Assembly (NCBI GenBank): GCA_012719175.1
Contig: JAAYAX010000004.1
Coordinates: 186,001 to 250,000, forward strand
Direction: 5' to 3'
DNA: 64,000 nucleotides
Source: Methanomassiliicoccus sp.
GTDB lineage: Archaea > Thermoplasmatota > Thermoplasmata > Methanomassiliicoccales > Methanomassiliicoccaceae
Both the position numbers and the translations under genes were made by a program. Each line of letters starts with the position of its first letter. Positions within the stretch are counted from its first letter, which is position 1. Below are positions 1 through 64,000 of this stretch, piece after piece. The notes under the pieces are model-generated. The model was not told where the DNA came from. It was given only the letters and a program-made list of their open reading frames with translations, and did no database searches.

Positions 1-521
1 GGCGTCGATGGCTCCTCCATTCGCTCCTTGCGCTTCTTGGTGGCCACTCCCGGCGGTGTCCTGTGGTCCGGGTTCTCCTTGCAGTAGTTCTCGTGCTGCC
101 ACAGGTACTTCTCCACGATCTTCCCGCAGAACTGGCACTTGTTCTTTGGCCTCGCCTCTAGGGGGAACCAGTCGGGCGCCGCCCTGTCGGCATCTGGGTC
201 CGGGGTCGGTATCTCGCCGGCATCGATCTTCCGCTCGTACCCTGCGAGACGGTCCTTCTGCGCTGGTGGGGAGACCCCCTTGGCCTTCATCGGCCCCGGG
301 CACGGGTAGTACATGCAGTAGCCCTTGCCGTTCCACGCGCTGTTTATGACATGCTCCTCGACGAGGCTCTTGAGGATGCTCTCGACGGCGGAGCGCTTTA
401 TGCCGGTGCCTATGGACGCGCTGATGCAGCTGACGCCCTCGTTGCAGTCATTGACGTACGTCAGGACGCGGTCCCTCTCGCTCCTCACGTCCTGGGGCTG
501 GAGCTCGGGATCGGTGCTCAT
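1..521 (-). CDS. Winged-helix plus zinc-finger protein of integrated element (3' end outside window)
   Basis: This reading frame opens at an ATG at 521 and runs off the left edge, giving about 173 visible residues. Residues 10-60 look like a small helix-turn-helix domain that splits a population by sequence recognition (pattern SISASIGTGIKRSAVESIL-like, ending in a short wing). A second part at about residues 130-150 carries CxxC...HxxxxC spacing (CQFCGK, then QHENYC), a likely zinc site, followed by a Lys/Arg-rich tail. The start ATG overlaps the stop of the upstream 52-codon gene by 4 nt (ATGA), which supports both genes. It is the last visible member of a run of tiny co-oriented genes typical of viruses and integrative plasmids. 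A DNA-binding role is inferred; no specific family is recognised. Confidence 0.6.
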   Translation of the reverse strand, partial: MSTDPELQPQDVRSERDRVLTYVNDCNEGVSCISASIGTGIKRSAVESILKSLVEEHVINSAWNGKGYCMYYPCPGPMKAKGVSPPAQKDRLAGYERKIDAGEIPTPDPDADRAAPDWFPLEARPKNKCQFCGKIVEKYLWQHENYCKENPDHRTPPGVATKKRKERMEEPST

Positions 522-676
522 TCGTCAATCACCACCCTGGCGAAGCGATTCCGTATTAGCCTGGCCGCGGACTCCTCGTCCAGTTCGTACCTCCGGCCGA
601 CGATGGGGTCGATGTAGTTGCCATCCGCTTGGTAGATCGACGGGGTCGGGCGCAGGATCTCCACGGTGACGATCAT
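518..676 (-). CDS. Small hypothetical protein of element (52 aa)
   Basis: A 52-residue frame links its neighbours by ATGA overlaps at both ends, which is the main evidence that it is real. The protein begins MIVTVEILRP, contains a GRRYELDEESAARLI stretch, and ends VVIDE. It has the feel of a small phage head or tail completion or adaptor-type protein in which a conserved turn is followed by a helix with a basic end, but that is only an impression. No family is recognised. Codon use is as GC-rich as in its neighbours. Confidence 0.5.
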   Translation of the reverse strand: MIVTVEILRPTPSIYQADGNYIDPIVGRRYELDEESAARLIRNRFARVVIDE

Positions 677-999
677 CCCTCGCACCTCCTCAGCTGATGC
701 ACGGCACGGTGGCCCTTGTCCGTCAGCACATAGTAGTTAGCCTTGCCCCTGAGGCTCGTGGCCACCTTCCCGGGGCTTTCGATGAGCTTGTTCTCCACCA
801 GGTCGAGGACGCTCTTGTAGACCGTGGCTGTCGGTTCGTTGAGGCCCTCTATGATTCCGTTGACGGTGTGCCGGCGCTTTTCGGCGTCGTTGCCCTCGCC
901 GTGCCAGTCCGCGAGGAAGATCATGATCCTGTCGCCCATGTCATCGATGACCGTGGCGATCTCCCCGCAGTGGGGGCACACGCAGGTAGAGGCGGTCAC
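673..999 (-). CDS. Winged-helix protein with N-terminal zinc-knuckle-like motif (108 aa)
   Basis: The frame is open further upstream, but a GTG at 999 overlaps the stop of the preceding gene (GTGA), and the protein looks natural only from that point: it begins with TASTCVCPHCG, a CxCxxC motif suggesting a metal site. Residues 40-105 form a plausible winged helix (EPTATVYKSVLDLVENKLIE as recognition region, then YYVLTDKGHRAVHQL as wing and last helix), like MarR or PadR-type domains. It probably regulates or binds element DNA. Its stop overlaps the next start by 4 nt. Confidence 0.55.
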   Translation of the reverse strand: MTASTCVCPHCGEIATVIDDMGDRIMIFLADWHGEGNDAEKRRHTVNGIIEGLNEPTATVYKSVLDLVENKLIESPGKVATSLRGKANYYVLTDKGHRAVHQLRRCEG

Positions 1000-1238
1000 T
1001 GCACCACCCCTCGCTCCCTCTGCTCCTCGTATTGAGCGATGCATAGGTCGAGGTCCGCCCCGTCGGCCATGGGGCACCGCGCGTCCACGAGCCTCCTGGC
1101 CTCGTCCATGGTCTTGCCGTGCATCCTGGAGACGTGTCCTATCATGCACTCCCTTGCTGACTTCTTGCCGTGCCCGTGGCCGTAGCGGGTGATGTGGCCG
1201 CATCCGCAGGGGCAGGTGATAAAATGGAGAGGGGTCAC
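996..1238 (-). CDS. Cys/His-rich small protein of element (80 aa)
   Basis: The N-terminus has a dense CPCGCGH motif followed by further histidines (YGHGHGKK), so metal binding is likely. The middle (SARECMIGHVSRMHGKTMDEA) resembles the short helix of a viral zinc-finger protein, and the C-terminus is a charged helix. The stop overlaps the GTG of the next gene and the start overlaps the stop of the previous one, so the gene is embedded in a translationally coupled chain. No named family is recognised. Confidence 0.5.
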   Translation of the reverse strand: MTPLHFITCPCGCGHITRYGHGHGKKSARECMIGHVSRMHGKTMDEARRLVDARCPMADGADLDLCIAQYEEQRERGVVQ

Positions 1239-1417
1239 CGGACCACCTCCTTAATCCTCCGGACGATGACGCCCTCCCAGCGGTGAATCTGCTCTATGTC
1301 CTCTACCGAGTAACCGAGTCCCTGGTAAACCTCCAATGTGAGCTTGGCCTCGCGCCATAACGGGTCGTTTCCGATCTCCGATGGCAGCGGTTCCGTTGCG
1401 ATCTCCGAGCCGCTCAT
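1235..1417 (-). CDS. Small hypothetical protein of element (60 aa)
   Basis: This 60-residue protein has no obvious membrane segment. Its second half (YQGLGYSVEDIEQIHRWEG, then IVRRIKEVV) looks like a small helical domain with a basic end. It is joined to both neighbours by 4-nt overlaps (ATGA), which is the strongest support for its being translated. Function is unknown. Confidence 0.45.
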   Translation of the reverse strand: MSGSEIATEPLPSEIGNDPLWREAKLTLEVYQGLGYSVEDIEQIHRWEGVIVRRIKEVVR

Positions 1418-1770
1418 CGCGACCGCCTCTTGTCGATGAGCTGCACGTCACCGGCGTTCACGAGCTCGGCGTCGATCATACGCTCCTTCGCGGCCCTATA
1501 TATCGGGGAGTTCCTCCACGCTTCCTTGGCATAGTGGAGGTTCCCAGTATTCCCCAGCTTCACGATGAACCCGAGGTCAACGCAGCGGTTGAACCAGTCA
1601 CTGATGCTCCTCTTATCAACCACGCAAAGCGCCTCGGTCACGGCGCAGCGGAAGTCCTTGGTCGTCAGGACATATCCGCTGCTCTCATCATACTCGGTCC
1701 GGCCCTCGATCGCGCTCATGACGCGATAGAACCGCTGCACACGCCCCTCTTGAGTGCTCCATTGATCCAT
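1414..1770 (-). CDS. Winged-helix-like protein, first gene of the element operon (118 aa)
   Basis: The longest possible frame begins at 1815, but an AGGAGG Shine-Dalgarno sequence lies just upstream of the ATG at 1770 (protein begins MDQWSTQEG), so that start is chosen. Residues 40-95 (TKDFRCAVTEALCVVDKRSI, SDWFNRCVDLGFIV) have the pattern of a DNA-binding winged helix. It heads the chain of six overlapping minus-strand genes that runs off the left edge. The hairpin-rich control region lies immediately upstream, so this could be the autoregulator or initiator of the element. That role is inferred from position only. Confidence 0.5.
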   Translation of the reverse strand: MDQWSTQEGRVQRFYRVMSAIEGRTEYDESSGYVLTTKDFRCAVTEALCVVDKRSISDWFNRCVDLGFIVKLGNTGNLHYAKEAWRNSPIYRAAKERMIDAELVNAGDVQLIDKRRSR

Positions 1771-1794
1771 TATTTCCGTCCTCCTTGCACCGAT

Positions 1795-2070
1795 TTCCTT
1801 TGTGTGTGTGCGCACCCCTTCTGCCTCTCCGGGGCGCTCCGGACGCTTGTCAGCGTCCGTCCGCCCCTCGTGCGCTAGCGGCGCTTTCGCTAGCCCGACC
1901 CCGTCGGGCTGCTCCGCGTCGGTGCCAGCCGGGGAAAAAGAGGACGGGAGGCGACGGTCCGAGCGACCGACCGAGACCCTTTATTCCTCGATTTCCCCCT
2001 TATCCAGCAGTCTTTCTGCGGTCCTTTGACCACCCTTTTTGGCGGGGGGTGGTGCACGCACACAAAGGAA
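1795..2070. repeat. Inverted repeats enclosing a run of stacked hairpins (possible element origin or control region)
   Basis: Arms at 1795-1818 (TTCCTTTGTGTG...) and 2046-2070 (...CACACAAAGGAA) are inverted copies, perfect over 12 bp and similar beyond. Between them several stems follow one another: 1828-1843 (TCCGG/CCGGA), 1841-1858 (GGACGCT/AGCGTCC, loop TGTC), 1874-1894 (GCTAGCG/CGCTAGC), and 1892-1910 (AGCCCGAC/GTCGGGCT, loop CCC). A T-rich stretch and a second minor repeat (TGCATCCC twice, about 2074-2096) follow. No gene is seen. This layout is common for replication origins, recombination sites or transcription control of small elements; which one applies cannot be told. Confidence 0.6.
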
Positions 2071-2139
2071 TTTTGCATCCCATCCGGGGTGCATCCCTAG
2101 ATTTTGAGCTAAGGATCGTGAGCAGTGAGAGGGGTACGA

Positions 2140-2250
2140 TCACGGGCACCCCGCCTTGATGAACAGTGAGAATAATCCGAACACGACAAGGACGCACATG
2201 ATCCCCGCGATCGCGGCGTAGGTGATCCGCTCCCGGGTCATCGGATGCAT
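2140..2250 (-). CDS. Small single-pass membrane protein of element (36 aa)
   Basis: This frame is too short for usual gene callers. After MHPMTRERITY there is one hydrophobic segment (about residues 11-31) and the tail ends KAGCP, so a single membrane span with a terminal cysteine is likely. The start ATG overlaps the stop of an upstream frame as TGATG, a coupled arrangement like that of the other element genes. Small membrane proteins of this kind are common in archaeal viruses. Function is unknown. Confidence 0.45.
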   Translation of the reverse strand: MHPMTRERITYAAIAGIMCVLVVFGLFSLFIKAGCP

Positions 2251-2400
2251 CACACGCCCCCCGTCCTAGTTGCGACTAGAACATCCAGGCTTTTCGTCGC
2301 ATCGATCCGTATTTGAGCGCGTTCTGCGAGGTCATCGAGCGCGTCTATTTGCGCTTCATAAATTGTTTCTAATTCTGGCTCCCTTTTGGTTCTTCCAGTG
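2250..2400 (-). pseudogene. Start-less C-terminal gene fragment at the element border
   Basis: In the frame ending at the TGA that overlaps the next start, about 50 residues look coding: an acidic amphipathic helix (ELETIYEAQIDALDDLAERA, then QIRIDATKSLDVLV). No ATG, GTG or TTG in frame precedes it, and upstream the frame merely reads antisense to the KaiC-like gene. The simplest reading is a gene cut off by insertion or excision, putting the right border of the element near 2400. The exact junction is unknown. Confidence 0.35.
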
Positions 2401-2457
2401 TGGTAATCGGGCCGAAAGGAGTTTATATTGATACGGCAAATTATGCGGCCAGCAATT

Positions 2458-4095
2458 ATGGAAAGGGCTGAATATATGTTGTCCTCCCCATCCTCGGAGA
2501 ATCACAGGGGTAAGATACCCCAGGTACTGTTGGATTTCATGCGAGCGCCGGGAGGGCATTCGCTGATGCTCAAAGGAGACGCCGGTACCGGTAAGACCAC
2601 CCTTGCCCTGCAGATCATTGAAGAGCTCGCGGAGGAGCAGCCCGATTATTATCTCTCTACTAGGGTCTCGGACGAGGCCCTGTTCCGTCAGTTCCCCTGG
2701 GCACGCGATCGTGCTAAGAGGGACAACATCCTCAAGGCCGGCAAGACCTTCCTCCGGCGTAATAAGGAAGCACCCATGCTCGCCGAGTCGCCCGGCGGCC
2801 AGCAACTGACCATCGCCGCGGCGAAGGACCTGTTGAAAGCTTTGAACCACCAGGACAACAGCCTCACCGTGGTCCGCTCCGAGCTGCAGAAGCTGGAGGG
2901 GCAGGTGGAGGCGGGAGAGGTAGGAGGGGAGGAGGAAGGAGGCTTCACCGGGGAGATCACCGATGACGAGATCACTTTGGACCTGGGCATCATGCTTCCC
3001 GAACTGGAGGTCGCCTACGACCTCGCGGAGTCCAACCTCCCGCGCAAGACCCTGATGGTGGTCGACTCCATAGACGCTCTCTCTGAACGCTACGGCATAG
3101 GGTCAGCGAGGATCATCAACACGCTTCAGAAGGACCTCGTGGAGAACTCTGGGACCAATATCGTGTACACTCTGGAGGAATCGGGCAAGACCATGCTCGA
3201 CTACCTCGGGGACGGGGTCATCCAGATGGTCTCTGAGGACCGTGGCGGACGCCGGGTGCGGCAGATGGTCATAGAGAAGCTCCGCGGCGTGGGCGTGGAC
3301 CAGTGGAAGTATTACCTTACATTGACAGGCGGCAGGATGTCCGTCTTCGAGCCCACATGGGTCAAGATCCCTGAGAAGATGAAACGACATGAGGTCATAC
3401 CGGACCCCACTCCCAGGACAGTATCGTCCGGGAATGCCTACATGGATAAGTTCATAGGAGGCTTTCCCCGAGGATCGCTTGTCCTTTTGGAGTTCGATCT
3501 GGACGTTCATCAGGACGTGGTCCGCTGCCTGGAGCTGGGTGTCATCAGTGACTTCCTCATGAAGGGGCGGGGCGTGGCTTGGCTTCCCATGTACGCCACC
3601 GATTACACCCTGATAGATGAGCAGATGAAGATGCTCGTGAACGGCGAAGCGCTGACCAAGGGCTTCCGCATCCTGGACACCGAGGCCTCCCAGGAACAGA
3701 ATCTGCCTTTCATAACAGCCATCGAGGGCGAGGACGCCGGACAGGACCTGCGCATGTCCTCGATGAAATACATGCTAGGAGAGTCCTCCGGGCCCTACCT
3801 CAGCATACTGGGCTTCGATGCCATGGAGGGAGTGTACGGCTCCACCGTCTTCAAGCAGACCCTGGCCCACATCGACGCCATGAGGCGGAACGGGCACGTG
3901 GTCATGGCCATAGCCTCCTCCACCTCTTGCTCGCTGGATTCCCTGAGGGAACAGGCTAAGATACACATCAGGTTCGAGAACATGGCCGGCTGCGTGATGG
4001 CCGGAGGGATGAAGCCGCACACACCATATTACTATCTGGACTTCGCAGGCATGGATGACAGACTACCGTCTCCCCGCCTAGTACCGATGATCTGA
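2458..4095 (+). CDS. KaiC-like RecA-fold ATPase with degenerate second domain
   Basis: The protein (545 aa from this start) begins with a RecA/KaiC-type domain: Walker A GDAGTGKTT at residues 40-48 and a Walker B-like LMVVDSIDA at about 199-207. A long charged insertion (150-170) separates them. The second half (from about 305) again has the KaiC pattern (MDKFIGGFPRGSLVLLEFD) but the P-loop lysine motif is lost, so only the first domain should bind ATP. A TATA-like TTTATATT at 2421-2428 predicts transcription near 2450, so ATG 2458 is preferred over the upstream TTG 2428 or ATG 2443. Two winged-helix genes follow, suggesting a signal-transduction or regulatory module of the GvpD/KaiC type. 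The specific role is unknown. Confidence 0.75.
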   Translation: MERAEYMLSSPSSENHRGKIPQVLLDFMRAPGGHSLMLKGDAGTGKTTLALQIIEELAEEQPDYYLSTRVSDEALFRQFPWARDRAKRDNILKAGKTFLRRNKEAPMLAESPGGQQLTIAAAKDLLKALNHQDNSLTVVRSELQKLEGQVEAGEVGGEEEGGFTGEITDDEITLDLGIMLPELEVAYDLAESNLPRKTLMVVDSIDALSERYGIGSARIINTLQKDLVENSGTNIVYTLEESGKTMLDYLGDGVIQMVSEDRGGRRVRQMVIEKLRGVGVDQWKYYLTLTGGRMSVFEPTWVKIPEKMKRHEVIPDPTPRTVSSGNAYMDKFIGGFPRGSLVLLEFDLDVHQDVVRCLELGVISDFLMKGRGVAWLPMYATDYTLIDEQMKMLVNGEALTKGFRILDTEASQEQNLPFITAIEGEDAGQDLRMSSMKYMLGESSGPYLSILGFDAMEGVYGSTVFKQTLAHIDAMRRNGHVVMAIASSTSCSLDSLREQAKIHIRFENMAGCVMAGGMKPHTPYYYLDFAGMDDRLPSPRLVPMI

Positions 4096-4165
4096 GGGGG
4101 TGGTACCTATCAGCTATGATATTAATATAAGAAAAAATATAAATGCCTCGGACTTTTCTAGTTCG

Positions 4166-4528
4166 ATGGAAGAAAATGTCTCCCGCGATGAGGAGCTCTC
4201 CCGGCTCATCTCCGACGATTATGCCGGCAAGATCCTGACCGCGACGTTCAAGCACCCGATGTCGGTGCAGCAGCTCAGCCGTAGCTGCGGTATACCCATC
4301 GCCGTGGCCTATCGTCGGGTGGCACGCATGGAAGAGTTCGGCCTGGTAAAATGTGTAGGCTACGAAGAGGTGTACCGGGGCAAGAAGGTCTCCTACTACC
4401 AATGCGCCGTGAGCGTAGCTAAGGTAACCTTCACCAACGGCCGGTTCAATGTTGAGATCGATTACCTCCCGGAGACCGAGATGGTCCATGTAGGTGAGCA
4501 CCACGGAGAGCAGACCGGAAAGGCTTAG
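4166..4528 (+). CDS. Winged-helix transcriptional regulator
   Basis: This is an ArsR-like winged-helix protein of 120 aa. Residues 15-70 hold the helix-turn-helix (DDYAGKILTATFKHPMSVQQ, then LSRSCGIPIAVAYRRVARME), followed by a basic wing (YRGKKVSYYQC) and a short C-terminal strand region. The frame is open from 4100, but TATAAA at 4138-4143 lies about 26 nt upstream of ATG 4166, so a leaderless transcript starting here is likely. It follows the KaiC-like gene by 70 nt and is paralogous to the next gene. Target genes are unknown. Confidence 0.75.
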   Translation: MEENVSRDEELSRLISDDYAGKILTATFKHPMSVQQLSRSCGIPIAVAYRRVARMEEFGLVKCVGYEEVYRGKKVSYYQCAVSVAKVTFTNGRFNVEIDYLPETEMVHVGEHHGEQTGKA

Positions 4529-4657
4529 TTGGAGAAAGGCCGGGTCGGTATATATACTAACAAATCTATCTGAAAATAGAACGTTCCACAACCATTATTA
4601 CAGTTCAAACATTCTCCTTGAGCAGAAAAACGGTGTTGGGAAGAGGACGGGCGAACA

Positions 4658-5122
4658 ATGGATACAACGGCCAGGGCAACCGCTGAAAATGGACGCCCGG
4701 GGGGGATGGCTATAGACGTACTGCAGGTATCGCAGTTGCTGACCGATGAGTACTCCGTCAAGATCTTAGTGGCCACGGTCAGGGTGCCTCGTTCCGCCCA
4801 GGACATCGCTATGAAGTTCGGGATCCCCATCGCTGCTTGCTACCGGCGAATCAAGGACCTCGAGGACGCTGGCCTACTGGTATGCCAGGAGCGTCGATTG
4901 TCACAGCAAGGCAAAAGAGTCTCGCTATACCTGTCCATGCTCAAGAACGCCTATGTTTTCTTCGAGGACGGCCATCTGAGGGTCAAGTTCCAGCTCAAGA
5001 CCGGGGGCGCCGATCGCTTCGGGAACGACTGGCATGAGGTCCGCTTGGAGCCTGAGTCCCGCTCTGACAGCGGTGAGGGTGAGGATTTCGACAACGAGGC
5101 CTCCGACGAGGGTGAAAAGTAA
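4658..5122 (+). CDS. Winged-helix transcriptional regulator (paralogue of preceding gene)
   Basis: The 154-aa protein repeats the plan of the gene at 4166: TDEYSVKILVATVRVPRSAQ, then DIAMKFGIPIAACYRRI as recognition helix, and a LSQQGKRVSLYLS wing. The C-terminal 30 residues are strongly acidic and serine-rich, a low-complexity tail missing in its paralogue. TATATATA at about 4549-4556 is the likely promoter, giving a leader of some 80 nt; an internal Met at residue 17 is an alternative start. The pair probably arose by tandem duplication. Confidence 0.75.
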   Translation: MDTTARATAENGRPGGMAIDVLQVSQLLTDEYSVKILVATVRVPRSAQDIAMKFGIPIAACYRRIKDLEDAGLLVCQERRLSQQGKRVSLYLSMLKNAYVFFEDGHLRVKFQLKTGGADRFGNDWHEVRLEPESRSDSGEGEDFDNEASDEGEK

Positions 5123-5235
5123 TTCTCTGGCCTGGCTGCAATGCCAGACCTCAAAATAGCAAATATTATAAACGAGTGTCAGTATGCCCATATTTGCCAA
5201 GCAATTTTATTCGCTTGCTAATAGAGTGTGAACGT

Positions 5236-6105
5236 ATGACTGAACTCTTGGAGGAGCTTGAACAGAAGCGTCAACTCCATAACGTCGAGGCTGAAAAGCA
5301 TCGTAAAGTCCGCGACGAATTGAATGAGAAGACCAGGGAATGGGTTGAGAAGAGGGACTCTCTGAACGCGAAGGTCAGAGAACTTGTAGATCAGGCTGCC
5401 AAACACCGCGAGGCCAGGGACCAGCTTAACGTGAAGGTCCGTGAGGCCAAGGAGGAGCGGGACAAATGGAACAAGCTGGTCAACGAGCTGAACGAAAAGG
5501 TCACTAAGATCAAGAAGGATAACCTCCCCAAGAACGGACCCCCGGTCTCCAAGCTGAAGAAGGAGCTGAAGAACCTAGAGTTCAAGCAGATGACCTCCGT
5601 CCTCACCAAGGAGAAGGAACAGGAGCTGATCGACCAGATGGGGCAGCTCCAATCCCAGATCAAGGAGAGGGAGAAGGCCTACGACCAGAACGAAGAGGTC
5701 AAGAACGCCATCAAGGAACTGCGCGAGGCCAAGGATAAGGCCGAGGGTCATCACCACGATGTGTCCGACTGCGCTGAGAAGGCCCAGTCGGAGCATGATT
5801 CCATGATCGAGCTTTATGAGCAGGCCGATTCCCTTAGAAAAGAGGCCGACGCCGCTCAGGAAGCGTTCATCGCCAACAAGCTCAATGCCGACGAGGAGCA
5901 TAAGAAGCACATCGAGAACATCCGACAGGTCCATGACTACGATAAGATAATCGCAGGCATGAGGCAGAAGGCCCGCAAGGCTAAGAAGAAGGATGATGAG
6001 GCTTCTGCGAAGGAAGAAGCGGAAAAGATCTTCGACCGCTTCAAGGCCGGAGAGAAGCTCAGCACTGAGGACATCATGGCGCTTCAGAAGTCTGGCTATC
6101 TCTAA
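5236..6105 (+). CDS. Archaeal coiled-coil protein (COG1340-like)
   Basis: This protein of 289 aa is almost entirely charged helix. Repeats such as VRELVDQAAKHREARDQLN and VREAKEERDKWNKLVNELN give continuous coiled coil to about residue 200, a proline-containing hinge (LPKNGPPVSK) lies near 100, and the C-terminus is a short Lys-rich helical region ending in a helical hairpin (LSTEDIMALQKSGYL). The size and plan fit the uncharacterised archaeal coiled-coil family annotated in many methanogens, sometimes wrongly as a phosphatase. An earlier in-frame start at 5176 adds a non-coiled N-terminus. ATG 5236 is preferred because a TATA-like ATTATAAAC lies at about 5162-5170. Confidence 0.7.
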   Translation: MTELLEELEQKRQLHNVEAEKHRKVRDELNEKTREWVEKRDSLNAKVRELVDQAAKHREARDQLNVKVREAKEERDKWNKLVNELNEKVTKIKKDNLPKNGPPVSKLKKELKNLEFKQMTSVLTKEKEQELIDQMGQLQSQIKEREKAYDQNEEVKNAIKELREAKDKAEGHHHDVSDCAEKAQSEHDSMIELYEQADSLRKEADAAQEAFIANKLNADEEHKKHIENIRQVHDYDKIIAGMRQKARKAKKKDDEASAKEEAEKIFDRFKAGEKLSTEDIMALQKSGYL

Positions 6106-6178
6106 AATGCTTACTCCCAAACCCCTTTTAATGCCATATTTTTTCTACAGTATAATATTCATTACCTGTTGCACAAGC

Positions 6179-6186
6179 TATAAATA
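6179..6186 (+). promoter_or_regulatory. TATA box for the structured RNA candidate
   Basis: TATAAATA stands about 26 nt upstream of base 6208, inside the 5' arm of the hairpin at 6204-6276. The spacing matches the usual archaeal TATA-to-start distance. No protein frame starts in the following 130 nt. Confidence 0.5.
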
Positions 6187-6203
6187 TCACTGAGATGATA
6201 TTA

Positions 6204-6276
6204 GAAGCGGGAAGCGTTGGGCTAGTTTACAGAGTGCATCCCATCCCTTCTGACAGAGCTAGCCCTTCCCACTTCC
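6204..6276 (+). ncRNA. Candidate structured small RNA
   Basis: Bases 6204-6211 (GAAGCGGG) pair with 6268-6275 (CCCACTTC) with one mismatch. After an asymmetric internal loop, 6219-6225 (GGGCTAG) pairs perfectly with 6259-6265 (CTAGCCC). The apical part of about 33 nt is unassigned, and TTTT follows the stem. It lies between two genes behind its own TATA box. It is not a tRNA (no T-loop), nor recognisably SRP or RNase P RNA. The internal loop does not match a standard H/ACA pocket well. It could also be a transcription terminator or leader, but the promoter position argues for a separate transcript. Confidence 0.4.
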
Positions 6277-6331
6277 TTTTGGATATTCTACAATACTTAA
6301 GTCATGTTATCGCATTATACCCTGGGTCTTT

Positions 6332-7021
6332 TTGAAGGTCCGATGGTACCCGCAGTCGTTCGTACAAGTGCGGACGGAAAATCACATAGTGTACATCGAT
6401 CCCGCCATGATGGGCTCCATGGGGGACATCCTCAGGTCGCTAATTCCAGTGGGGAAGGGGAGATCTCTGCCCCAAGGTTTTGGCACCGCCGATCTGATCC
6501 TGATCTCGCACCATCACTCCGATCATGTTGACAGGGACATCGTCAGGCAGCTCACCGCCGAGAAGACCGTCATACTGGCACCTCAAAAGAGCCTGAGCAA
6601 GATATCCCTCGGCGGAAGAGCGGTGACCGCGGGGCAATCGATAGAGCTTGAGGGCATCAAGATCGAGATGGTCCACGCCTACACTCCGCAAGGCTCACGC
6701 TCCATGACCTTCCACAAGAAGGGAGAGTGCGTCGGTTTCGTCCTGGAGGTGGAAGGACGTCGCCTATACCACGCCGGCGATACCGGGCTCATCGAGGAGA
6801 TGAGAGAGCTGGGACACATCGACCTGGCCTTCCTTCCCATAGGCGGCAGGTTCACCATGGACATCGCCGAGGCGGTGGAGGCGGTGAAGATCATATCCCC
6901 CTCCACAGTCGTGCCCATGCACATGCTCAAGGCCGATCCCGTGGAGTTCAAGCAGATGGTGGAGAAGAAGACCTCCACCAAGGTATCGGTCCTGAAGCCC
7001 GGGGAGGCTCTCACCTTCTGA
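6332..7021 (+). CDS. Metallo-beta-lactamase-fold hydrolase (UPF0173-like)
   Basis: This is a 229-aa MBL-fold protein. The metal motif HxHxDH is visible as HHHSDH (residues 60-65), with later ligands in YHAGDTGL (about 150) and VPMHMLKADP (about 200). The size and the AGDTGL and PIGGRFTMD motifs fit the UPF0173 family of metal-dependent hydrolases, whose substrate is unknown. The start is a TTG at 6332; the ATG at 6304 is in another frame. A TATA-like ACTTAA at about 6294-6299 precedes it. SRP54 follows after 66 nt with its own promoter. Confidence 0.75.
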   Translation: MKVRWYPQSFVQVRTENHIVYIDPAMMGSMGDILRSLIPVGKGRSLPQGFGTADLILISHHHSDHVDRDIVRQLTAEKTVILAPQKSLSKISLGGRAVTAGQSIELEGIKIEMVHAYTPQGSRSMTFHKKGECVGFVLEVEGRRLYHAGDTGLIEEMRELGHIDLAFLPIGGRFTMDIAEAVEAVKIISPSTVVPMHMLKADPVEFKQMVEKKTSTKVSVLKPGEALTF

Positions 7022-7087
7022 CCTGGGAGAACTATCGGAGGACAACATTTAAAGCGGTATTAGGCTCTCAGCTGACCTGGTGCGCAG

Positions 7088-8425
7088 ATGGTACTGGAAA
7101 ACCTCGGGCAATCTCTCCGGAACGTGCTAAAGAAGATCACCGGCGCCTCCCATATCGATGAGGCTTTGGTCAAAGAGATCACCCGGGACATCCAGCGGGC
7201 ACTGCTGCAGTCCGACATCAATGTCAAGCTCGTCCTGGAGATGACCAAGGAGGTTGAGCGTCGAGCGTTGAGCGAGGAGCCCCCTGCCGGGACCAGCCCC
7301 AAGGAACATGTGGTGCGCATCATCTACGATGAGCTGATACGCATCCTGGGACAGCCCCGCCCCTTGCCGGTGGCCAAGCAGACCATCATGATGGTCGGTT
7401 TGTACGGTCAGGGGAAGACCACCACCACGGGGAAGCTGGCCCGTTACTTCCACAAGAAAGGATTGAGCGTGGGGGTCATCGCCGCCGATGTGCACCGCCC
7501 TGCCGCTTACGATCAGCTGAAGCAGATCGCGGACAAGGTGGGCGTCATGTTCTACGGGGAGCCCGGAGAGAAGGACGCTGCCAAGATCGCCGCCAACGGC
7601 ATGAAACACTACTCCAGCACCGACGTCGTGCTGGTGGACACCTCCGGGAGGCACGCGCTGGAGGATGATCTCATCTCCGAGCTGAAGCGTGTGTCCGACG
7701 GGGTGAGGCCGACGGAGCGCATATTGGTCCTGGACGCCGCGGTGGGGCAGCAGGCGGGTCCGCAGGCCAAGGCCTTCCATGATGCGGTGGGTGTCACCAG
7801 CGTCATCATCACCAAGATGGACGGCACCGCCAAGGGCGGCGGGGCGCTGAGCGCGGTGGCCCAGACCCAGGCAGCCATCGTGTTCATTGGTGTGGGAGAG
7901 CACCTCACCGACCTGGAGCCTTTCGACCCCACGCGCTTTATATCCCGGCTGCTGGGCATGGGCGATCTGCAGAGCCTCCTGGAGGCGGCGAAGGAGACCG
8001 TGTCCGAGGAGCAGGCGGCGGAGACGGTCAAGAAGATGATGGGGGGGCGTTTCACTCTCAAGGAGATGTACGAGCAGATGGAGATGCTCACCAACATGGG
8101 CCCCCTGAAGAAGCTGGTGTCCATGCTCCCAGGCATGCCCGGGCTCAGCGAGAAGATGAACGTGGAGGAGTCGCAGGAGAAGCTCCGGCGATTCAAGTTC
8201 ATCATGGACTCCATGACCGACGAGGAGATGGAGGATCCCAAGCTCATAAAGTCCACGCGCATCAACCGCATCGCTCGCGGGGCGGGGGTGGAGGGCAAGG
8301 ACGTCAGGGAGCTGCTGAAGCAGTACAACATGTCCAAGAAGGCGGTGAAGGGCTTCATGGGGAACCGCAAGCTGCGCAAGCAGTTGATGAAGCAGTTCTC
8401 GTCCGAGATGGGGCAATCCGAATGA
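7088..8425 (+). CDS. srp54: Signal recognition particle protein SRP54
   Basis: This GTPase binds signal sequences of nascent chains together with 7S RNA and docks at the receptor FtsY. The 445-aa protein has the N-terminal helical bundle, the G domain with P-loop GLYGQGKTTTTGK at about 100-112, the DTSGRH switch motif, TKMDGTAKGG near 240, and a C-terminal M domain rich in methionine (about 295-440) with the RNA-binding helix RINRIARGAG. Length is normal for the archaeal form. ATTTAAAG at about 7047 is a good TATA element. The stop overlaps trmY by 4 nt, so both are probably on one transcript. Confidence 0.97.
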   Translation: MVLENLGQSLRNVLKKITGASHIDEALVKEITRDIQRALLQSDINVKLVLEMTKEVERRALSEEPPAGTSPKEHVVRIIYDELIRILGQPRPLPVAKQTIMMVGLYGQGKTTTTGKLARYFHKKGLSVGVIAADVHRPAAYDQLKQIADKVGVMFYGEPGEKDAAKIAANGMKHYSSTDVVLVDTSGRHALEDDLISELKRVSDGVRPTERILVLDAAVGQQAGPQAKAFHDAVGVTSVIITKMDGTAKGGGALSAVAQTQAAIVFIGVGEHLTDLEPFDPTRFISRLLGMGDLQSLLEAAKETVSEEQAAETVKKMMGGRFTLKEMYEQMEMLTNMGPLKKLVSMLPGMPGLSEKMNVEESQEKLRRFKFIMDSMTDEEMEDPKLIKSTRINRIARGAGVEGKDVRELLKQYNMSKKAVKGFMGNRKLRKQLMKQFSSEMGQSE

Positions 8426-9009
8426 AGCGCTTCGTGGTCATCGGCCACAAGGCAGCGACCTCCGGGGACTTCAAGCTGGACGACATGGCGGGGGGCGCCG
8501 GAAGACTGGATATCCTGCTCCGATGCATCAACTCCTCGTTCTTCCTATCCCACGGGATCCGCCGGGACGCGGAGGTGTACCTGGTGCTGCAGGGAGAGCC
8601 CAACGCACCGCGGACAATACGCATCAATGGCTCCGAGGTCCGTTACCTCAACCCCGATGAACGCTCCACCGGTGCCTTGGTGCGCAACGCCCTGCTGAAG
8701 CACCTGGACGGCGAGGAGATGCGCTCCTCCCCTGGGATATACGTCTCCAAGCGCTCCTTCAAGGAGGTGCTGGACACCTTGCAACCCATCTCCCGCCTGG
8801 TCTACCTCAAGGAGGACGGCGCGGACGTGCGCGCACAGGAGCTGGACGGGGACCTTACCTTCATCATCTCCGACCACCAGGACCTTAAGGAAGAGGAGGA
8901 GGCCGAGCTCCTCTCCCGAGAGCCTATCAAGCTCACGCTGGGGCCGCTCTCGTACCATGCGGACCATTGCATCACCATAATGCTCAACGAGCTGGACCGA
9001 AGAGGGTAG
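8422..9009 (+). CDS. trmY: tRNA (pseudouridine(54)-N1)-methyltransferase TrmY
   Basis: TrmY is a SPOUT-class methyltransferase that converts pseudouridine 54 of archaeal tRNAs to N1-methylpseudouridine. The 195-aa protein starts MKRFVVIGHKA, a hallmark of the family, and continues with DDMAGGAGRLDILLRCIN and a NGSEVRYLNPDERS segment. The C-terminal half has the knot region (LTLGPLSYHADHC, about 170-182), where the AdoMet site is formed. It overlaps the SRP54 stop as ATGA, implying translational coupling. Confidence 0.93.
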   Translation: MKRFVVIGHKAATSGDFKLDDMAGGAGRLDILLRCINSSFFLSHGIRRDAEVYLVLQGEPNAPRTIRINGSEVRYLNPDERSTGALVRNALLKHLDGEEMRSSPGIYVSKRSFKEVLDTLQPISRLVYLKEDGADVRAQELDGDLTFIISDHQDLKEEEEAELLSREPIKLTLGPLSYHADHCITIMLNELDRRG

Positions 9010-9195
9010 GGACCTCTCGTGGGATCCTTCAGTAACCATAGGGAATGGGACCGTCAGAGATTTTTTCCTAACGCCGTTATATGTGCCTGAGCCTATGAAT
9101 CCGGTGTCCAGGAAGAGGACATTTCCGAAGGATATGAGGATTAGTAAAGAGAAGGAACAGCAAAGGCTTTATCGCCAGGCGAATATGGGGCGAGC

Positions 9196-9390
9196 ATGAC
9201 CGAGAAGATCCCCCAGCATCGCCATTGCTCCAAATGCGGAAAGGCCTTCCTAGGGGAGGATCGCTTCTGCTCCGAGGAGTGCAAGGTCACTAACAACGAG
9301 CTGCTGAAGAAGAGGAAGCGCCAGCTCCTCATCTTGTACGGATTGACGGTAGTGGTCCTCATTGCGGCCCTCCTGTTCGTGGGCGGCTGA
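9196..9390 (+). CDS. Zinc-ribbon membrane protein (DUF2116-like)
   Basis: The 64-aa protein has an N-terminal zinc ribbon (HCSKCGKAF, then RFCSEECK), a Lys/Arg stretch and one C-terminal transmembrane helix (about residues 42-60). This is the plan of the small archaeal DUF2116 proteins, whose function is unknown. It sits 2 nt ahead of the next gene, so the two are coexpressed. A short frame upstream (9095-9199) overlaps its start but is probably not translated, because the TATA box at about 9077-9083 would initiate downstream of that ATG. Confidence 0.75.
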   Translation: MTEKIPQHRHCSKCGKAFLGEDRFCSEECKVTNNELLKKRKRQLLILYGLTVVVLIAALLFVGG

Positions 9391-9392
9391 TC

Positions 9393-10358
9393 ATGAAGGT
9401 GGGGTTGGGCGGTACCTTCAACATATTGCACCGGGGGCATCGTGCCCTCATAGACAAGGCCTTCGAGACCGGGGACCAGGTCATCATCGGACTGACCTCC
9501 GACGAGTTCGCCGGTCAGCGCAAGACCAGAGTGCTCCCTCTGATCGAGAGGGAAGAGAGACTTAGGGCGTACTTGCGCACCAAAGGGGAAAACTGGGAGA
9601 TCGCCGTCATCGAGGACGTGGCCGGTCAGATGGACCGCCGCACGGACATATCGGCATTAGTGGTCTCTCCCGAGACCCGAAGATCGGCCGAGGGCATCAA
9701 TCGCGAGCGCATCGCCCGCGGTCTGCAGCCCCTGCAGCTCATAGAGGTCCCCCACGTTCTGGCAGATGATTTCCTGCCCATATCGGCCCACCGCGTCATT
9801 AGGGGGGACATCGACGTTGAAGGCCGCCTCCTACGGCCCCTGAGGGTGAATGTAGGCTCCCTGAACAGGATCAAGGTCGATGCCGTCACTAACGTCCTCT
9901 CCCGGTTGTACGGCGAGGTGGTGATAGCGGGTACGGACGTGGACCCAGAGGTGCCGGAGCAGCCCATGGGGGAGGATACCCGCAGGGGGGCGATGGTACG
10001 GGCGTCCCAGGCGATGCGGGACGCGGACCTGGGAGTGGGCCTGGAGGCGGGGGTCTTCGACACCGAGGACGGGCTATACGATATCCAGTACTGCGCGGTG
10101 ATGGACCAGCGGGGACACTATACCATCGGCCATGGCATGGGCTTCCGCTATCCTCCGGCCGTGGCGGAGCTTGTCCGCGAGGGGTGGACGGTGGGCAGGT
10201 CCTTCCAGGAGCTGTACGGCTGGGAGAGGGACGAGAAGAAGGTAGGTGCCATTGGATTTCTCACCAAGGGGGCATTGGACCGCACAGCTCTCGCTGAGCA
10301 GGCGGTCATGGCGGCGATGGTCCCGCGCGTGCGCAAGGAGCTGTATACCGACCTGTGA
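9393..10358 (+). CDS. Phosphopantetheine adenylyltransferase fused to an ITP/XTP-type NTPase
   Basis: Residues 1-150 are the archaeal PPAT of CoA synthesis: GGTFNILHRGHRALI carries the HxGH nucleotidyltransferase motif, and VSPETRRSAEGIN and LQLIEVP match the archaeal CoaD family. It should adenylate 4'-phosphopantetheine to dephospho-CoA. From about residue 152 (RVNVGSLNRIKVDAV) to the end is a DUF84/YjjX domain, which hydrolyses non-canonical ITP or XTP. The motifs TDVDPEVPEQPMGEDTRRGA and GLEAGV are intact. A fusion of CoA synthesis with nucleotide clean-up is unusual, although a joining of two formerly adjacent genes would explain it. Confidence 0.88.
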   Translation: MKVGLGGTFNILHRGHRALIDKAFETGDQVIIGLTSDEFAGQRKTRVLPLIEREERLRAYLRTKGENWEIAVIEDVAGQMDRRTDISALVVSPETRRSAEGINRERIARGLQPLQLIEVPHVLADDFLPISAHRVIRGDIDVEGRLLRPLRVNVGSLNRIKVDAVTNVLSRLYGEVVIAGTDVDPEVPEQPMGEDTRRGAMVRASQAMRDADLGVGLEAGVFDTEDGLYDIQYCAVMDQRGHYTIGHGMGFRYPPAVAELVREGWTVGRSFQELYGWERDEKKVGAIGFLTKGALDRTALAEQAVMAAMVPRVRKELYTDL

Positions 10359-10583
10359 TCAGGTCTTGGCCTTCTCCCTGCGGACCCGGGCGTGGTCCTC
10401 GATGCTCCCGGTGCAGTTGGAGATGCCCACGCAACCGAAGCGGCGGTACTTGCTGCAGTAGAAGCCTTGAACATAATGTTCACAGGGCGGGTCCTTCTCC
10501 GCCTTGCATTTGGCACCTATGCACGCGAATCCCTTATAGCGGCCGTCGCACTTTCCATCGCTCTGAAGGTAGTAACACCTCAT
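10359..10583 (-). CDS. Cysteine-rich small protein
   Basis: From ATG 10583 the protein has 74 residues with nine cysteines in a spaced pattern (MRCYYLQSDGKC, GFACIGAKC, CEHYV, FYCSKYRRFGCVG, NC), suggesting one or two zinc or iron-sulfur sites. The longer frame from 10658 adds a proline/arginine-rich stretch lacking any such pattern. It converges on the PPAT fusion gene, with stop codons next to each other (10358/10359). Related small Cys-rich proteins occur in methanogens without known function. Confidence 0.6.
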   Translation of the reverse strand: MRCYYLQSDGKCDGRYKGFACIGAKCKAEKDPPCEHYVQGFYCSKYRRFGCVGISNCTGSIEDHARVRREKAKT

Positions 10584-10771
10584 ACGCCCATCCCCCCGTC
10601 CAACAGGGGAGCGGATGCGCGCTCTTGAACCCTCAGGCACCGTCCCCCGGGACAACAATCCTTAAGCGGGGTTGTGGCCGGTGGTAGGTGCCCCTGATCA
10701 TAAAGGCACATTTTCCCATCCCGGCCACTATATGTATATTTATGAATTTATATGTTGTCTGGATTCACAGT

Positions 10772-13138
10772 TCAGGGGTGGAAGGCCTTCACCGCCTCGG
10801 CCATGGCCTGCAGCCTCTTCTGCACCAGGTCGTTGATGCTTCCCTCCTCGAAGGTCCCATCCTCCTTCATCGCCCCCGCCGGCCTTGACGTCAGCACCTC
10901 GATGCCCTCATCGATGGTCTTCACCGGCCAGATGTGGAACTTTCCTTCCTTTATGGCCTTGACGACCTCCTCCTTGAGCATGAGGTTCTGCACGTTGGAG
11001 AAGGGGATCATGCACCCCTGCTCACCTGTAAGTCCCAAGGCCTTGCACGTCTCATAGTACCCTTCGACCTTCTGGTTCACCCCTCCGATAGCCTGGACCT
11101 CGCCCTTCTGGTTAACGGAACCGGTGACGGCTATGTTCTGTCGTATGGGCACGCCCGACAGAGCGGACAGTATGGCATAGAGCTCGGTGCTGGACGCACT
11201 ATCACCGTCCACGCCGGAGTAGGACTGCTCGAACACCAGGCGTGCGGACAGGGACAGGGGCACGGTGCGGGCGTATCGTTCGTGCAGGAAACCGCTCAGG
11301 ATGAGGACGCCCTTGGTGTGGGTCGCGCCACCCATTTGCGACAGCCTCTCGATGTCCACGATGCCCTCGCGCCCGATCCCCACGGTGGCGGTGATGCGGG
11401 ACGGCCTTCCAAAGGCATAGTCGCCCACGCTGAACACGGCCAGACCGTTGATCTGCCCTACCTTCGCACCAGTGATGTCGATGAGGTATTGACCCTTGGT
11501 GACCGACTCCTCGATCTTCTTCTGGATCATGTTGGAGCGGTACTCCCTCTCCTCCAGCTGCTGCATGATATGCTTCCGGGAGATGGTCTTGGAGCCTTCC
11601 TGCTGCGCGTAGAAGGACGCTTCACGGATGATGTCCGCGATACGGGCGAACTGGGTGGTCATCTTCTCCTGGTCATCGGCCATTCGCGAGGCGTGCTCGA
11701 CGATCGCCGCGAGGGCCGAGGGATCTAGATGCAGGAGACTTTCCTTCGTTACCAGAGAGCACATGAAGCTGGTGTACAGCTCAATGTTCTCAGGCGTACG
11801 GTCCATCTCCGTGTCGAAGTCGGCCTTGATCTTGAACAGCTCCTTGAAGTCAGGGTCCAGGTTGTAGAGGATATTGTGGACTTGGGGGTTACCGATCAGT
11901 ATTATCTTCGCATCGAAGGGTATGGGTTCCGGCCTCAGGGTCTTGGTCACCATGTAGCCTAATCTCGAGACGGGGTCCTCCAGTTCTAGCTTGCCTGTGG
12001 AGATGGTCTGCTTCAGACCCTCCCATACCATGGGGTCCTGGAACATCCTCTCCACCGGTATGATGAGGTACCCGCCGTTGGCAAGGTGGGCGGTGCCCGC
12101 GCGGATCATGGTGTAATCGGTGACCAGCGCCCCGAACCTGGCCTCCCTTTCGGAGTAGCCGAACAGGCGAACGTACGTGGGGTTGAACTCGGACAGGACC
12201 GGAGCGCCGACCGTCTTGGAATGATCGACAATGAGGTTGACCCTGTAATTGCGGGTGGGATCGACCACCGGCGCGTTCGGTTCTTTTGCAGGAGTGCTCA
12301 GGAACAGGGGCACGTTGTCCACAATGTCGTTCTGCACCTCCTCCAGGTACTCTATGACCTCATGGTTCTCGCGGAACTCGTCGCGCACCCCGCCGATGTA
12401 AGGAACCACGGCGAACGCTGCCACCCTACGGTTCAGGTCCAGCAGTTCCTTGTCCACCTTGCGCATCGTTTCCTGGAGAGGCCGGAACATCTCCCCCATC
12501 TTGCTGTTCAGCGCCTCGCGTTCCTCGTTGATCTTCTTCTGCAGCGCCGGGGGAAGCTGCTGGAACTCGGCATCGTTCAGGGGCCGACCCTCCACGATGG
12601 GCGTTAGGGCGATGCCCACGGGCGAGGGCTGCAGGAGGAACCCGACCTCCTTGGCCAGGGCGTTGATGTTGGCCACGATCTCGTTCCTCTCCTGGTTAAT
12701 CTTCTGGACGACGGCCTCACGCTGCTTGGCGTACTCCGCGCTTTCGAACGCTTCCCTCAGGGCAGGCGGTATCTGCGTCACCAGGCGCTCCATGGCCTTC
12801 TTGAACAGCGCCCCCTGACCGGCCACCAGGGAGATGGCCCGTGGACGCGAGGAGTCCACGAAGTTATTGACATAGCACCAGTCCGGCGGCACTGGCTGCT
12901 TCACCGCCAGGGCCGTGGAGAAGTCCTGGATGGCGGACTTCCTGCCCGTTCCCTGGATCCCCGAGATGAATATGTTGAAGCCCTTGTCCTTGATCCGCAG
13001 CCCCAGGTTCAGGGCCCTGACGGCCCGCTCCTGTCCCAAGATCGTGTCCAGGGGCTTGATCTCCTCTGTGCTGTCACATGAGAACGCCTTCTCGTCCATT
13101 GCCCTTCGGGCCTGGTCATAGGTTAGCTCAGGGATCAT
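10772..13138 (-). CDS. ATP-dependent Lon-family protease (LonB/YcbZ type)
   Basis: The protein of 788 aa from ATG 13138 (MIPELTYDQ) has a Walker A-like GIQGTGRKSA near residue 55, a long helical insertion (about 150-250), an AAA domain, and a C-terminal S16 protease domain. The catalytic serine sits in DGDSASS and the lysine in GGVNQKVEGY, the Ser-Lys dyad of Lon proteases. The absence of a clear membrane segment and the N-terminal layout match the COG1067 group rather than the membrane-bound archaeal LonB. The frame remains open to 13810, but the extra part is antisense to the transporter gene. It should degrade damaged or regulatory proteins in the cytoplasm. Confidence 0.88.
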   Translation of the reverse strand: MIPELTYDQARRAMDEKAFSCDSTEEIKPLDTILGQERAVRALNLGLRIKDKGFNIFISGIQGTGRKSAIQDFSTALAVKQPVPPDWCYVNNFVDSSRPRAISLVAGQGALFKKAMERLVTQIPPALREAFESAEYAKQREAVVQKINQERNEIVANINALAKEVGFLLQPSPVGIALTPIVEGRPLNDAEFQQLPPALQKKINEEREALNSKMGEMFRPLQETMRKVDKELLDLNRRVAAFAVVPYIGGVRDEFRENHEVIEYLEEVQNDIVDNVPLFLSTPAKEPNAPVVDPTRNYRVNLIVDHSKTVGAPVLSEFNPTYVRLFGYSEREARFGALVTDYTMIRAGTAHLANGGYLIIPVERMFQDPMVWEGLKQTISTGKLELEDPVSRLGYMVTKTLRPEPIPFDAKIILIGNPQVHNILYNLDPDFKELFKIKADFDTEMDRTPENIELYTSFMCSLVTKESLLHLDPSALAAIVEHASRMADDQEKMTTQFARIADIIREASFYAQQEGSKTISRKHIMQQLEEREYRSNMIQKKIEESVTKGQYLIDITGAKVGQINGLAVFSVGDYAFGRPSRITATVGIGREGIVDIERLSQMGGATHTKGVLILSGFLHERYARTVPLSLSARLVFEQSYSGVDGDSASSTELYAILSALSGVPIRQNIAVTGSVNQKGEVQAIGGVNQKVEGYYETCKALGLTGEQGCMIPFSNVQNLMLKEEVVKAIKEGKFHIWPVKTIDEGIEVLTSRPAGAMKEDGTFEEGSINDLVQKRLQAMAEAVKAFHP

Positions 13139-13179
13139 GATGTATCGACATAGAATGGGAGGCGAGATTATAAAAAGCG

Positions 13180-14100
13180 TTATTGACGGGGGGCTGGACG
13201 CTTTTCGTGGGGATACAGGTAGTGGCTGAGGAAGATGAGCCAGGCGATGTCCACGGTCATGCATATGGTGGCGGGCATGGCCGCGACCTCTCCTAAAAGG
13301 GCTATGGCCAGTGCGGCCGCCATCCCGGTGTTCTTGTGGGTGGCGAACAGGATCTGGGGCACCCTCTGAGCCCACGGTACGGCCCTGCGCCGGGACAGTC
13401 TCTCCCAGGCGATCCCTAAGACGAAGGTGCGCACGAAGGCCATCGCCAATAGGGCGATGAGGAGACCCTGTTCGGACAGGAAGACAGCGCGGTTGGCACC
13501 GGCGACGGAGATTACCAGGACCGCGAAGGCGATGTTGATGACCATGCTCCTCTTGTAGGGATCGATGTTCGCCCGCCTGAGGGGGCGGGATACGATCACA
13601 GGGACCGCTATGAGCATGCCCACGTACCACAAGAGCGTCACCACGCTCACCGCATGCCCGATGAACGCCAGCGTGAGCAAGGGGGTCAGAACCAGCGCTA
13701 TAAGGTAGAGGGCGGCGGAGGATACCAGGGTCCCCTCGAGGTCGCCTCCCAGGACGAGGGTGAAGGGTATGACGGAGACCGCCGAGGGCACGGCCGCCAT
13801 CAGGATCCACCCGTTCCTAACGTCTCCCACGAACAGGAATGCCATTGCTATCGTCGTTCCCGTGGACAGGATGAAGGATAGGGCGAAGGCGGCGCGTACC
13901 GAGAGAATGTGGTCCCTGAGCTGCAACCCCTTGAAGGTCATGCTGCAGAGAGAGAAGGACATCATGACCATGAGGGCCCCCATGGCCACGTCCTTGTTCA
14001 TCTTCGGATAGGCCTCGGGGAAGCCTCCGAAGACCAGGGCGATGAGCAGCGCGGTCACCATCATGTAGGCGTTGTTGCCCAGGAAGTCCCTCGGTCGCAC
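13180..14100 (-). CDS. BASS-family (bile acid:sodium symporter-like) transporter
   Basis: The 306-aa polytopic protein has about nine hydrophobic segments from the N-terminus (AYMMVTALLIALVFGGFP) to near residue 295. The stretch VPSAVSVIPFTLVLGGDLEG and the later FATHKNTGMAAALAIALLG resemble the two crossing-helix motifs of the sodium/bile acid symporter fold. Members take up organic anions with Na+; the substrate here cannot be inferred. It lies 40 nt upstream of the Lon gene on the same strand, so the two may share a transcript. Confidence 0.75.
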   Translation of the reverse strand: MRPRDFLGNNAYMMVTALLIALVFGGFPEAYPKMNKDVAMGALMVMMSFSLCSMTFKGLQLRDHILSVRAAFALSFILSTGTTIAMAFLFVGDVRNGWILMAAVPSAVSVIPFTLVLGGDLEGTLVSSAALYLIALVLTPLLTLAFIGHAVSVVTLLWYVGMLIAVPVIVSRPLRRANIDPYKRSMVINIAFAVLVISVAGANRAVFLSEQGLLIALLAMAFVRTFVLGIAWERLSRRRAVPWAQRVPQILFATHKNTGMAAALAIALLGEVAAMPATICMTVDIAWLIFLSHYLYPHEKRPAPRQ

Positions 14101-14221
14101 AGAGGGGGGATGGTGGGCGTGAACTTCTATGTTACTGAGATGTTACGTCGGTTAAGGTATTGTCCGCTCTTGGCGGCGACCTCACTGACCCGGGCTTTGC
14201 AGAAGCATAGGAAAAGGAGAG

Positions 14222-14308
14222 CGCCGAGGGGGAGATTCGAACTCCCGGGGTGCAGAGCACCACCAGCTCTCAAGGCTGGCGCCGTGATCCGGACTTAGCT
14301 ACCTCGGC
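14222..14308 (-). tRNA. tRNA-Ser(UGA)
   Basis: On the minus strand the sequence folds as a type II tRNA: acceptor GCCGAGG with CCTCGGC, anticodon arm CCAGC-CTTGAGA-GCTGG with anticodon TGA, a long variable arm, and T-arm GGGAGTTCGAATCTCCC. The discriminator base is G and CCA is not encoded. No intron is present. Length 87 nt is normal for serine tRNAs. Confidence 0.95.
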
Positions 14309-14348
14309 CTGTGGTGGCCACATTCCTTGAGGGTTTTAACGATTTCGG

Positions 14349-16004
14349 TCACGCCACGCGTTCCAGCTTCCCCTCGGTCATGGCCTCGAGGTCCAGCTCG
14401 AAGGCGGCAATTGGGTACCCTAACTCGAAGTCCACGATGACCTGGGGGTGCATCTCTCCGAAGTTGCCGATGCACGCCCCGTCGACGATGACGTCGGCGC
14501 CCCGCCCCTCAAGGTAGGTCCCGACGGAGGATGGCTGGATGACGTACTTAACCGAGAGGTCCCTCATGACACTCTCCACCAGCGACTTCACCTCGGTGAA
14601 GGAGGCGCGGGCGGAGATGCTGACGCCGGCCAGATGTCGGCGGCGTTTTATCCCCATCATCACGTCCCCGACCTCGAAGAGGCGCTGCGGGAGATCCCGA
14701 TGCTTGTTACGGCGGAGCACCAGCATAAGGCTGGGCAGCAGGGACACCCGGAGGCAGGTATGGTCCTCGCTGATGGGGTTCAGCACCTCAACGACATCGC
14801 CGGGAGACAAGCGCATCTTTTCGAACTGGTCCTTAACCGACGATAGCGTTAGCGTGGTCGCCTCCAGGTATCCATAACCCACCATGAGCTGGCGGGCCAC
14901 GTCCGCGGCCTTGTTCACCAGAAGCTCGGAACCGAAGGTCTGGTGAGTGGGCAGGCTCTTGCCGAAGTTCTCGTACCCGTAGCCCTTAGCGACATCCTCC
15001 ATTATGTCCACGGGGTGTATGAGGTCCAGTCTCCATGCGGGGGCCAGCACGCGAACCTGGTTACCCGCCGGCTCCGAATCGAAACCCATCTTCGCCGAGG
15101 CTTTGGCCATTCCCTCCGCGTCCAGGTCCATGCCCAGGAGGGCGTTCGTGGCCGCAACGTCCAGCGTCCACTCGCGGGGCTCCAGGTCGGGGGTCATGCC
15201 CTGCTGTGTGCCCTGCAGGCGGACCCGCTTGATCTTCCCTCCCCTCTCGGCCATGGCGGTGGCGACGATGTTGAGGGCGCCGGAGATGGCGTTGAGGTCG
15301 GTGCCGGTGACGTCTAGGAACACGTTCTTGGTGTCCTCGGTGACCGTTGTCAGGACTCCGTTGATTATGGGCGGGAAGGACAGCACCTCTCCCTCGCTGT
15401 CCACAAGCAGCGGGTACCTCTCCTTGCCGTCCAGGATGCGAGCGTAGTCCACACCCTTCTCATGGCGTTGGAGTATCTCCCCGAGGTCCATGCTCTCCGT
15501 CTTCCCCAGGGGAACGAAGGAGACCGATCCGGGCTCCACGGCTTTGTAGGTGAAGGGCGGGGTGACCTTGTCCATGTCATGGATGCCGATGGACACCTTG
15601 GAACGCTTCCTACCCATGGTAAGGTGCAGCTTCTCCTGCATCTCCATCAGGGAGCGGATGAAGGAGTCGGTAATGGTGATGTCCTCGACGACACCGGCCA
15701 CCATGTACGGACGGACCTCCTTGATGCTCTCGTCCAGGTTGAGGACCACGTCCGAGTCCTCCACGTTATAACGGGTGAGGCCGCTCTCATGGCCCAGGAA
15801 GGTGCGGAGGGCGCGGGCGGCGCCCTCCACGCTGTAAAGGTCGGGGCGGTCGGGGAAGAACTCTATGGACATCTCCCTGGTCCCCTCATCATACGAGTGC
15901 ACGTCGGCCCCCAGCTGGGGGACCCTGTCCATGAGGGTCTCCAAGCTGACCTCCTTCCCGATCAGGGAGATGAGGTCATCGTAGGAAAAAGTCACTACTG
16001 GCAT
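14349..16004 (-). CDS. pheT: Phenylalanyl-tRNA synthetase beta subunit
   Basis: This is the archaeal/eukaryotic form of the beta chain (551 aa), which lacks the N-terminal tRNA-binding domain of bacteria. It starts MPVVTFSYDDLISLIGKE. The B3/B4 editing region lies at about 90-270 (including FPPIINGVLTTVTEDTKNVF), the B5 domain around 275-350 (ATNALLGMDLDAEGMAKA), and the catalytic-like core follows (GYGYLEATTLTLSS, EVLNPISEDHTCLRVSLLP). It pairs with PheS to charge tRNA-Phe; pheS is not in the window. The tRNA-Ser gene lies just downstream on the same strand. Confidence 0.95.
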   Translation of the reverse strand: MPVVTFSYDDLISLIGKEVSLETLMDRVPQLGADVHSYDEGTREMSIEFFPDRPDLYSVEGAARALRTFLGHESGLTRYNVEDSDVVLNLDESIKEVRPYMVAGVVEDITITDSFIRSLMEMQEKLHLTMGRKRSKVSIGIHDMDKVTPPFTYKAVEPGSVSFVPLGKTESMDLGEILQRHEKGVDYARILDGKERYPLLVDSEGEVLSFPPIINGVLTTVTEDTKNVFLDVTGTDLNAISGALNIVATAMAERGGKIKRVRLQGTQQGMTPDLEPREWTLDVAATNALLGMDLDAEGMAKASAKMGFDSEPAGNQVRVLAPAWRLDLIHPVDIMEDVAKGYGYENFGKSLPTHQTFGSELLVNKAADVARQLMVGYGYLEATTLTLSSVKDQFEKMRLSPGDVVEVLNPISEDHTCLRVSLLPSLMLVLRRNKHRDLPQRLFEVGDVMMGIKRRRHLAGVSISARASFTEVKSLVESVMRDLSVKYVIQPSSVGTYLEGRGADVIVDGACIGNFGEMHPQVIVDFELGYPIAAFELDLEAMTEGKLERVA

Positions 16005-16039
16005 CGCGAAGCGATAGGGGAGAGACTATTTTTACTTTA

Positions 16040-17113
16040 TCAGAGGGGCACATCCCGCGGGACTATCGCGATCCTCTCCCCGCAGCTCGGGCACCGGCCG
16101 TCGTCCAGGTTTACGTTGATATCGGCGAAGGTTGGGCAGAAGCGGCTCATCTCCCCATTCTTGAAGCACACCTTATCAGCGACCTGCAGGCTCCTGCGCC
16201 GCACCACCACTTGCCCGCAGGAAGGGCAGAGCGTGTCCTGGTGGCACTCCCCCACGGTCCCTCCGAAGTACACGTATCGAAGGCCTGCCGTGATGCCGAT
16301 GCAGTACGCCTCCTCCATCCTCTCCATGGTCTGTTCGGGGATGTGCGCGGAGAGGTGGAACGGCCGGAAGCGGTAGAGGAACAAGGGCGTGTCGCACCCC
16401 ATCCTCTCCACGGTCCACCGGACCAGTTCCTCCACCTCCCGGGACGAATCGTTCATGCCGGGGATGAGAAGGCAAGTGAGCTCCACGTGCGCTCCCTGCC
16501 GGCGCGCCTCCGCACATGCCTCCAGGACCTCCTGGAGGCTGCCCCCGCACTGCTCTCGGTAGAACTCCTCGCAAAAGCCCTTGATGTCTATATTGGCCAC
16601 CTGCACGGCCTTGAAAAGCTCCGCCGAGGCGGGCGGCAGGATGTAACCGTTGGTGTTCACCATGGTGAAAAGACCGTGCTCGCGGGCGAGGCGGGCGGTA
16701 TCGATGATGAACTCCGCCCACACGGTGGGCTCGTTGAACGTCCACGCTATTCCCTGAACGCCTTGCCCTATGGCCATGTCGACCACCTCCCGGGGGCTCA
16801 TGTACGTGCATTCCGCATCCTCCACGCGAGCGTTGACGAGCTTGGCGTTCTGGCAGTTCAGGCACCGCAGGTTGCAGCCGAACGTCCCCAGGGACAGCAC
16901 CATAGAGCCAGGGCGATAGTGGAATATGGGCTTCTTCTCGATGGGGTCGACGTTGCGAACGCAAACCTTCCCGTAGGTCAGGGAGATCATCTCTCCGCCG
17001 ATGTTCCTGCGCGCTCCGCACCGGCCGGTCGCGCCGTCAGGAAGGAGGCATCGGTGGGGGCACAGGTCGCACCTGACCTCTCCGCCCTCCATATGCCACC
17101 ATCTTGCCCTCAT
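16040..17113 (-). CDS. Radical SAM protein of the AmmeMemoRadiSam / PflA-like family
   Basis: The 357-aa protein carries the radical SAM cluster motif CNLRCLNC (CxxxCxxC) near residue 79-86, preceded by an N-terminal CDLCPHRC zinc or cluster motif and GRCGARRN. Near the C-terminus two more Cys pairs occur (LCPSCGQ, RCPSCGE). The order and motifs FGCNLRC, WTFNEPTVW and DIKGF are those of the AmmeMemoRadiSam radical SAM proteins, which usually accompany an AMMECR1 and a MEMO1 protein. Neither partner is adjacent here. The reaction of the system is not established. The next gene upstream, hmgA, is on the same strand. Confidence 0.85.
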   Translation of the reverse strand: MRARWWHMEGGEVRCDLCPHRCLLPDGATGRCGARRNIGGEMISLTYGKVCVRNVDPIEKKPIFHYRPGSMVLSLGTFGCNLRCLNCQNAKLVNARVEDAECTYMSPREVVDMAIGQGVQGIAWTFNEPTVWAEFIIDTARLAREHGLFTMVNTNGYILPPASAELFKAVQVANIDIKGFCEEFYREQCGGSLQEVLEACAEARRQGAHVELTCLLIPGMNDSSREVEELVRWTVERMGCDTPLFLYRFRPFHLSAHIPEQTMERMEEAYCIGITAGLRYVYFGGTVGECHQDTLCPSCGQVVVRRRSLQVADKVCFKNGEMSRFCPTFADINVNLDDGRCPSCGERIAIVPRDVPL

Positions 17114-17183
17114 ATTAGGCCCATATCACTTCGTCGTTCATACCTGTTGCCAACAATAGCGCAATGCTCGACGAACGGCAGCA

Positions 17184-18347
17184 TCATCTTCCTAACCGGC
17201 TGTGCGCCGACCCCAGCTGCCCCGCGGACTGGGCGCTCAGCGTGGAAAGCTCTCCTGCCAGGACGGCCGCCCCCACGATCTCCGCCAGCTTCCATGCCTT
17301 CCCCTCGCCGACGCATCCGATCATGCTGAGCGCCTCCGCCTGGCACGGCAGCCGTGTACCGCCGCCCACCGTTCCCACCTCCACGCACGGAAGGCGAACG
17401 GAGATGTATAGGTCGCCGTCCACTACCTCGCAGGTGGTGGTTACCATGCTGCCTTCGGCCACCTGGGCGGGGTCCTGGCCAGTGGCTATGTACAGCGCGG
17501 CCAGCATATTGGCGGCGTGGGCGTTTGAGCCGAGCGAGGCGGCGAGGGAGGAGCCGATACTGCACTTACGATAGCAGGTCTCCGCGACCGCCTCGGGAGT
17601 GGTGTGCATCTTCTCCTCAAGGATGGCGCGGGGGATGGTAGCATCGGAGAGGACGATCTTGCCCCGCCCAAGAATGGAGTTGATGGCCGCCGGCTTCTTG
17701 TCCACGCAGAGGTTGCCGGACACGGATATCAGGACCGCTCCGGTCTCTTTCTCCACTACCTTGGCTACGGCCTCAGAGGCTATGGTGGCCATGTTCATGC
17801 CCATAGCATCACCGGTGCTGTAAGAGAGACGAACATACATGGAACGGCCGACCACGAAGGGGTTGGCGCTCAGGAGCTTACCATGCCTGGTGGTGCCCTC
17901 TGCCGCCTCCTTCAGCATGGTGAAGTTATCTCGCACCCACTCGCCGGCCTGGACCGCGTGGCGGGTGTCGCGGACGCGGAACACCGGCGCGCGCGACATC
18001 TCGTCCTTGACGACCACGCTGGTCGCGCCTCCGGAAACGGTTATCACCGAGCATCCTCTGTTGACAGACGCGAGCAATGCGCCCTCGGTGGTGGCCATGG
18101 GTATGAGGAACTGCCCCACGGCATGGTCGCCCTTGATGTCTAGCGGCCCCACGAAGCCCACCGGCACCTGTATCGTACCGATCATGTTCTCGATATTCTT
18201 CTCCGCGACTGCGGGATCAATAGATGTCGCTCCGATGTGCCGGAGATCGGTGCCCGTGGCCTCTTCCACGGCCCTTCGGCGTTCGTCGACGTCCTCGCGG
18301 GTCTTCCCCCGGTTCTTCAGCCCTGCTCCCATCGTATCGGAATCCAT
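17184..18347 (-). CDS. hmgA: 3-hydroxy-3-methylglutaryl-CoA reductase (class I)
   Basis: This NADPH enzyme makes mevalonate, the precursor of archaeal isoprenoid lipids. The 387-aa protein shows the class I motifs ENMIGTIQVPVGFVGPL, TTEGALLASVNRGC (catalytic Glu), DAMGMNM, CVDKKPAAIN (catalytic Lys), GSNAHAANM, and EVGTVGGGTRLP. Length is that of the soluble archaeal enzyme without a membrane domain. The start at 18347 (MDSDTMGAG) leaves a divergent spacer to the next gene containing a palindrome at 18421-18437. Confidence 0.96.
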   Translation of the reverse strand: MDSDTMGAGLKNRGKTREDVDERRRAVEEATGTDLRHIGATSIDPAVAEKNIENMIGTIQVPVGFVGPLDIKGDHAVGQFLIPMATTEGALLASVNRGCSVITVSGGATSVVVKDEMSRAPVFRVRDTRHAVQAGEWVRDNFTMLKEAAEGTTRHGKLLSANPFVVGRSMYVRLSYSTGDAMGMNMATIASEAVAKVVEKETGAVLISVSGNLCVDKKPAAINSILGRGKIVLSDATIPRAILEEKMHTTPEAVAETCYRKCSIGSSLAASLGSNAHAANMLAALYIATGQDPAQVAEGSMVTTTCEVVDGDLYISVRLPCVEVGTVGGGTRLPCQAEALSMIGCVGEGKAWKLAEIVGAAVLAGELSTLSAQSAGQLGSAHSRLGR

Positions 18348-18420
18348 ATGGCCTTTTTCTCTTAAGGCTTCTGACCTCGTCCAGGGATGTTTCGAGAGCT
18401 ACGTCTGAGGGAAGCAAACT

Positions 18421-18437
18421 ATATCGGTTACCGATAT
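18421..18437. promoter_or_regulatory. Palindrome in the divergent hmgA / speD-like spacer
   Basis: ATATCGG-TTA-CCGATAT is a perfect 7-bp inverted repeat with a 3-nt spacer. It lies about 75 nt upstream of the hmgA start and 117 nt upstream of the SpeD-like gene. This size and symmetry suit a dimeric repressor operator. The protein that would bind it is unknown. Confidence 0.4.
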
Positions 18438-18553
18438 TCGATGAACGGCGTTTGAAAATGCATGAAAAATTTCTATGGAATCAATTTCAAATACCAGGAT
18501 TTCATCATGCATTCCCAATCCAAAAATGGATCTCGGTAAGGTGATAATAGGAC

Positions 18554-18976
18554 ATGTATAGCATGAGTCCAAGGACGGGCAAGTGTTTGAGCGATGAGGA
18601 ATGCATAGACAAGTTCAAGAAGGAAGAAGAGTGGGGACTCCTCACTTCCATTGACCTTCATGACTGCGACCCCAAGAAGATCTCCAGTAAAGAGGTTATT
18701 TCGCAGTTCTCTATCGACCTCTGTGAGTACATCAGTATGAAGCGATTCGGCGATCCGATCGTGGTAAGGTTCGGGGCCGATCCCAGAGTAGCAGGTTACT
18801 CGCTCGCTCAGCTAATCGAGACCTCGCTGATCTCCGGCCACTTTGCCGAGGACACAGACCGGGCGTTCATCGACGTCTTCTCCTGCAAGGAATATCCCCC
18901 TCAGCTGACGGCGGAGTTCTGCAAGAAGTACTTCGGGGCCAAGTCCATGGAGTACTCAGTGGTCTTTAGGACTTAA
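18554..18976 (+). CDS. S-adenosylmethionine decarboxylase (SpeD)-like proenzyme
   Basis: The 140-aa protein has the SpeD fold signature LTSIDLHDCDP near residue 30-40 (family form: DLYGCDP) and IDVFSC at 106-111. Ser91, His96 and Cys111 have exactly the spacing (5 and 15 residues) of the pyruvoyl serine, histidine and cysteine in Thermotoga SpeD. However, the residue before the serine, normally Glu, is Thr, and the following His is Leu (TSLISGH). It could decarboxylate AdoMet for polyamine synthesis or be one of the diverged SpeD relatives with another substrate or no self-cleavage. A second Met at residue 4 is an alternative start. Confidence 0.7.
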   Translation: MYSMSPRTGKCLSDEECIDKFKKEEEWGLLTSIDLHDCDPKKISSKEVISQFSIDLCEYISMKRFGDPIVVRFGADPRVAGYSLAQLIETSLISGHFAEDTDRAFIDVFSCKEYPPQLTAEFCKKYFGAKSMEYSVVFRT

Positions 18977-19186
18977 GCTATTATCTCCTTACTCTTCAAC
19001 AGAAGAGCACAAATCCCTTCCAACTTTCTCTCATATTATCCTGACATTGTGGCACCTCAGGTTTACACGGATTTTTCAACCTTTGACGAGCCGTCCACGA
19101 TTTGTTTTTATTTTTTATTTCTTATATCTCACCGAGCTCGATCAGAGAAAGCTTTAAAACCGTTGGCAGTATTCCCTCCATTCAAC

Positions 19187-19261
19187 GGGCCCGTAGCTTA
19201 GCCTGGCTGGAGCGCCCGGCTGATAACCGGGAGGTCAAGAGTCCAAATCTCTTCGGGCCCA
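19187..19261 (+). tRNA. tRNA-Ile(GAU), copy 1
   Basis: Acceptor GGGCCCG pairs with CGGGCCC; the anticodon arm CCCGG-CTGATAA-CCGGG gives GAT; the T-arm is AGAGTCCAAATCTCT. The discriminator is A, and CCA is encoded at 19262-19264, unlike the serine tRNAs here. CTTTAAAAC at about 19152-19160 is a TATA-like promoter. The 17 nt upstream and the whole gene are identical to copy 2 at 20303. Confidence 0.95.
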
Positions 19262-19264
19262 CCA

Positions 19265-19700
19265 CATTCATCCGGCTTGAGTCGCTTTTGACAAGAGCCT
19301 TTTTCATCTCTCCCCTCACAGGGGAATTGTGATATAGGATCCTTACAACCCGGTTCTGAAGCTACTGATTAATGACATCCTTTTACCCTTGTGTTAGATG
19401 CGATCGTCTCTCTCTTGTGATGTAGGACCATGCTCACTTCTTCTAATAACTCTCTATGAAAAAACGGATGACTTCGTACAAATCCAGAAGGATGTGTTCG
19501 AGAGCATCGATTTCTTAGCTCAATGATGATACCTTAAAATTCAACTATTCGTCAATCCCTTACGTTTTTCCAAGGTTTTTACAAAAAACCTGAATCATTC
19601 TATCGGCATTTCTGAAAGGTCAATGCAAGAATTCGAAGGTTGCAATATATTTATCGAAGATCATATCACTTAACCCCTCCTACTGAAGTAGTGGAGAAAA
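19265..19700. other. AT-rich spacer after tRNA-Ile copy 1
   Basis: No open frame with coding character was found on either strand. The stretch is A/T-rich compared with the flanking genes and shows no clear hairpin or repeat. With the decayed gene that follows it probably represents debris between two tRNA copies. Confidence 0.4.
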
Positions 19701-20080
19701 ATGGCAATGTCCAAAAAGATGTTGATGATCATTACCGTGATCGTTGTGGTGACCATCATTGCCATCGCCTCCACGGTGGCCAGTGGAGACGCAGATAGAT
19801 AAAGTCACCTTTACCGGCACCACGGACATGGTCACGGACTGGTCAACCTGCAGGCCGGGGTCACGATCTTCCATCTCACGTCCGACGGTACTAGCTACTT
19901 CATCGTCACTCTCAAGCATTATAGGGTAAGCAGTTGGACCTTCTCGCCAATGATATCGGCAATTATATCGGTGAGAGGTCGGTAAAGGTCAACAGCGGGA
20001 TCTTCAACGCCTCCCCCGGCATACACTGGATGAACATCGACGGGTGTGGAGATTGGATGATCAAGATCACCAAGATGTGA
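19701..20080 (+). pseudogene. Frameshifted gene for a secreted or anchored protein
   Basis: Frame 1 begins MAMSKKMLMIITVIVVVTII, a signal peptide or membrane anchor, and stops after about 33 codons (TGA/TAA near 19800). The coding pattern then jumps: VTFTGTTDMVTDW, next VNLQAGVTIFHLTSDGTSYF in a second frame, and finally GKQLDLLANDIGNYIGE to WMIKITKM, ending at 20080. The three pieces fit one compact secreted domain. At least two frameshifts (near 19800-19850 and near 19920) disable it, unless they are sequence errors. It lies between the two tRNA-Ile copies. Confidence 0.6.
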
Positions 20081-20285
20081 TCTCAAACTCCTTCATACTT
20101 TTTATTAGCCAGCATTTCCTTCATCGAATGTTTGACCTTCTCACAGTAATGCTCTTCGATCCTCCTGATATTCTTCCTCGCATCGGCCATATTAAATTAA
20201 GCCATTTTTTCAGCGCGATACCTGTTCTCTTTCCAAGGATTGCAGGAATGTTCTTGCCTATGGCAAGCCTTAAAAAGGGAGGTGC

Positions 20286-20380
20286 TATTCCCTCCATTCA
20301 ACGGGCCCGTAGCTTAGCCTGGCTGGAGCGCCCGGCTGATAACCGGGAGGTCAAGAGTCCAAATCTCTTCGGGCCCACCA
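20286..20380 (+). repeat. Direct repeat containing tRNA-Ile copy 2 (mate at 19170-19264)
   Basis: TATTCCCTCCATTCAAC followed by the entire tRNA gene and CCA (95 bp) occurs at 19170-19264 and again here without a visible difference. TATA-like TTAAAA lies about 30-35 nt upstream in both. The copies are 1116 bp apart, so a segment of that period is bracketed by tRNA genes. Confidence 0.85.
20303..20377 (+). tRNA. tRNA-Ile(GAU), copy 2
   Basis: Identical to copy 1 throughout, with CCA encoded at 20378-20380. CTTAAAAAGG at about 20269-20278 is the probable promoter. Both copies look functional. It marks the left side of a segment that ends with a 24-nt copy of its 3' end at 24505-24528. Confidence 0.95.
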
Positions 20381-20425
20381 TACCTATCAAGTGGTTTCTC
20401 CTTCACCAATTCCTTTGGGAAACGC

Positions 20426-20660
20426 CTACCTAGCGAACGATGGCGGGTTGATCTGTTCCAACAAAGCCTCGGGGTTCGCTCTCAAACTTATTCCTATCAA
20501 CTCCGGGGTAGAACACCATCCTAGCTCTGTCCTTCCGAGGACATGGTTTGATACATTCTCCATTGGTATCCCAGCCCTTCTTGCTGCCAACCTTACTAGC
20601 TTATCGAGAGGAACGTCGTGGTATGCCCCTGGATTCCATCCTTTTTGACAGTATTTCTTT
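20426..20660 (-). pseudogene. Coding remnant without start codon
   Basis: On the minus strand about 78 codons look coding (YCQKGWNPGAYHDVPLDKLV, then RLAARRAGIPMENVSNHVLG, ending PPSFAR). The frame begins directly after a stop, and a second frame just upstream (NPTVVKEILSKRMESRGIP) appears to be its continuation across a frameshift. The family is not recognised. The rest of the spacer to 21047 shows no gene. Confidence 0.35.
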
Positions 20661-21047
20661 CACTACTGTGGGATTTTCGCATAGGGGTCATTCACCGAGG
20701 CCTTTCCACTCATCTCTCCCCTCTTCTCCTGGTAGTGTTGGATCTAGTTTATCGTATCTCAAGCTCAGGGGACTGTTCTCCGCTTGCCTTGACTGTGCCC
20801 TTTTCCGCTGACATCTATTGTATTCACCCTTACATCGTACATGGTCAGCCTTTCGACCTCCACCCGATGAATAAAAAGCAAGAACTCAAATTGGGAGATC
20901 GATCGTTCTAGAGATACGGTCCTTTCAGTGCGGGACATAGATGATATATCCCCCATATCCATACAACCCCAGCCTGGTCGACGGACGGCTTAGGGGACCG
21001 TGCCATGCTGATCAACTAGGCGATGAACAGGTGGCAAGCAATTGGCA

Positions 21048-22160
21048 ATGAATAAGAGTGGTCCGCTCCCGGGCGAGGTGGAGGAACTGCGCACCAGGGT
21101 GCAGGCGGAGATCGATCTGGAATTGAGAAACCAGAAGGCGATCGAAATGCAGCCCATTCGGGCCAAGAAGTTCCTCCCGGTCCTGTTCGTTATGCTCGCG
21201 ATCAATGTCGTTCTCGCCTTGACCACTGAAAAATACACGCTGGTCTGGATCGTATCCAGCTTCTGGGTGTACATGTACTTCTTTGTCGTGATCATGTTTC
21301 CTACCACCTGGAGAGTTGAGGTACTGTCGGAAAGCGCCCAGGGAAAGAAGGTGCCCTTCAGGATCGCCGGAATTCGGGGAGTGCTCAAGAAGGGGAAGAA
21401 AGCTGTAATAGTTACTTTCTGGAACAGCTTCTTCGTCGGCACTCAGACCATGGCACGAGGTATCTGGGTGTTGCTGGTAACCACCTTCATCTTCGCTATC
21501 GTCGGATGGCTGGTCTTCAATGAGATCCCTGCTGTGGCTGTCGCCATAGTCCTGGCCCAGGGGGCGGCGATCATCTGCTATTATGTGTTCATCATGCGGA
21601 ACCGCCCCTATTCCAAGGTGTTCATTCGAAACCTCTACAACATTCGGAGGGATCAGAATGTGCATTGGGATATCTATCTGAAGGGAGCTGTCGCGATCAT
21701 TCTCCTGATGACGGTCTTTGCCATACTGATGGTCACCGCCATGTTCTTCCCCCGGATAACCCTGGACGCGGTCATCTCCTACCTGGAGTCCGACGGCTTC
21801 CAGATCGACCTCCTCGACCTGATCCTGATCTTCGCGACCCAGTTCGTCATAGTCCGTTATATTCAAGGGTTCGATAGCGCCAGGTTTTCCTCCGCGTTCA
21901 TCAGGGACAAGATCGAGTTCCTGCGCAACGACGTCCTGGCCGGACTGGACTCGCTCGATGGTCTGTCCGATGAGGAAAGAACCACCAAGTTTCACTCCAT
22001 AAAGGAGCGGTTCCTCGTATCCAAGCTTTACATGATCGCTTACAAGAACTTCTTCGGGTACCTACCCAGCTATCCCCTGATAGTGGACTTCCGGGCCGTC
22101 CTGCAAGAGGATGTCATCGAAGCGTTGGGTGCGGAGATCCCTCTGGACATAACGGCGTAG
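21048..22160 (+). CDS. Polytopic membrane protein of unknown function
   Basis: The 370-aa protein starts with about 35 charged residues (acidic helix, GEVEELRTRVQAEIDLELRN), then has pairs of transmembrane helices at about 45-85, 140-195 and 220-285. A cytoplasmic C-terminal domain follows (about 285-370, FSSAFIRDKIEFLRNDVLAG). The longest frame begins with TTG at 21042, two codons earlier. It converges with the DprA-like gene (stops 9 nt apart). I do not recognise a family; no transporter motif is visible. Confidence 0.7.
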   Translation: MNKSGPLPGEVEELRTRVQAEIDLELRNQKAIEMQPIRAKKFLPVLFVMLAINVVLALTTEKYTLVWIVSSFWVYMYFFVVIMFPTTWRVEVLSESAQGKKVPFRIAGIRGVLKKGKKAVIVTFWNSFFVGTQTMARGIWVLLVTTFIFAIVGWLVFNEIPAVAVAIVLAQGAAIICYYVFIMRNRPYSKVFIRNLYNIRRDQNVHWDIYLKGAVAIILLMTVFAILMVTAMFFPRITLDAVISYLESDGFQIDLLDLILIFATQFVIVRYIQGFDSARFSSAFIRDKIEFLRNDVLAGLDSLDGLSDEERTTKFHSIKERFLVSKLYMIAYKNFFGYLPSYPLIVDFRAVLQEDVIEALGAEIPLDITA

Positions 22161-22169
22161 ACCGTTGCA

Positions 22170-23078
22170 TCAGAAAAGCTTCAGTTGCTTAGTCCCCGTG
22201 GGAGCCGCGTCATCCGGGTGCATGATCGGTATGGCCCCCAGCGCCTTGAGCTGCACGAACGAGGCCCCATGGTCCCTATCGGTGAACTTGCCGTGGTCGA
22301 CAGCGTAGACCCTCCGGCCCTGCCTGATCGCTACCTCCACCTGACGGTGGATGCCGCTGCCTCTAGCCGATTCCATGACCACCACGCTTCCTGACATCCC
22401 GGTGATTATCCTGTTCCTGTGGACGAATCGCCCCGGGTTCATTTGCGCTTCCTCGGTTATCTCGCTGACCAACGAGCCATTCCCCTCGATCCAGGAGGCC
22501 AATTCCCTGTTCTCCTCCGGAAATATCTCGGTGACCGGGGTGCCCATGACCGCGATGGTGTTCCCCCCAGCTCCCAGCGCTCCCTCGTGGGCTTGAGCGT
22601 CGATGCCCCTGCCCAATCCGCTCACGATGGTGTGCCCCCTGCTCGCCAGCCTGGCCCCGAACTCGTAGGCCAGTTCGAGCCCCTTCGGTGAGGGATGCCT
22701 GGTCCCGATCAGCGCCACTGGGGAGCTTCCGGGGAAGACCGTCCCTTTGACATAAAGTATCAGGGGAGGGTTCTGGATGAGCCTCAAGATTCCCGGATAT
22801 CCGGGTTCCCAGTAGGTAACGGCCCTTATTCCTTGCTTAAGGTAACGATCGGTCCGATCGGTCGTGCGGTCAAGGATGTCATTCGACACCGGCCGCTCGT
22901 TGAGTCGCATCAACGCCTGGTTCCCATCCTCCCCTTCCATCCCCTGTCGACCGGACAGATATGCTTCGAGAACCTGGTCGGCGACGTCCGTGGGTAGCTG
23001 CTGTAGGAACCCGACGATATCGGCCGCGGTATTGTCGTTCAGGCAGGCGATCAGACCGAGCTTCTTCAGGTTGAACAA
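22170..23078 (-). CDS. dprA: DprA/Smf-like DNA-processing protein
   Basis: The C-terminal 210 residues show the DprA Rossmann fold: VALIGTRHPSPKG, RGHTIVSGLGRGIDAQAHEG, GNTIAVMGTPV, and GSLVSEI, with a final RVYAVDHGKFTD. A helical N-terminal domain of about 90 residues precedes it. GGGAGG followed by ATACC and TTG at 23078 sets the start, giving 302 aa; the longer frame from 23192 lacks such a site. In bacteria DprA loads RecA onto incoming single-stranded DNA. In archaea its role is unknown, and relatives of this SLOG fold serve in nucleotide sensing and defence. It lies inside the tRNA-bounded segment. Confidence 0.8.
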   Translation of the reverse strand: MFNLKKLGLIACLNDNTAADIVGFLQQLPTDVADQVLEAYLSGRQGMEGEDGNQALMRLNERPVSNDILDRTTDRTDRYLKQGIRAVTYWEPGYPGILRLIQNPPLILYVKGTVFPGSSPVALIGTRHPSPKGLELAYEFGARLASRGHTIVSGLGRGIDAQAHEGALGAGGNTIAVMGTPVTEIFPEENRELASWIEGNGSLVSEITEEAQMNPGRFVHRNRIITGMSGSVVVMESARGSGIHRQVEVAIRQGRRVYAVDHGKFTDRDHGASFVQLKALGAIPIMHPDDAAPTGTKQLKLF

Positions 23079-23553
23079 GGTATCCTCCCGTGGCCTTCGA
23101 CATCGGTGCGGCATCAGACGACTCGGAGATCCCGCGACCGATGGGCGGAACGGCGCCATCAAAGCGGCCGTCGAAGCCTGTGGACGTATCATCTAACCTC
23201 GTTATATCAATGACGAGCAGGGCGGAAAACGGCCCGCCCTCGCCCGGGCATACCACCCTTAACCGCTCTCATGGTGTGCATGGACAGTATGTTCTCCGGT
23301 GATGGTGGACCGGTCTGGGGTTATGGCTGCACGACATGGCCTCCTGGCCCGAGGTCGGAGGATGATGTCGTATGAAACGACCTTTGCCACACCCAATACA
23401 TCAACTATCACCCTTAGCTACTGTCGCACCGGCTCGCGTGCCCGAACATTACTACCTCCAGGGCCCAGTTGATCAGGCATAATGGTCAGTTCCGAGATGA
23501 CTATTTTCTATTGTGATAACATTTAAATGGATTGAAATGAAATGTTAACTGCC
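23079..23553. other. Spacer with promoter upstream of 23554
   Basis: No gene is supported in this stretch. ATTTAAAT at 23521-23528 lies about 26-30 nt upstream of ATG 23554 and is a good TATA element, predicting a leaderless mRNA for the downstream membrane protein. Nothing else distinctive was seen. Confidence 0.4.
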
Positions 23554-24069
23554 ATGGCGATTACTGAAGGTGTTATCACACCCGCTGTGCTGATTATCGG
23601 GGCGTTGGCTGCGTTGGCAATAGCCTTCTTTGGCAGGAAGGGAAAGCTGGAGTTCAAGACAGATACCGAGTTCAACAAGAACCTGAGGGTCGTTAGCGGC
23701 ATCATCGGGGCCATTATGATCATCTGGGCCTTCCTCATGGTCTACGAGTCCACGTGGAGCGAGTTCCTGATGCTGCTCATGTTCATCATCCTCGGGTTGG
23801 GGCTGGTCCTCCCCCTCCTGCCGAGGACGAACCTGGGAACAGTCATCTCACTGATCCTCGCGGCGATCGTGGGCATCATCGTCCATCAGAGCACCACCCT
23901 CAATATCTGGCTGGTGATCATCACCGTGCTGATCGTCTTCTTCGCGTTCTTCCTGATATTCAGGGTGGTGGCCGCGTCCACCAAGCTGGTCGGCACGACC
24001 ATAGGCTCCCGATGGGTCCTCCTGGTCCTGGGCATAGTCTCCCTGGTCATTGGGATCTGGAAGTTCTGA
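23554..24069 (+). CDS. Five-helix membrane protein of unknown function
   Basis: The 171-aa protein is mostly membrane: helices at about 5-25, 45-65, 70-95, 100-145 and 150-171, with one cytoplasmic loop (FFGRKGKLEFKTDTEFNKN). The TATA box at 23521 points to ATG 23554 rather than the in-frame ATG 23542. Small hydrophobic proteins with this layout occur in many archaea under DUF names; I cannot assign one. It is the last gene before the tRNA 3' fragment. Confidence 0.6.
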   Translation: MAITEGVITPAVLIIGALAALAIAFFGRKGKLEFKTDTEFNKNLRVVSGIIGAIMIIWAFLMVYESTWSEFLMLLMFIILGLGLVLPLLPRTNLGTVISLILAAIVGIIVHQSTTLNIWLVIITVLIVFFAFFLIFRVVAASTKLVGTTIGSRWVLLVLGIVSLVIGIWKF

Positions 24070-24504
24070 CAGGACCTGGATGAAATCCTTTCCCCTTCCC
24101 ATCGCTTTTTTCTTACCTATGCTCGGTCCCGGTGGCCGAGCCACATCGCCCCAGGGCTGATGTCGTAACAATGACAAAGCCCCCCCTCCGGCGATAAGCG
24201 CAGGCGATCCAGATCGCTTCTCGTCCCCCTGACCCGCTCAAATCGAGTATTGGTCAAGCAAGGGGTTGAGCCGATAAGGGGCTCAAAGCCCATCGCAAGA
24301 CGATAAAATGCTCTCCCGGATAGATTGGACCGATTGGACACGATCTTCCAGGAGGGCTCGATGCATTCCCACGGGAATAATCATCTAGGTCTCTATCTTG
24401 ATCTCTCCAGGTTCTAATTTCTGGGTCTTCCTCATTATGTCGACACTCCTGCTCGATATGTCCTAAATGGAGTGGGGGAATGAGCATTTGCCAGCGCTCC
24501 TGGT

Positions 24505-24528
24505 GAGTCCAGATCTCTTCGGGCCCAC
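24505..24528 (+). repeat. Partial tRNA-Ile 3' end (att-like site)
   Basis: GAGTCCAGATCTCTTCGGGCCCAC-type sequence matches the T-arm and acceptor end of tRNA-Ile with one mismatch (A to G in the T-loop). There is no 5' half nearby, so this is not a tRNA gene. The overlap of 24 nt at the tRNA 3' end is typical for the attachment sites of archaeal integrative elements. Confidence 0.7.
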
Positions 24529-25132
24529 TCACTTCCCTAGCTCATGCCCGATTTAACAGAGGTCATGGTAATCGGGTATCGTGCCTTCATACCCCGCCAG
24601 TTTTTTTTTACGATGACGTCAGGATTACCATTTTGATCAAATGCTTTCGAAATCGATGGTCAGGTTAATACCGGTAAACCGGCATGAACTTTTTCGATCC
24701 CTTATACGCCATACCTGATGTATCGTCTAGATAGATTTTAGGGAACCTTCAGGCCTTGATCCTAACCTATTTGATCTTCCCTATATTTTATGATAAATTT
24801 TTATTCCACGGTTAGATTCTATCCATCATAAGGTTCGTTTTGGATACCTCTAAAGCTCAGCGGAATCTACGATATGATCACCTACGATCAACATTGGGGG
24901 CGTTCTGTCCCAATCTATCCTGTTTGTGTTTAGAGAAGCGTACATGAATGAGGGGATAATGCCTCGTCAACCTTCATTAGAGATATCTTCAAAGCCCATG
25001 AGTCAGTGTTGGATCGGTCCTAGCAGGGCATAATGTGTTTATTTTAAATATATTTTATATAATGTGAAGAAAGAAATGGAAAATTTACATTATTTAGATT
25101 GTCCATATCTCGGTTAGAGAGGATTGAGACAG
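24529..25132. other. AT-rich region without recognised genes
   Basis: The stretch is A/T-rich, with long T and A runs (for example TTTTTTTTA at 24601) and no frame of coding character. TTTAAATATATTTTATATAATG at about 25040-25062 contains several TATA-like sites, one of which may serve the small gene at 25133. Confidence 0.4.
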
Positions 25133-25369
25133 ATGTACTATAAAAAATACCGTGAGGCGGTCGAGGCCTTGAAGGCTTCAGTCGGGGATGATGTTCTATA
25201 CAACGATGGGTCAACGGACTGGAAATTGAGCAACCTGCTGAGTTCCATCGACGATGATGCTAGGGAATTAAGCGCCGGCGGTTACTTTGTCGATGAAGGG
25301 GGCATTAGTGAAAGGAGCGTTCATGGTGGTTTTCGCGGCCGCCGGATACTAAAGGTAAAAACGGATTAA
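25133..25369 (+). CDS. Small hypothetical protein (78 aa)
   Basis: It begins MYYKKYREAVEALKASVGDD and has a charged, partly helical composition with a glycine/arginine-rich C-terminus (VHGGFRGRRILKVKTD). A TTG three codons upstream is an alternative start. No membrane segment, metal motif or known domain is visible. It stands alone in a gene-poor stretch. Confidence 0.45.
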   Translation: MYYKKYREAVEALKASVGDDVLYNDGSTDWKLSNLLSSIDDDARELSAGGYFVDEGGISERSVHGGFRGRRILKVKTD

Positions 25370-26026
25370 GCGTAGCTCAAACAGTAATTTAGGGTGGCGA
25401 GAACCGGCATCCAACAGATATTGACAACGAGGGACTGACCCCACGTTTGGTTCAAGGGAAGGACTGTTTGGAAGCATACATTAGTTCATGATTTCCTCAC
25501 ATTCCACATCTTAAGCTGATCGTATGACGGTTTCAGTTGACCAAGGGGAAGGACCCTCGGGCTCATCAGTTCTCAATACCCCATGTTAAGCCATGAGTCA
25601 GAGGTCTTTTTCAAACCCAAGAGGAGAAAATTTTCATTTCTTGATCTATATTTTTCGGGGCGTCCGGCCGACCTCCGTTCTTTTTCGTGGCAGTCGCAAG
25701 TGGTGAATTCATAAATATTAAGATGTAAATAATTATAGGTCTGCTTTAAAAAGGATTGCATTCATTTGCATGCCCTTATTCCATGGTATGAGTTCTACCA
25801 GAGTCTTTACGGGTAGAAGTCTGTGTGAGATGGAAGAGGGTAGGTGTCGACCGTCCGCGTTGATAGATAATATTAATTAAGCTCTGATTTATGTCCCCCC
25901 GTGCAGCAGAGTGCCATGCTCTTTGACAACCAGTCTCTTCTTCCGGTCAAAGTAGCGGTATCTGTCGTATGACTGAGGCGCCCTGTCCTTAACGGGTGTC
26001 CTCGCCGATCGTTGGAGGGTGAAATC
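25370..26026. other. Gene-poor spacer
   Basis: Several frames of 60-90 codons exist on the minus strand but none has a ribosome site or protein-like composition. GATAATATTAATTAAG at about 25866-25881 is a likely promoter for the plus-strand genes that follow. Confidence 0.35.
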
Positions 26027-26191
26027 ATGGAATACCACATGGTTAGTGAAATCAAGGTCTCTGAAAAAATGGCATTGGTAGTGCGATTGAGGTCAATCAT
26101 AAATGAAGGTCCGCATGGATGGCAGGGTGCCACGACCATCAAAGAACGACCTAGAACAACACCATGGAAGGAGGATGTCTTATGCAGATAG
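26027..26191 (+). CDS. Possible small upstream ORF of acetyl-CoA synthetase (54 aa)
   Basis: A strong Shine-Dalgarno (GGAGG at 26013-26017) stands 9 nt ahead of ATG 26027. The 54-residue frame (MEYHMVSEIKVSEKMALVV..., ending DVLCR) stops 10 nt inside the acetyl-CoA synthetase gene, whose own GGAGG is contained within it. The arrangement suits translational coupling or leader control of the ligase. The peptide matches no family I know. The overlap could also be fortuitous. Confidence 0.4.
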   Translation: MEYHMVSEIKVSEKMALVVRLRSIINEGPHGWQGATTIKERPRTTPWKEDVLCR

Positions 26192-27963
26192 ACGAGAGCG
26201 GGGATGAGAGCACGCGTTCCCCGGACGAGGCGACCATCAGCCGTCTGACCGAGGTCCTTCCGGCGGTCACCCCGGGAAATCTCGAGGATTATGAGAAGGG
26301 ATGCTGTGAGTCCAACTGGACCTCTGTTTACAAGGAGTTTGGTTGGTCCAATAGCGGATCCTACAATGTTGCGGTTGAGTGCCTAGACCGTCATGCTCAT
26401 AACTGGAGGAAGAACAAGATCGCCCTGTTCTCAGTGACAGCGAACGGGGAGACGATGAAATACACCTTCAGGGAGATGTCCCAGCTCACCAGCAGATTCG
26501 CCGATGGCCTGATGAGATTGGGTGCCGTGAAGGGCGATCGCATTCTCGTTTACCTTGACCGCACGTCCGAGCTGTACATGGCAGTGCTGGGCATCGTCAA
26601 GATGGGGGGTATCGTGGGACCCCTGTTCTCGGCCCTGGGGCCGGAAGCGGTCAAGGACCGAGCCCTGGACTGCAGCGCCAAGTACTTCGTCACCTCACCG
26701 TATCTCTACAAGAGGTTGGAGCCCATCCGCGATGAGCTAGTGGATGTTGAAAAGTTCATCATTGTGGGCAACGACTCCGACCTGAAGGATAGGACGGTGT
26801 CCTTCGACGATGTGATGGCCCAGGGCGATCCACGCTTCCGGGCCATGGGCATGAGCCCGGCCGACCCATACATCATACACTACACCTCTGGGTCGACGGG
26901 TAAGCCCAAAGGGGTCATGCTGGGCCAGAAGGCCCTGGTCCAACAGTGGTTCACATCCAAGAACGTCCTGGACCTTCGGGATGATGATGTCTACTGGTGC
27001 ACCGCCGATCCTGGATGGGTCACGGGGACATCATACGGGATATTCGGCCCTTGGAGCCTGGGGACCTCCCTGATATCGTTCGAGGGTCGGTTCGACCCCG
27101 GGAGGTGGTATTCCATCCTGCAGGACTTCGGGGTCAACGTCTGGTATACTGCCCCCACAGCACTGAGGATGCTGATGAGGGCCGGTGATGAGCTGGTCAA
27201 GCAGTACGACCTTTCAGCCCTGAGGCATGTGTGCTCGATCGGCGAGCCGTTGAACGCCGAGGTGGTCCGCTGGGGGAACAAGGTCCTGGAGAGACGCATC
27301 CACGATACCTGGTTCCAGACGGAGACGGGTGCCATCATGATCAGCAACTACCCCTGCATGGCCATCAAGCCCGGCTCTATGGGCAAGCCTATACCGGGAG
27401 TGCAAGTGGGGATCGTCGATGAGGAAGGCAACGAGGTCGAGCCTGGTCAGGAAGGGTTCCTGGCGATACGGCCGGGGTGGCCATCCATGATGCTGGGGAT
27501 ATGGCGTAACACATCGAGGTTCAAGGAGTACTTCAACGTTCCTGGCTGGTACATCTCCGGTGACCAGGCCTACAAGGACAACGAGGGATACTTCTGGTTC
27601 CTGGGCCGTGCGGACGATGTCATCAAGACCTCCGGCGAGAGGTTGGGGCCGTTCGAGGTGGAGTCCGCTCTGATCGAGCACCCGGCCGTGGCCGAGGCCG
27701 GTGTCATCGGCAAGCCGGACGAGCTGCGAGGCGAGATCGTGAAGGCGTTCATCACCCTTCGTCCAGGGCACCGGCCCACAAAGGAGCTTAACGACGATAT
27801 CACACAGTTCGTCAAAGCCCGTCTGGCATACTATGCCTACCCCCGGGAGATCGAGTTCGTGGAGAAGCTCCCCAAGACCCGTTCCGGCAAGATCATGAGG
27901 CGGGTGCTCAAGGCCATGGAGCAGGGTCAACCGCTGGGGGACCTGTCGACGTTGGAGGACTGA
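26182..27963 (+). CDS. acs: AMP-forming acetyl-CoA synthetase (acyl-CoA ligase)
   Basis: It activates acetate, or a similar short acid, with ATP and CoA. The protein (593 aa from this start) has the P-loop-like YTSGSTGKPKGVM near residue 235, the ACS signature region CTADPGWVTGTSYGIFGP, DTWFQTETGA, GWYISGDQAY, the hinge FLGRADDVIKTSGERLGPFE, and the catalytic lysine motif KTRSGKIMRR near the C-terminus, which acetylation normally controls. AGGAGGATGTCTT directly precedes ATG 26182; the frame is open from 26164. The acetate-transporter-like and CODH genes lie further along the window. Confidence 0.9.
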   Translation: MQIDESGDESTRSPDEATISRLTEVLPAVTPGNLEDYEKGCCESNWTSVYKEFGWSNSGSYNVAVECLDRHAHNWRKNKIALFSVTANGETMKYTFREMSQLTSRFADGLMRLGAVKGDRILVYLDRTSELYMAVLGIVKMGGIVGPLFSALGPEAVKDRALDCSAKYFVTSPYLYKRLEPIRDELVDVEKFIIVGNDSDLKDRTVSFDDVMAQGDPRFRAMGMSPADPYIIHYTSGSTGKPKGVMLGQKALVQQWFTSKNVLDLRDDDVYWCTADPGWVTGTSYGIFGPWSLGTSLISFEGRFDPGRWYSILQDFGVNVWYTAPTALRMLMRAGDELVKQYDLSALRHVCSIGEPLNAEVVRWGNKVLERRIHDTWFQTETGAIMISNYPCMAIKPGSMGKPIPGVQVGIVDEEGNEVEPGQEGFLAIRPGWPSMMLGIWRNTSRFKEYFNVPGWYISGDQAYKDNEGYFWFLGRADDVIKTSGERLGPFEVESALIEHPAVAEAGVIGKPDELRGEIVKAFITLRPGHRPTKELNDDITQFVKARLAYYAYPREIEFVEKLPKTRSGKIMRRVLKAMEQGQPLGDLSTLED

Positions 27964-28162
27964 GGAGAGGTCCTGATCTCCCCAATGGGCGACTATGGGG
28001 GGCGGCCCTGGGCAAGATGGTCTACCAAGAGGGCGCTGGACGTACTGGTATGATGCTAATAAGAACATCCAGCTCCAGGTTTGGCCTTGAGGCAGGTAAG
28101 GCCCCAGGAAAGCGGCCCCCAGCCCCACCTATTCAGGAGGCAACGGCCAAGGGAGAATACCG

Positions 28163-28318
28163 TCAGTTAGCGGGCCTCAGTGGCTGGCGGTCGTGTTCCA
28201 CTTTCTCCATCCTCTCAAGGAACTCCAAAGCCTCCTCTTTCCTCGCTAGACGAGCCGTCCTAAACGGAAGACGGCCTCTGTTCGTATCATTGGACCAGGC
28301 GCATATGTCCCTGGGCAT
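28163..28318 (-). CDS. Small basic hypothetical protein (51 aa)
   Basis: The frame reads MPRDICAWSNDTNRGRLPFR at the start and RKEEALEFLERMEKVEH near the end, a charged amphipathic helix with natural codon use. AAGGTAGG precedes the ATG at 28318. It lies 157 nt downstream of the tail-tube-like gene on the same strand, so the two may be cotranscribed. No family is recognised. Confidence 0.4.
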   Translation of the reverse strand: MPRDICAWSNDTNRGRLPFRTARLARKEEALEFLERMEKVEHDRQPLRPAN

Positions 28319-28474
28319 GGCCTACCTTTTCTGTTGAAGATAGTCGATGGATCGAGCACATCTCTATCGGCTAAGTGCCATAAGGTCTACCTGAGGAGTC
28401 TCGATGCCGGGAGGTTGTGATGAACTTGGGACACATTGGAAAAAGCATAGGATAGAGGTTCTAGCTATGATGTA

Positions 28475-28939
28475 TCATTCCTCGATCATAAGGCCCTTGG
28501 TCTCCAGGACCAGCTCCTCCATGCCCATCTTCCCAGCGTTCGCGTCCAACCCCGGCTGGATGATGAGGTCTATTGGTAAGCAGTTGATGAGGGAATAGCT
28601 TGCCAGTACCTCTCCTTTCTCATCGACTATCTTGATCTCGATGTCCTTACGGGCCTCACCTTCGTTGCATGTCGGGTCCCTAGTGGACTCGAACCACTCC
28701 CAGAAAGCCTGATCGGCATCCTTGCCTCGTTTAATGACGACCTGGAACCCCTTGCTCTGGCCCATAAATAACCTGTCCGGAGATGGAAGCTTCTTCCTCG
28801 ATGGTAACAGCGGTCCGGGGACATTTCCCGATTGCAGTACCTTGACCACTCCGTACACCTCCTTTCCATCCCAGCACACGATGAGCCGGTGGCCCTTCTT
28901 GATCAAAATATGCTTCCCGTTCAAGAATAATTCTGGCAT
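28475..28939 (-). CDS. Phage tail-tube-like protein (T4 gp19 family candidate)
   Basis: The 154-aa protein follows the gp19 plan: N-terminal strand region HRLIVCWDGKEVYGVVKVL, the middle FQVVIKRGKDADQAFWEWFE, then RKDIEIKIVDEKGEVLASY, and the end MGMEELVLETKGL. This is the same order of strand, helix and Glu-Leu-Val-Leu terminus as tail tube and Hcp-like proteins of contractile systems. The ATG at 28939 (MPELFLNGK) is preferred to the longer frame from 28981. No sheath, baseplate or AAA chaperone is nearby, so it is an orphan. It could be a domesticated remnant or another beta-barrel protein. Confidence 0.5.
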   Translation of the reverse strand: MPELFLNGKHILIKKGHRLIVCWDGKEVYGVVKVLQSGNVPGPLLPSRKKLPSPDRLFMGQSKGFQVVIKRGKDADQAFWEWFESTRDPTCNEGEARKDIEIKIVDEKGEVLASYSLINCLPIDLIIQPGLDANAGKMGMEELVLETKGLMIEE

Positions 28940-29125
28940 GGTGAAACCCCCGGTGGTCGCATCATCTGTTCTGAAAGGCATGGAGGCGAGTTACCGCTCC
29001 GGCGATCATGCGTGCGGAGGCCTACTATCCTCACCTTCTTCGACAGGGACCGTTCTCCTTTCGTCAACAAGCTTCCTTTCTTCTCCCTTCCTCCTGTTCT
29101 CAATCTAAGGCCTGAGCGTTATTAT

Positions 29126-29190
29126 GACCGACCGGGGAGGCCGCGTACTGCGGCCTTTTCACACGCATCCAGTTGTGTGCCCGGTCGGTC
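29126..29190. ncRNA. Perfect three-way-junction palindrome (structured RNA or DNA element)
   Basis: Outer stem P1: 29126-29136 GACCGACCGGG pairs with 29180-29190 CCCGGTCGGTC over 11 perfect bp. Inside, P2 is 29138-29144 AGGCCGC with 29150-29156 GCGGCCT (loop GTACT), followed by TTT, and P3 is 29160-29164 CACAC with 29175-29179 GTGTG (10-nt loop), stacking on P1. No protein frame covers it. It could be a small RNA, an mRNA leader of the antiporter 434 nt downstream, a terminator, or a recombination site. From 29191 to 29623 the DNA is AT-rich with no other gene seen. Confidence 0.55.
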
Positions 29191-29623
29191 GAGGGCGGGT
29201 GGTTTTTATTTCGGTAGTTCTGACCTGTGAGGACGGACCCCGCAACCTCTGATGATTTGATTGCAGGAATTAGTTAATAAATATTTCTAACATAATAAAT
29301 TTGAAAAAATATTTAATTGAATGAACGCCAACGGAGAATGAGAGGGACGTCCTGACAATAGGTCAGTGGATAGAATGGCTTCTTGAATTACGGTCTTCAT
29401 TCCCAGGTTGGTGGATGGTCGCGAAAAATGTGATCATCTCACTACCAAGGAAAAATAAGGCTCACTTTTTTATCATGGTTTGAGCCTTTGTATAGATGGC
29501 GTGGAATTCACACGCCGACTTATTGATGGCCTGTCCTTCTGGAGTAAAGGGCGGACCTGTTTGTGATCAGCAATATGAGCGGAGAGACATGAGGGAAGCA
29601 ACTTCAGGGAGTAACTACAGCAG

Positions 29624-31393
29624 ATGAGTGCGGATGTCAGGGTCGTCGTTGACATGGCTCTCCTGCTGGGCCTGTCAGGTGTTTTGTCCATCATCTTCGT
29701 CAAGCTGAAGATGCCGCCCATCATTGGCTACCTGGGTGCAGGCATAGTCCTTGGCCCGTCCATGCTTCCTGAGCTGTGGGTGGAAGGGAACACCGTTTCT
29801 CTGCTGTCCAACATCGGCATCGTGCTGCTCATGTTCTACATCGGCCTGGAGACGGACCTTCGCAAGCTCAAGGCCACTGGATCGAAGCTGCTGTTCATCG
29901 TGTGCCTGCAGATGCCCCTGGTGGTGGCGATGGGCTATCTCACCGGCATCCTACTGGGCTTTAATTCGGTCCAATCCATCTTCCTGGGAGCGATCATATC
30001 GGGAACGAGCACGGCAGTGGTGGTGGGGGTCCTCTACGAGACTCGCCACATCGACAAGGATATGGCCAGGACCATAGTGAACATCACCATCTTCGAGGAT
30101 GTGGGCCAGGTCATCCTCCTGACCATGTTCTCGCCTCTCCTGGCCGGTGACTCCCCCGCCCTGGGATCCACCATCAACATGATCCTTGGTCTGATACTGT
30201 TCTTAAGCCTGGCCATCGTCTTCGGGACTGTACTGGTCCCGCGCCTGCTGAACTATATTGGAGGGAAGTTCTCCTCCGAGATCTTGCTTATCGTGGCGGT
30301 GGGACTGTGCTTCTCCTTGGCGGCCATATCCGCCGAGATGGGGTTATCCATCGCCATCGGGGCTTTCATCATGGGCATGATGATCTCTATCTCCAAGTAC
30401 AGTCCGAGACTGATGACGGAGGTGGAGCCACTGAAGGAGCTGTTCATGGCGGTGTTCTTCATCTCCATCGGACTGCAGATAAGCCCCCTCCATATCTGGG
30501 AGAACATAGTGCTGGCGATTATCATCGCCGTGGTGTTCATCATCAGCAAGGTCGCGACCATTTGGCTGGGCTGCTACCTGACCAACATGACCGCCAAGGA
30601 CAGCTTCCTGATCGCCACCAGCCTCATCGCCATGGGTGAGTTCGCTTTCATAATCTCTAAGGCGGCTTTCGATGCGGGTGTGGTGAACGAGGGGTTCTAC
30701 TCCGCGGTCATCGGCGCCGCCCTGATCACCATGGTGGCCATGCCGATCATCACCAAACGCCAGCTGAAGCTATTCGATCACATAGGGAAGCTCCTCCCCG
30801 AAAAGGTACGCTGCAGCCTCGCCCGGATCGACGATATCCATCAGACCATAGACTCGAAGAACTCGCGGACCCCTAATGCGGCCAGATCGGAGATCAAGAA
30901 GTATCTGTCGCTCATCTTTGTCGATATTCTTATTGCACTGGTGGTCATGATCATCTTCACGAACCTGGAGCGTTTCTCCGCACGCCTTTTTGACGCTCTA
31001 TCTGGCCTCTTGCTCCTCCCGAGCGAGCTGCTGATGATCGTCCTGATCGTCATCATGGCCCCCATCGTGTACAACATGTACTCCAATGTTCGGGCGATCG
31101 CCAGAGTGCTAACCAAGCAGGTCATGGAATCATCAAGAGGCTCCTGGATGAACGAAAGGGGCGTCTATCTCATGTTCGCCAACCTAGGCACCATCGCCTT
31201 GGTCCTCATCTTGCTGTTGATCCTCCTGCCCTTCATGCCCCAGGTGGTCTTCAGGCCAGTGGGGATAGCGCTGGTCGGCCTGGGAGCGATCCTCATACTG
31301 TACCTATCCTGGGACACCATAAAACGGGCCTACGATCGGTTCTGCCAGTTTATCGCCTCCGAACCGGAAAAGGAAGAGAAGGAGGGGCCTTAG
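29624..31393 (+). CDS. CPA2-family monovalent cation:proton antiporter
   Basis: The 589-aa protein has 12-13 transmembrane helices in the first 385 residues with the CPA2/KefB motifs PPIIGYLGAGIVLGPSML, IGLETDLRKLK, and ISGTSTAVVVGVLYE, and FIMGMMISISKYSPR. It probably exchanges Na+ or K+ against H+. Instead of a RCK domain, the C-terminal 170 residues begin with a charged segment followed by three or four further membrane helices (about 445-570), an unusual extension. It is monocistronic in appearance. Confidence 0.85.
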   Translation: MSADVRVVVDMALLLGLSGVLSIIFVKLKMPPIIGYLGAGIVLGPSMLPELWVEGNTVSLLSNIGIVLLMFYIGLETDLRKLKATGSKLLFIVCLQMPLVVAMGYLTGILLGFNSVQSIFLGAIISGTSTAVVVGVLYETRHIDKDMARTIVNITIFEDVGQVILLTMFSPLLAGDSPALGSTINMILGLILFLSLAIVFGTVLVPRLLNYIGGKFSSEILLIVAVGLCFSLAAISAEMGLSIAIGAFIMGMMISISKYSPRLMTEVEPLKELFMAVFFISIGLQISPLHIWENIVLAIIIAVVFIISKVATIWLGCYLTNMTAKDSFLIATSLIAMGEFAFIISKAAFDAGVVNEGFYSAVIGAALITMVAMPIITKRQLKLFDHIGKLLPEKVRCSLARIDDIHQTIDSKNSRTPNAARSEIKKYLSLIFVDILIALVVMIIFTNLERFSARLFDALSGLLLLPSELLMIVLIVIMAPIVYNMYSNVRAIARVLTKQVMESSRGSWMNERGVYLMFANLGTIALVLILLLILLPFMPQVVFRPVGIALVGLGAILILYLSWDTIKRAYDRFCQFIASEPEKEEKEGP

Positions 31394-31544
31394 CGGCCTG
31401 TTACGCTTTTCGTATCCTGACTGATGGTTTATTATACTGCTCATGTAGGAAGGAAGGTGTCCGCACAACATCGCTGGAGACATCTATTATATCGTTGTCT
31501 GCCAATCTAGTGATGGTAGGGGAGAGTCAGTTACGATAAGGGCA

Positions 31545-32948
31545 TTGCTAGTCAATGACGACCAGGCGGTGTTGGAGACCGTCGCGGGTCTGTTGTCGGC
31601 GGAGGGTGACATCTCTGTCGATATCGCTCTGTCAGGAGAGGCCGCACTGGAGAAGCTAGCCACCGCTAAGTTCGATGCGGTCATTAGCGACTACTTGACC
31701 CCGCCGGCCATGAACGGGATAGATCTTCTGAGGAACGCCCGGGCCAGAGGGTACATGGGTCTTTTCCTCATGTTCACGGACAAGTGCGACGAGGCCCTGG
31801 CCCTGGACGCCATACTTAACGGCGCGGACCATTTCCTCCCCCGTTGCAACGGCTCGAGGACGGATGTGGCCTTGATCAGGTCGCTTATCCTGAGGCGGGT
31901 TCAGCGGTCCGAGGATGAGGGGGGCAGGCAGGACGCTGAGGCCTATCACTCCCTTCTCATGCGTTTACCTGACGGATTCGCCTACCATCAGGTCATCTAC
32001 GACAATGCGGGCGGATCACCGACCACCATGATAACTGATGCCAACGAGGCCTTCGAAAGGACGTTCCTTCCGTCGGGAGAGTCGGTTCTGGGCAGGGATG
32101 TTCGTGACCTTCTCAACGGCCAAGATATCTTCGAGAAGAGGTTGGCCATGGCCATCGACAATATCATCACCAGCGGCATGGAGGCGCGTTTCACCGAGAG
32201 GTCACCCGACCGGGAAAAATGGTTCTCTGTGGGAGTGTACATCTCCGAGCCTGGGCACTTCGTGACCATGCTCTCCGACGTGACCGCGCTGAAGGTGGCG
32301 GAGAGGGACCTGGAGCTCTATAAGCGGAAGATGAGGTTTATCGGCTCGCAGGTGCGGCATGACATCCTAAACCAACTGACCGCTCTCAATGGCTTTCTCT
32401 CCCTATCCCAGCTGAAGGTGGAGGACCGCTCGGTCATAGAGTTCCTCTCCAAGGCGGGGACGTCCGGTAACCGCATGCGCAGGATACTGGAACTGTCCCG
32501 GGAGTTCGAGCAGCTAGGCATGTCGCCACCGGTCTGGGTACCGGCCAGGTCGGCGGTGGATAAAGGGATGGAGCAGGTCCAGGGGGACCGCAATGCAGTG
32601 AAGGTAGATCTCGAAGGTCTGGAGATCTTCGCCGAACCGCGGGTGGACCTGGTGTTCCGCACGCTGGTGGACAACGCTTTCCTGCACGGTAAGGCCACAG
32701 AGGTCCACATCTATTCGGCGAAGGCCGGGGAGGAGCATAAGATAATATGCAAGGACAACGGGACTGGCATACCGCCGGAGAAGCGCAAGTTCCTGTTCGA
32801 TGATCGCCTCGATCACAGCCTCTTCCTGACCAAGGAGGCTCTGGCGATCACTGGCATTCGCATCGAAGAGACCTCTCAGGGAGGGGGGGCGTGCTTTGAG
32901 ATCATGGTGCCCCGGGGCTGTTTCAGGCTCACGTCCAAGCCTCAGTAG
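31545..32948 (+). CDS. Hybrid sensor: receiver, PAS and histidine kinase domains
   Basis: Residues 1-120 form a response-regulator receiver (VNDDQAV acidic pocket, phospho-acceptor Asp in FDAVISDYLTPP). Residues 135-255 are a PAS-type domain (DANEAFERTF...). From about 260 lies the kinase: phospho-accepting His in RHDILNQLTAL, N box VDNAFLHGK, and G box DNGTGIPPEKRK. This receiver-PAS-kinase order is frequent in methanogens. No ATG is in frame at the N-terminus; TTG 31545 is used, while a purine-rich GGGGAG at 31518-31525 hints that translation may begin slightly upstream. Confidence 0.8.
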   Translation: MLVNDDQAVLETVAGLLSAEGDISVDIALSGEAALEKLATAKFDAVISDYLTPPAMNGIDLLRNARARGYMGLFLMFTDKCDEALALDAILNGADHFLPRCNGSRTDVALIRSLILRRVQRSEDEGGRQDAEAYHSLLMRLPDGFAYHQVIYDNAGGSPTTMITDANEAFERTFLPSGESVLGRDVRDLLNGQDIFEKRLAMAIDNIITSGMEARFTERSPDREKWFSVGVYISEPGHFVTMLSDVTALKVAERDLELYKRKMRFIGSQVRHDILNQLTALNGFLSLSQLKVEDRSVIEFLSKAGTSGNRMRRILELSREFEQLGMSPPVWVPARSAVDKGMEQVQGDRNAVKVDLEGLEIFAEPRVDLVFRTLVDNAFLHGKATEVHIYSAKAGEEHKIICKDNGTGIPPEKRKFLFDDRLDHSLFLTKEALAITGIRIEETSQGGGACFEIMVPRGCFRLTSKPQ

Positions 32949-33006
32949 TATGCAGGATGTATGAGCTCAGGACCGTACATGTTACCTCGGGTGTGGCCTG
33001 CGGAGA

Positions 33007-33171
33007 TCACTCGTCCAGGGGCTCGAAGTCGGACTTGGGTGCACCGCACATTGGGCATACCCAGTCATCAGGCAGGCTCTCGAAGGGAGTCCCGGGGGGC
33101 AGATCGGACAAAGGCTCTCCGACCGCAGGGTCATATACATAGCCACATACTGTACAACGCCATTTTTTCAT
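33007..33171 (-). CDS. Rubredoxin
   Basis: This 54-aa protein is below the usual gene-call limit. It has the two CxxC knuckles that hold one iron: [12 protein letters not shown] near the N-terminus and [15 protein letters not shown] near the C-terminus, with PDDWVCP typical of rubredoxins. Its ATG overlaps the stop of the hemerythrin-like gene by 4 nt. Rubredoxins carry electrons to oxygen- and peroxide-detoxifying enzymes in anaerobes, consistent with the neighbour. Confidence 0.93.
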
Positions 33172-33704
33172 CTTCTCTCTGCTCCTTGCACTAATTTCTC
33201 ATACTTCTCGTGGATGAGGCGACGGTCGAAGTCCGCGAACGCCTGCAGCATGACCTCACGCTCCTGAGGGTCCAGATATTTCATGGCCTGAGGAAAGAAC
33301 GACCTATCCTCCCGGTAAATATGATCTGGATAGTTTAGCACCAGTTCCGCGAGGATGCGCGAGATGCCTTCCGTCACCGTGCCGTCCCCCTTCCGGAGCC
33401 TTTCGTTCAGCTCCCGCAGCTCGCCCGTTAACTTCCGGGAATGCTCGTGGTCGGATACCAGCCTCTCCATGTCCGACCTCATGTCGGGGGTCAGAGGCTT
33501 ATCGGCCAGGGCACGGAACAGCAGCTCCTCCTCCTTTCCGTGATGGCATCTGTCGGCGTAGAAACTTAGGAAGTCGATGATATCATCATGGAGCCCGGGA
33601 TCGGGATCCTGCCCCCCATCGATCTTCTTCTGGTATTTGTCCATCACCGCGACCATTCTTTCGATCAGACGGTGTTCGATCATCAAGGGGCCTGCTGGTA
33701 GCAT
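33168..33704 (-). CDS. Hemerythrin-like (HHE) protein
   Basis: The 178-aa four-helix protein has the diiron ligand pattern: IEHRLIERM (first His), [13 protein letters not shown] (His and Glu), SDHEHSRKL (His), and [13 protein letters not shown] (His and Glu/Asp). Hemerythrin-like domains bind O2, NO or iron. The frame has two nearby starts (MLPAGPLM, 33704 or 33683). Rubredoxin follows with an overlapping start, so the pair is one operon, likely for oxygen or oxidative-stress defence. It resembles the gene at 61426. Confidence 0.85.
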
Positions 33705-33743
33705 CTGCGCAACAATTGTGTGCCCTAGATATTTGATGGTATC

Positions 33744-34202
33744 TCAGACCCGCTGGAAGGTGGCCATGGCCTCGCCGTACTGCAACACCTTACCCACCAT
33801 CGCCTTCTCAAGACGCACCTTCGAGGCCCCAGGACGGAGGTCGAGAGGTTCACCAAGACCGTATACCTTGAAATAGTAACGATGGGGCCTTCCTCTCGGG
33901 GGGCACGGGCCCATGTACCCCAGCTCCCTTCCGGTGTTCAGACCCTGGGATGAACCTGGCAGCTCCGTGGGATGCTCCTCATGAGATATGTTCTCCGGTA
34001 TCAGGTTCGTGCCCTTGATGTTCCATATGAGCCAGTGATCGAAGGTCCCTGTGGGGCAGTCAGGGTCGTCCATTATCAAGGCGAGGTATTCGCTGGTACA
34101 CCCCCTGATACTTACCGGAGGAGACATCTCCTCGCCCTCACAGGTATATCTAGCTGGAAAGGTCTTGAAGCTCAGCTCGATCGTCAGGTCATCGTCCGCC
34201 AA
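33744..34202 (-). CDS. YbhB/YbcL (PEBP) family protein
   Basis: The 152-aa protein carries the phosphatidylethanolamine-binding-protein motifs: FPARYTCEGEEMSPPVS at the start, IMDDPDCPTGTFDHWLIWNI, NTGRELGYMGPCPPRG, and HRYYFKVYGL. The family is known as YbhB/YbcL or Raf-kinase-inhibitor-like; in prokaryotes the physiological role is uncertain. It is on the same strand as the hemerythrin gene, 39 nt upstream. No signal peptide is seen. Confidence 0.88.
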   Translation of the reverse strand: MADDDLTIELSFKTFPARYTCEGEEMSPPVSIRGCTSEYLALIMDDPDCPTGTFDHWLIWNIKGTNLIPENISHEEHPTELPGSSQGLNTGRELGYMGPCPPRGRPHRYYFKVYGLGEPLDLRPGASKVRLEKAMVGKVLQYGEAMATFQRV

Positions 34203-34321
34203 CGGTAATCACCCCTGGCGACCGTAATCAGAGGTCATCTGAGTATGGCCACCATGAGAACGATAATGCCCTGCCGCACAGTAATAGTTTACCTTCGCTC
34301 GCTCCGCGAAGTGGAAGAGTT

Positions 34322-35362
34322 CTAAAGTAGGGGCGACTCCTTCAACGTCAGCGTAGGTCCTGTGGGATCCACTTCCGCCCGAACGCCCAGGGGCAGTATC
34401 ATCTGCGGGTCGGTGTGACCGAAGTCCATGTTCATTATGATGGGCAGGTCTGACCTGCCGAACTCCTCGGTCACCGTCCTCACGATGATGCGTTCCACCT
34501 CCCGTCGCTGCTGGGAAGTGTACCCACGCCATCGCCCGAACAGTAGCGCGGATATGTTCTCGAACACCTCCATGGTCCCGTAGTTGCGCATGATCTGCTT
34601 CAGCCGCGTGAGGGATGTCATTTGCTCCGTAGCCTCCATGAACAGGACCTTGTCCTTCCAGAAGGTGTGCGGCGGCCAGAACCGCGTGCCCTTCAGTACC
34701 TCCATGACCTCGATGCACCCTCCGAACAAGGTCCCCTCCGCTCTTCCCTCGCCCTGCAGAACCTTCCACCTCGGCGCCCTCTTCTTGCGAGAGATGCTTC
34801 CGACCGAGGAGTCCAGCGACCAGTCGGGATACCCCTCACTGTACGACGGCGAGGGCCGGTACGTGTGCTCCGCGCTGGGGTGGAACAACATCTCCCGCAG
34901 GTGCTCCAGGCTCCGAGGATAGTGGCGTATCTGCGATATACCGGCCATTACAGTGGGGCCGTAGAAGGTGACCATCCCCTTGTAGGCCAGGTAGGTGAGG
35001 AGGGTGGTGGTGTCGGAGAACCCCATGAGCACCTTCGGCCGCTCGATGATGTCCTGGATGCGCAGGTGAGGGAGCACCCGCACCGAGTCGTCCCCTCCTA
35101 TGGTGGCGATGATGGCGTCGATCCCGGGGTCCATGAAAGCATCGTTGATGTCCTGACCTCGGAGGTGGGGGTTGAGGCGCATAAGGTAGTTCGGCCTCCT
35201 GGTGTGCTCCATCTCTACCACCTCCAGGCCTAGCTCGTCCCTTAGCACCGAGACGCCGTGTTGGTACACCTTGGGAAAGATGTACGGTCCCGCCAGTGAT
35301 GGCGAGATCACCGCCACCACGCTCCCCTCCTTCAGGCGGCGGGGCTTGACCGGCACTGTCAA
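34322..35362 (-). CDS. Peptidase S66 (LD-carboxypeptidase / MccF-like) protein
   Basis: The 346-aa protein shows the S66 plan: VVAVISPSLAGPYIFPK, the catalytic-serine region ATIGGDDSVRVLPHL, GFSDTTTLLTYLAYKG, FGGCIEVM, and near the end FGHTDPQMILPLGV, which holds the His/Glu partners. Family members cleave muropeptides or microcin-type adducts; archaea of this kind lack murein, so the substrate is probably a peptide adduct. The start is a TTG at 35362 overlapping the ACT stop, or a GTG at 35356. It forms an overlapping unit with the ACT and PaaK genes. Confidence 0.8.
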   Translation of the reverse strand: MTVPVKPRRLKEGSVVAVISPSLAGPYIFPKVYQHGVSVLRDELGLEVVEMEHTRRPNYLMRLNPHLRGQDINDAFMDPGIDAIIATIGGDDSVRVLPHLRIQDIIERPKVLMGFSDTTTLLTYLAYKGMVTFYGPTVMAGISQIRHYPRSLEHLREMLFHPSAEHTYRPSPSYSEGYPDWSLDSSVGSISRKKRAPRWKVLQGEGRAEGTLFGGCIEVMEVLKGTRFWPPHTFWKDKVLFMEATEQMTSLTRLKQIMRNYGTMEVFENISALLFGRWRGYTSQQRREVERIIVRTVTEEFGRSDLPIIMNMDFGHTDPQMILPLGVRAEVDPTGPTLTLKESPLL

Positions 35363-35784
35363 TCCAGCTCCGACCTCTCCAGCAGCTGACCGCCGCCGTC
35401 CAGCAACGCGCGGATAGCGTCTTCGACCTGGTCCACGCGCAGGATAAGGACCGCGGCGGGACGGCCGGAGTAGGCGTAGGCGTACTCGATGTTGATGTCC
35501 GCGTCGCCCAGGATCTTGGCGATCTCCTTGAGGCCGCCGGGCTCGTCCCTCATCCTCACCCCGATGACATCGGTGGATGAGACCACGTATCCCAGGTCCG
35601 CGAGCCTCTGTTGGGCCTTCTCGGGATTGCTGACCAGGGCTCTTACCACGCCGAACCCGCTGGCCTCCGCTATGGAGAAGGCCAGGATGTTCACGTCCTC
35701 CGATTCCAGCACTTCTGCGATGGCTGCCAGGCGTCCTGGCTTGTTCTCCGCGAATATTGATAACTGCTTGATTACGTACTTCAT
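35359..35784 (-). CDS. Tandem ACT-domain protein
   Basis: The 141-aa protein consists of two ACT domains: IKQLSIFAENKPGRLAAIAE (1-70) and VIGVRMRDEPGGLKEIAKIL (72-141). ACT domains bind amino acids and act allosterically. Stand-alone ACT-ACT genes next to phenylacetate-CoA ligase are frequent in archaea. The start overlaps the paaK stop as TGATG, and its own stop overlaps the S66 start. A role in sensing aromatic amino acids is inferred from this pairing. Confidence 0.85.
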   Translation of the reverse strand: MKYVIKQLSIFAENKPGRLAAIAEVLESEDVNILAFSIAEASGFGVVRALVSNPEKAQQRLADLGYVVSSTDVIGVRMRDEPGGLKEIAKILGDADINIEYAYAYSGRPAAVLILRVDQVEDAIRALLDGGGQLLERSELD

Positions 35785-37085
35785 CAGATCTGCCTCCTGT
35801 CCACGACCCTCTTGGCCTTTCCCTCGAAGCGGGTGAGCGTCCCTGGTGATACCAGCTCCACATCGACGGCCACGTTGAGATCGTTCTTTAGCACGTGGAC
35901 CACCTTCCCCTTGAGCCGTATCAGGTCATCGAGCTTGTCCGAGAACGCCGCGCTCTTCAGCTCCACCCGCACCATCATGGTGTCCAGCGCCCCTTTTCGA
36001 TCCACCACGATCTGGAAGTGCTCCCCCAGCTCGGGGATGGACATGAGCGAGTACTCCACCTGCGAGGGGAACACGTTGATGCCGCGGATGATGAGCATGT
36101 CATCGACACGGCCGGTGATGCGGGAGATCCGCGTATGGCAGCGGCCGCAGGCGCACTCATCATTATGGTAGGAGGTGATGTCTCCGATGCGGTAACGGAT
36201 CATGGGGAGAGCTTCCTTCTGCAGCATGGTGATCACCAGCTCGCCCTTCTCTCCCGGACCTAGCCTCTCCCCGGTGTCAGGGTCTATTACTTCCACGTAG
36301 GCAAGGTCCCCCCAGATGTGGATCCCGTTCTGCTCGGTGCACTCGGTGAACAGGGGACCGGACAGCTCCGAGGTCCCGTAGATATCGTAGGCCTTGATGC
36401 CGGTGTTGTTCTGGATGCGGGTGCGCATCTCCTCGGACCAGGGCTCCGCCCCCAGTATGGCCGTTCTCAGCTGGGTGTCCCTCTGTATGTCCACACCCAT
36501 CTTCTGGGCGACCTCCGACATATGCAGCATGTACGAGGGGGTGCACGCCACTGCCGTGACCTTCAGGTCCTGTATGAGCTCGATCTGTCGCTCGGTGTTG
36601 CCCACTGAGGCCGGGACCACGGTAGCGCCGATCTTCTCCGCCCCGTAATGGAGCCCCAGGCCACCGGTGAACAGGCCGTAGCCGTAGCTCACCTGAATTA
36701 CATCCCTCCGCCCCAGCCCGATGGAGGTCAGGCCCCTGGCCACTGATGTGGACCAGTTGTCCAGGTCTCGTTGCGTGTAGCCTACCACGGTAGGCTTCCC
36801 GGTGGTGCCGGAGGAGACATGATAGCGGACAAGGTCCTCCTGGCTGCCTGTGAACATCTTGTCAGGGTAGTTGTCGCGGAGGTCCTTCTTGTACATGAAC
36901 GGCAGCTTGGAGATGTCGTCCAACGAGCGGATATCATCGGGATGCACCTTGGCCATCTTCATACGGGAACTGTAGAAGTCGGAGAAGGAGTACAGACGAT
37001 ACACCAGGGTCTTCAAAAGCTTGAACTGCAAGGCCTCGAGGTCGGCCCGCGACATCTCTTCCATCCGGGGGTCCCAGTATCTCAC
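35784..37085 (-). CDS. paaK: Phenylacetate-CoA ligase (aryl-CoA ligase)
   Basis: This AMP-forming ligase (433 aa) activates phenylacetate or a related aryl acid to its CoA thioester. Visible motifs: YHVSSGTTGKPTVVGY near residue 95, YGYGLFTGGLGLHYGAE, AYDIYGTSELSGP, MIRYRIGDIT, a CACGRCHTR zinc-like motif, and ITGRVDDMLIIRGINVFPSQVE. GTG at 37085 after AGGTGAT sets the start (VRYWDPRMEEMS); the open frame continues to 37481 without family resemblance. In archaea the enzyme usually serves fermentation of aromatic amino acids through indolepyruvate oxidoreductase, which is not in this window. Confidence 0.9.
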   Translation of the reverse strand: MRYWDPRMEEMSRADLEALQFKLLKTLVYRLYSFSDFYSSRMKMAKVHPDDIRSLDDISKLPFMYKKDLRDNYPDKMFTGSQEDLVRYHVSSGTTGKPTVVGYTQRDLDNWSTSVARGLTSIGLGRRDVIQVSYGYGLFTGGLGLHYGAEKIGATVVPASVGNTERQIELIQDLKVTAVACTPSYMLHMSEVAQKMGVDIQRDTQLRTAILGAEPWSEEMRTRIQNNTGIKAYDIYGTSELSGPLFTECTEQNGIHIWGDLAYVEVIDPDTGERLGPGEKGELVITMLQKEALPMIRYRIGDITSYHNDECACGRCHTRISRITGRVDDMLIIRGINVFPSQVEYSLMSIPELGEHFQIVVDRKGALDTMMVRVELKSAAFSDKLDDLIRLKGKVVHVLKNDLNVAVDVELVSPGTLTRFEGKAKRVVDRRQI

Positions 37086-37205
37086 ATTATCACCTATCCG
37101 CTCCCTGTAGTGCTCGCATGCGGCGAACCCAGGGGGCTGGAAATGACTTAGCTTGCTAGAGCATGCCACGCAAGATATTTCACACTTACCACCACCTTCC
37201 ACAGG

Positions 37206-37802
37206 ATGATGGAGCCCGACGCTCCAGGGCAGCGACGGATAGACAGATTGATTACCTGGTCGGGGAGTACACGTGAGGTGGAACGGCGTAGCGTCCTGAT
37301 CATCGAGAGCATCCCTCAGTACCAGGACCCCTCCGAGGGGGCCATGCTCAGCGAGGTCCTGGAGATGGCCAGTACAGACTATTTCGAGCTGCACACGGTG
37401 TCCAACAAGAGCGACCTTCTGGACATGCTCGAGGACCGGGCGTTCATGAGGCGGTTCAAGATAGTGCACATGTCCGGGCACGGTGACGAGGAGAAGCCGA
37501 ACTTCCTCCTGCCCCGGGGGAGCATAAACGCCTCGGAGTTCCCCATCGACTGCTTCCGTAACAAGACCGTTTGCATGTCCGCGTGTACTTTGGGAAAGAA
37601 AAGGTTCGTAACACCGTTCATGGAGCGCACGGACGCCCGCTACGTAATCGGCCCTCGCCGCAGCCCCTACTTCATCGATGCCACCTTGTTCTTCCTCACT
37701 TTCTATTACTGGACGAACCGTCGGCGGCTGGGTATTCAGGCTTCCTTCAATAGGGCGATGAAGAGCGGGGTCAGAGGGGATTGGTCTCTATGGGTCCCGT
37801 GA
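37206..37802 (+). CDS. Caspase-like (CHAT-type) protein
   Basis: The 198-aa protein has the dyad pattern of the caspase/CHAT fold: HMSGHGDEE with His92 and TVCMSACTLG with Cys127, 35 residues apart, each at the end of a hydrophobic strand (RRFKIVHM, RNKTVCMS). RRSVLIIESIPQ supplies the first strand. The C-terminus (VIGPRRSPYFIDATLFFLTF) matches the CHAT end. No partner domain is fused. It begins after the divergent paaK gene and is followed by a kinase. CHAT proteases act in stress, cell-death and defence systems; the role here is unknown. It could be a non-peptidase relative. Confidence 0.55.
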   Translation: MMEPDAPGQRRIDRLITWSGSTREVERRSVLIIESIPQYQDPSEGAMLSEVLEMASTDYFELHTVSNKSDLLDMLEDRAFMRRFKIVHMSGHGDEEKPNFLLPRGSINASEFPIDCFRNKTVCMSACTLGKKRFVTPFMERTDARYVIGPRRSPYFIDATLFFLTFYYWTNRRRLGIQASFNRAMKSGVRGDWSLWVP

Positions 37803-37907
37803 TACGGCCCTTTGTCCGTTCATGAAAAATATTATTCGTGTTATCCTATTTGTATAGGAAAGGTTAACGTCCTACCTAACCGCTTTCTGTGCTAAACAGT
37901 AGCTTGC

Positions 37908-38975
37908 TTGGGGAACCTTATTATGACCATACCGATAGGGATACTTGTCGTTGACGGTGCTGGCCGCATCCAGATCACCAACCAGACCCGCCAGGACATT
38001 TGGGGCGGGAGGGCGCCCACAACGGAGATCGACGAGCATAACGGATGCGATGGCTGGTGGCCGGAGACCGGCGTGCCACTTCGGCCCGAGGAGTGGCCTG
38101 TGCAGCGGGCGATCAGGAACGGGGAGGCCACAGTGGGGCTGATGGTGGATATTAAAAAAACCGATTGCACGAAGGCCAAGGTGCTTATCACCACGGTACC
38201 GGTTAAGAGCGAGAGCGGAAAGGTGGTGGGAGCGGTGACCACCTTGCAGGATTACACCGAGCACCTCCGCATGGAGCGGGAGATGCTGGAGGAGAAGGAG
38301 AGGCTGGAGCTTTACCTGGACGTCCTGTCCCATGATGTCAACAACCTGAACCTGGCCATAAGGGGCAACCTGGAGCTTTTCCGCGCGAGGGCGGGGGTCG
38401 GTCTGCAGGGAGGTGCCTACCTGGACAATGCCGAGCGCATGCTAAACGAGGTCGGCGATCTGGTCGAGAACATTAACAAGCTGCAGATGCTGGGGAAGGG
38501 GAAGGCCGTCCATCATCCCATGCCCCTGTCGCAGGTGCTGGAGGAGACGGTCATCTCCAGGCAGCGGACCCCGGGCCGCAAGGTAGTGATCGACACCGAC
38601 ATCAAGGACGGGTTGGTCGTGGAGGCCAACGAGCTCCTCCGGGACGTGTTCTCTAATCTGATCCACAATGCCATCAAGTACACCCCCGATCCGGTCCAGT
38701 TGACGGTCACTGCCGAGCGCACCCTGTTCAACGGCAGGGACACCTGTCGCGTGGTGGTGGAGGACAACGGCTGTGGCATACCGGATGACTTTAAGATCAG
38801 GATATTCAATCGATTCGAGCGGGGAAGCCCCAACACCACTGGTAGGGGGCTGGGCCTGTACCTCGTCAAGAATATAATCGAAGGCTTCGGCGGCAGCGTG
38901 TGGGTGGAGGACCGTGTGGCCGGCGAAAGGAACTATGGGGCAAGGTTCGTGCTGAACCTCCCCTGCGTCAGATGA
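37908..38975 (+). CDS. PAS-domain sensor histidine kinase
   Basis: The 355-aa protein starts with a PAS domain (about 5-125, IPIGILVVDGAGRIQITNQT), then a coiled-coil linker rich in Glu (MEREMLEEKERLELYL), the phospho-acceptor His in VLSHDVNNLNLAIRG, the N box NLIHNAIKYTPDP, and the G boxes EDNGCGIPDDFK and GRGLGLYLVKNI. The start is TTG 37908, or ATG 37923. There is no membrane segment, so it is cytoplasmic. No response regulator follows; the receiver-containing protein at 31545 could be a partner. Confidence 0.85.
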   Translation: MGNLIMTIPIGILVVDGAGRIQITNQTRQDIWGGRAPTTEIDEHNGCDGWWPETGVPLRPEEWPVQRAIRNGEATVGLMVDIKKTDCTKAKVLITTVPVKSESGKVVGAVTTLQDYTEHLRMEREMLEEKERLELYLDVLSHDVNNLNLAIRGNLELFRARAGVGLQGGAYLDNAERMLNEVGDLVENINKLQMLGKGKAVHHPMPLSQVLEETVISRQRTPGRKVVIDTDIKDGLVVEANELLRDVFSNLIHNAIKYTPDPVQLTVTAERTLFNGRDTCRVVVEDNGCGIPDDFKIRIFNRFERGSPNTTGRGLGLYLVKNIIEGFGGSVWVEDRVAGERNYGARFVLNLPCVR

Positions 38976-38988
38976 ATGTGTCTACTGC

Positions 38989-40506
38989 CTACTTAACCTG
39001 ATAGTGATCGGCCACATCGTATCTCCTCATCTCACCGTAGGTATGCAGCCCGTCGGCCTCCAGGGTGGATATGGCCCCGTGGCCGCCGCATACCAGTAAG
39101 CGAGAGTTTCTGGCCTGGAGCACCGGGTCTAGGTCCTTGGCGATGCTGATGAGGTCCTTGCGTTCCTCCCTGGCCCTCTCCGAATCTACATTGACGGTCG
39201 TCATGAGGTTCTTGGCCAGGGTGGCGAATTCTTCCATCTCCGGGGTCAAGGAGTCGAAGTTGATCAGGCAGTCGCCGGTGAAGAGTAGGCCTTCATCCTC
39301 GCACAGGTAGAACACGTGGCCGTGCAGGTGCCCGCCCAGCGATTCCAGTATCTCGAACTTCAGACCGCAGATCTCCACCACCTCTAAGATTGGAAGGCCC
39401 ATGCGCGTGCCCCTTGGCTCCGTGGGAATGAGGCGCACCTTGGATGGAGGATTGAACATGGAGAACAGGTTGATGAGCTTGGTGTACACCTCGCCCAGGA
39501 TGGAGCCCTGCATCTGCGACCCGTAGGCGCGGTTGGCGGCACGGATGATGTCCACCGACCCTGGGTGGAGGTAGGCGGAAGAGTCGTAGAACGCCGCACC
39601 CCCAGAATGGTCAGCATCGGCATGGGTGATGAAAAGGCCCTCGATCTCCCTGACGTCCAGGCCAAAATGGCTGATCATCTCCACTATCTCCCGGTGGTAG
39701 ATTCCGAAGCCTGTGTCGAACATGGCGATGCGCCCCTGGTTGCTGAGAACGTAGACCGATCCACCGCAGGGCAGCTGGAAGCAGTACAGCATCCCTCCAG
39801 TGCTCAGGGGGACCTGCTGCACCATGGAGTAAAAACCCATCCCCGTGGTCTGCCGCAGGGTACGCCCGGTCTTGAGTATGGACTCGAACACCATGTGTGG
39901 ATCTCTACCCAGTGAGGTCAGCTCCTGGGCGATATGGTTGGAATCGTGCAGGAGGCGCATGAGGAACTCCTCATCCATACCGATGATCTCCCGCAGCTCC
40001 TGGGCGAAGCGAATGTAGAAGACGGTGTCGTCCAGCTTCTTGCCGGTGCCGTCATATTCCAGGATCTCCAATCTCCACCGGGCCTTGAGCTCGGTGAGGA
40101 GCCGGTCGGCTATACCATCGTTGTCCAGGGTAAGGGAGACGGTGAGCTGGCCGGGGTGCTTTCCCTTGTCATCAAAGTCCAGGAAGGCGATGTTGGCGCC
40201 AGCCCCGGTGGTGTGGCTAAGGAACTCGAAGAGCATTCCCGGCTCATCCGGCAGGTAAACCGAGAACTTGAGGAAACGAAGTGTAGCTAATGAAGTCTGA
40301 AGGTAACCGATGGCCTGGAGGTCCCGCGTGATCTTCTCCGGCGCCCCCTCCTCCGCATCCACCTGGAAGAAGACGATATGGGGATCGATCCTCCGGTCGT
40401 AATCGACACGATGGATATTGCCTCCATGGCTCTTGATGATCTCAGCGGCATGATGAAGAGCACCGGGATCATCTGGCATTCTAGCGATGAAAGAGAAAGT
40501 CTGCAC
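38989..40506 (-). CDS. ACT-ACT-metallo-beta-lactamase fusion protein
   Basis: Residues 1-75 (FSFIARMPDDPGALHHAAEI) and 78-155 (FSVYLPDEPGMLFEFLSHTT) are ACT-type domains; about 155-235 is a helical linker; and from 240 to the end is an MBL fold with THADADHSG (HxDxDH), GGHLHGHVF, FTGDCLI and a final VCGGHG. The fold resembles flavodiiron-type or glyoxalase-like hydrolases. The combination suggests an amino-acid-controlled hydrolase or redox enzyme. It converges with the kinase gene (13 nt between stops). Substrate unknown. Confidence 0.8.
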   Translation of the reverse strand: MQTFSFIARMPDDPGALHHAAEIIKSHGGNIHRVDYDRRIDPHIVFFQVDAEEGAPEKITRDLQAIGYLQTSLATLRFLKFSVYLPDEPGMLFEFLSHTTGAGANIAFLDFDDKGKHPGQLTVSLTLDNDGIADRLLTELKARWRLEILEYDGTGKKLDDTVFYIRFAQELREIIGMDEEFLMRLLHDSNHIAQELTSLGRDPHMVFESILKTGRTLRQTTGMGFYSMVQQVPLSTGGMLYCFQLPCGGSVYVLSNQGRIAMFDTGFGIYHREIVEMISHFGLDVREIEGLFITHADADHSGGAAFYDSSAYLHPGSVDIIRAANRAYGSQMQGSILGEVYTKLINLFSMFNPPSKVRLIPTEPRGTRMGLPILEVVEICGLKFEILESLGGHLHGHVFYLCEDEGLLFTGDCLINFDSLTPEMEEFATLAKNLMTTVNVDSERAREERKDLISIAKDLDPVLQARNSRLLVCGGHGAISTLEADGLHTYGEMRRYDVADHYQVK

Positions 40507-40952
40507 GGACCCTCAGAGGGCTACCTTACCATAAAAAAGTTCTAGACTTTTTCACTTGGGAGAACTATATGATGAGAATGGCCAAAAGTTTTCCATCAAT
40601 ACTCATTCTTCATCCTAGCAGGAGACATGGAACTGTCTAATATTAAACACATTAGCTAATTAGTAAATAAATTTATGATTATACGTTATTTGCAGTAATA
40701 ATATATGTATATACTAAACTGTTAAACTTTCTATTCTGTTGAACAAATAACGCTACTTCCGGTCAGACAGGTTCCAAAAGTGTAATAAAAATTTGGGCTC
40801 AAGAACAACGAAGCAGTTTATTCTCCCTGGCTTGAAAATAAATATATTCATTATTTAATATGATATTATTCTAAGGAGTAAAAACGTGATAGCCAGCCTG
40901 CATAATATCAAAGTATTTATATTATTTGTTCTAATCTAATTTTAGTGAGAAC
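40507..40952. other. AT-rich intergenic stretch
   Basis: Long A/T tracts with several TATA-like sites (for example AATAAATATATTC at about 40840). No coding frame or clear hairpin was found. ATTTATATTATTTG at about 40915-40928 is the likely promoter for the fasciclin gene that follows. Confidence 0.4.
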
Positions 40953-41390
40953 ATGAACAACATCATCGAGACCATACGGGACATAGAAGAGCTATCGATG
41001 TTCGCCGACATCATCGATCTTGTTGGCATGAAACCATTGCTTACCGGCGAAGGTCCATTCACCGTATTTGCACCGTCTAACGATGCTCTTGTCCAAATAA
41101 CAGACGAGGAGATCGACCAATTGGACCAGAACCCTACGTTGACGCGGGGAATGGTATATGCCCACATAGTGCTCGGCAAGCTCTTGTTGAGTGACATCAT
41201 GGATAGGTCCATGATATTCACGATCACCGAGGATGAGATGACAATAAGCGATGTCGAGAACACTCTAAAAATAAATGCGTCCGAAGTCAAAACAGCAGAT
41301 ATCGAGTGTTCTAACGGCATCGTCCACGTTATCGACTATCCTTTGAAGGTAACAAGGAAGGTGATCATGGAGAAAGTAGAGGCGATATGA
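40953..41390 (+). CDS. Fasciclin (FAS1)-domain protein
   Basis: The 145-aa protein is one FAS1 domain: LSMFADIIDLVGMKPLL, GPFTVFAPSNDALVQ (H1 motif), YAHIVLGKLLLSDI, and SNGIVHVIDYPL (H2 motif). FAS1 domains mediate adhesion on cell surfaces, but no signal peptide is visible, so this form is likely cytoplasmic or exported differently. It is more AT-rich than its neighbours and stands alone, which may point to transfer. Confidence 0.85.
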   Translation: MNNIIETIRDIEELSMFADIIDLVGMKPLLTGEGPFTVFAPSNDALVQITDEEIDQLDQNPTLTRGMVYAHIVLGKLLLSDIMDRSMIFTITEDEMTISDVENTLKINASEVKTADIECSNGIVHVIDYPLKVTRKVIMEKVEAI

Positions 41391-41505
41391 GCGATAAAGG
41401 TGAAACCTTTTCTTTTAATTATCTTATCTTATGAGACGTTATTATTCTCGTTTTGCTCATTAAGAGGAAAAAATTTAGGAAAAATGGCGGACAATAGGGT
41501 GATTT

Positions 41506-41658
41506 TTACCCTTCTTTTTCTTGTATCTCATACATGTCGCAAAGTTCGCTCAAGAACTGATCATAGGTCCTTCGGAATTTGAGCCGATACAATCTATCCC
41601 GGGTTTCGGGGGAGATCTGTATGCTAGTCTTTCCCTCCGTCGCTCTTTCGTCGGTCAT
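41506..41658 (-). CDS. Ribbon-helix-helix-like small protein (50 aa)
   Basis: A short frame reads TSIQISPETRDRLYRLKFRR followed by TYDQFLSELCDMYE. The strand-helix-helix pattern is that of archaeal ribbon-helix-helix proteins, often antitoxins or repressors. No toxin partner is adjacent. It converges with the fasciclin gene. Confidence 0.55.
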   Translation of the reverse strand: MTDERATEGKTSIQISPETRDRLYRLKFRRTYDQFLSELCDMYEIQEKEG

Positions 41659-41760
41659 ATTGTCACTTCTAGGCAGTAGAGTTTTAAACTATGGATATGA
41701 TAGATTTCATAGATATTATAATTTCTATGTTTTCCAATAGCAGCACTAGAATTATGTTGT

Positions 41761-41958
41761 TCAATAGTTTGTTGCGCTCATTTTTACATTATAGTCAACA
41801 ACGGACTCCCGAATATCAAATTGAAATGCCCCAAGATCGCATCTTAAGCGGTTTTCGTTCTCGGAATGAATAACAATCATCGACTCCGTTCCCCCTTCCT
41901 TATGTAATGAGGAGGAGAACGCCGGGAGCGAGAACGATGTAATTTCTTCTTTTTTCAT
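41761..41958 (-). CDS. Possible small protein (65 aa)
   Basis: The frame starts MKKEEITSFSLPAF and ends KMSATNY. A TTATTAAAAAG element lies about 40 nt upstream of ATG 41958, a plausible TATA box, which is the main reason for listing it. Composition is not strongly protein-like, and there is no domain. The remainder of 41659-42112 holds no other supported gene. Confidence 0.25.
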   Translation of the reverse strand: MKKEEITSFSLPAFSSSLHKEGGTESMIVIHSENENRLRCDLGAFQFDIRESVVDYNVKMSATNY

Positions 41959-42112
41959 GGTAAAAATGGTGGGTAATTTGCATCAAAACTCCCGGCTTTT
42001 TAATAAAAAAACCGCTCCTCTAGGAAACTGGAATCGATAACTAGGGTGCGCCCGTCCTTAAGCGTGATCGACAAGCGCGGAGGACAGTTGATCGTTCGAC
42101 CGGAAGTCCAAT

Positions 42113-42138
42113 AATATATCACTATCCTTTCAAGGATA
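42113..42138 (+). promoter_or_regulatory. TATA box and palindromic operator of the coo operon
   Basis: AATATATC (TATA at 42113-42119) lies about 26 nt before ATG 42140, so the mRNA is probably leaderless. Between them, TATCCTT (42123-42129), TC, and AAGGATA (42132-42138) form a perfect 7-bp palindrome abutting the start codon. A protein bound there would block initiation. Repression by a metal, redox or CO sensor is a reasonable guess. Confidence 0.6.
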
Positions 42139-42139
42139 G

Positions 42140-42331
42140 ATGTGTGAGTCCTCGGTGTTCTGCAAGGACAGGAATGGTGTGCGGTCGGTCCTAACGGATG
42201 CGGTGAGCGTAAGGAGAAGGGATGGCTCCTATGTATGCACCGATATCATCGGTAGGTCGGTCATGCTCAATGATGTCGTCCTGTCGGAGGTGGACCTTAT
42301 CCGGCATCGCATATTCTTCGAGGAGCTGTGA
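42140..42331 (+). CDS. cooT: CooT-like nickel-binding protein
   Basis: The 63-aa protein begins MCESSVFCK and has the strand-rich CooT plan (VRSVLTDAVSVRRRDGSYVC, DIIGRSVML, IRHRIFFEEL). Rhodospirillum CooT binds Ni(II) through its second-residue cysteine, which is kept here as Cys2. It precedes cooC with no gap. It probably delivers nickel for CO dehydrogenase maturation. Confidence 0.7.
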   Translation: MCESSVFCKDRNGVRSVLTDAVSVRRRDGSYVCTDIIGRSVMLNDVVLSEVDLIRHRIFFEEL

Positions 42332-43126
42332 ATGTCGCTCAAGATCGCGGTCTCCGGCAAGGGCGGGGTGGGGAAGACCACCGTGGCCGCGGTGCTCGCC
42401 TCCCTCTACGCGCGCGAGGGTAAGAAGGTCATCGCCGTGGACGCTGATCCCGCGTCCTCGCTCCCGGCCGCCCTGGGTGTGCCCGAGCAACAGAGAAAGG
42501 AGATTGTTCCCCTATCTCAGATGCTCGATCTTATCGAGGAGAGGACTGGAGCTAGGCCGGGGGAGACCCCGTCGTTCTTCTCTCTGAACCCCCGGGTCGA
42601 TGACCTGGTGGAAAGATTTGCGGTGCGAGGCGAGGAGGACATCGATATACTGGTACTGGGGACCATCCAGGCTCCCGGATCTGGCTGCTTCTGCCCCGAG
42701 AGCGCCCTCCTCAAAGGATTGTTGCGACACCTCATTTTAGATGACAAACATGTGGTGGTGATCGACCTGGAGGCGGGATTGGAGCACCTGGGGCGCTCCA
42801 CCTCCAAAGTGGTCGATGTCATGCTCATCGTCGTGGAACCGGGCCGACGCTCGGTGGAAACGGCCGAGCGAATTGGGACCATGGCAAATACATTAGGCAT
42901 TAAAAATATATTTATTATTATCAACAAGGTATCGACGTCACAGCAGGAGGTCGAGGTCACCACCCTGCTGAAGGGGTCCCCCTGGACAGTGCTTGGTTTC
43001 ATACCTTACGTTCCTGAGATGATCGACGCGGACCTCAACGGCCGTTCGGCCTTGGACTGCGACTGCCCGCGGGCAGTGGAGGCTATCCAGAAGATCAAGG
43101 AGAATATCGATCTGTCACTTCGTTAG
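42332..43126 (+). CDS. cooC: CooC-type CO dehydrogenase maturation ATPase
   Basis: This MinD/ArsA-like ATPase (264 aa) inserts nickel into the C-cluster of CODH. It has the deviant P-loop SGKGGVGKTTVAAVL at residues 8-22, VDADPASSLP, the CxC metal motif GCFCPESALLK near residue 112, and VVVIDLEAGLEHLGR. The cysteine pair binds metal at the dimer interface in known CooC. The start directly abuts the cooT stop, and cooS follows, confirming the assignment. Confidence 0.93.
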   Translation: MSLKIAVSGKGGVGKTTVAAVLASLYAREGKKVIAVDADPASSLPAALGVPEQQRKEIVPLSQMLDLIEERTGARPGETPSFFSLNPRVDDLVERFAVRGEEDIDILVLGTIQAPGSGCFCPESALLKGLLRHLILDDKHVVVIDLEAGLEHLGRSTSKVVDVMLIVVEPGRRSVETAERIGTMANTLGIKNIFIIINKVSTSQQEVEVTTLLKGSPWTVLGFIPYVPEMIDADLNGRSALDCDCPRAVEAIQKIKENIDLSLR

Positions 43127-43185
43127 AGGGGCTTGCGTCCTATCGGCCAAAGGTGAATTATAGGCTCTTCTCTCAACGATACCTC

Positions 43186-45123
43186 ATGACCGATCAGTAT
43201 GAAGAGATCCTTTCCGTCGAGTGCATACGCGCTCCTCCCAAGCAGCTCAAGCCCGAGGAGATGGAGCAGAAGGTGGAGGAACGTACGCTCGACCCCAACT
43301 CGCAGGCCGTTCTCCGCAAGACCATGCTCGAGGGCACCGATACGGTCTGGGACCGCCTGGAGAGGCAGCTCCCCCACTGCAAGTTCTGTTCCTCGGGCAT
43401 CTCCTGCCAGAGGTGCGCTATGGGGCCATGCCGCATGATGGGCGGCGACCGCAACCGCGGGGTATGCGGCAATGACCCCGATCTCATCGTGGCCAGGAAC
43501 CTGGTGGACTGGGTGGCCATGGGGGCAGCGTCACACTCCGACCACGGGCGGGACCTGGTGGAGGCGCTGCTGAAGTGGTCCCGTGGACAGGCACCGGGCT
43601 ACGGCATCGCCGACGAGGAAAAGCTACGCAAGATGGCCGGCGAGTATGGGACCGAGACGTCCGGTACGCTGAACATGATCGCTGAGAGACTGGCCCTGGC
43701 TATGCTGGAGGACTATGGAACGATCAAGGGCGAGATCCAGCTGCTCCAGCGGGCCCCTGCTGCCAGTGTAGAGATGTGGAGGAAGGCAGGCATCCTGCCG
43801 CGCAGCATCGACAGGGAGATCGTGGAGTCGATGCACCGTATCCACATGGGCGTGGACAATGAACCGGTGGGGCTGGTGTATCAAGGGTTCAAGGCCTCCA
43901 TGGCCGATGGATGGGGGGGTTCCATGCTGGCACAGGAGGTCTCCGACATCATGTTCGGCACTCCGGACGTTAAGACATCGAGGGTCAACCTAGGAGTTCT
44001 GAAAAAGGATCATGTGAACGTCGCTCTTCATGGCCACAATCCGCTGCTTTCGGAGATGATACTCCAGGCCGCTCAGATGCCGGACATTATAAAAAGGGCA
44101 AGGGATGTGGGTGCGGAGGGCATCAACCTTGTGGGCCTTTGCTGCACCGGGAACGAGCTGCTCATGCGCAAGGGTGTGCCTCAGGCAGGAAACCACCTCG
44201 ATCAGGAGCTGGCCATCACCACCGGGGCCCTAGAGGTCATGGTGGTCGATTACCAGTGCATCTTCCCTACCCTGGCCAACACCGCGGCGTGCTACCACAC
44301 CAAGGTCATCACCACCTCGCCCAAGGGAGGCATGACCGGAGCGACCTACATCGAGATCGAACCGGAGAATGCCTTCGAGCAGTCGAGGCGGATTCTGGAG
44401 ATGGCCATAGATAACTATCCCAACCGTGCTCGAGAGAAGGTGTTCATCCCTGATGGGCCTGTGGAGGCGATGGTAGGCTTCTCCATGGAGGCGATCAGCA
44501 AGGCCCTCGGCGGCAGCCTCAAACCATTGCTGGATGTGATAGTGTCCGGTAAGATCAGAGGATGCGTAGGTATCGTGGGCTGCAACAACCCTCACATACG
44601 CCATGACTCTGGCCATGTGGGGCTGGCCCGAGAGCTGATAAAGCGTGACATACTGTGCGTGGAGACAGGGTGCGCATCCATCGCTTGCGCCAAGGCCGGA
44701 CTGCTGCTACCGGGATCGATAGAGAAAGCAGGGAAAGGTCTGAAGGAAGTGTGCGGTGCCCTGGGCATTCCGCCGGTACTGCATATGGGCTCTTGCGTCG
44801 ATAATACCCGAATCCTGAACCTGGTCGCTGCGCTCGCCCAGCTGGCCAATGTTAGGATCGATCAGCTGCCAATAGGAGGGGCTGCGCCGGAGTGGTACTC
44901 CCCTAAGGCCGTGGCTATAGCGAAGTACTTTGTGGGGTCGGGTGTGAGCACGGTGTTGGGCATCTCCCCCAGGATACAGGGAAGCCCTAGGGTGACCAAA
45001 CTGCTCACAGAGGGGATAGAGGCCAAGATGAACTCACGCTTCTGGGTGGAGCCGGAGCCCCGTAAGGCGGCTGCGCTGCTTTCCGATCACATCGAAATGA
45101 GGCGCAAAGAACTAGGCATCTGA
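43186..45123 (+). CDS. cooS: Anaerobic (Ni-Fe) carbon monoxide dehydrogenase catalytic subunit
   Basis: CooS oxidises CO or reduces CO2 at a Ni-Fe-S C-cluster. The 645-aa protein has the N-terminal B/D-cluster cysteines (HCKFCSSGISCQRCAMGPCRM) and the C-cluster ligands downstream: GLCCTGNEL, VVDYQCIFP, GIVGCNNP, CVETGCASIACAKAG, and LHMGSCVDN. Length is that of monofunctional CooS, not of the acetyl-CoA synthase alpha subunit. GTG 43153 is an alternative start 11 codons upstream. No ferredoxin CooF or Ech hydrogenase follows, so the electron partner is elsewhere. Confidence 0.95.
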   Translation: MTDQYEEILSVECIRAPPKQLKPEEMEQKVEERTLDPNSQAVLRKTMLEGTDTVWDRLERQLPHCKFCSSGISCQRCAMGPCRMMGGDRNRGVCGNDPDLIVARNLVDWVAMGAASHSDHGRDLVEALLKWSRGQAPGYGIADEEKLRKMAGEYGTETSGTLNMIAERLALAMLEDYGTIKGEIQLLQRAPAASVEMWRKAGILPRSIDREIVESMHRIHMGVDNEPVGLVYQGFKASMADGWGGSMLAQEVSDIMFGTPDVKTSRVNLGVLKKDHVNVALHGHNPLLSEMILQAAQMPDIIKRARDVGAEGINLVGLCCTGNELLMRKGVPQAGNHLDQELAITTGALEVMVVDYQCIFPTLANTAACYHTKVITTSPKGGMTGATYIEIEPENAFEQSRRILEMAIDNYPNRAREKVFIPDGPVEAMVGFSMEAISKALGGSLKPLLDVIVSGKIRGCVGIVGCNNPHIRHDSGHVGLARELIKRDILCVETGCASIACAKAGLLLPGSIEKAGKGLKEVCGALGIPPVLHMGSCVDNTRILNLVAALAQLANVRIDQLPIGGAAPEWYSPKAVAIAKYFVGSGVSTVLGISPRIQGSPRVTKLLTEGIEAKMNSRFWVEPEPRKAAALLSDHIEMRRKELGI

Positions 45124-45293
45124 ACAGTGAATTCGACCCTATTGCGTAGAAAGATTTCCGGGTATCATGAGCTCGTGCTCGATTGAAAAGATAACACTGC
45201 ACTTTCAAACTTTGAACATACGCACGGCTGGGATTGCTGAAAAAATAGGATTAAGGAAAGGGGTTTGGTGCCTGTCGAGCCTGATCAATCCGT

Positions 45294-45839
45294 TCAGGAC
45301 TTGATCATCAGGGGCAGGACCTGCTTGCCCTTCATAACCAGCAGGACGATCGCAGCAGCCATGTAGAACGACAGCAGAGAGTAGATCATCCACAGGGCGC
45401 CCGCGAGGAAGTCCAGATCGGTGCTTCCTAGATAGAAGGCTGCGGTCACGAAGAACGCGATGGCGGCGATCCCTAGCAGTATGGGCAGCATCTTAACTGG
45501 CTGGAACAGTGATAGGAACATGTCTATCGCTGCGATGATGCCAATGACAATGCAGAGATAGCCTAGTGCATCTCCAACGGACATGGAGACGATGGTGAGG
45601 AAGAACACAGCCAGGGGGCCAAAGATAGCGGTTCCCAGAAGGTTCTCATTCAAGAACATCATTATTGCCGTTACGATGCAAAGGATTCCGACCCATGGGC
45701 CAACAGCTCCAATGAACTCTCCAGTGTCCCCAAAGTCCATTAAAGTCACGGCGACCGCGAATGTAAACATCGAGATCACCAATATTCCCATCACATCGGC
45801 CATCGCCACTTTCATGTGCGCATTCGTTTCTTCTGCCAT
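45294..45839 (-). CDS. Six-helix membrane protein, possibly acetate-transporter (GPR1/FUN34/YaaH) like
   Basis: The 181-aa protein has six evenly spaced transmembrane helices, and its C-terminus GKQVLPLM is like the GRxVLPL end of acetate/succinate transporters. The usual N-terminal NPxPxGL motif is not visible, so the assignment is weak. It follows cooS in the opposite orientation, and the AMP-forming acetate ligase at 26182 could use acetate it imports. The stretch 45840-46219 upstream is AT-rich with GGATTCC-type repeats (GGAATCATTCC, GGGATTCC) and no gene. Confidence 0.45.
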   Translation of the reverse strand: MAEETNAHMKVAMADVMGILVISMFTFAVAVTLMDFGDTGEFIGAVGPWVGILCIVTAIMMFLNENLLGTAIFGPLAVFFLTIVSMSVGDALGYLCIVIGIIAAIDMFLSLFQPVKMLPILLGIAAIAFFVTAAFYLGSTDLDFLAGALWMIYSLLSFYMAAAIVLLVMKGKQVLPLMIKS

Positions 45840-46219
45840 TTTTACTATTCCTCCTTTTTTCCCACTAACTAACTTTTATGGAAACCCTCTTGGGCGATTG
45901 GGACAAACGAATGAGACCATTCGTCGCCCCGAATCGTCTCTTTAAAGGGCCTCCTCCCTTTCCACGGGTACCTTGAAGTTCAAGGGAACCCGATTCCTGT
46001 ATAAGCTTGATGTATTAAAGCTATTATTATCCATACATGCCGTTAATACCATTTTTATGCCCTTTGGAATTTATCTGGTTTAACCTATATATGGTGCATT
46101 TATAGTCCGGAATCATTCCCCCTCCCTGTGGCGGGATTCCGTGTGTTTAGCCGAATCGATTTTGATTCCGCTGGGGATTCACGGAATTAACATGTAGAAA
46201 AAGGTTTGCCACGGATGTA

Positions 46220-47017
46220 TTATGGCGCAGGCAGTCTTCCGAGCTCGTCCAGTCGTCTCAAATATGTCTTCCTACGGGTCTCATAACCCTCTTTATGGGG
46301 TCCGAAGGGTACGTACTCTGCGACCTTCCACCCGTCCCATACCAGCCTTTCTTTGGTCTCATCGGCCAGACCCTTAAGGAAGCTGAACTCCAGGATGTCC
46401 CGGTCGCTTATCCTATCCTGGCTCCATTCCAGCAGGTCCGGGTCATGGGTAGCGATGCAGAAGGGGACGTCCCGCTCCAGGATCTGCTCTACCAGGTCCT
46501 TGAAGACCTCTTGTATGATATTAAAATCAGCGATGTCACCGGTGTACGCGCCCTTGACCAGACGTATCTTGACCCCCGCGTCCAGCATCCTTTCGATGTC
46601 CTTGGGAGTGCGTTTTAGATATGATTGCAGGGCGATGGTCGGCCGCAACCCGGAGCGGGCAGATTCCTCTGCTATCAGCAGGGTGAGATCGATGGTGCGC
46701 TGTCCCTCCATATCCAGTTCGAACCCTATGCCCAGGTCCCCGGCTTTCTCCCCTATGCCCCGGACCAGCTCCATCGTGAGATTACGACTGATCACCCCAC
46801 CCAGAATTGACGGCTTGACGGCGAACGAGGCCTTCAGCCCTCTCTTTTTGACCTGCTCGGCCAACTTGATGTATGCAGCATATGACTCCCTGGCCAGGGT
46901 CTCATCGCGATTATAACGTCCAAGAACATCAAGTATGCAACGTATGCCCTGCTCGTTCCTATGAGCGCACCATTGCAGAGCGGAGGCTTGATCGGGGAGG
47001 GTCCATCGCGTTGGCAT
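46220..47017 (-). CDS. Proline dehydrogenase
   Basis: This FAD enzyme oxidises proline to pyrroline-5-carboxylate. The 265-aa barrel protein has KASFAVKPSILGG, FELDMEGQRTIDLT, IALQSYLKRTPKDIE, VRLVKGAYTGD, FCIATHDPDLLEW and FSFLKGLADE, all in the order of PutA-type barrels. ATG 47017 (MPTRWTLPDQ) is chosen; the frame continues to 47191 without resemblance. It lacks the C-terminal REY region seen in bacterial PutA, so it is the monofunctional form. No P5C dehydrogenase is adjacent. Confidence 0.85.
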   Translation of the reverse strand: MPTRWTLPDQASALQWCAHRNEQGIRCILDVLGRYNRDETLARESYAAYIKLAEQVKKRGLKASFAVKPSILGGVISRNLTMELVRGIGEKAGDLGIGFELDMEGQRTIDLTLLIAEESARSGLRPTIALQSYLKRTPKDIERMLDAGVKIRLVKGAYTGDIADFNIIQEVFKDLVEQILERDVPFCIATHDPDLLEWSQDRISDRDILEFSFLKGLADETKERLVWDGWKVAEYVPFGPHKEGYETRRKTYLRRLDELGRLPAP

Positions 47018-47049
47018 GCTAGTCCATATCCATACAACCGACAAAAAGG

Positions 47050-47877
47050 TTAGGATATTTCGGGCTCCAGGAGCTTCGCCCCCCTTTTCCTCGGGTCCTT
47101 GGTCTTCATCGAGGCCAGTTCCTGCACTCGATTGAAGGTGTCCTGGTCGATTATGGAGGCGTGGTCGCTTTTCACCAGATAACCGTCCCATCGCCGGTAG
47201 CCAGCATAGGCGGGGTTGTGCAGTATCTGCCTTATGGAGTATAATGTCCAGTGGCCTTCCCGCCTTGTGAGTATCCCCCTGCCGTTCAGTTCATTTGCTA
47301 TCTCGTTCATGGACCTCCCGGCGTTGTATGATATGAATATCTCCCGAACCACGTCGGCCTCACCATCGATGATGATCAGGTCATTGTTTGCAATGCCGTA
47401 ACCGAACGGAGGGTTAAACCCCAGGAGTCCACCGGTCTCGGCCTTCTGGGCCATGCCCATGTAGGTCCTCTCCCCGATCTGCTCCGATTCCAGTTGGGCT
47501 ATCCGCTGTATCATGTCCACAACGAACCTGCCGATGGAGGTGGAGGTATCCAGCTCCTCCTGCATGGAGGTGAACTTCTTGTCCCACCGCTCCAGGTCCT
47601 CCATCATGATCATGAAGTTCTTGGAGTTACGGTGGATACGGTCCATCTTCAGGACGAGGATGGTGTCCCACATGTCCTTCTCGGCGATCATCCTCTTGTA
47701 CTCCTCGCGAGTGGTGATCTTTCGCCCAGTGTGTCCTCGGTCAGCATATATGTCCGTGATTTCCCAGCCCTGAGCCTCGCAGTACGCCACCAAACGCTCC
47801 CTCTGGGCCTCCAGGGAGTAGCCTTCCTCGGCCTGCTCCTCTGTGGACACACGGATGTAGATCGCTGCTTTAACCAC
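47050..47877 (-). CDS. Serine recombinase (resolvase/recombinase domain), second of a pair
   Basis: The catalytic domain shows AAIYIRVSTEEQAEEGYSLE with the nucleophile Ser11, then VLKMDRIHRNSKNF and IQRIAQLESEQIGER. A recombinase domain follows (FGYGIANNDLIII..., ILHNPAYAGYRRWDG). At about 275 aa it ends after the recombinase domain, without the zinc ribbon and coiled coil of large serine integrases. GTG 47877 overlaps the stop of the upstream twin by 8 nt; ATG 47901 is an alternative. No transposase or cargo gene is adjacent. Confidence 0.85.
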   Translation of the reverse strand: MVKAAIYIRVSTEEQAEEGYSLEAQRERLVAYCEAQGWEITDIYADRGHTGRKITTREEYKRMIAEKDMWDTILVLKMDRIHRNSKNFMIMMEDLERWDKKFTSMQEELDTSTSIGRFVVDMIQRIAQLESEQIGERTYMGMAQKAETGGLLGFNPPFGYGIANNDLIIIDGEADVVREIFISYNAGRSMNEIANELNGRGILTRREGHWTLYSIRQILHNPAYAGYRRWDGYLVKSDHASIIDQDTFNRVQELASMKTKDPRKRGAKLLEPEIS

Positions 47878-48703
47878 CGGAATCCGCCTCCACCAGCTCA
47901 TGGCCGGAACCCGAGCGGTTCCTGCGCCTCTCCTCCATCAGCCCCTGTACAAGATTATACGCGCCCTCGGTGACCAGAGGTTGGTGGTCCAGGCGGATGA
48001 GCCTGCCATCCCAGGCAAGATAACCGCAATACAGGGGATTCCGCAGTATCCTGCTGACCGCCTGTTTGCTCCACCGCAGCCCCTTCTTGGACAGTATCCC
48101 CCGATCGTTGAGCGTCCCGGCGATCTCGCCTAGCGAGCGCCCGTTGATGTAAGAGCTGTAGATGAAAGGGACGATGCCGGCCTCATCATCTACTACCTTC
48201 AACTGAGCCTTGACTATGATATATCCATAGGGATGGGGCGACCCCAGGTGACCTCCCCCCTCCTTGGCCTTCTGGGACATGCCCGCCTTCACCCGTTCTC
48301 CGATCTGCTCCGATTCCAGCTGGGCTATGCGCTGTATGATGTCCATGACGAACCGACCCATGGCCGAGGTGGTATCGAACTTCTCCTGCATGGAGCTGAA
48401 CTGCTTCTTCCACACCTTCAAGTCGTCCATCATCTGGGTGAAGTTACGGGAGTTGCGGTGGATACGGTCCATCTTCAGGACGAGCAGCACGTCCCACTGA
48501 TCGCGCTCGGCCATCATGCGTTTGTAGTGAGGACGGTTGACGTCCCTTCCTGAATAACCATCGTCCACGTACTCCGAGGCCACCTGCCAGTTCTTGGCCT
48601 TGCAGTATGCCTGGAGCCTCTTCAGCTGCGCTGGTATGCTGTAACCCTCTCGGGCCTGATCGTCGGTGGAAACCCTGGCATAAATGGCAGCACGCAATCT
48701 CAT
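47870..48703 (-). CDS. Serine recombinase, first of a pair
   Basis: This 277-aa twin has RAAIYARVSTDDQAREGYSI with nucleophile Ser12, VLKMDRIHRNSRNFTQMM, the same GRFVMDIIQRIAQLESEQIG block, and a recombinase domain ending in ILRNPLYCGYLAWDG. It differs from the downstream copy in many residues, so the duplication is old, yet the two genes overlap and remain translationally coupled. Together they might act as a heteromeric recombinase. The region 48704-48986 upstream is AT-rich with no gene and may hold their promoter and sites. Confidence 0.85.
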   Translation of the reverse strand: MRLRAAIYARVSTDDQAREGYSIPAQLKRLQAYCKAKNWQVASEYVDDGYSGRDVNRPHYKRMMAERDQWDVLLVLKMDRIHRNSRNFTQMMDDLKVWKKQFSSMQEKFDTTSAMGRFVMDIIQRIAQLESEQIGERVKAGMSQKAKEGGGHLGSPHPYGYIIVKAQLKVVDDEAGIVPFIYSSYINGRSLGEIAGTLNDRGILSKKGLRWSKQAVSRILRNPLYCGYLAWDGRLIRLDHQPLVTEGAYNLVQGLMEERRRNRSGSGHELVEADSGG

Positions 48704-48986
48704 TCTCTCCTGTGTCGAGACATGGCTCTTTCGCGCATCCCAGGCGTGAATAGCCTTGGTGGGATTTAGGCTTACCCCGGTGCTTTATCACGGCCAGAAC
48801 ATCTTTTTTACATAGAAGTTCAAGGGTCAGGAATAGGCTGAGAGTTGATCAATTGTAGGCATTGCCTATACCTTTCCTCATAAAGGCGGATTATTAGAAT
48901 ATTTAAGCTTGTATCGTTACCATTTACCTTATTAATATGTATACTTACGTAACCGTTTAATGCAAAATGCACATTGGGGCCATAGG

Positions 48987-49406
48987 ATGAGTGACAGCCT
49001 CGAGTCCAAGATGGCAAGGCTCAGAGACGAGTTCGGGGGACTGGTGGATGATGCCACCATCCGCAAACTGGTCCTCTCCGAGGGAGGAATTAAGATGGCA
49101 TCCAAGAAGATCGCAGAAATCAAGGACCGTGAAGAGATCACCGTTACCGCCACTGTCAGCAAAATAAACCCTACCAGGACGTTCAACAAGAGGACCGGTG
49201 GTCAGGGGAAGGTCCGGAACATCGATGTTCAAGATGAGTCCGGAAACTGCCGCATCACGCTATGGGACGAGGATGTGGACCTTCCTGAGAGCATGGAGAT
49301 CACCGTGGGGACTGAGCTGGTCCTTACTGATTGCTACGCCAAGCAATCCGATTATGGCCTGGACATCTCCAAGGGCAAGAAGGGAAAAATAGAGAAGGTT
49401 AATTAG
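48987..49406 (+). CDS. OB-fold single-stranded nucleic-acid-binding protein (RPA-like)
   Basis: The 139-aa protein has an N-terminal helical part (LRDEFGGLVDDATIRKLVLS) and one OB fold from about 45 (EITVTATVSKINPTRTFNKR, VRNIDVQDESGNCRITLWDE, TVGTELVLTDCY). This is the plan of the archaeal RPA/SSB-like single-OB proteins. The upstream ATG at 48960 extends it by nine residues; ATATTTAAG at about 48898-48906 is the promoter. It is divergent from the twin recombinases. Its roles would be in replication or repair. Confidence 0.75.
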   Translation: MSDSLESKMARLRDEFGGLVDDATIRKLVLSEGGIKMASKKIAEIKDREEITVTATVSKINPTRTFNKRTGGQGKVRNIDVQDESGNCRITLWDEDVDLPESMEITVGTELVLTDCYAKQSDYGLDISKGKKGKIEKVN

Positions 49407-49555
49407 TAAAGCTAATAACTTTACTTACTTTTTTCTTTTATGTTAAACATTATAATCATATTGATATCATGATCATCTCCATAAGGAGTGGAGCTTGTCA
49501 TTGAACGGGGATCGAACATGTGTTGTAAAAATGAGGAAGAAGGTTTGAAAGAGGT

Positions 49556-50923
49556 TTAGGGACCAGGCTTCCTGCCCCTTGTACCAACATATAGGATGAT
49601 GCCTATACAGGCAGCCGCCCCAATCACCATCAACGTTCCCAGGTATGGACTGCTGAAGAAGAAGTCGGCGATGGAGCTTCCACCCGTGGCCTCCTTTTCC
49701 ACAGAGCTTGTATACGACTCAATGGAAGATATCTCACCAGCCACCGAATCCGCGGACAGTGGGTCCATGGATAGCTCATCACCGAGCATACCTGTGAACA
49801 TATCAGTGCCCTCTGGAAGCTCGATCGGCATATCGTCCGTCTCGGTGGAGACTGCGCCGCCGCACATGAATCCCAGGGTTGGGCAATACAGGATCTTCTG
49901 GGCATCGTTGACCTCTATGACCAGGTACTCCTTGGATACACCATTCACCTCATGGGTGACCGATGTGCTCAGGCACCTCATCTTCATGGGTGGTATCTCG
50001 TTGGTCACGGGCCCGAAGTGGCCATTAGTTATGTTCGCATCCTCGGAGTTGAGCTTGTCAAGGTTGATGGGAAAGTCAGAAGATCCCGTGGCTTCCACGA
50101 ACTCCTCGGTGAAAATGCTCTCCTTCCACTCATCCTCAAGGCCATGGGCATCCACGAAGCCAGTTACCTGACCGCTCATGGTCATGGTGCTGGAGTTGGT
50201 GTACCACAGCTCCCCCTGCATCACTGGCAGCTGGAACAGGTCAAGGGCGGGTGAGAAGTCCATGTACATGGTCAAATCGATACAGGCCTTCACTCCCAGG
50301 TCATAGTTCTTGTATGACAGGACCTGCTGACCGCTGGAACTGTTGACATTGGGGATGTTGTTGGCGTCCACTTCCAGGCAGAAGGCACCATTGGTCTGCA
50401 TGGTGATATTGGAGATGGCGTGCGAACTCTTCTGCACGATGGCAGTGGTGGTCATAACTACGCCGAGCTTCTCAGTAACGTCCACGGTCACTGTCTTGGA
50501 CTGCTTGGCGACCGTCGAGTCCGGGTTGAATGGATTGTCGCTGTAGCTGTAGGTACCGGCTGCAGGCAGCATTCCTGAGACACTGACATCGATCTTGGTA
50601 TCCAGTTTCATGGCCACCTTCGATGTTACGATGTATGTTGTGGCGGTCTCGCCCGTCACCTCGAAGAGGACGTAGAAGCACGCCGTGCCATCGACATCAA
50701 GCTTGTTCACCGTGAGATTGAGGTACCCCTCTATCATGTCCTCGATCTCGCCCTTCATGTCAGTGAAGTTAGCACCGATGTCCATCTCCTTGCCCATGGC
50801 CCATTTGTCCCCTACATCCCATCCGGTGATGGGAGTGGTAACGGCGTTGGCCGGGACAGCGATGAAGCTGACCAGGAACAAACCTACGATCAAAAATGCG
50901 AGCGCTGATCCGATCTTTCTCAT
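49556..50923 (-). CDS. Secreted surface protein with C-terminal membrane anchor
   Basis: The 455-aa protein begins with a signal peptide (MRKIGSALAFLIVGLFLVSF, cleavage near PANA-VTT) and ends with a transmembrane helix and basic tail (LMVIGAAACIGIILYVGTRG). The body is acidic, rich in Thr, Ser and Asn, with several NxT/S sites (NLTV, NITM, NSSS), as expected of a glycosylated archaeal surface protein. I recognise no enzymatic motif. It is monocistronic, between the OB-fold gene and thermosome. Confidence 0.75.
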   Translation of the reverse strand: MRKIGSALAFLIVGLFLVSFIAVPANAVTTPITGWDVGDKWAMGKEMDIGANFTDMKGEIEDMIEGYLNLTVNKLDVDGTACFYVLFEVTGETATTYIVTSKVAMKLDTKIDVSVSGMLPAAGTYSYSDNPFNPDSTVAKQSKTVTVDVTEKLGVVMTTTAIVQKSSHAISNITMQTNGAFCLEVDANNIPNVNSSSGQQVLSYKNYDLGVKACIDLTMYMDFSPALDLFQLPVMQGELWYTNSSTMTMSGQVTGFVDAHGLEDEWKESIFTEEFVEATGSSDFPINLDKLNSEDANITNGHFGPVTNEIPPMKMRCLSTSVTHEVNGVSKEYLVIEVNDAQKILYCPTLGFMCGGAVSTETDDMPIELPEGTDMFTGMLGDELSMDPLSADSVAGEISSIESYTSSVEKEATGGSSIADFFFSSPYLGTLMVIGAAACIGIILYVGTRGRKPGP

Positions 50924-51108
50924 GTTTTCCCTTCCTACTTCCTTGTTCTCCTATGCTGGAATCAAGAAAGCTCATATTTGTAGGTACCGAGGTCGAATTC
51001 ATAGAACGACAACGAGGCGCCAGCACTGATAAGATTCTATTAATAGTATCAAATATAAAAATTAAAAGATGGAAATTGTTTTAGGAAGGAGGGACACGGC
51101 TCGCGTCC

Positions 51109-52776
51109 TTACATCATACCAGGCATGCCCATTCCGGGGGGCATTCCGCCTGGGGGCATCCCAGGAGCTGCGCCGCCGGGACCGGTGGGCATCTTCTTAG
51201 AGGCGATGACGTCGTCGATCCGGAGGATCATGCCAGCGACCTCGGTCGCGGACTCGATGGCCTGGGTCTTGACACGGAGGGGCTCGATGACGTTGGCCTC
51301 CAGCATGTTGGCCGGTTCGCCAGACTCCAGGTCAATGCCCATGTAGGCGGCGTTCTTCTTGCCCTCATGAGCGGTCTTCAGCTTGATGACCAGGTCGATG
51401 GGGTCCAGACCAGCGTTCTCGGCCAGCGCCCAGGGGATGATCTCCATGGCCTCAGCGAAGGCCTCGATGGCCAGCTGCTCGCGGCCACCAACGGACGAAG
51501 CGTAATCGGCCAGCCTCAGGGCGAGCTCGATCTCCGGAGCACCGCCGCCGGCGACAACCTTGCCGTCCTCCAGTGCGACACCGACGACCCTCAGGGAGTC
51601 GTGCAGGGCGCGCTCGACCTCATCCACAACATGCTCGGTCCCACCGCGGACGATGATGCTTATGGCCTTGGGGTTCTTGCAGCCGGTGACGAAGGTCATG
51701 GACTCCTCGCCGATCTTCTTCTCCTCGACCTGCTCAGCAACGCCCAGGTCTGACTTGGTGATGGAGTCGATGTTGCCAACGACGTTCCCTCCGGTGGCCT
51801 TGGACAGCTTCGCCAGGTCGGATTCCCTGACCCTGCGGCATGCGAAAATCCCGGCCTTGGCCAGGTAGTGCTGAACCAGGTCATCGGTGCCCTTCTGGAC
51901 GAACACAACGTTGGCGCCCAGGGACTTGAGCTTCTCGACCATCTCCTTCAGCTGGTTCTCCTCCTCATCGAGGAAGCGCTGCATGGAAGCGGGGTCGCGT
52001 ATCTGGATCTTGGCCTCGACCTCGGTCTTCTTGACCTCCATGGCGGAGGATATGAGGGCGATCTTGGCGTTCTTTACGACCTTAGGCATGCGGGGATGGA
52101 TCTTCTCCTTGTCGATGACAAGCCCGTTGATGAGCTCGGTGTCAGCGATGGATCCGCCGGTCTTTGTCTCCACCTTGATGTTGTCCACGTCAACAGTGAC
52201 CTTTCCGTCGCGCTTCTCGGCGATGGACTTGATGGCCTTGACGGACATATCGGAGAGCAGTTCCCTCTGGTCGCCCACGGACTTGCCGGTCATCGCGGTC
52301 ATGGCCACGCGCTTCAGCATCTCATCGCTCTTGCTGTCCACGGAGATCTTTTCGAGGACCTTCACAGCCTCGGATGCCGCCAGCTTGTAGCCATTGGCGA
52401 TGATGGTGGGGTGTACATTGTGATCTAGAAGTTGCTCGGCCTGCTTCAGCAGCTCACCGGCGAGGACCACGGAAGTAGTGGTCCCATCGCCGCACTCGGT
52501 GTCCTGGGTCTTAGCTACCTCGACGACCATCTTGGCTGCCGGGTGCTGAACGTCGATCTCCTTCAGGATGGTCACGCCATCGTTGGTGATCACAACATCT
52601 CCCAGGCTGTCCACGAGCATCTTGTCCATGCCCTTCGGTCCCAAGGTGGAGCGTACCGCGTCCGCGATCGCGCGGGCGGCCTGGATATTGTTACCCTGCG
52701 CTTCCTTGTTCTTGGTGCGCTCAGTGCCTTCTCGAAGCACGATGATAGGTTGGCTTTGTCCTAGAGAATATGCCAT
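51109..52776 (-). CDS. thsA: Thermosome (group II chaperonin) subunit
   Basis: The 555-aa subunit assembles in a double ring and folds proteins with ATP. Motifs include [61 protein letters not shown], and [13 protein letters not shown]. The C-terminus is a GGMPPGM-type glycine/methionine tail that projects into the cavity. GGAGGATAATTT precedes ATG 52776. It stands alone; archaea often hold further thermosome paralogues elsewhere. Confidence 0.97.
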
Positions 52777-52916
52777 AAATTATCCTCCTTTCCGTTGGGG
52801 GGCCATATTTTATCGCTTCTATATAACTGTTATGGTTTTTCGTCGTCCCGCAGGCACCTTATGTGGCTGCTCCGCGTTGTGATGAATTTTATCCGCCTAA
52901 TGTCATTCCCTGGAGG

Positions 52917-53654
52917 ATGGCGGATGTTCCAGAGTTGGCCATCTCAGTGACCAACTTGACCAAGAGCTTCGGAGACCTCAAAGCGGTGGATGGTGTAAGC
53001 CTCTCTGTTCCTAGAGGGGAGATATTCGGACTGTTGGGCCCTAACGGTTCCGGAAAGACAACGCTCATCCACTGCCTCATGGGTATCTACCGGTTCGAGA
53101 CCGGGAGCATCCGGGTCCTGGACCACGATGTTCCCGGCCAGAAGAAGGAGGTGCGGCGCCGGACGGGCTTCATGCCCCAGGATATCTCCATCTACCAGGA
53201 CCTCAGCCCTGAGGAGAACATGCTCTTCTACGGCCGTCTTTACGGCCTTGATGACGGCTCCATCCGTCAGCGTACCCACCGCCTGTTCGAGTTTCTGGAC
53301 CTCGAGGAAAAGCGCTCGGTGGTATCGAGGACGCTGTCAGGAGGTCAGCGGAGGAGGGTGTCCCTGGGCATCGCCCTCCTCCCGGACCCTGACCTTATCA
53401 TATTGGACGAGCCCACTGTGGGGGTCGATCCCTTGCTACGCAAGCAGTTCTGGGACCACTTCCAGGAGCTGAGGGACCAGGGCAAGACCATCCTCATCAC
53501 CACCCACATAACCGACGAAGCGCTGAGAGTGGACCGGGTGGCGCTCATGATACGCGGCAAGATCCTGGCCCTGGGGAGGCCTGGGGACCTCATGGAGCAG
53601 GAGGGGGTCAGCTCGCTGGAGGACCTCTTCCTGCGCTTCGAGGGAGGTGCCTGA
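52917..53654 (+). CDS. ABC transporter ATP-binding protein
   Basis: The 245-aa ATPase has Walker A GPNGSGKTTLIHC near residue 42, the Q loop GFMPQDISIY, the signature LSGGQRRRVSLG, Walker B LIILDEPTVG, and H-loop TTHITDEA. These fit the DrrA/ABC-2 exporter class. The frame is open from 52863; ATG 52917 (MADVPELAISV) is preferred from family length. It overlaps the permease gene as TGATG, so both subunits are made together. Substrate unknown. Confidence 0.92.
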   Translation: MADVPELAISVTNLTKSFGDLKAVDGVSLSVPRGEIFGLLGPNGSGKTTLIHCLMGIYRFETGSIRVLDHDVPGQKKEVRRRTGFMPQDISIYQDLSPEENMLFYGRLYGLDDGSIRQRTHRLFEFLDLEEKRSVVSRTLSGGQRRRVSLGIALLPDPDLIILDEPTVGVDPLLRKQFWDHFQELRDQGKTILITTHITDEALRVDRVALMIRGKILALGRPGDLMEQEGVSSLEDLFLRFEGGA

Positions 53655-54754
53655 TGCGCCCGGCCTTGGCCATCGGCCTGAGGGTCATAAGGCAGCTCAC
53701 CAGGGACAGGCGCACCATCGGGATGATACTGATCGTACCGCTGGTCATCACCCTTCTCTTCGGTTACGCCCTACAGGGGGAGACCCAGCACAATCCTGTG
53801 ATCGTCGTCAACGAGGGGGCGGAAACGCCACTGAAGTCCAAGTTCGTGGAGGAGCTGCGAGCCGATGATAAGGTGGACGTGGTGGATGTCTCCGGCGACA
53901 TGAACGCCTCCTGGGATAGGATACGGGCCCGGGAGGTGAGCGCCCTGGTGGTGCTGCCCTCCGAGCTCAGCACCGATGTTCCCAGCCCTCCGTTCAACAT
54001 TACCCTCTTGGTATACGCGGACGAGGCCGAGCCTTCGGTAAGGGCCAGCGTCATGGCTGCGGTGAGCGCGGCCTTGGGCAGGACGGTCCAGGATTCAGCC
54101 CTCCCCGTGCAGCTGTCGGTGGAAACCCGCCCGGTGTGGGGCGAGGGGGAGCTTTCCGGCCTGGACGTTTCCCTCCCCGGGGTCATCGGCTTCATCATCA
54201 TGTTCCTGGTGCTGCTGCTCTCAGTCCTTCTGCTGGTGAGGGAGGACCTGGAGGGGACCAAGGTGAGGTTCTACGCCGCTCCCATCAACCGCTGGCAGAT
54301 GATGTCCGGGTATGTTCTGGGTATGACCTTCTTCGGTGTCCTCATCTCCCTGGTCGTGCTCACCGTGTCCATCGTGGTGTTCGGGGCGACGGTCCGGGGA
54401 GACATCTTGCTTGTCATAGGCTTCGTCATCCTGTTCTCCATCGGCACCATAATGCTTGCCATCCTCCTCTCGCGGCTTGCCAGGAACGAGTTCCAGGCTG
54501 TGCAGCTGGCGCCCATGATAGCCATCCCCTCCATCGCCCTGTCGGGCTTCCTGGTGCCTATCCAGACCCTGCCGGTGGAGCTGCAGTACATAGCCGCGTT
54601 CATCCCCCTGACCTATGCCATCGACGGGCTGAAGACCATCATGCTGCGCGGCGGTGGCTTTGGCGATATAACGCTGGATTTCGCGGCCCTGGTGATATAC
54701 GTGGTCCTGGCCTTCGCGGGGGCGGTCCTCTCCTCCAAGGAGACGGTGGCCTGA
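53654..54754 (+). CDS. ABC-2 type transporter permease
   Basis: The 366-aa membrane protein has one N-terminal helix (LIVPLVITLLFGYAL), a large extracellular domain of about 130 residues, and five further helices from about 175 on (GVIGFIIMFLVLLLSVLLLV, LSGFLVPIQTLPVELQY). This is the ABC-2 exporter plan (YhgE/DrrB type). It acts with the ATPase encoded just upstream to export lipids, peptides or drugs; the cargo is unknown. The gene converges on the radical SAM gene that follows, with 3 nt between stops. Confidence 0.9.
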   Translation: MRPALAIGLRVIRQLTRDRRTIGMILIVPLVITLLFGYALQGETQHNPVIVVNEGAETPLKSKFVEELRADDKVDVVDVSGDMNASWDRIRAREVSALVVLPSELSTDVPSPPFNITLLVYADEAEPSVRASVMAAVSAALGRTVQDSALPVQLSVETRPVWGEGELSGLDVSLPGVIGFIIMFLVLLLSVLLLVREDLEGTKVRFYAAPINRWQMMSGYVLGMTFFGVLISLVVLTVSIVVFGATVRGDILLVIGFVILFSIGTIMLAILLSRLARNEFQAVQLAPMIAIPSIALSGFLVPIQTLPVELQYIAAFIPLTYAIDGLKTIMLRGGGFGDITLDFAALVIYVVLAFAGAVLSSKETVA

Positions 54755-54757
54755 ATC

Positions 54758-55588
54758 TCAGAACGCCGCCGCGGTGCGGATCCCGGCCTCCCTCAGCATG
54801 CTCTCCAGCATAGCTATGATCTCCGAGTAGTAGGCATCGCTTTCTACGCGAGCGTCGAACTCGATGAGAGAGGAGGGCGATCTTTCGGCCAACCTCCGGC
54901 ACATGCGCGTCTTCATCCCTGGTCTCAGGTTCAGGCGGTCGATCATGGCCGACCTCACCCCTGAAGAGGCTATTCCTTGTACCAGTCCTTCGAGGTCGTG
55001 ATCGGTGATGGTGGGAATGATGGGTCCCAAGAACACATAGGTGTCGATGCCCTCGTCTACGAGGCACCGGGCTGCCCTCATCCTCCGGGAGGGGGGTGGG
55101 GCGTTGGCCTCGAATATTCCTGCCCTATCATCGGAGATGGTGTTGACTGTGATTCCCACCTCCGCGCCCCTTATCCTCTTAAGGATGTCACGGTCCCTCA
55201 GAACGAGGTCCGACTTGGTCAGCACAGACACTCTGGCACTAGCCTTTACGATCTCCTCCAGGCATCGACGCGTGAGGAGGGTCTCCGCCTCCAAGGGCTG
55301 ATAGGGATCGGTGACGGTGCCCAGACCGATGACCCCCTGGCGGCGGGGCAGCTCCTTGGCCAGGACCTGGGGTATGTTGACCTTGGCTACGATCTCTTTG
55401 CCCCATTCCAAGGGCGATGTCCGCATGACATAGGGGGCGTAGCAGTAGGCGCAGTCGTGACCGCAGCGGGTGTATGGGTTCAGAGCATGGTCGAGGCCAG
55501 GAAGTCTCGAGGGGGACAGGGCGGTGGAGCACATCTTCCGAACGAAGCTGGTCCGTCCCCCATCCGTGAACGCATCGAGGTCAGACAT
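54758..55588 (-). CDS. Radical SAM protein related to spore photoproduct lyase (COG1533)
   Basis: The 276-aa enzyme has the cluster motif RCGHDCAYCYAPYV (CxxxCxxC) near residue 42-50, preceded by GLDHALNPYTRC, which is typical of the SplB-like COG1533 proteins. Further motifs are GLGTVTDPYQPLEAE and TKSDLVLRDRDIL. Members may repair DNA photoproducts or perform other radical chemistry. The start overlaps the nreA stop by 8 nt, placing it at the end of a five-gene minus-strand series that includes NreA and a PolX-like protein. Confidence 0.82.
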   Translation of the reverse strand: MSDLDAFTDGGRTSFVRKMCSTALSPSRLPGLDHALNPYTRCGHDCAYCYAPYVMRTSPLEWGKEIVAKVNIPQVLAKELPRRQGVIGLGTVTDPYQPLEAETLLTRRCLEEIVKASARVSVLTKSDLVLRDRDILKRIRGAEVGITVNTISDDRAGIFEANAPPPSRRMRAARCLVDEGIDTYVFLGPIIPTITDHDLEGLVQGIASSGVRSAMIDRLNLRPGMKTRMCRRLAERSPSSLIEFDARVESDAYYSEIIAMLESMLREAGIRTAAAF

Positions 55589-56876
55589 AATCGTCGATCC
55601 TTCTCTGGGTCATCATGTCTGTTAGCACGGCGGACGAGCTGATCCACCTCTCCAGGGAGATGTCCATGCGTGAGACGATATGCTGGAGCGCGGTGCTGAG
55701 GGTCTCGAAGCCATGGGGGGTGGTCTTGAGAGCTGCCCTTACGTTCTCCCGCACGTTCCACACGCCCACGGGCATCACGTATCCAGGGTGTGCTTCCCTG
55801 AATATCACTGCCCCTGCCTGGCGACCCTCGGCCATGAGCAGTTCGTTCACCGCCAGCCGGGCGGCGTAGTAGCACCCCCCGATCTCCGCATAGTCCTTCC
55901 TGCCCTCATAGAACTCATGCGAGCTGATGATCTCGATCTGCTGCCCCAGGGGGTTCCAGGTGGTGTTGGGATACCACGCCTCGATGAGCTCGTACCTCCA
56001 GGTGGTGGGCATTAGAAGGATGCTCCAGCGGTTGTCTAGCATCTCCCAGTCGTACACGCGCCAGTCCTCTATGGTGGGATTCCTCTTGGTCGTCCGCAGC
56101 AGGTCCTTGCCCAGGATGTCATCCACGGCGGTGATCGACCATCTCGTGGGCACGAACCTCCTCCTCTTGTCGACGCCGAACGCACCCACCGAAAAGGCCT
56201 TCTGGATCTTGGAGATGAGGACACCCTCCCGGTATAACGCCTTGACCGCCTCCGTGGCCCTGAGGTCGGTGTCATAGAAGGCCTTCTCCACTCGGTGGTC
56301 GTACCGGGGGTTCCCTACCTCCAGGTTCTGCAACCGTGCCGAAGGGCCGAAGGGCTGGACCTCATCGTCCAGGATCAATCTCCCTGACGGCCTCTTCAGG
56401 AACTTGGCCTCCACCTCCGTGGGGTCGTTGGAGAGGGCCAGGTCCCTGGTGTGGTCAACGATCCGACCGTACTTGTGGAAGTCGGTGGCATCGATGCGGT
56501 ACTTTCCCCGCACCAGGCTGAAGCGGAAGTCCACGATCTCATCGATGGACTTCCCCACCCATAGCTCCGGGGTGTCCATGAGAGAGGTGTCCCCCATCAT
56601 GGGAGGGACCAGCGGACCTATGTCCACCTTAGGGTAGCCGAACCGGCCTACGAAGATCCCGGGCGGGGACATGCCTGCAAGGTCCAGGGAATCCATGAGG
56701 TTCCTGCTGCGGGAGCGGGAATAGAACTTGATCATCAGGGGGCAGCGGTCCTTTCCGCACAGGTTCTTCGAGCCCTTGCATATGACACAGGGCGAGCCCG
56801 CGGGCACCTCCAAGACCCCGGCGGTGGAGAGGGAGCGAACGTGGTTATCGAACGTGCTGGAGGACTGATCGAACAT
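55581..56876 (-). CDS. nreA: NreA DNA-repair protein
   Basis: NreA is an archaeal DNA-damage tolerance factor that contacts PCNA. The 431-aa protein has the N-terminal zinc motif CVICKGSKNLCGKDRCP (about 30-47), the following VGRFGYPKVDIGPLVPP block and a conserved C-terminal body (QIEIISSHEFYEGRKDYAEI). The last residues QRRIDDYV fit a PCNA-interacting Qxxhxxaa box ending at the C-terminus, as in known NreA. It overlaps the radical SAM gene downstream and follows the GNAT gene after 61 nt. Confidence 0.9.
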   Translation of the reverse strand: MFDQSSSTFDNHVRSLSTAGVLEVPAGSPCVICKGSKNLCGKDRCPLMIKFYSRSRSRNLMDSLDLAGMSPPGIFVGRFGYPKVDIGPLVPPMMGDTSLMDTPELWVGKSIDEIVDFRFSLVRGKYRIDATDFHKYGRIVDHTRDLALSNDPTEVEAKFLKRPSGRLILDDEVQPFGPSARLQNLEVGNPRYDHRVEKAFYDTDLRATEAVKALYREGVLISKIQKAFSVGAFGVDKRRRFVPTRWSITAVDDILGKDLLRTTKRNPTIEDWRVYDWEMLDNRWSILLMPTTWRYELIEAWYPNTTWNPLGQQIEIISSHEFYEGRKDYAEIGGCYYAARLAVNELLMAEGRQAGAVIFREAHPGYVMPVGVWNVRENVRAALKTTPHGFETLSTALQHIVSRMDISLERWISSSAVLTDMMTQRRIDDYV

Positions 56877-56937
56877 GCCTCTTTTCGCAGAGGCGGGTCT
56901 CTATATATCCTTTGTGACCGGACCTCCGAACACCCCG

Positions 56938-57903
56938 CTAACCGGCCCAGGAGGTTATGTTACAGTTCCCCACCTCGTTGTACTCTCCCTTCTTGATCAT
57001 GCGCACGTTGGCCCCCTTCAGAAGGTAGGTCCGGGAGAGCATGGCCATGTATAGGGAGGTGTCGCTCACCGCGAAGCGGGTCATGACCTTCTCCTTCCCT
57101 GCCTCCAGCGTCCCTGCTTCGCACGCGGCCAGGAGGCGGTCCAGCGCCTGATTGTGATCGGGAACGGACGGGTCCACCAGCACGGTCTTGATGGACGCGT
57201 AGGCGCTCTCCTCCCCGTGATGATAGGTGTGAAGGAGGGCACAGCCCTGGACGGATTCCCCCTCCTTCAGGACATAGACCTTTCCCAGCTCCTTGCGCAA
57301 GATCACCTCGGCGTCCATGCTGTAATCCAGATAGGGATTTATCCTCTGGCTGAGCGGAGATATGTACTGCGAGATATCGCCCACGGCGTCCGGGGCGATC
57401 TCCGACACGCCCTCTGTGACCACATCGTTGCGGCGCAAGATCCTTTCCAGGATGACCACGGTCTTCTCCGGCCGGTACCCGGCGGTCAGGTAGAAGTGCA
57501 GGTTCTTCGGTATGTTGGACAGGGTCTCCAGCCCGATGACCGAGCAGCCTCTCTCTAGCAGGTGCGCCTCGCACCCGGCCAGGAGACGGCGTCCGACACC
57601 GTGGTCCTGGTACGAGGGCAGGACCTCCAGGGGGCCGGTCCAGCCCACCCTGCCCACAACATGGCAGAAGGCGGAGCCGATGATCTTACCCTTCTCCACG
57701 GCCACCAGGCAGCCCTGGGGGTCCTTCCAAAGGTATGCCGCGATGATCTTCTGGGACCGCTTAGGATACGTGAACTTCCGACCGACCGACTGCGTGGCCA
57801 GGTCTGACCAGGCCAGCTGACCGGCCTCCCGTACCTCCTCGACGTCCTCTGCGGTCATCCTCCTGATGGTGACGTCCTTTCCCTTTCGTGCGAACATGCT
57901 CAT
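56938..57903 (-). CDS. Tandem GNAT acetyltransferase
   Basis: Residues 10-165 form a canonical GNAT domain with VTIRRMTAEDVEEVREA at the start and acetyl-CoA motif SYQDHGVGRRLLAGCEAHL. Residues 170-321 look like a second, weaker GNAT-type fold (DAEVILRKELGKVYVLKEGE, NQALDRLLAACEAG) lacking a clear CoA loop. The substrate is unknown. It lies 6 nt from the PolX-like gene, in the same repair-related run. Confidence 0.75.
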   Translation of the reverse strand: MSMFARKGKDVTIRRMTAEDVEEVREAGQLAWSDLATQSVGRKFTYPKRSQKIIAAYLWKDPQGCLVAVEKGKIIGSAFCHVVGRVGWTGPLEVLPSYQDHGVGRRLLAGCEAHLLERGCSVIGLETLSNIPKNLHFYLTAGYRPEKTVVILERILRRNDVVTEGVSEIAPDAVGDISQYISPLSQRINPYLDYSMDAEVILRKELGKVYVLKEGESVQGCALLHTYHHGEESAYASIKTVLVDPSVPDHNQALDRLLAACEAGTLEAGKEKVMTRFAVSDTSLYMAMLSRTYLLKGANVRMIKKGEYNEVGNCNITSWAG

Positions 57904-57909
57904 CGTTGC

Positions 57910-59574
57910 TCACTTCCTCCATTCCCTTTGCTGGAGTGCGTGCGGGGGCAGCACGTTCAGCATCCTTTGCGGCTCCAGGCCTGCCCGTCGGACCATGGAG
58001 ACGGCCCAGTCCCAGTCTTGGGGCTTGAGGGGGCATGCGGAATCGGTACCGAGCGAGTAGAACGCTCCTAGCTCATAAAGACCATAAGCGTCGTTATCAT
58101 CGAGGTCCTGTCTGTCGGGATGGGCATTTATCTCCAACGCCACCTTCCTCTCGGCCGCCCTCTCGGCGATGGGGCGTAGGTCCTGGATGACCCTCTCCCG
58201 AAGGCCCAGTACCCGGCCGCAGGGATGCCCCAGCACATCCATGCAGGGATCGTCCAGGGCGTGGAGGATCCTTGCCCTCATCCCGTCCTCTCCCATGTCG
58301 AGCTTGGTGTTCACCGAGGCTATCACCAGGTCCATGTCCTCAAGCAGCGAGGGGGGTGCTTCGAGCTTGCCGTCGGGAGCGATGTTCACCTCGATACCCT
58401 TCAACAGAGTGACCGGAGAGCGCGCATCCGCCTCATCCACCATATCGTTCCTCCGTGCCAGCGTCTCCCCGTCGACCCGCCGCCCGAGGCGATCGCACAG
58501 GCAGATATAGGAGTGGCCGATGGACGCCGCGGCCTCTGCCATCATCTCCACGTTGATGGAGCCGTCCGTGAGGATGGAGCGCACCCTCAGGTCTCCAAGG
58601 AGATCGGTCTTCGCCACCACTCCATCGTAAGGCCGGCCTCTATCCCTCATCTCCTCGGGAACGAGCTCCTGTCCGGCCGCACCATAGATCTCCGCCTCGG
58701 TCGAGAACGGTCCTTCTTCGGCCGAAAGGGGACCGTACCTGGCCTCAAGGGCGGAGAGGACCTCATCGACATGGGCCTGGGGGCCGGTGCGGCGGAAGTT
58801 CTCCAGGGCGAATCGCTGCTCGGTGACCTGGCGCAGCATGCACCCCGCCCCGGAGGAGGTCTTGCCCACAGCCAGGTCCCTTTCCACCACCGTCAGCTCG
58901 GTGATCTCCGGGCAGGTCCCGAACTTGGCTATGGCCAGTTCGGGCGTGGGGGATGCGAACAGCAGCGTTATGTTGGCCACTGCGGCCACCTTCCTTCGGG
59001 CGGGACCGGATAGCTCGATCCTGCTAACAATGCCGCCCTCCTGCATGCATGTTAAGACACGCTCGGCAGAGCGTAGGGCGTACGGAGTGGGGACCTCCGC
59101 CGCCTCTTCCCTCCTCCATACCAGCCATTCCTTGATCCGCCTCTCCGCGTCCTCGCCGATCCGGATGTTGGTGGATAGGACGCCTTCATCCAAGGCCCGG
59201 AGCAGAGCGTCCACCGAGCGCACGTCCAGGTTGCTCACCAGTTCCGCAATGGCCCCCAGGCCAAGGACAGGCGCGTCGCGGAAGATGGGAAGATCTTCCG
59301 GCAGAAGGTCGCGCACCGCCTCCAGGGCTTCGATCCTGCCCGTGGACAGAAGCTCGTTGAGCTTGGCGGCGATGCTCTCGCCGACCCCCTCTATCCTGCG
59401 CAGCTCTCCCCGTTCGCTGATGATTTGCAAAGGTTCCGCCAGTTCCTCGATGCTACTGGAGGCCTTGAGGTAGGAGCTTGAACGCCAACGGTCCCCCTTG
59501 ATCTCCATGGCCAAGGCCAGCTCCCAGAACCTGTCCGCGGCCTCCTGGTTCTCCGCCCTACTGACCATGAGCAT
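57910..59574 (-). CDS. PolX/PHP-family protein with degenerate polymerase and phosphoesterase sites
   Basis: The 554-aa protein aligns end to end with bacterial-type PolX: helix-hairpin-helix IEGVGESIAAKLNEL (about 60-75), polymerase domain to 300, and PHP domain 300-554. The polymerase DxD (in VGDID) is NIT here (Asn201, Thr203). In the PHP site DLHVHS is DLRVRS (Arg330, Arg332), TDHS is CDRL (Arg362), ASVH is ASVN (Asn422) and TDAH is TDSA (Ala513). Glu395, His450 and Asp511 remain. It is therefore probably inactive in both reactions and acts as a DNA-binding scaffold or regulator. LarB is 22 nt upstream. Confidence 0.88.
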   Translation of the reverse strand: MLMVSRAENQEAADRFWELALAMEIKGDRWRSSSYLKASSSIEELAEPLQIISERGELRRIEGVGESIAAKLNELLSTGRIEALEAVRDLLPEDLPIFRDAPVLGLGAIAELVSNLDVRSVDALLRALDEGVLSTNIRIGEDAERRIKEWLVWRREEAAEVPTPYALRSAERVLTCMQEGGIVSRIELSGPARRKVAAVANITLLFASPTPELAIAKFGTCPEITELTVVERDLAVGKTSSGAGCMLRQVTEQRFALENFRRTGPQAHVDEVLSALEARYGPLSAEEGPFSTEAEIYGAAGQELVPEEMRDRGRPYDGVVAKTDLLGDLRVRSILTDGSINVEMMAEAAASIGHSYICLCDRLGRRVDGETLARRNDMVDEADARSPVTLLKGIEVNIAPDGKLEAPPSLLEDMDLVIASVNTKLDMGEDGMRARILHALDDPCMDVLGHPCGRVLGLRERVIQDLRPIAERAAERKVALEINAHPDRQDLDDNDAYGLYELGAFYSLGTDSACPLKPQDWDWAVSMVRRAGLEPQRMLNVLPPHALQQREWRK

Positions 59575-59595
59575 CGCCCCCTTCCGGGCGAGCGT

Positions 59596-60357
59596 TCACC
59601 GCCGGCACCTCAGGCTGATAAGGGCAGCCGTCGCCCCCGCCCCTATGCCGTTGTCTATGTTCACGACGGTGAGTCCCGGAGAGCATGATTGCAGCATGGA
59701 GACCAGTGCTGCCTTGCCCTCCCCTCCCGCACCATAGCCGACGGAGGTGGGCACCCCTATCACGGGAACGTCGGCAAGGGAGGAGACGACCGATGCCAAT
59801 GCACCTTCCATACCGGCCACCACCACCAGGGCGTCCACCCCCGCCTCCAGCATGGCCACCAAGGGGTCTAAGAAGCGATGGAAGGCCGCGATGCCCACAT
59901 CCCTGGCGACCATGACCTCTACTCCCATGGCCTCCGCCACCGTCCTCGCCTCCTCAGCGGCCCGCAGGTCCGAGGTACCGGCCGCCAGGATGCCTATCCT
60001 GCCTCTCGATGCCATCGCCTGTTCTCGCTCCACCCGTAGCATGGCAGCCGGCCGAATGTAGGATACCATGCCCTCGCCCACTGCCCTGCACACCGCCTCA
60101 TAATGATGCTCGTCCGCTCGGGATACAAGGACGCGGTCCGTTTCTCTGATGACCTCGCTCACAATCTCCGCCACCTCCTCGGGGCTCTTGCTCTGTCCAT
60201 AGATTATCTCAGGGATGCCCTTACGACAGGAGCGCCGGGTGTCGAACAACGTGTGCTCGCGGATGCGAACCACGTAGTCCAATCGCAGCTGACGTTCAGC
60301 CTCTTCAATGGTCAGCTCCCCGTCCCTGTATCGTTCCAGAACATCCCGGGCGGTCAT
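59596..60357 (-). CDS. larB: LarB-like nickel-pincer nucleotide synthase
   Basis: LarB carboxylates and hydrolyses NaAD to make the precursor of the nickel-pincer cofactor of lactate racemase and relatives. The 253-aa protein has the AIR-carboxylase-like core GRIGILAAGTSDLRAAEEAR, VVVAGMEGALASVVSSLADV, and VIGVPTSVGYGAGGEGKAAL. The N-terminal DTRRSCRKGIPEIIYGQ region is typical of LarB. It is divergent from larE (spacer 87 nt), while LarC was not found in the window. The short gap to the PolX-like gene suggests cotranscription. Confidence 0.9.
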   Translation of the reverse strand: MTARDVLERYRDGELTIEEAERQLRLDYVVRIREHTLFDTRRSCRKGIPEIIYGQSKSPEEVAEIVSEVIRETDRVLVSRADEHHYEAVCRAVGEGMVSYIRPAAMLRVEREQAMASRGRIGILAAGTSDLRAAEEARTVAEAMGVEVMVARDVGIAAFHRFLDPLVAMLEAGVDALVVVAGMEGALASVVSSLADVPVIGVPTSVGYGAGGEGKAALVSMLQSCSPGLTVVNIDNGIGAGATAALISLRCRR

Positions 60358-60444
60358 CCTCGCAACATATGTTGCCTCGTAATATTATTTGTTCCCTCCC
60401 CTGGAGGAGGGAAACGATTTAGGAACGGTCGGCGTTGGAGCTTC

Positions 60445-61257
60445 GTGAACAGCGAGGTGGGCGAGCTCGACGATCTCAGGGCCATATTGCGAAGGATGGG
60501 GAGAGCGGCGGTCGCATACTCCGGCGGAGCGGACAGCACCTTCTTACTGAGGATCGCCCAGGAAGAGCTTCCAGGTGAGGTCCTGGCGGTGATCGTCGAC
60601 TGCCAGGTCATGCCCACGGGCATGGTCGGGGAGGCCGTCGAAAATGCCCGTCAGATGGGCGTGGACACCGTGGTAGCACGAATGGACATCCGAGCGATAC
60701 CAGGTCTAACAGAGAACGGCAAGGACCGCTGTTACCTATGCAAGAGGGCGATCCTTCAAAACATAATATCCGTGGCCAGAACACGGGGGTTCGATATCGT
60801 CATGGACGGGAGCCACTCGGGAGACCGTGACGATGACAGGCCAGGAAGGAGGGCGCTCAAGGAGCTAGGCATCAGGTCCCCCCTGACGGAAGCTGGGTTC
60901 AGCAAGGACGATGTGCGGCGCTTCTCCGAGCACTTGGGGCTGTCCACCGCCCGAAAGCCCGCCAACCCCTGCCTGGCGACCCGCATCCCCTTCAACGTTC
61001 CCATCACCGAGGAGATGCTGCGGCAGGTGGAGGAGGCCGAAAAGGCGGTGGCCGATCTGGGCATAGAGGTGCTAAGGGTCCGTCATCACGGCAGCGTGGC
61101 ACGCATCGAGGTCCTTCCGCTTGACATGCCCAAGCTGCTTTCCTCGCGCGAGATCCTCGTATCCAGGCTCCGTGAGCTGGGTTTCACCTACGTGGACCTT
61201 GACCTCCAAGGCTACCGCGCTGGCAGCATGGGCGAAGTGTTGGGACGTCAAAGCTGA
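60445..61257 (+). CDS. larE: LarE-like ATP-dependent sulfur transferase
   Basis: LarE adenylates a carboxylate and donates its own cysteine sulfur during synthesis of the nickel-pincer nucleotide. The 270-aa protein has the PP-loop AVAYSGGADSTFLL near residue 25, DRCYLCKRAIL, the NPCLATRIPF motif with the sacrificial cysteine position, and RVRHHGSVARIE. GTG 60445 follows GGAG after four bases; the frame is open much further upstream but reads through larB antisense. It pairs with larB across a divergent promoter. Confidence 0.88.
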   Translation: MNSEVGELDDLRAILRRMGRAAVAYSGGADSTFLLRIAQEELPGEVLAVIVDCQVMPTGMVGEAVENARQMGVDTVVARMDIRAIPGLTENGKDRCYLCKRAILQNIISVARTRGFDIVMDGSHSGDRDDDRPGRRALKELGIRSPLTEAGFSKDDVRRFSEHLGLSTARKPANPCLATRIPFNVPITEEMLRQVEEAEKAVADLGIEVLRVRHHGSVARIEVLPLDMPKLLSSREILVSRLRELGFTYVDLDLQGYRAGSMGEVLGRQS

Positions 61258-61425
61258 GCTTGCCGCACGGACGAGTTAAGCCTTAGAACACCTGAAGGGC
61301 GGAGGCTTTCATGAATGTTAGCTGCCCCATATTCGCCGATCACAGCGTTCAGATATTGTTCACAACTAGACCGATCCTATAGGGAACAGAAGGCCTTTGA
61401 TATTACCTCCTCCCATTGTCATATC

Positions 61426-61989
61426 ATGAGCCTAACCTTGACCATGCTGTCCTTCGACCATGGCATCCTAAGACAGGTGCTGGACGTCCTGTCCGACCTG
61501 GCCACGGAGAACGCTTTCGACCGCTTCCGACCGGAAATGGAGGAGGTAAGCGAGTTCCTGTTCGATTTCATGGACCGATACCATCATGGGCGGGAGGAGA
61601 TCGTCGTGTTCCCGATATCCTCAGAAGGGGCCTCCGAGCTTCCGGCAACGATCGACGAGCTCATCCGGGAGCATCGGAGGGCGTCGGAGCTGGCCCAGAA
61701 CATCGCTGCCGCCCTGCACGCCCGTGACAACGAGTCATTGAGGGAGAACTGCCTGGAGCTGGTCGCTCACATGCGGGACCACATCAAAGAAGAGGAGGAC
61801 GTGGTGTTCCCCAAGCTGGAGATCCTTCTGGCAGGGGATAAGGACTTTGACGCCTTCGAGAGGTCCCAGTCCTATGTGAAGGACAATTTCGGAGAGTTCT
61901 ACCCTCGCGACATGGAGGAGTTCGCTAATCGCTTCCAGGATGCGGTCTGGGGGAAGGGTGTGATCAAGTTCAGCGCCTTTAAGGACTGA
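61426..61989 (+). CDS. Hemerythrin-like (HHE) protein
   Basis: The 187-aa four-helix protein has ligand motifs LSFDHGILRQV, DRYHHGREEIVVF, REHRRASELAQ and HMRDHIKEEEDVVFP, a full set for a diiron site. It resembles the gene at 33168 in size and helix order. ATG 61426 (MSLTLTMLSFDH) is chosen, since the longer frame from 61315 adds an unrelated N-terminus. Possible roles are oxygen or NO sensing and iron storage. Confidence 0.83.
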   Translation: MSLTLTMLSFDHGILRQVLDVLSDLATENAFDRFRPEMEEVSEFLFDFMDRYHHGREEIVVFPISSEGASELPATIDELIREHRRASELAQNIAAALHARDNESLRENCLELVAHMRDHIKEEEDVVFPKLEILLAGDKDFDAFERSQSYVKDNFGEFYPRDMEEFANRFQDAVWGKGVIKFSAFKD

Positions 61990-62029
61990 TGCACCCACAA
62001 GCCTGTGCACCGAGTGCGGGATGCTGCCC

Positions 62030-62341
62030 CTATCGTCCGTTAAGGGTTTGGAAGAGGATCAGGGCCGCCTCCGTCGTTCCCAATGCCTCGAAGGTCTCGA
62101 GGGGCATGCGGTCCGAGAGGTGGCGGTCATGCACCTCCCCCAGGTCCTTGTAACCAGCTACAGGCAGTCCGCGTCTCAAATAGAATATTATCCGGTATAT
62201 GTCAGCGAAGCGGTTGAACGCATCGATGTCCATCTCCTCTCCGAGTCCGATCTCTGACAGCTCCCCGGAGCTCCATCCAACCAGGTCGGCGGTGAGGTTC
62301 TTGATGGCGGTGCAGCGACAAGTGGTCATGATCTTCGTCAT
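62030..62341 (-). CDS. Hypothetical protein (103 aa)
   Basis: The frame has natural codon use and a helical composition (DIDAFNRFADIYRIIFYLRR, PLETFEALGTTEAALILFQT). It starts MTKIMTTCRCTAIKN, with two cysteines. I recognise no domain. It converges on the hemerythrin-like gene (40 nt between stops). Confidence 0.5.
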   Translation of the reverse strand: MTKIMTTCRCTAIKNLTADLVGWSSGELSEIGLGEEMDIDAFNRFADIYRIIFYLRRGLPVAGYKDLGEVHDRHLSDRMPLETFEALGTTEAALILFQTLNGR

Positions 62342-62419
62342 TACGTAACGATGACACGAAGATAAAATGGGTGCCTGATTGAGAACGGAACGCCAATCGG
62401 AGGGGACTGGGAAAAATGG

Positions 62420-62523
62420 CGCCGAGGGAGAGATTTGAACTCCCGAGGCGGAGACCGCCAGTGGTTCGCTCGGAGATCTCTTTCTTTCGAGACCACCGCC
62501 TTACCGGACTAGACTACCTCGGC
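62420..62523 (-). tRNA. tRNA-Ser(CGA) with 19-nt intron
   Basis: On the minus strand, acceptor GCCGAGG pairs with CCTCGGC, with discriminator G and no CCA. The anticodon stem GTGGT/ACCAC is interrupted after position 37 by an intron at 62467-62485. The junction is a textbook bulge-helix-bulge: outer helix GTGGT/ACCAC, 3-nt bulges AAA and CGA, and central helix CTCG/CGAG. Splicing gives the loop CTCGAAA with anticodon CGA. The T-arm GGGAGTTCAAATCTCTCC and a long variable arm confirm serine identity. Confidence 0.92.
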
Positions 62524-62681
62524 GTCACTCATGGTGAAACCAGCGATGGATATAAGCATTTTGTCAATGGGGGCGACTATAGTGCATCTGGAAGGGGACG
62601 CACCGAAGGCCGTCAGGTTGTCGGCAGGTGCTCTGATTTATGTTGCGAAAAGAAGAAATCCATCCGAGGTATGGACTAGGC

Positions 62682-62882
62682 ATGCGGATCAAGATAGTTC
62701 AAGGCCAAGAGGTGCAGGCGATGGACGTCCCGGAGGGCTCCAGTCCCCTGGACATCATTGGACAGCTCGCCCTGAGCCCTGATGCCTTCCTGGTGCTGAG
62801 GGGGAGAACCCCTATTCCCTTGGACGAGGTACTGACCGAGGGCGATTCCGTCAGGTTCATAAAGGTGGCCTCGGGAGGGTGA
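62682..62882 (+). CDS. ThiS/MoaD-like ubiquitin-fold sulfur carrier
   Basis: The 66-aa protein starts MRIKIVQGQEVQAMDVPEGS and ends KVASGG, the C-terminal diglycine that is activated by an E1-like enzyme. The middle LSPDAFLVLRGRTPIPLDEV is the beta-grasp region. Members carry sulfur for thiamin, molybdopterin or thiouridine, or modify proteins as SAMPs in archaea. ATG 62682 is chosen for family length; the frame is open to 62640. The E1 partner is not in the window. Confidence 0.85.
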   Translation: MRIKIVQGQEVQAMDVPEGSSPLDIIGQLALSPDAFLVLRGRTPIPLDEVLTEGDSVRFIKVASGG

Positions 62883-63166
62883 GGCGTTCTTCTGCTATCT
62901 TGTTCGATACCATTGGTCTGAATCTTCGAACCGGACCAGAAATGTTTATTAATATCAATACTCACTATCGGGGCGAAACGACTTCCTCACAAGACTGATT
63001 TCATGCTCACTATCATCATCAAGTCTCCCTCCCTATTGAGGGATATAACTAAAACACCAGATTTGCGCCGATGGAACTCGGGCGAATGTCCTGGTGAACG
63101 TGTCGGATAGAACATGTGTTCTGGTCGTAGGAAGATCGTTCTAACGTGATACGAGGTGTAACCATA

Positions 63167-64000
63167 ATGAACATAGATCCTAGCACTACCAAATACATGA
63201 TCAAGGCCAAACTGCAGGCTGATGGCATAGTGGAGAAGCCGGACGTGGTAGGGGCGATCTTCGGCCAGACCGAAGGGCTCCTGGGCGACGAGCTGGACCT
63301 CAGGGACCTGCAGAAGAGCGGCCGCATCGGACGCATCGAGGTCGAGGTTAGCTCCAAACAAGGCAAGTCCGACGGCGAGGTCCTCATACCCTCCAGCCTC
63401 GATCAGGTGGAGACCGTCATACTGGCCTCGGCGCTGGAGACCATCGACCGGGTGGGGCCGTGCAAGGCCAAGATCAATATCCTCAGCATAGAGGATGTCC
63501 GCATCACCAAGAGGTCAAAGATAATCGAGAGGGCGAGGGAACTGCTCACCGAGCTTATCAAGCAGTCCAAGACCACCGGCATCGACCTCACCGAGAGCGT
63601 TCGCCAGAGCGTGCAGACCGAGGAGATAGTGAACTATGGCAAGGAGCGCCTCCCCGCCGGACCTAACGTCGCCGACAGCGACGCCATCATAGTAGTGGAG
63701 GGGAGATCGGACGTTCTGAACCTCCTCAAGTCAGGCATAAAGAACGCCATCGCCGTGGAGGGCACCAACGTTCCCAAGACCGTAATGGACCTGAGCAAGG
63801 AAAGGGTCATCACCGCCTTCGTGGACGGGGACCGTGGGGGAGAGCTGATCCTCCGGGAACTGTTCCAGGTCGCAGAGGTGGACTTCGTCGCCCGCGCCCC
63901 CCGGGGTATGGAGGTCGAGGAGCTGACCCAGAAGCAGATCATGAAGTGCCTCCGCAACAAGATCCCCGGTGAGCAGTTCATGGAGATGTACGGCATGTCC
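63167..64000 (+). CDS. dnaG: Archaeal DnaG-like primase (3' part outside window)
   Basis: The visible 278 residues match the archaeal Dna[39 protein letters not shown], the TOPRIM glutamate in [14 protein letters not shown] (about 168-181), and [15 protein letters not shown] with the metal aspartates. The protein is associated with the exosome in archaea and also shows primase activity. ATG 63167 ([10 protein letters not shown]) follows GAGGTGTAACC. The stretch 62883-63166 upstream has no other gene. Confidence 0.95.

Follow-up and report, generated by a model that had tools for sequence, protein, structure and literature searches.

A tRNA-Ile(GAU) hotspot of Methanomassiliicoccus that probably received two tyrosine-integrase elements, both now decayed

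The 64,000-nucleotide stretch of Methanomassiliicoccus DNA analysed here, which we call the window, contains a tRNA-Ile(GAU) hotspot that probably received two tyrosine-integrase elements, A and B, both since decayed; we give this full scenario a probability of about 0.72. The locus is a two-layer array with a different integrase remnant for each layer, that of A being preserved only in the closest relative, G004 (QR_Bin.16), which also carries both full tRNAs. A sequence-only reading of the window had proposed that elements inserted more than once at a single tRNA and then decayed, and this idea is borne out by the two remnants in two layers, by a G004 site that is empty for the second insertion, and by cargo with the signature of lateral transfer.

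The paired tRNA-Ile genes and their genomic setting

Two identical, complete tRNA-Ile(GAU) genes with encoded CCA, both called by ARAGORN and Rfam, lie on the plus strand at 19187-19264 (t1) and 20303-20380 (t2). They are part of an exact repeat of 95 bp (19170-19264 and 20286-20380) that includes a 17-nt leader and has an offset of 1116 bp, just as had been read from the letters. Weaker likeness extends upstream across the TATA box (93% over 116 bp), and both promoters contain this box and TATTCCC; beyond the TATA region and the 95 bp, t1 and t2 have unrelated upstream sequences. The TATA-like box and leader of t1 (19153-19186, plus strand, box at 19153-19159) have an ancestral-like upstream part, in which GAAAGCTTTAAAA and, further on, GGCAGTATTCCC match both G004 t1 and the single-copy G006. 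Those of t2 (20269-20302, plus strand, box at 20269-20276) are copy-specific, GGCAAGCCTTAAAAAGGGAGG finding its match in G004 t2 only. The t2-type promoter corresponds to the CCTTAAAAAG promoter.

A recent duplication confined to the window's genome is ruled out by G004, which has both copies with the copy-specific upstream sequence. The identity of t1 and t2 does not imply recent duplication, because the full pair predates the split from G004 and has been kept identical since. Within each of the two species the tRNA bodies are identical, both G004 copies having A7-T68 and both window copies G7-C68, a compensatory change in acceptor pair 7, counted by gene position (standard numbering 7-66). 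Moreover, the t1 leader in the window is of the t2 type and that of G004 t1 is ancestral-like. The simplest account would be that gene conversion kept the copies identical in each species, with t2 as donor and t1 as recipient in the window.

We examined the locus in 12 relatives, four from the genus and eight from other genera of the family, and in every one an HMG-CoA reductase gene and a speD-like gene stand upstream of tRNA-Ile. In the window, the left anchor is this speD-like gene (AdoMet decarboxylase; 18554-18976, plus strand; Pfam AdoMet_dc, 1.1e-20) and the right anchor is a kefB-like antiporter of the CPA2 family (29624-31393, plus strand). The latter lies to the right of the tRNA in six relatives (G002, G004, G007, G008, G009 and G013) and, in a seventh (G003), behind the cargo block on a separate contig. 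Among the genomes of the family the stretch from speD to kefB ranges from ~2-3 kb (G008) to ~17 kb (G002), and the variation in gene content anticipated for this site is strong. An acyl-CoA synthetase-like gene (26164-27963, plus strand; Pfam AMP-binding; 91% amino acid identity to G004) is a right neighbour common to the window and G004, where its homologue lies ~0.5 kb behind t2. Other tRNA-Ile arrangements also occur, namely a dead upstream copy in G009 and, in G013, two tRNA-Ile bodies only ~114 bp apart with no element between them.

Two layers, their integrase remnants and their cargo

The interval between t1 and t2 is collinear in the window's genome and G004, and its decayed content (19265-20257 in the window), which we assign to element A, measures 1.0 kb in the window and 2.2 kb in G004. 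The G004 interval holds an intact gene for a 244-aa secreted protein and an integrase C-terminus, whereas the window has a frameshifted gene and no integrase there. This frameshifted gene, already suspected from the sequence, is a shortened remnant at about 19702-20081 (plus strand) that matches the intact G004 protein by tblastn (44% over 93 aa). Since the collinear interval and the copy-specific upstream sequences are shared, layer A is older than the split of the window's species from G004, and the window holds the more decayed copy. The layer ends in a whole tRNA, and no third tRNA fragment was found between t1 and t2 in the window's genome or in G004 with up to 3 mismatches allowed. The sequence-only reading had accepted that insert-free relatives with both tRNAs and the downstream fragment at the same spacing would speak against insertion; G004 has element A between its tRNAs and no fragment.

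The second layer runs for 4.1 kb from t2 to a displaced tRNA-Ile 3' end at 24505-24528, on the same (plus) strand, which we propose as attR of element B. As had been noticed, this fragment repeats the tRNA 3' end with one mismatch (23 of 24 bases). The runner-up match in the window reaches 16/24, the best match in 60 first-order Markov simulated windows did not exceed 18/24, and the reversed 24-nt pattern, used as a control, had zero matches in 15 genomes; the simulated windows and this control rule out a chance origin. G004 has no counterpart of 20381 to ~25863 and lacks the fragment. The six bases TCACTT stand directly 3' of both G004 t2 and the fragment (24529-24534 in the window, plus strand), so that the join is matched over 30 nt, and local alignment of the G004 t2 end with the fragment scored 42 against at most 37 in 200 shuffles. 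The empty-site match past the tRNA amounts to 6 nt only, the flanks farther out not aligning.

Element B contains an integrase remnant, memA, a DprA-like gene and memB. A search for an integrase across 20381-24504, which the sequence-only reading had suggested, located a tyrosine-integrase remnant, interrupted by 5 stops, on the minus strand at about 20537-20914, with traces recognisable from ~20430 to 20956, that is, antisense and directly behind t2. It matches the intact integrase of G011 (E 2.7e-18; tblastn 1e-15). Its N-terminal half is absent, so that the present 4.1 kb need not be the original extent of B. The same search over 19265-20285 found no integrase remnant, A's integrase persisting only in G004 as the C-terminus between t1 and t2. 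The B remnant and the G004 remnant are different, being 37% identical over 84 aa, and therefore two elements are involved. A third integrase remnant lies behind the single tRNA-Ile of G008. No intact integrase is left at the locus, and with 5 stops in the remnant the element is expected to have lost its activity.

Across the order, relatives of this integrase recur beside tRNA 3' ends in the geometry seen at t2. In G011, the intact and unsplit 333-aa gene (Pfam Phage_integrase, 2.2e-12) ends 92 bp from tRNA-Ile. Of the 30 best integrase loci in 147 genomes of the order, 11 have the C-terminus of the integrase pointing at a tRNA 3' end, with about 50-105 bp separating the tRNA from where the match stops; these tRNAs are Ile(GAU) in four cases, Val, Ala and Pro in two each, and Met in one. 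The integrase scores far under the XerA equivalog cut-off. Viral contigs, searched for an attP with an exact 20-mer and with the integrase as query, yielded no match.

The cargo comprises memA (21042-22160, plus strand), the DprA-like gene (22170-23192, minus strand) and memB (23542-24069, plus strand). The DprA-like assignment made from the sequence is confirmed by Pfam (DNA_processg_A, 3.4e-54). The two genes read as encoding membrane proteins are real open reading frames; no Pfam family was matched by memA or memB, and we regard both products as putative membrane proteins judging by their hydrophobic sequence. Homologues of the DprA-like protein are confined to this genus, with only 5 of the 147 genomes from the order having one, and memB was found only in the window's genome and G003 among 15 genomes of the family. 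The fourfold-site identities of the block to G003 are 0.72 for memA (78% amino acid identity), 0.80 for the DprA-like gene (85%) and 0.72 for memB, compared with 0.34-0.53 for core genes of the same two genomes; between the window and G004 core genes reach 0.65-0.70, all except speD. Because the cargo exceeds the core genes in fourfold-site identity, the block must have been exchanged laterally, and these values rule out old vertical inheritance. To judge from them, memA-dprA-memB was exchanged with another species of the genus about or after the time of the G004 split.

In G003 the block stands ahead of kefB, memB is not followed by a tRNA fragment, and an assembly gap hides the connection of the block to the tRNA. 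G005 has a memA remnant immediately outside an att-like fragment, a hint that memA could be a long-standing neighbour of the site rather than cargo of B. A 40-kb element considered on contig C4 of G003 was dropped, the contig holding core genes by our own reading of its open reading frames (thermosome, kefB). A tRNA fragment lies at the end of C4. The DprA-like protein matches the ShosA and PsyrA models, which are DprA-related; neighbouring open reading frames match no defence model, and membership in a ShosTA or PsyrTA pair is not claimed.

The proposed history and the alternatives to it

We propose that element A, with an integrase pointing at t1, entered by recombination with the tRNA 3' end at a time before the G004 split. 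A would have brought along, or come upon through duplication, a tRNA-Ile gene complete with promoter, and the chromosome would thus have acquired the order seen today, t1, A, promoter, t2. Later, in the window's lineage, B would have recombined at the 3' end of t2, placing its integrase behind t2 and leaving the 24-nt tRNA end with the old flank at 24505-24534; the structure and the empty site are plain, and the order of the two events is the part we infer. B may have brought memA-dprA-memB, whose lateral transfer is evident, and the decay of both integrases would then have fixed the cargo and left the elements immobile. The stepwise capture of cargo envisaged by the sequence-only reading holds as history but not as present activity, no intact integrase being left at the locus.

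The origin of t2 admits another explanation, possible but on the doubtful side, in which ordinary recombination simply duplicated the tRNA and its promoter in tandem, separate insertions later took place behind each copy, and the 3' fragment belonging to A was lost. The close pair of G013, with nothing inserted between its tRNA-Ile bodies, and the TATA box and TATTCCC of both promoters are consistent with such a duplication, but the expected third fragment is missing between t1 and t2, here and in G004, at up to 3 mismatches, and the unrelated sequences upstream of the two copies argue against it. The place of t2, at the end of A, agrees with an element that carried the tRNA gene in full. That the repeat is an artefact of assembly, a duplicated contig end or a chimeric join in a metagenome-assembled genome, is highly improbable: many relatives are indeed such assemblies with contig breaks nearby (contig C8 of G003 ends 630 bp behind the tRNA), but the window lies inside a 665-kb contig and the independent assembly of another species, G004, has both copies with orthologous copy-specific promoters.

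For the cargo, it is conceivable, though rather unlikely, that homologous recombination between shared flanks and not B moved the block, in which case t2 and the fragment would mark the ends of an older insertion that has lost its own genes. The tract at 18500-19000 around speD is near-identical (~98% against 88% around it), and therefore flank recombination does occur at this site; in addition, memA is linked in G003 and G005 to genes of the old right flank (PAS kinase, ArsA, kefB). Against this, the block fills precisely the space from the integrase remnant to the fragment, and it is this very interval that G004 lacks. A broader and more speculative idea, which we hold to be improbable, is that elements with integrases of this family can bring in a whole tRNA-Ile gene, promoter included, each insertion adding a fresh working target and leaving the old copy free to decay or be converted. 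If true, hotspots would grow their own landing sites, and the t1-A-t2 array that the window shares with G004, the dead upstream copy of G009 and the close pair of G013 would be stages of this process.

Relation to known tRNA islands

The general mechanism is well known and belongs to ordinary tRNA-island biology. A relic integrase is to be expected after an island decays. Element B shares with the islands of the Islander class (PMC4383910) an intact tRNA (t2, 20303-20380), a same-strand displaced 3' fragment downstream (24505-24528) and foreign genes between them, as judged by the fourfold-site identities to G003 relative to core genes. Its 4.1 kb falls within the 2-200 kb that Islander accepts, and G004 provides an empty site with a match beyond the tRNA of 6 nt only; Islander requires an intact integrase gene in the interval, whereas B has only the 5-stop remnant at 20537-20914. 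Tandem arrays at one tRNA are also known, 125 arrays of two or more being reported by Islander (PMC4383910). A whole tRNA plus a fragment is the rule in that work and in archaeal surveys, but the present array of ~5 kb has two complete tRNAs with their own promoters and a dead integrase.

Suicidal integrases of the SSV type are likewise tyrosine recombinases that integrate in archaeal tRNA genes, but their att site lies inside the integrase gene, which is split by integration. The G011 relative departs from this arrangement: its gene is in one piece and stops 92 bp short of the tRNA, and therefore the tRNA-homologous site lies outside the gene. The anatomy of integrase and tRNA here is instead that of the classical, non-suicidal tyrosine-recombinase elements of archaea, whose recombinase uses the tRNA 3' end and several of which can integrate in tandem at one locus (PMC8371274); the inventory of tRNA targets in that work includes no Methanomassiliicoccales. 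The PYG1-type island of Pyrococcus yayanosii (PMC9897764) resembles t2 and the fragment in having a complete tRNA at one end and a partial one at the other (tRNA-Gln), but PYG1 measures about 21 kb, whereas the 4.1-kb B is decayed and stacked on an older element.

Less usual are the complete promoter-bearing second tRNA that A appears to have left and the apparent homogenisation of the copies in each species, and what is worth keeping is this pair of complete, homogenised tRNA genes together with the laterally moved block. The locus documents a tRNA-Ile(GAU) integration hotspot and an integrase family in Methanomassiliicoccales, together with a block of DprA-like and membrane-protein genes that moves between species at or near the site. 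It also offers a clean case of concerted evolution in a pair of tRNA genes: on the two sides of a dead element, both copies show the same compensatory stem change.

DprA-like gene and flanks of the hotspot

The DprA-like protein encoded in the window at 22170-23192 (- strand) scored 163.6 bits, under the NCBI DprA equivalog cut-off of 191.15, and matched the PADLOC ShosA model with 186.6 bits; none of the ORFs neighbouring its gene matched a defence model. On the left, the 18500-19000 segment of the window is ~98% identical to QR_Bin.16 (G004), the closest relative, against ~88% for the adjoining coding sequence, and fourfold-site identity to G004 reaches 0.91 in speD compared with 0.65-0.70 in other genes. 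By these identities, the segment resembles a tract of recombination bordering the hotspot. On the right, a lone gene for a T4 gp19-like tail-tube protein (28475-28981, - strand), also found in G004, lies between the acyl-CoA synthetase and kefB genes.

tRNA-Ile copies and fragments in relatives

Genome G013 carries two identical tRNA-Ile bodies spaced ~114 bp apart (L138:7274-7539), with a TATA promoter at the downstream copy only. In G009, a degenerate tRNA-Ile without promoter (L136:9466-9542) stands upstream of a xanthine/uracil permease gene and the intact tRNA-Ile on its opposite side, an order that is less certain as the locus includes a run of N.

Fragments of the tRNA-Ile 3' end also occur away from the tRNA, in G003 on contigs C4 (L167-L169, position 40118-40148) and C32 (L115:8978-8999) and in G005 on contig C23 (L116:2490-2519). 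Because the C32 and C23 fragments have the upstream sequence GGGGTA.CCAG.GTTTT in common, they appear as if they were leftovers of one element family.

Follow-up and report, generated by a model that had tools for sequence, protein, structure and literature searches.

In archaea, guide RNAs of the box C/D and H/ACA types are small and stable and contain an internal loop. Two regulatory RNAs of Methanosarcina mazei offer a closer comparison with the locus considered below. One of them, sRNA154, is an intergenic small RNA (sRNA) of the nitrogen regulon that is conserved within one genus and has a stable fold; two of its loops pair with mRNAs, one of them over the ribosome binding site (PMC5867862). 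The other, sRNA162, is 191 nt long and folds into three stem-loops, with a 39-nt linker that varies; it pairs with mRNAs through a single-stranded segment, is known only in close relatives and extends into the 5' UTR of the divergent gene beside it (PMC3510493).

The window analysed here is the whole stretch of 64,000 nt of Methanomassiliicoccus DNA, and the features of interest are listed in Table 1. With a probability of about 0.8 we take the minus strand of the locus to carry a stand-alone, genus-specific gene for a small RNA, with an archaeal promoter of its own. Like the guide RNAs, its product would be a small, stable archaeal RNA with an internal loop. It is similar to sRNA154 in its intergenic position in an archaeal genome, its conservation within one genus and its stable fold, but it belongs to another archaeal order and would combine one big loop with a sealed junction domain. 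sRNA162 is likewise a stand-alone intergenic gene beside a divergent gene and is found only in close relatives. However, its linker is variable, whereas conservation here is highest in the exposed loop, and it overlaps the 5' UTR of its neighbour, whereas the likely start of the antiporter transcript at our locus, placed near position 29500, implies no overlap. By analogy with these descriptions, the RNA appears closest in kind to sRNA154 and sRNA162. Autonomous intergenic archaeal sRNAs are a functional class and not a homologous family; with respect to this class, the RNA lies in an intergenic region, and all seven homologues described below have their own promoter-like TTATNA, a putatively active element. 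This RNA was not described, and no small RNA of Methanomassiliicoccales was found in print, in the literature on small RNAs, transcriptomes and structured RNAs of the order that was covered (few subscription papers among it). It would be a previously undescribed small RNA of the genus Methanomassiliicoccus.

Table 1. Coordinates of the proposed small RNA gene, its parts, its putative promoter and its neighbours in the window
Feature	Position	Strand	Basis or remark
Small RNA gene, minimal conserved unit of about 125-129 nt	29123..29251	-	Covariance models R1-R3; 7/7 genus genomes
Domain P1	29191..29249	-	9 pairs, 2-nt bulge; pairing in 100% of cells over the 7 sequences
P1 loop	29200..29238	-	In part within the invariant run; mostly unpaired by prediction
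Domain P2 (three-way junction)	29126..29190	-	Folding, pair counts
Spacer from TATA box to presumed start, with TGCAAT	29252..29273	-	22/22 positions invariant in 3 species
TATA box TTTATTAA	29274..29281	-	TTATNA in 7/7 homologues; putative promoter role
BRE-like GAAATA, abutting the TATA box upstream	29282..29287	-	Alignment A8; putative role
CPA2-type Na+/H+ exchanger family protein (neighbour, outside the RNA)	29624..31393	+	PF00999, 203 bits
T4 gp19-like tail tube protein (downstream neighbour, outside the RNA)	28475..28981	-	PF06841, 58 bits

An earlier, sequence-only reading of this locus had described a perfect three-way junction with stems of 11, 7 and 5 bp separated by G and TTT, and had considered its chance occurrence very unlikely. 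The geometry is exact. Positions 29126-29136 (GACCGACCGGG) form an 11-bp stem without mismatch with 29180-29190, and the two arms are also recovered as an inverted repeat with 100% complementarity. A single G at 29137 separates this stem from the 7-bp one (29138-29144 with 29150-29156), which in turn is separated by TTT at 29157-29159 from the 5-bp stem (29160-29164 with 29175-29179). The region has a predicted folding energy of -44.4 kcal/mol on the plus strand (z -6.6) and of -40.1 kcal/mol on the minus strand (z -5.0). None of 200 dinucleotide shuffles is as stable on either strand. Among 12,787 segments of 65 nt, sampled every 5 nt across the 64 kb, the region is the most stable one on the plus strand; on the minus strand it is equalled or surpassed by a single other segment. 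The comparisons below indicate that the junction is the 3' half only of a larger RNA and not the whole unit. The earlier reading had missed the continuation to 29251, a second conserved hairpin, the promoter-like sequence and the likely transcription of the minus strand.

Homologues were collected with covariance models. Model R1 was built from three species, namely the window and two loci (L018 and L019) from Methanomassiliicoccus MAGs whose antiporter proteins are 90% identical to that of the window. It found a fourth member, L130 in genome G006, among 147 genomes of the order (E 0.0037), and a fifth, L021, at 21 bits. Model R2, built from these five sequences, found two members outside its training set, L134 in G001 (E 2.4e-5) and L133 in G002 (E 2.2e-5). 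The window locus itself scores 148.2 bits with R1, 136.7 with R2 and 107.7 with R3. Loci that carry two designations (L018/L128, L019/L127, L021/L132 and L130/L131) were counted once. The RNA is present in all seven Methanomassiliicoccus genomes examined, with one copy found per genome, and R2 has no match at E <= 0.1 in the remaining 140 genomes of the order. In 40 relatives searched with R3 at E <= 1, the sole match outside the genus (G037, L139, E 0.093) was rejected, as some positions of its closing helix fail to pair. Among 400 drawn evenly from the class, four match R3 at E <= 0.05, all of them within the genus; the large model scans used stricter filters, with which weak matches are lost. 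Other candidates were also rejected: the R2 matches in G009 (E 1.6) and G008 (E 4.7) fall in DNA that, by eye, looks like coding sequence for a membrane pyrophosphatase-like protein, and the R3 matches L138 (E 0.15) and L140 (E 0.60) lie within long open reading frames. A further weak R2 match is found in G004:C95 (L137, E 1.08).

The stems of these homologues are preserved by compensatory changes. In alignment A7 of the seven sequences, which was fitted to R2 and, like A5, leans towards the model, 97.5% of 197 cells pair (96.3% in the closing helix of P2), and 15 of 33 pairs are changed on both sides. None of 500 shuffles reaches that number, and slid structures have 40-57% of cells paired with one or two double-changed pairs. 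MAFFT alignments A4 and A6, in which the stems of the divergent members are misplaced, were excluded from the pair counts. The number of independent change events should be below 15, because several double changes mark a single split between subclades. A small protein was considered and rejected: six-frame translations of the seven homologues contain no conserved start and frame, and lengths change by 1-3 nt. The RNA thus appears to combine a conserved secondary structure that carries paired changes with the lack of a conserved reading frame, as is characteristic of the sRNA class. A covariance-model search of the genome and its relatives had been proposed from the sequence together with several identities for the fold, with a lack of homologues or of covariation named as grounds for refutation. 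Neither lack was observed: the RNA was recovered in all seven genomes of the genus that were examined, with its pairing maintained, and the small RNA is the identity that gains from it.

The two domains differ in how far their details are shared. In P1, GAGG (29246-29249) and GCGGG (29239-29243) pair with CCUC (29191-29194) and CCCGC (29195-29199), respectively. Three of these pairs are altered on both sides among the seven sequences, and across homologues the helix consists of GAGG, a 2-nt bulge and 5-7 bp. The P1 loop comprises a C/U-rich strand (29226-29238), a small hairpin of GGU (29223-29225) with ACC (29213-29215) and an A-rich strand. The C/U-rich strand is predicted to be open and reads GUCCGUCCUCACA in the window and AACUUCCCCUU in L132-L134. 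Individual folds contain P1 and the closing helix of P2 in all seven homologues. According to these folds and to the pair counts, the 11-bp closing helix is found genus-wide, but beyond the subclade of the window the inner arms vary: the window, L018 and L019 clearly form the two arms of the perfect junction, and the other four homologues differ. As modelled, the perfect three-way form is confined to this subclade.

Comparison with Rfam 15 assigned the RNA to no known family. In the window only tRNAs reach the gathering score; at 29000-29400 the best matches have E of 0.9 or worse, far below gathering, and at the six homologous loci there are none up to E 0.5. RNase P RNA (RF00373) was rejected, the copy of this genome being elsewhere (G000:C4:368129-368421). 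A box C/D guide RNA was rejected as well: on the RNA strand, box C and box D are missing in six of the seven homologues (RTGATGA and CTGA occur once each, both in L130), and no guide-RNA family of Rfam reaches its gathering score. As to the tRNAs of the window, two tRNA-Ile(GAT) genes on the plus strand (19187-19264 and 20303-20380), 1.1 kb apart, are identical across the tRNA and the 16 nt directly upstream. A tRNA of 104 nt on the minus strand (62420-62523) is recognised by Rfam with 43 bits and not by ARAGORN, and probably has an intron near the anticodon.

In the locus alignment of the window, L018 and L019, a run of 81 nt (29209-29289) is invariant, and the second-longest invariant run in the 2.9 kb compared is 29 nt, within the antiporter gene. 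Invariant positions make up 111 of 129 in the RNA region and all 16 in the BRE/TATA sequence, compared with 372 of 589 third codon positions of the antiporter. Outside the gene and its promoter-like sequence the proportion is 51% (83 of 163) at 28960-29122, directly after the RNA, and 36% (62 of 171) at 29290-29460. The loop sequences are conserved to the same degree as the stems.

The AT-rich end of the conserved block can be read on the minus strand as an archaeal promoter-like sequence of the BRE/TATA type. On the RNA strand, TTATNA stands 29-31 nt upstream of GAGG in all seven homologues (31 nt in the window). The BRE-like site contains AAAT in six homologues and TTAT in L133 (alignment A8), and the spacer motif TGCAAT is likewise found in six, being replaced by TGGAAT in L130. 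Transcription most likely uses the minus strand, from 29251 to 29123 and away from the antiporter, mainly because the spacing between TTATNA and GAGG is fixed in all seven homologues; we infer a 5' end at 29251-29249. The count of wobbles (5 G-U versus 2 A-C among 197 cells) agrees weakly with this strand. The fold of the plus strand is the more stable one in five of the seven homologues, which counts against the minus strand and would suit an RNA read from the plus strand, either a small RNA or a leader of the antiporter. Such a reading is very unlikely: the only promoter-like element at a fixed distance is that of the minus strand in 7/7 homologues, and the T-rich stretches before 29126 would put a plus-strand start inside the first stem. 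The leader or riboswitch that had been suggested from the sequence loses further ground with respect to the antiporter, which has its own T-rich TATA-like box at 29466-29474 (partly conserved, and a putative promoter), separated from the RNA by the poorly conserved 29290-29460. In L130 and L021 a distance of over 4 kb separates the RNA from the homologue of the antiporter (about 6.2 kb in G006 and 4.4 kb in L021). A leader of the antiporter is unlikely since a cis-regulatory leader is expected to accompany its gene, and the neighbours of the RNA change.

This change of neighbours extends to both sides. In the window, L018 and L019 the RNA is intergenic between the gp19-like gene (minus strand) and the divergent antiporter (plus strand). 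In L132/L021 and L134 a gene of an APH-family kinase follows the RNA on the same strand; the divergent gene of L021 encodes a PAS/GAF histidine kinase, which sequence in L133 and L134 resembles by eye. The RNA appears to be a stand-alone gene that is independent of particular neighbours. It is quite unlikely that it is instead a riboswitch-like 5' leader of the downstream minus-strand gene, here the gp19-like one. In the window, L018 and L019 this gene comes next on the strand of the RNA and starts about 270 nt past the presumed transcript start, no run of at least four T occurs in the 120 nt after the RNA at these loci, and in L132 and L134 it is the kinase gene that follows on this strand. 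The downstream gene nevertheless differs between the subclades, the adjoining gene of L130 is convergent, L133 has no open reading frame of at least 90 aa on the RNA strand within 1.5 kb downstream, and conservation falls to 51% directly past the RNA. Across the seven loci there is no U-tract within 120 nt after the RNA, except for one TTTT in L132, so that transcription may read through from the RNA into a downstream gene. The gp19-like protein also matches TIGR02241 at 51.5 bits, below the cut-off of 62.4, and its gene stands alone, as none of its neighbours was recognised as a further phage-tail gene; a sheath-like PF04984 match (35 bits) is found elsewhere in the genome (G000:C14:31763-32035).

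The perfect inverted repeats adjoin an AT-rich invariant block, as might be expected of a DNA element, namely a cruciform, a recombination site (also suggested by the sequence-only reading) or a segment of a replication origin in which the AT-rich block would be the unwinding element. We consider this extremely improbable: one copy was found per genome, the AT-rich block coincides with the one-sided BRE/TATA sequence at a fixed distance in 7/7 homologues, the loops are as conserved as the stems, and phage and plasmid records contain no match. A repeat or mobile element was rejected too: the genome has no second copy, and viral contigs do not contain the exact pattern of the loop. A search of the genome at E <= 10 gave eight matches, of which the seven besides the locus itself cover 14-21 bases only.

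The conservation of the spacer between the TATA box and the presumed start of the small RNA, TGCAAT included, exceeds the needs of a plain promoter, and the spacer may be a site bound by a regulator. By eye, TGCAAT was not seen upstream of the two tRNA-Ile genes, a tRNA-Ser gene, one further tRNA gene and the RNase P gene. A search of the seven genomes for the promoter motif with up to three mismatches listed 33 matches. Among those listed, the matches in G001, G002 and G005 (no mismatch) and in G006 (one mismatch) are the promoter of the RNA itself, and the remaining ones have two or three mismatches each. With no other convincing copy in the seven genomes, a shared promoter motif marking co-regulated genes was rejected.

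The small RNA might act as follows. RNA polymerase would be recruited by the BRE/TATA sequence at 29287-29274 and would start near 29250, yielding a product of about 125-130 nt in which the P1 hairpin is stacked directly on the very stable P2 domain. The large, strongly conserved P1 loop would expose its C/U-rich strand as a presumed contact site for mRNAs or a protein, and P2, here the three-way junction, would seal the 3' side and probably protect the molecule from decay. The most likely function, which we put forward tentatively, is that of a trans-acting regulator whose P1 loop base-pairs with mRNAs. On 41 start regions the real P1 loop was matched in pairing by 3 of 100 shuffled loops. 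The loop has no preference for starts over coding sequence (41 start regions versus 205 inner coding stretches, one-sided p 0.97-0.98); the inner stretches pair better with it and are also richer in G+C. Targeting of start codons by the P1 loop gains no support from these comparisons. A match of 18 nt, found in three genomes, was rejected as an antisense target: it has the same sense as the RNA, lies in protein-coding sequence and is probably due to chance. The next-best function, an RNA serving a protein complex, is fairly unlikely. It is doubtful that the RNA is a constitutive one that acts as a global regulator or forms the core of a ribonucleoprotein new to science and specific to the genus, a reading to which one could relate the P1 loop and the promoter with its frozen spacer, which are under tighter conservation than the protein genes nearby.

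Targets are known for few small RNAs of archaea, and the worked examples come mostly from Methanosarcina and Haloferax. The RNA described here would add a case from a group of methylotrophic methanogens that includes members from the human gut (PMC7883539). It is compact, genus-wide and strongly conserved, with a precisely predicted 5' end and a defined exposed loop, and its covariance model allows genome annotators to label it.
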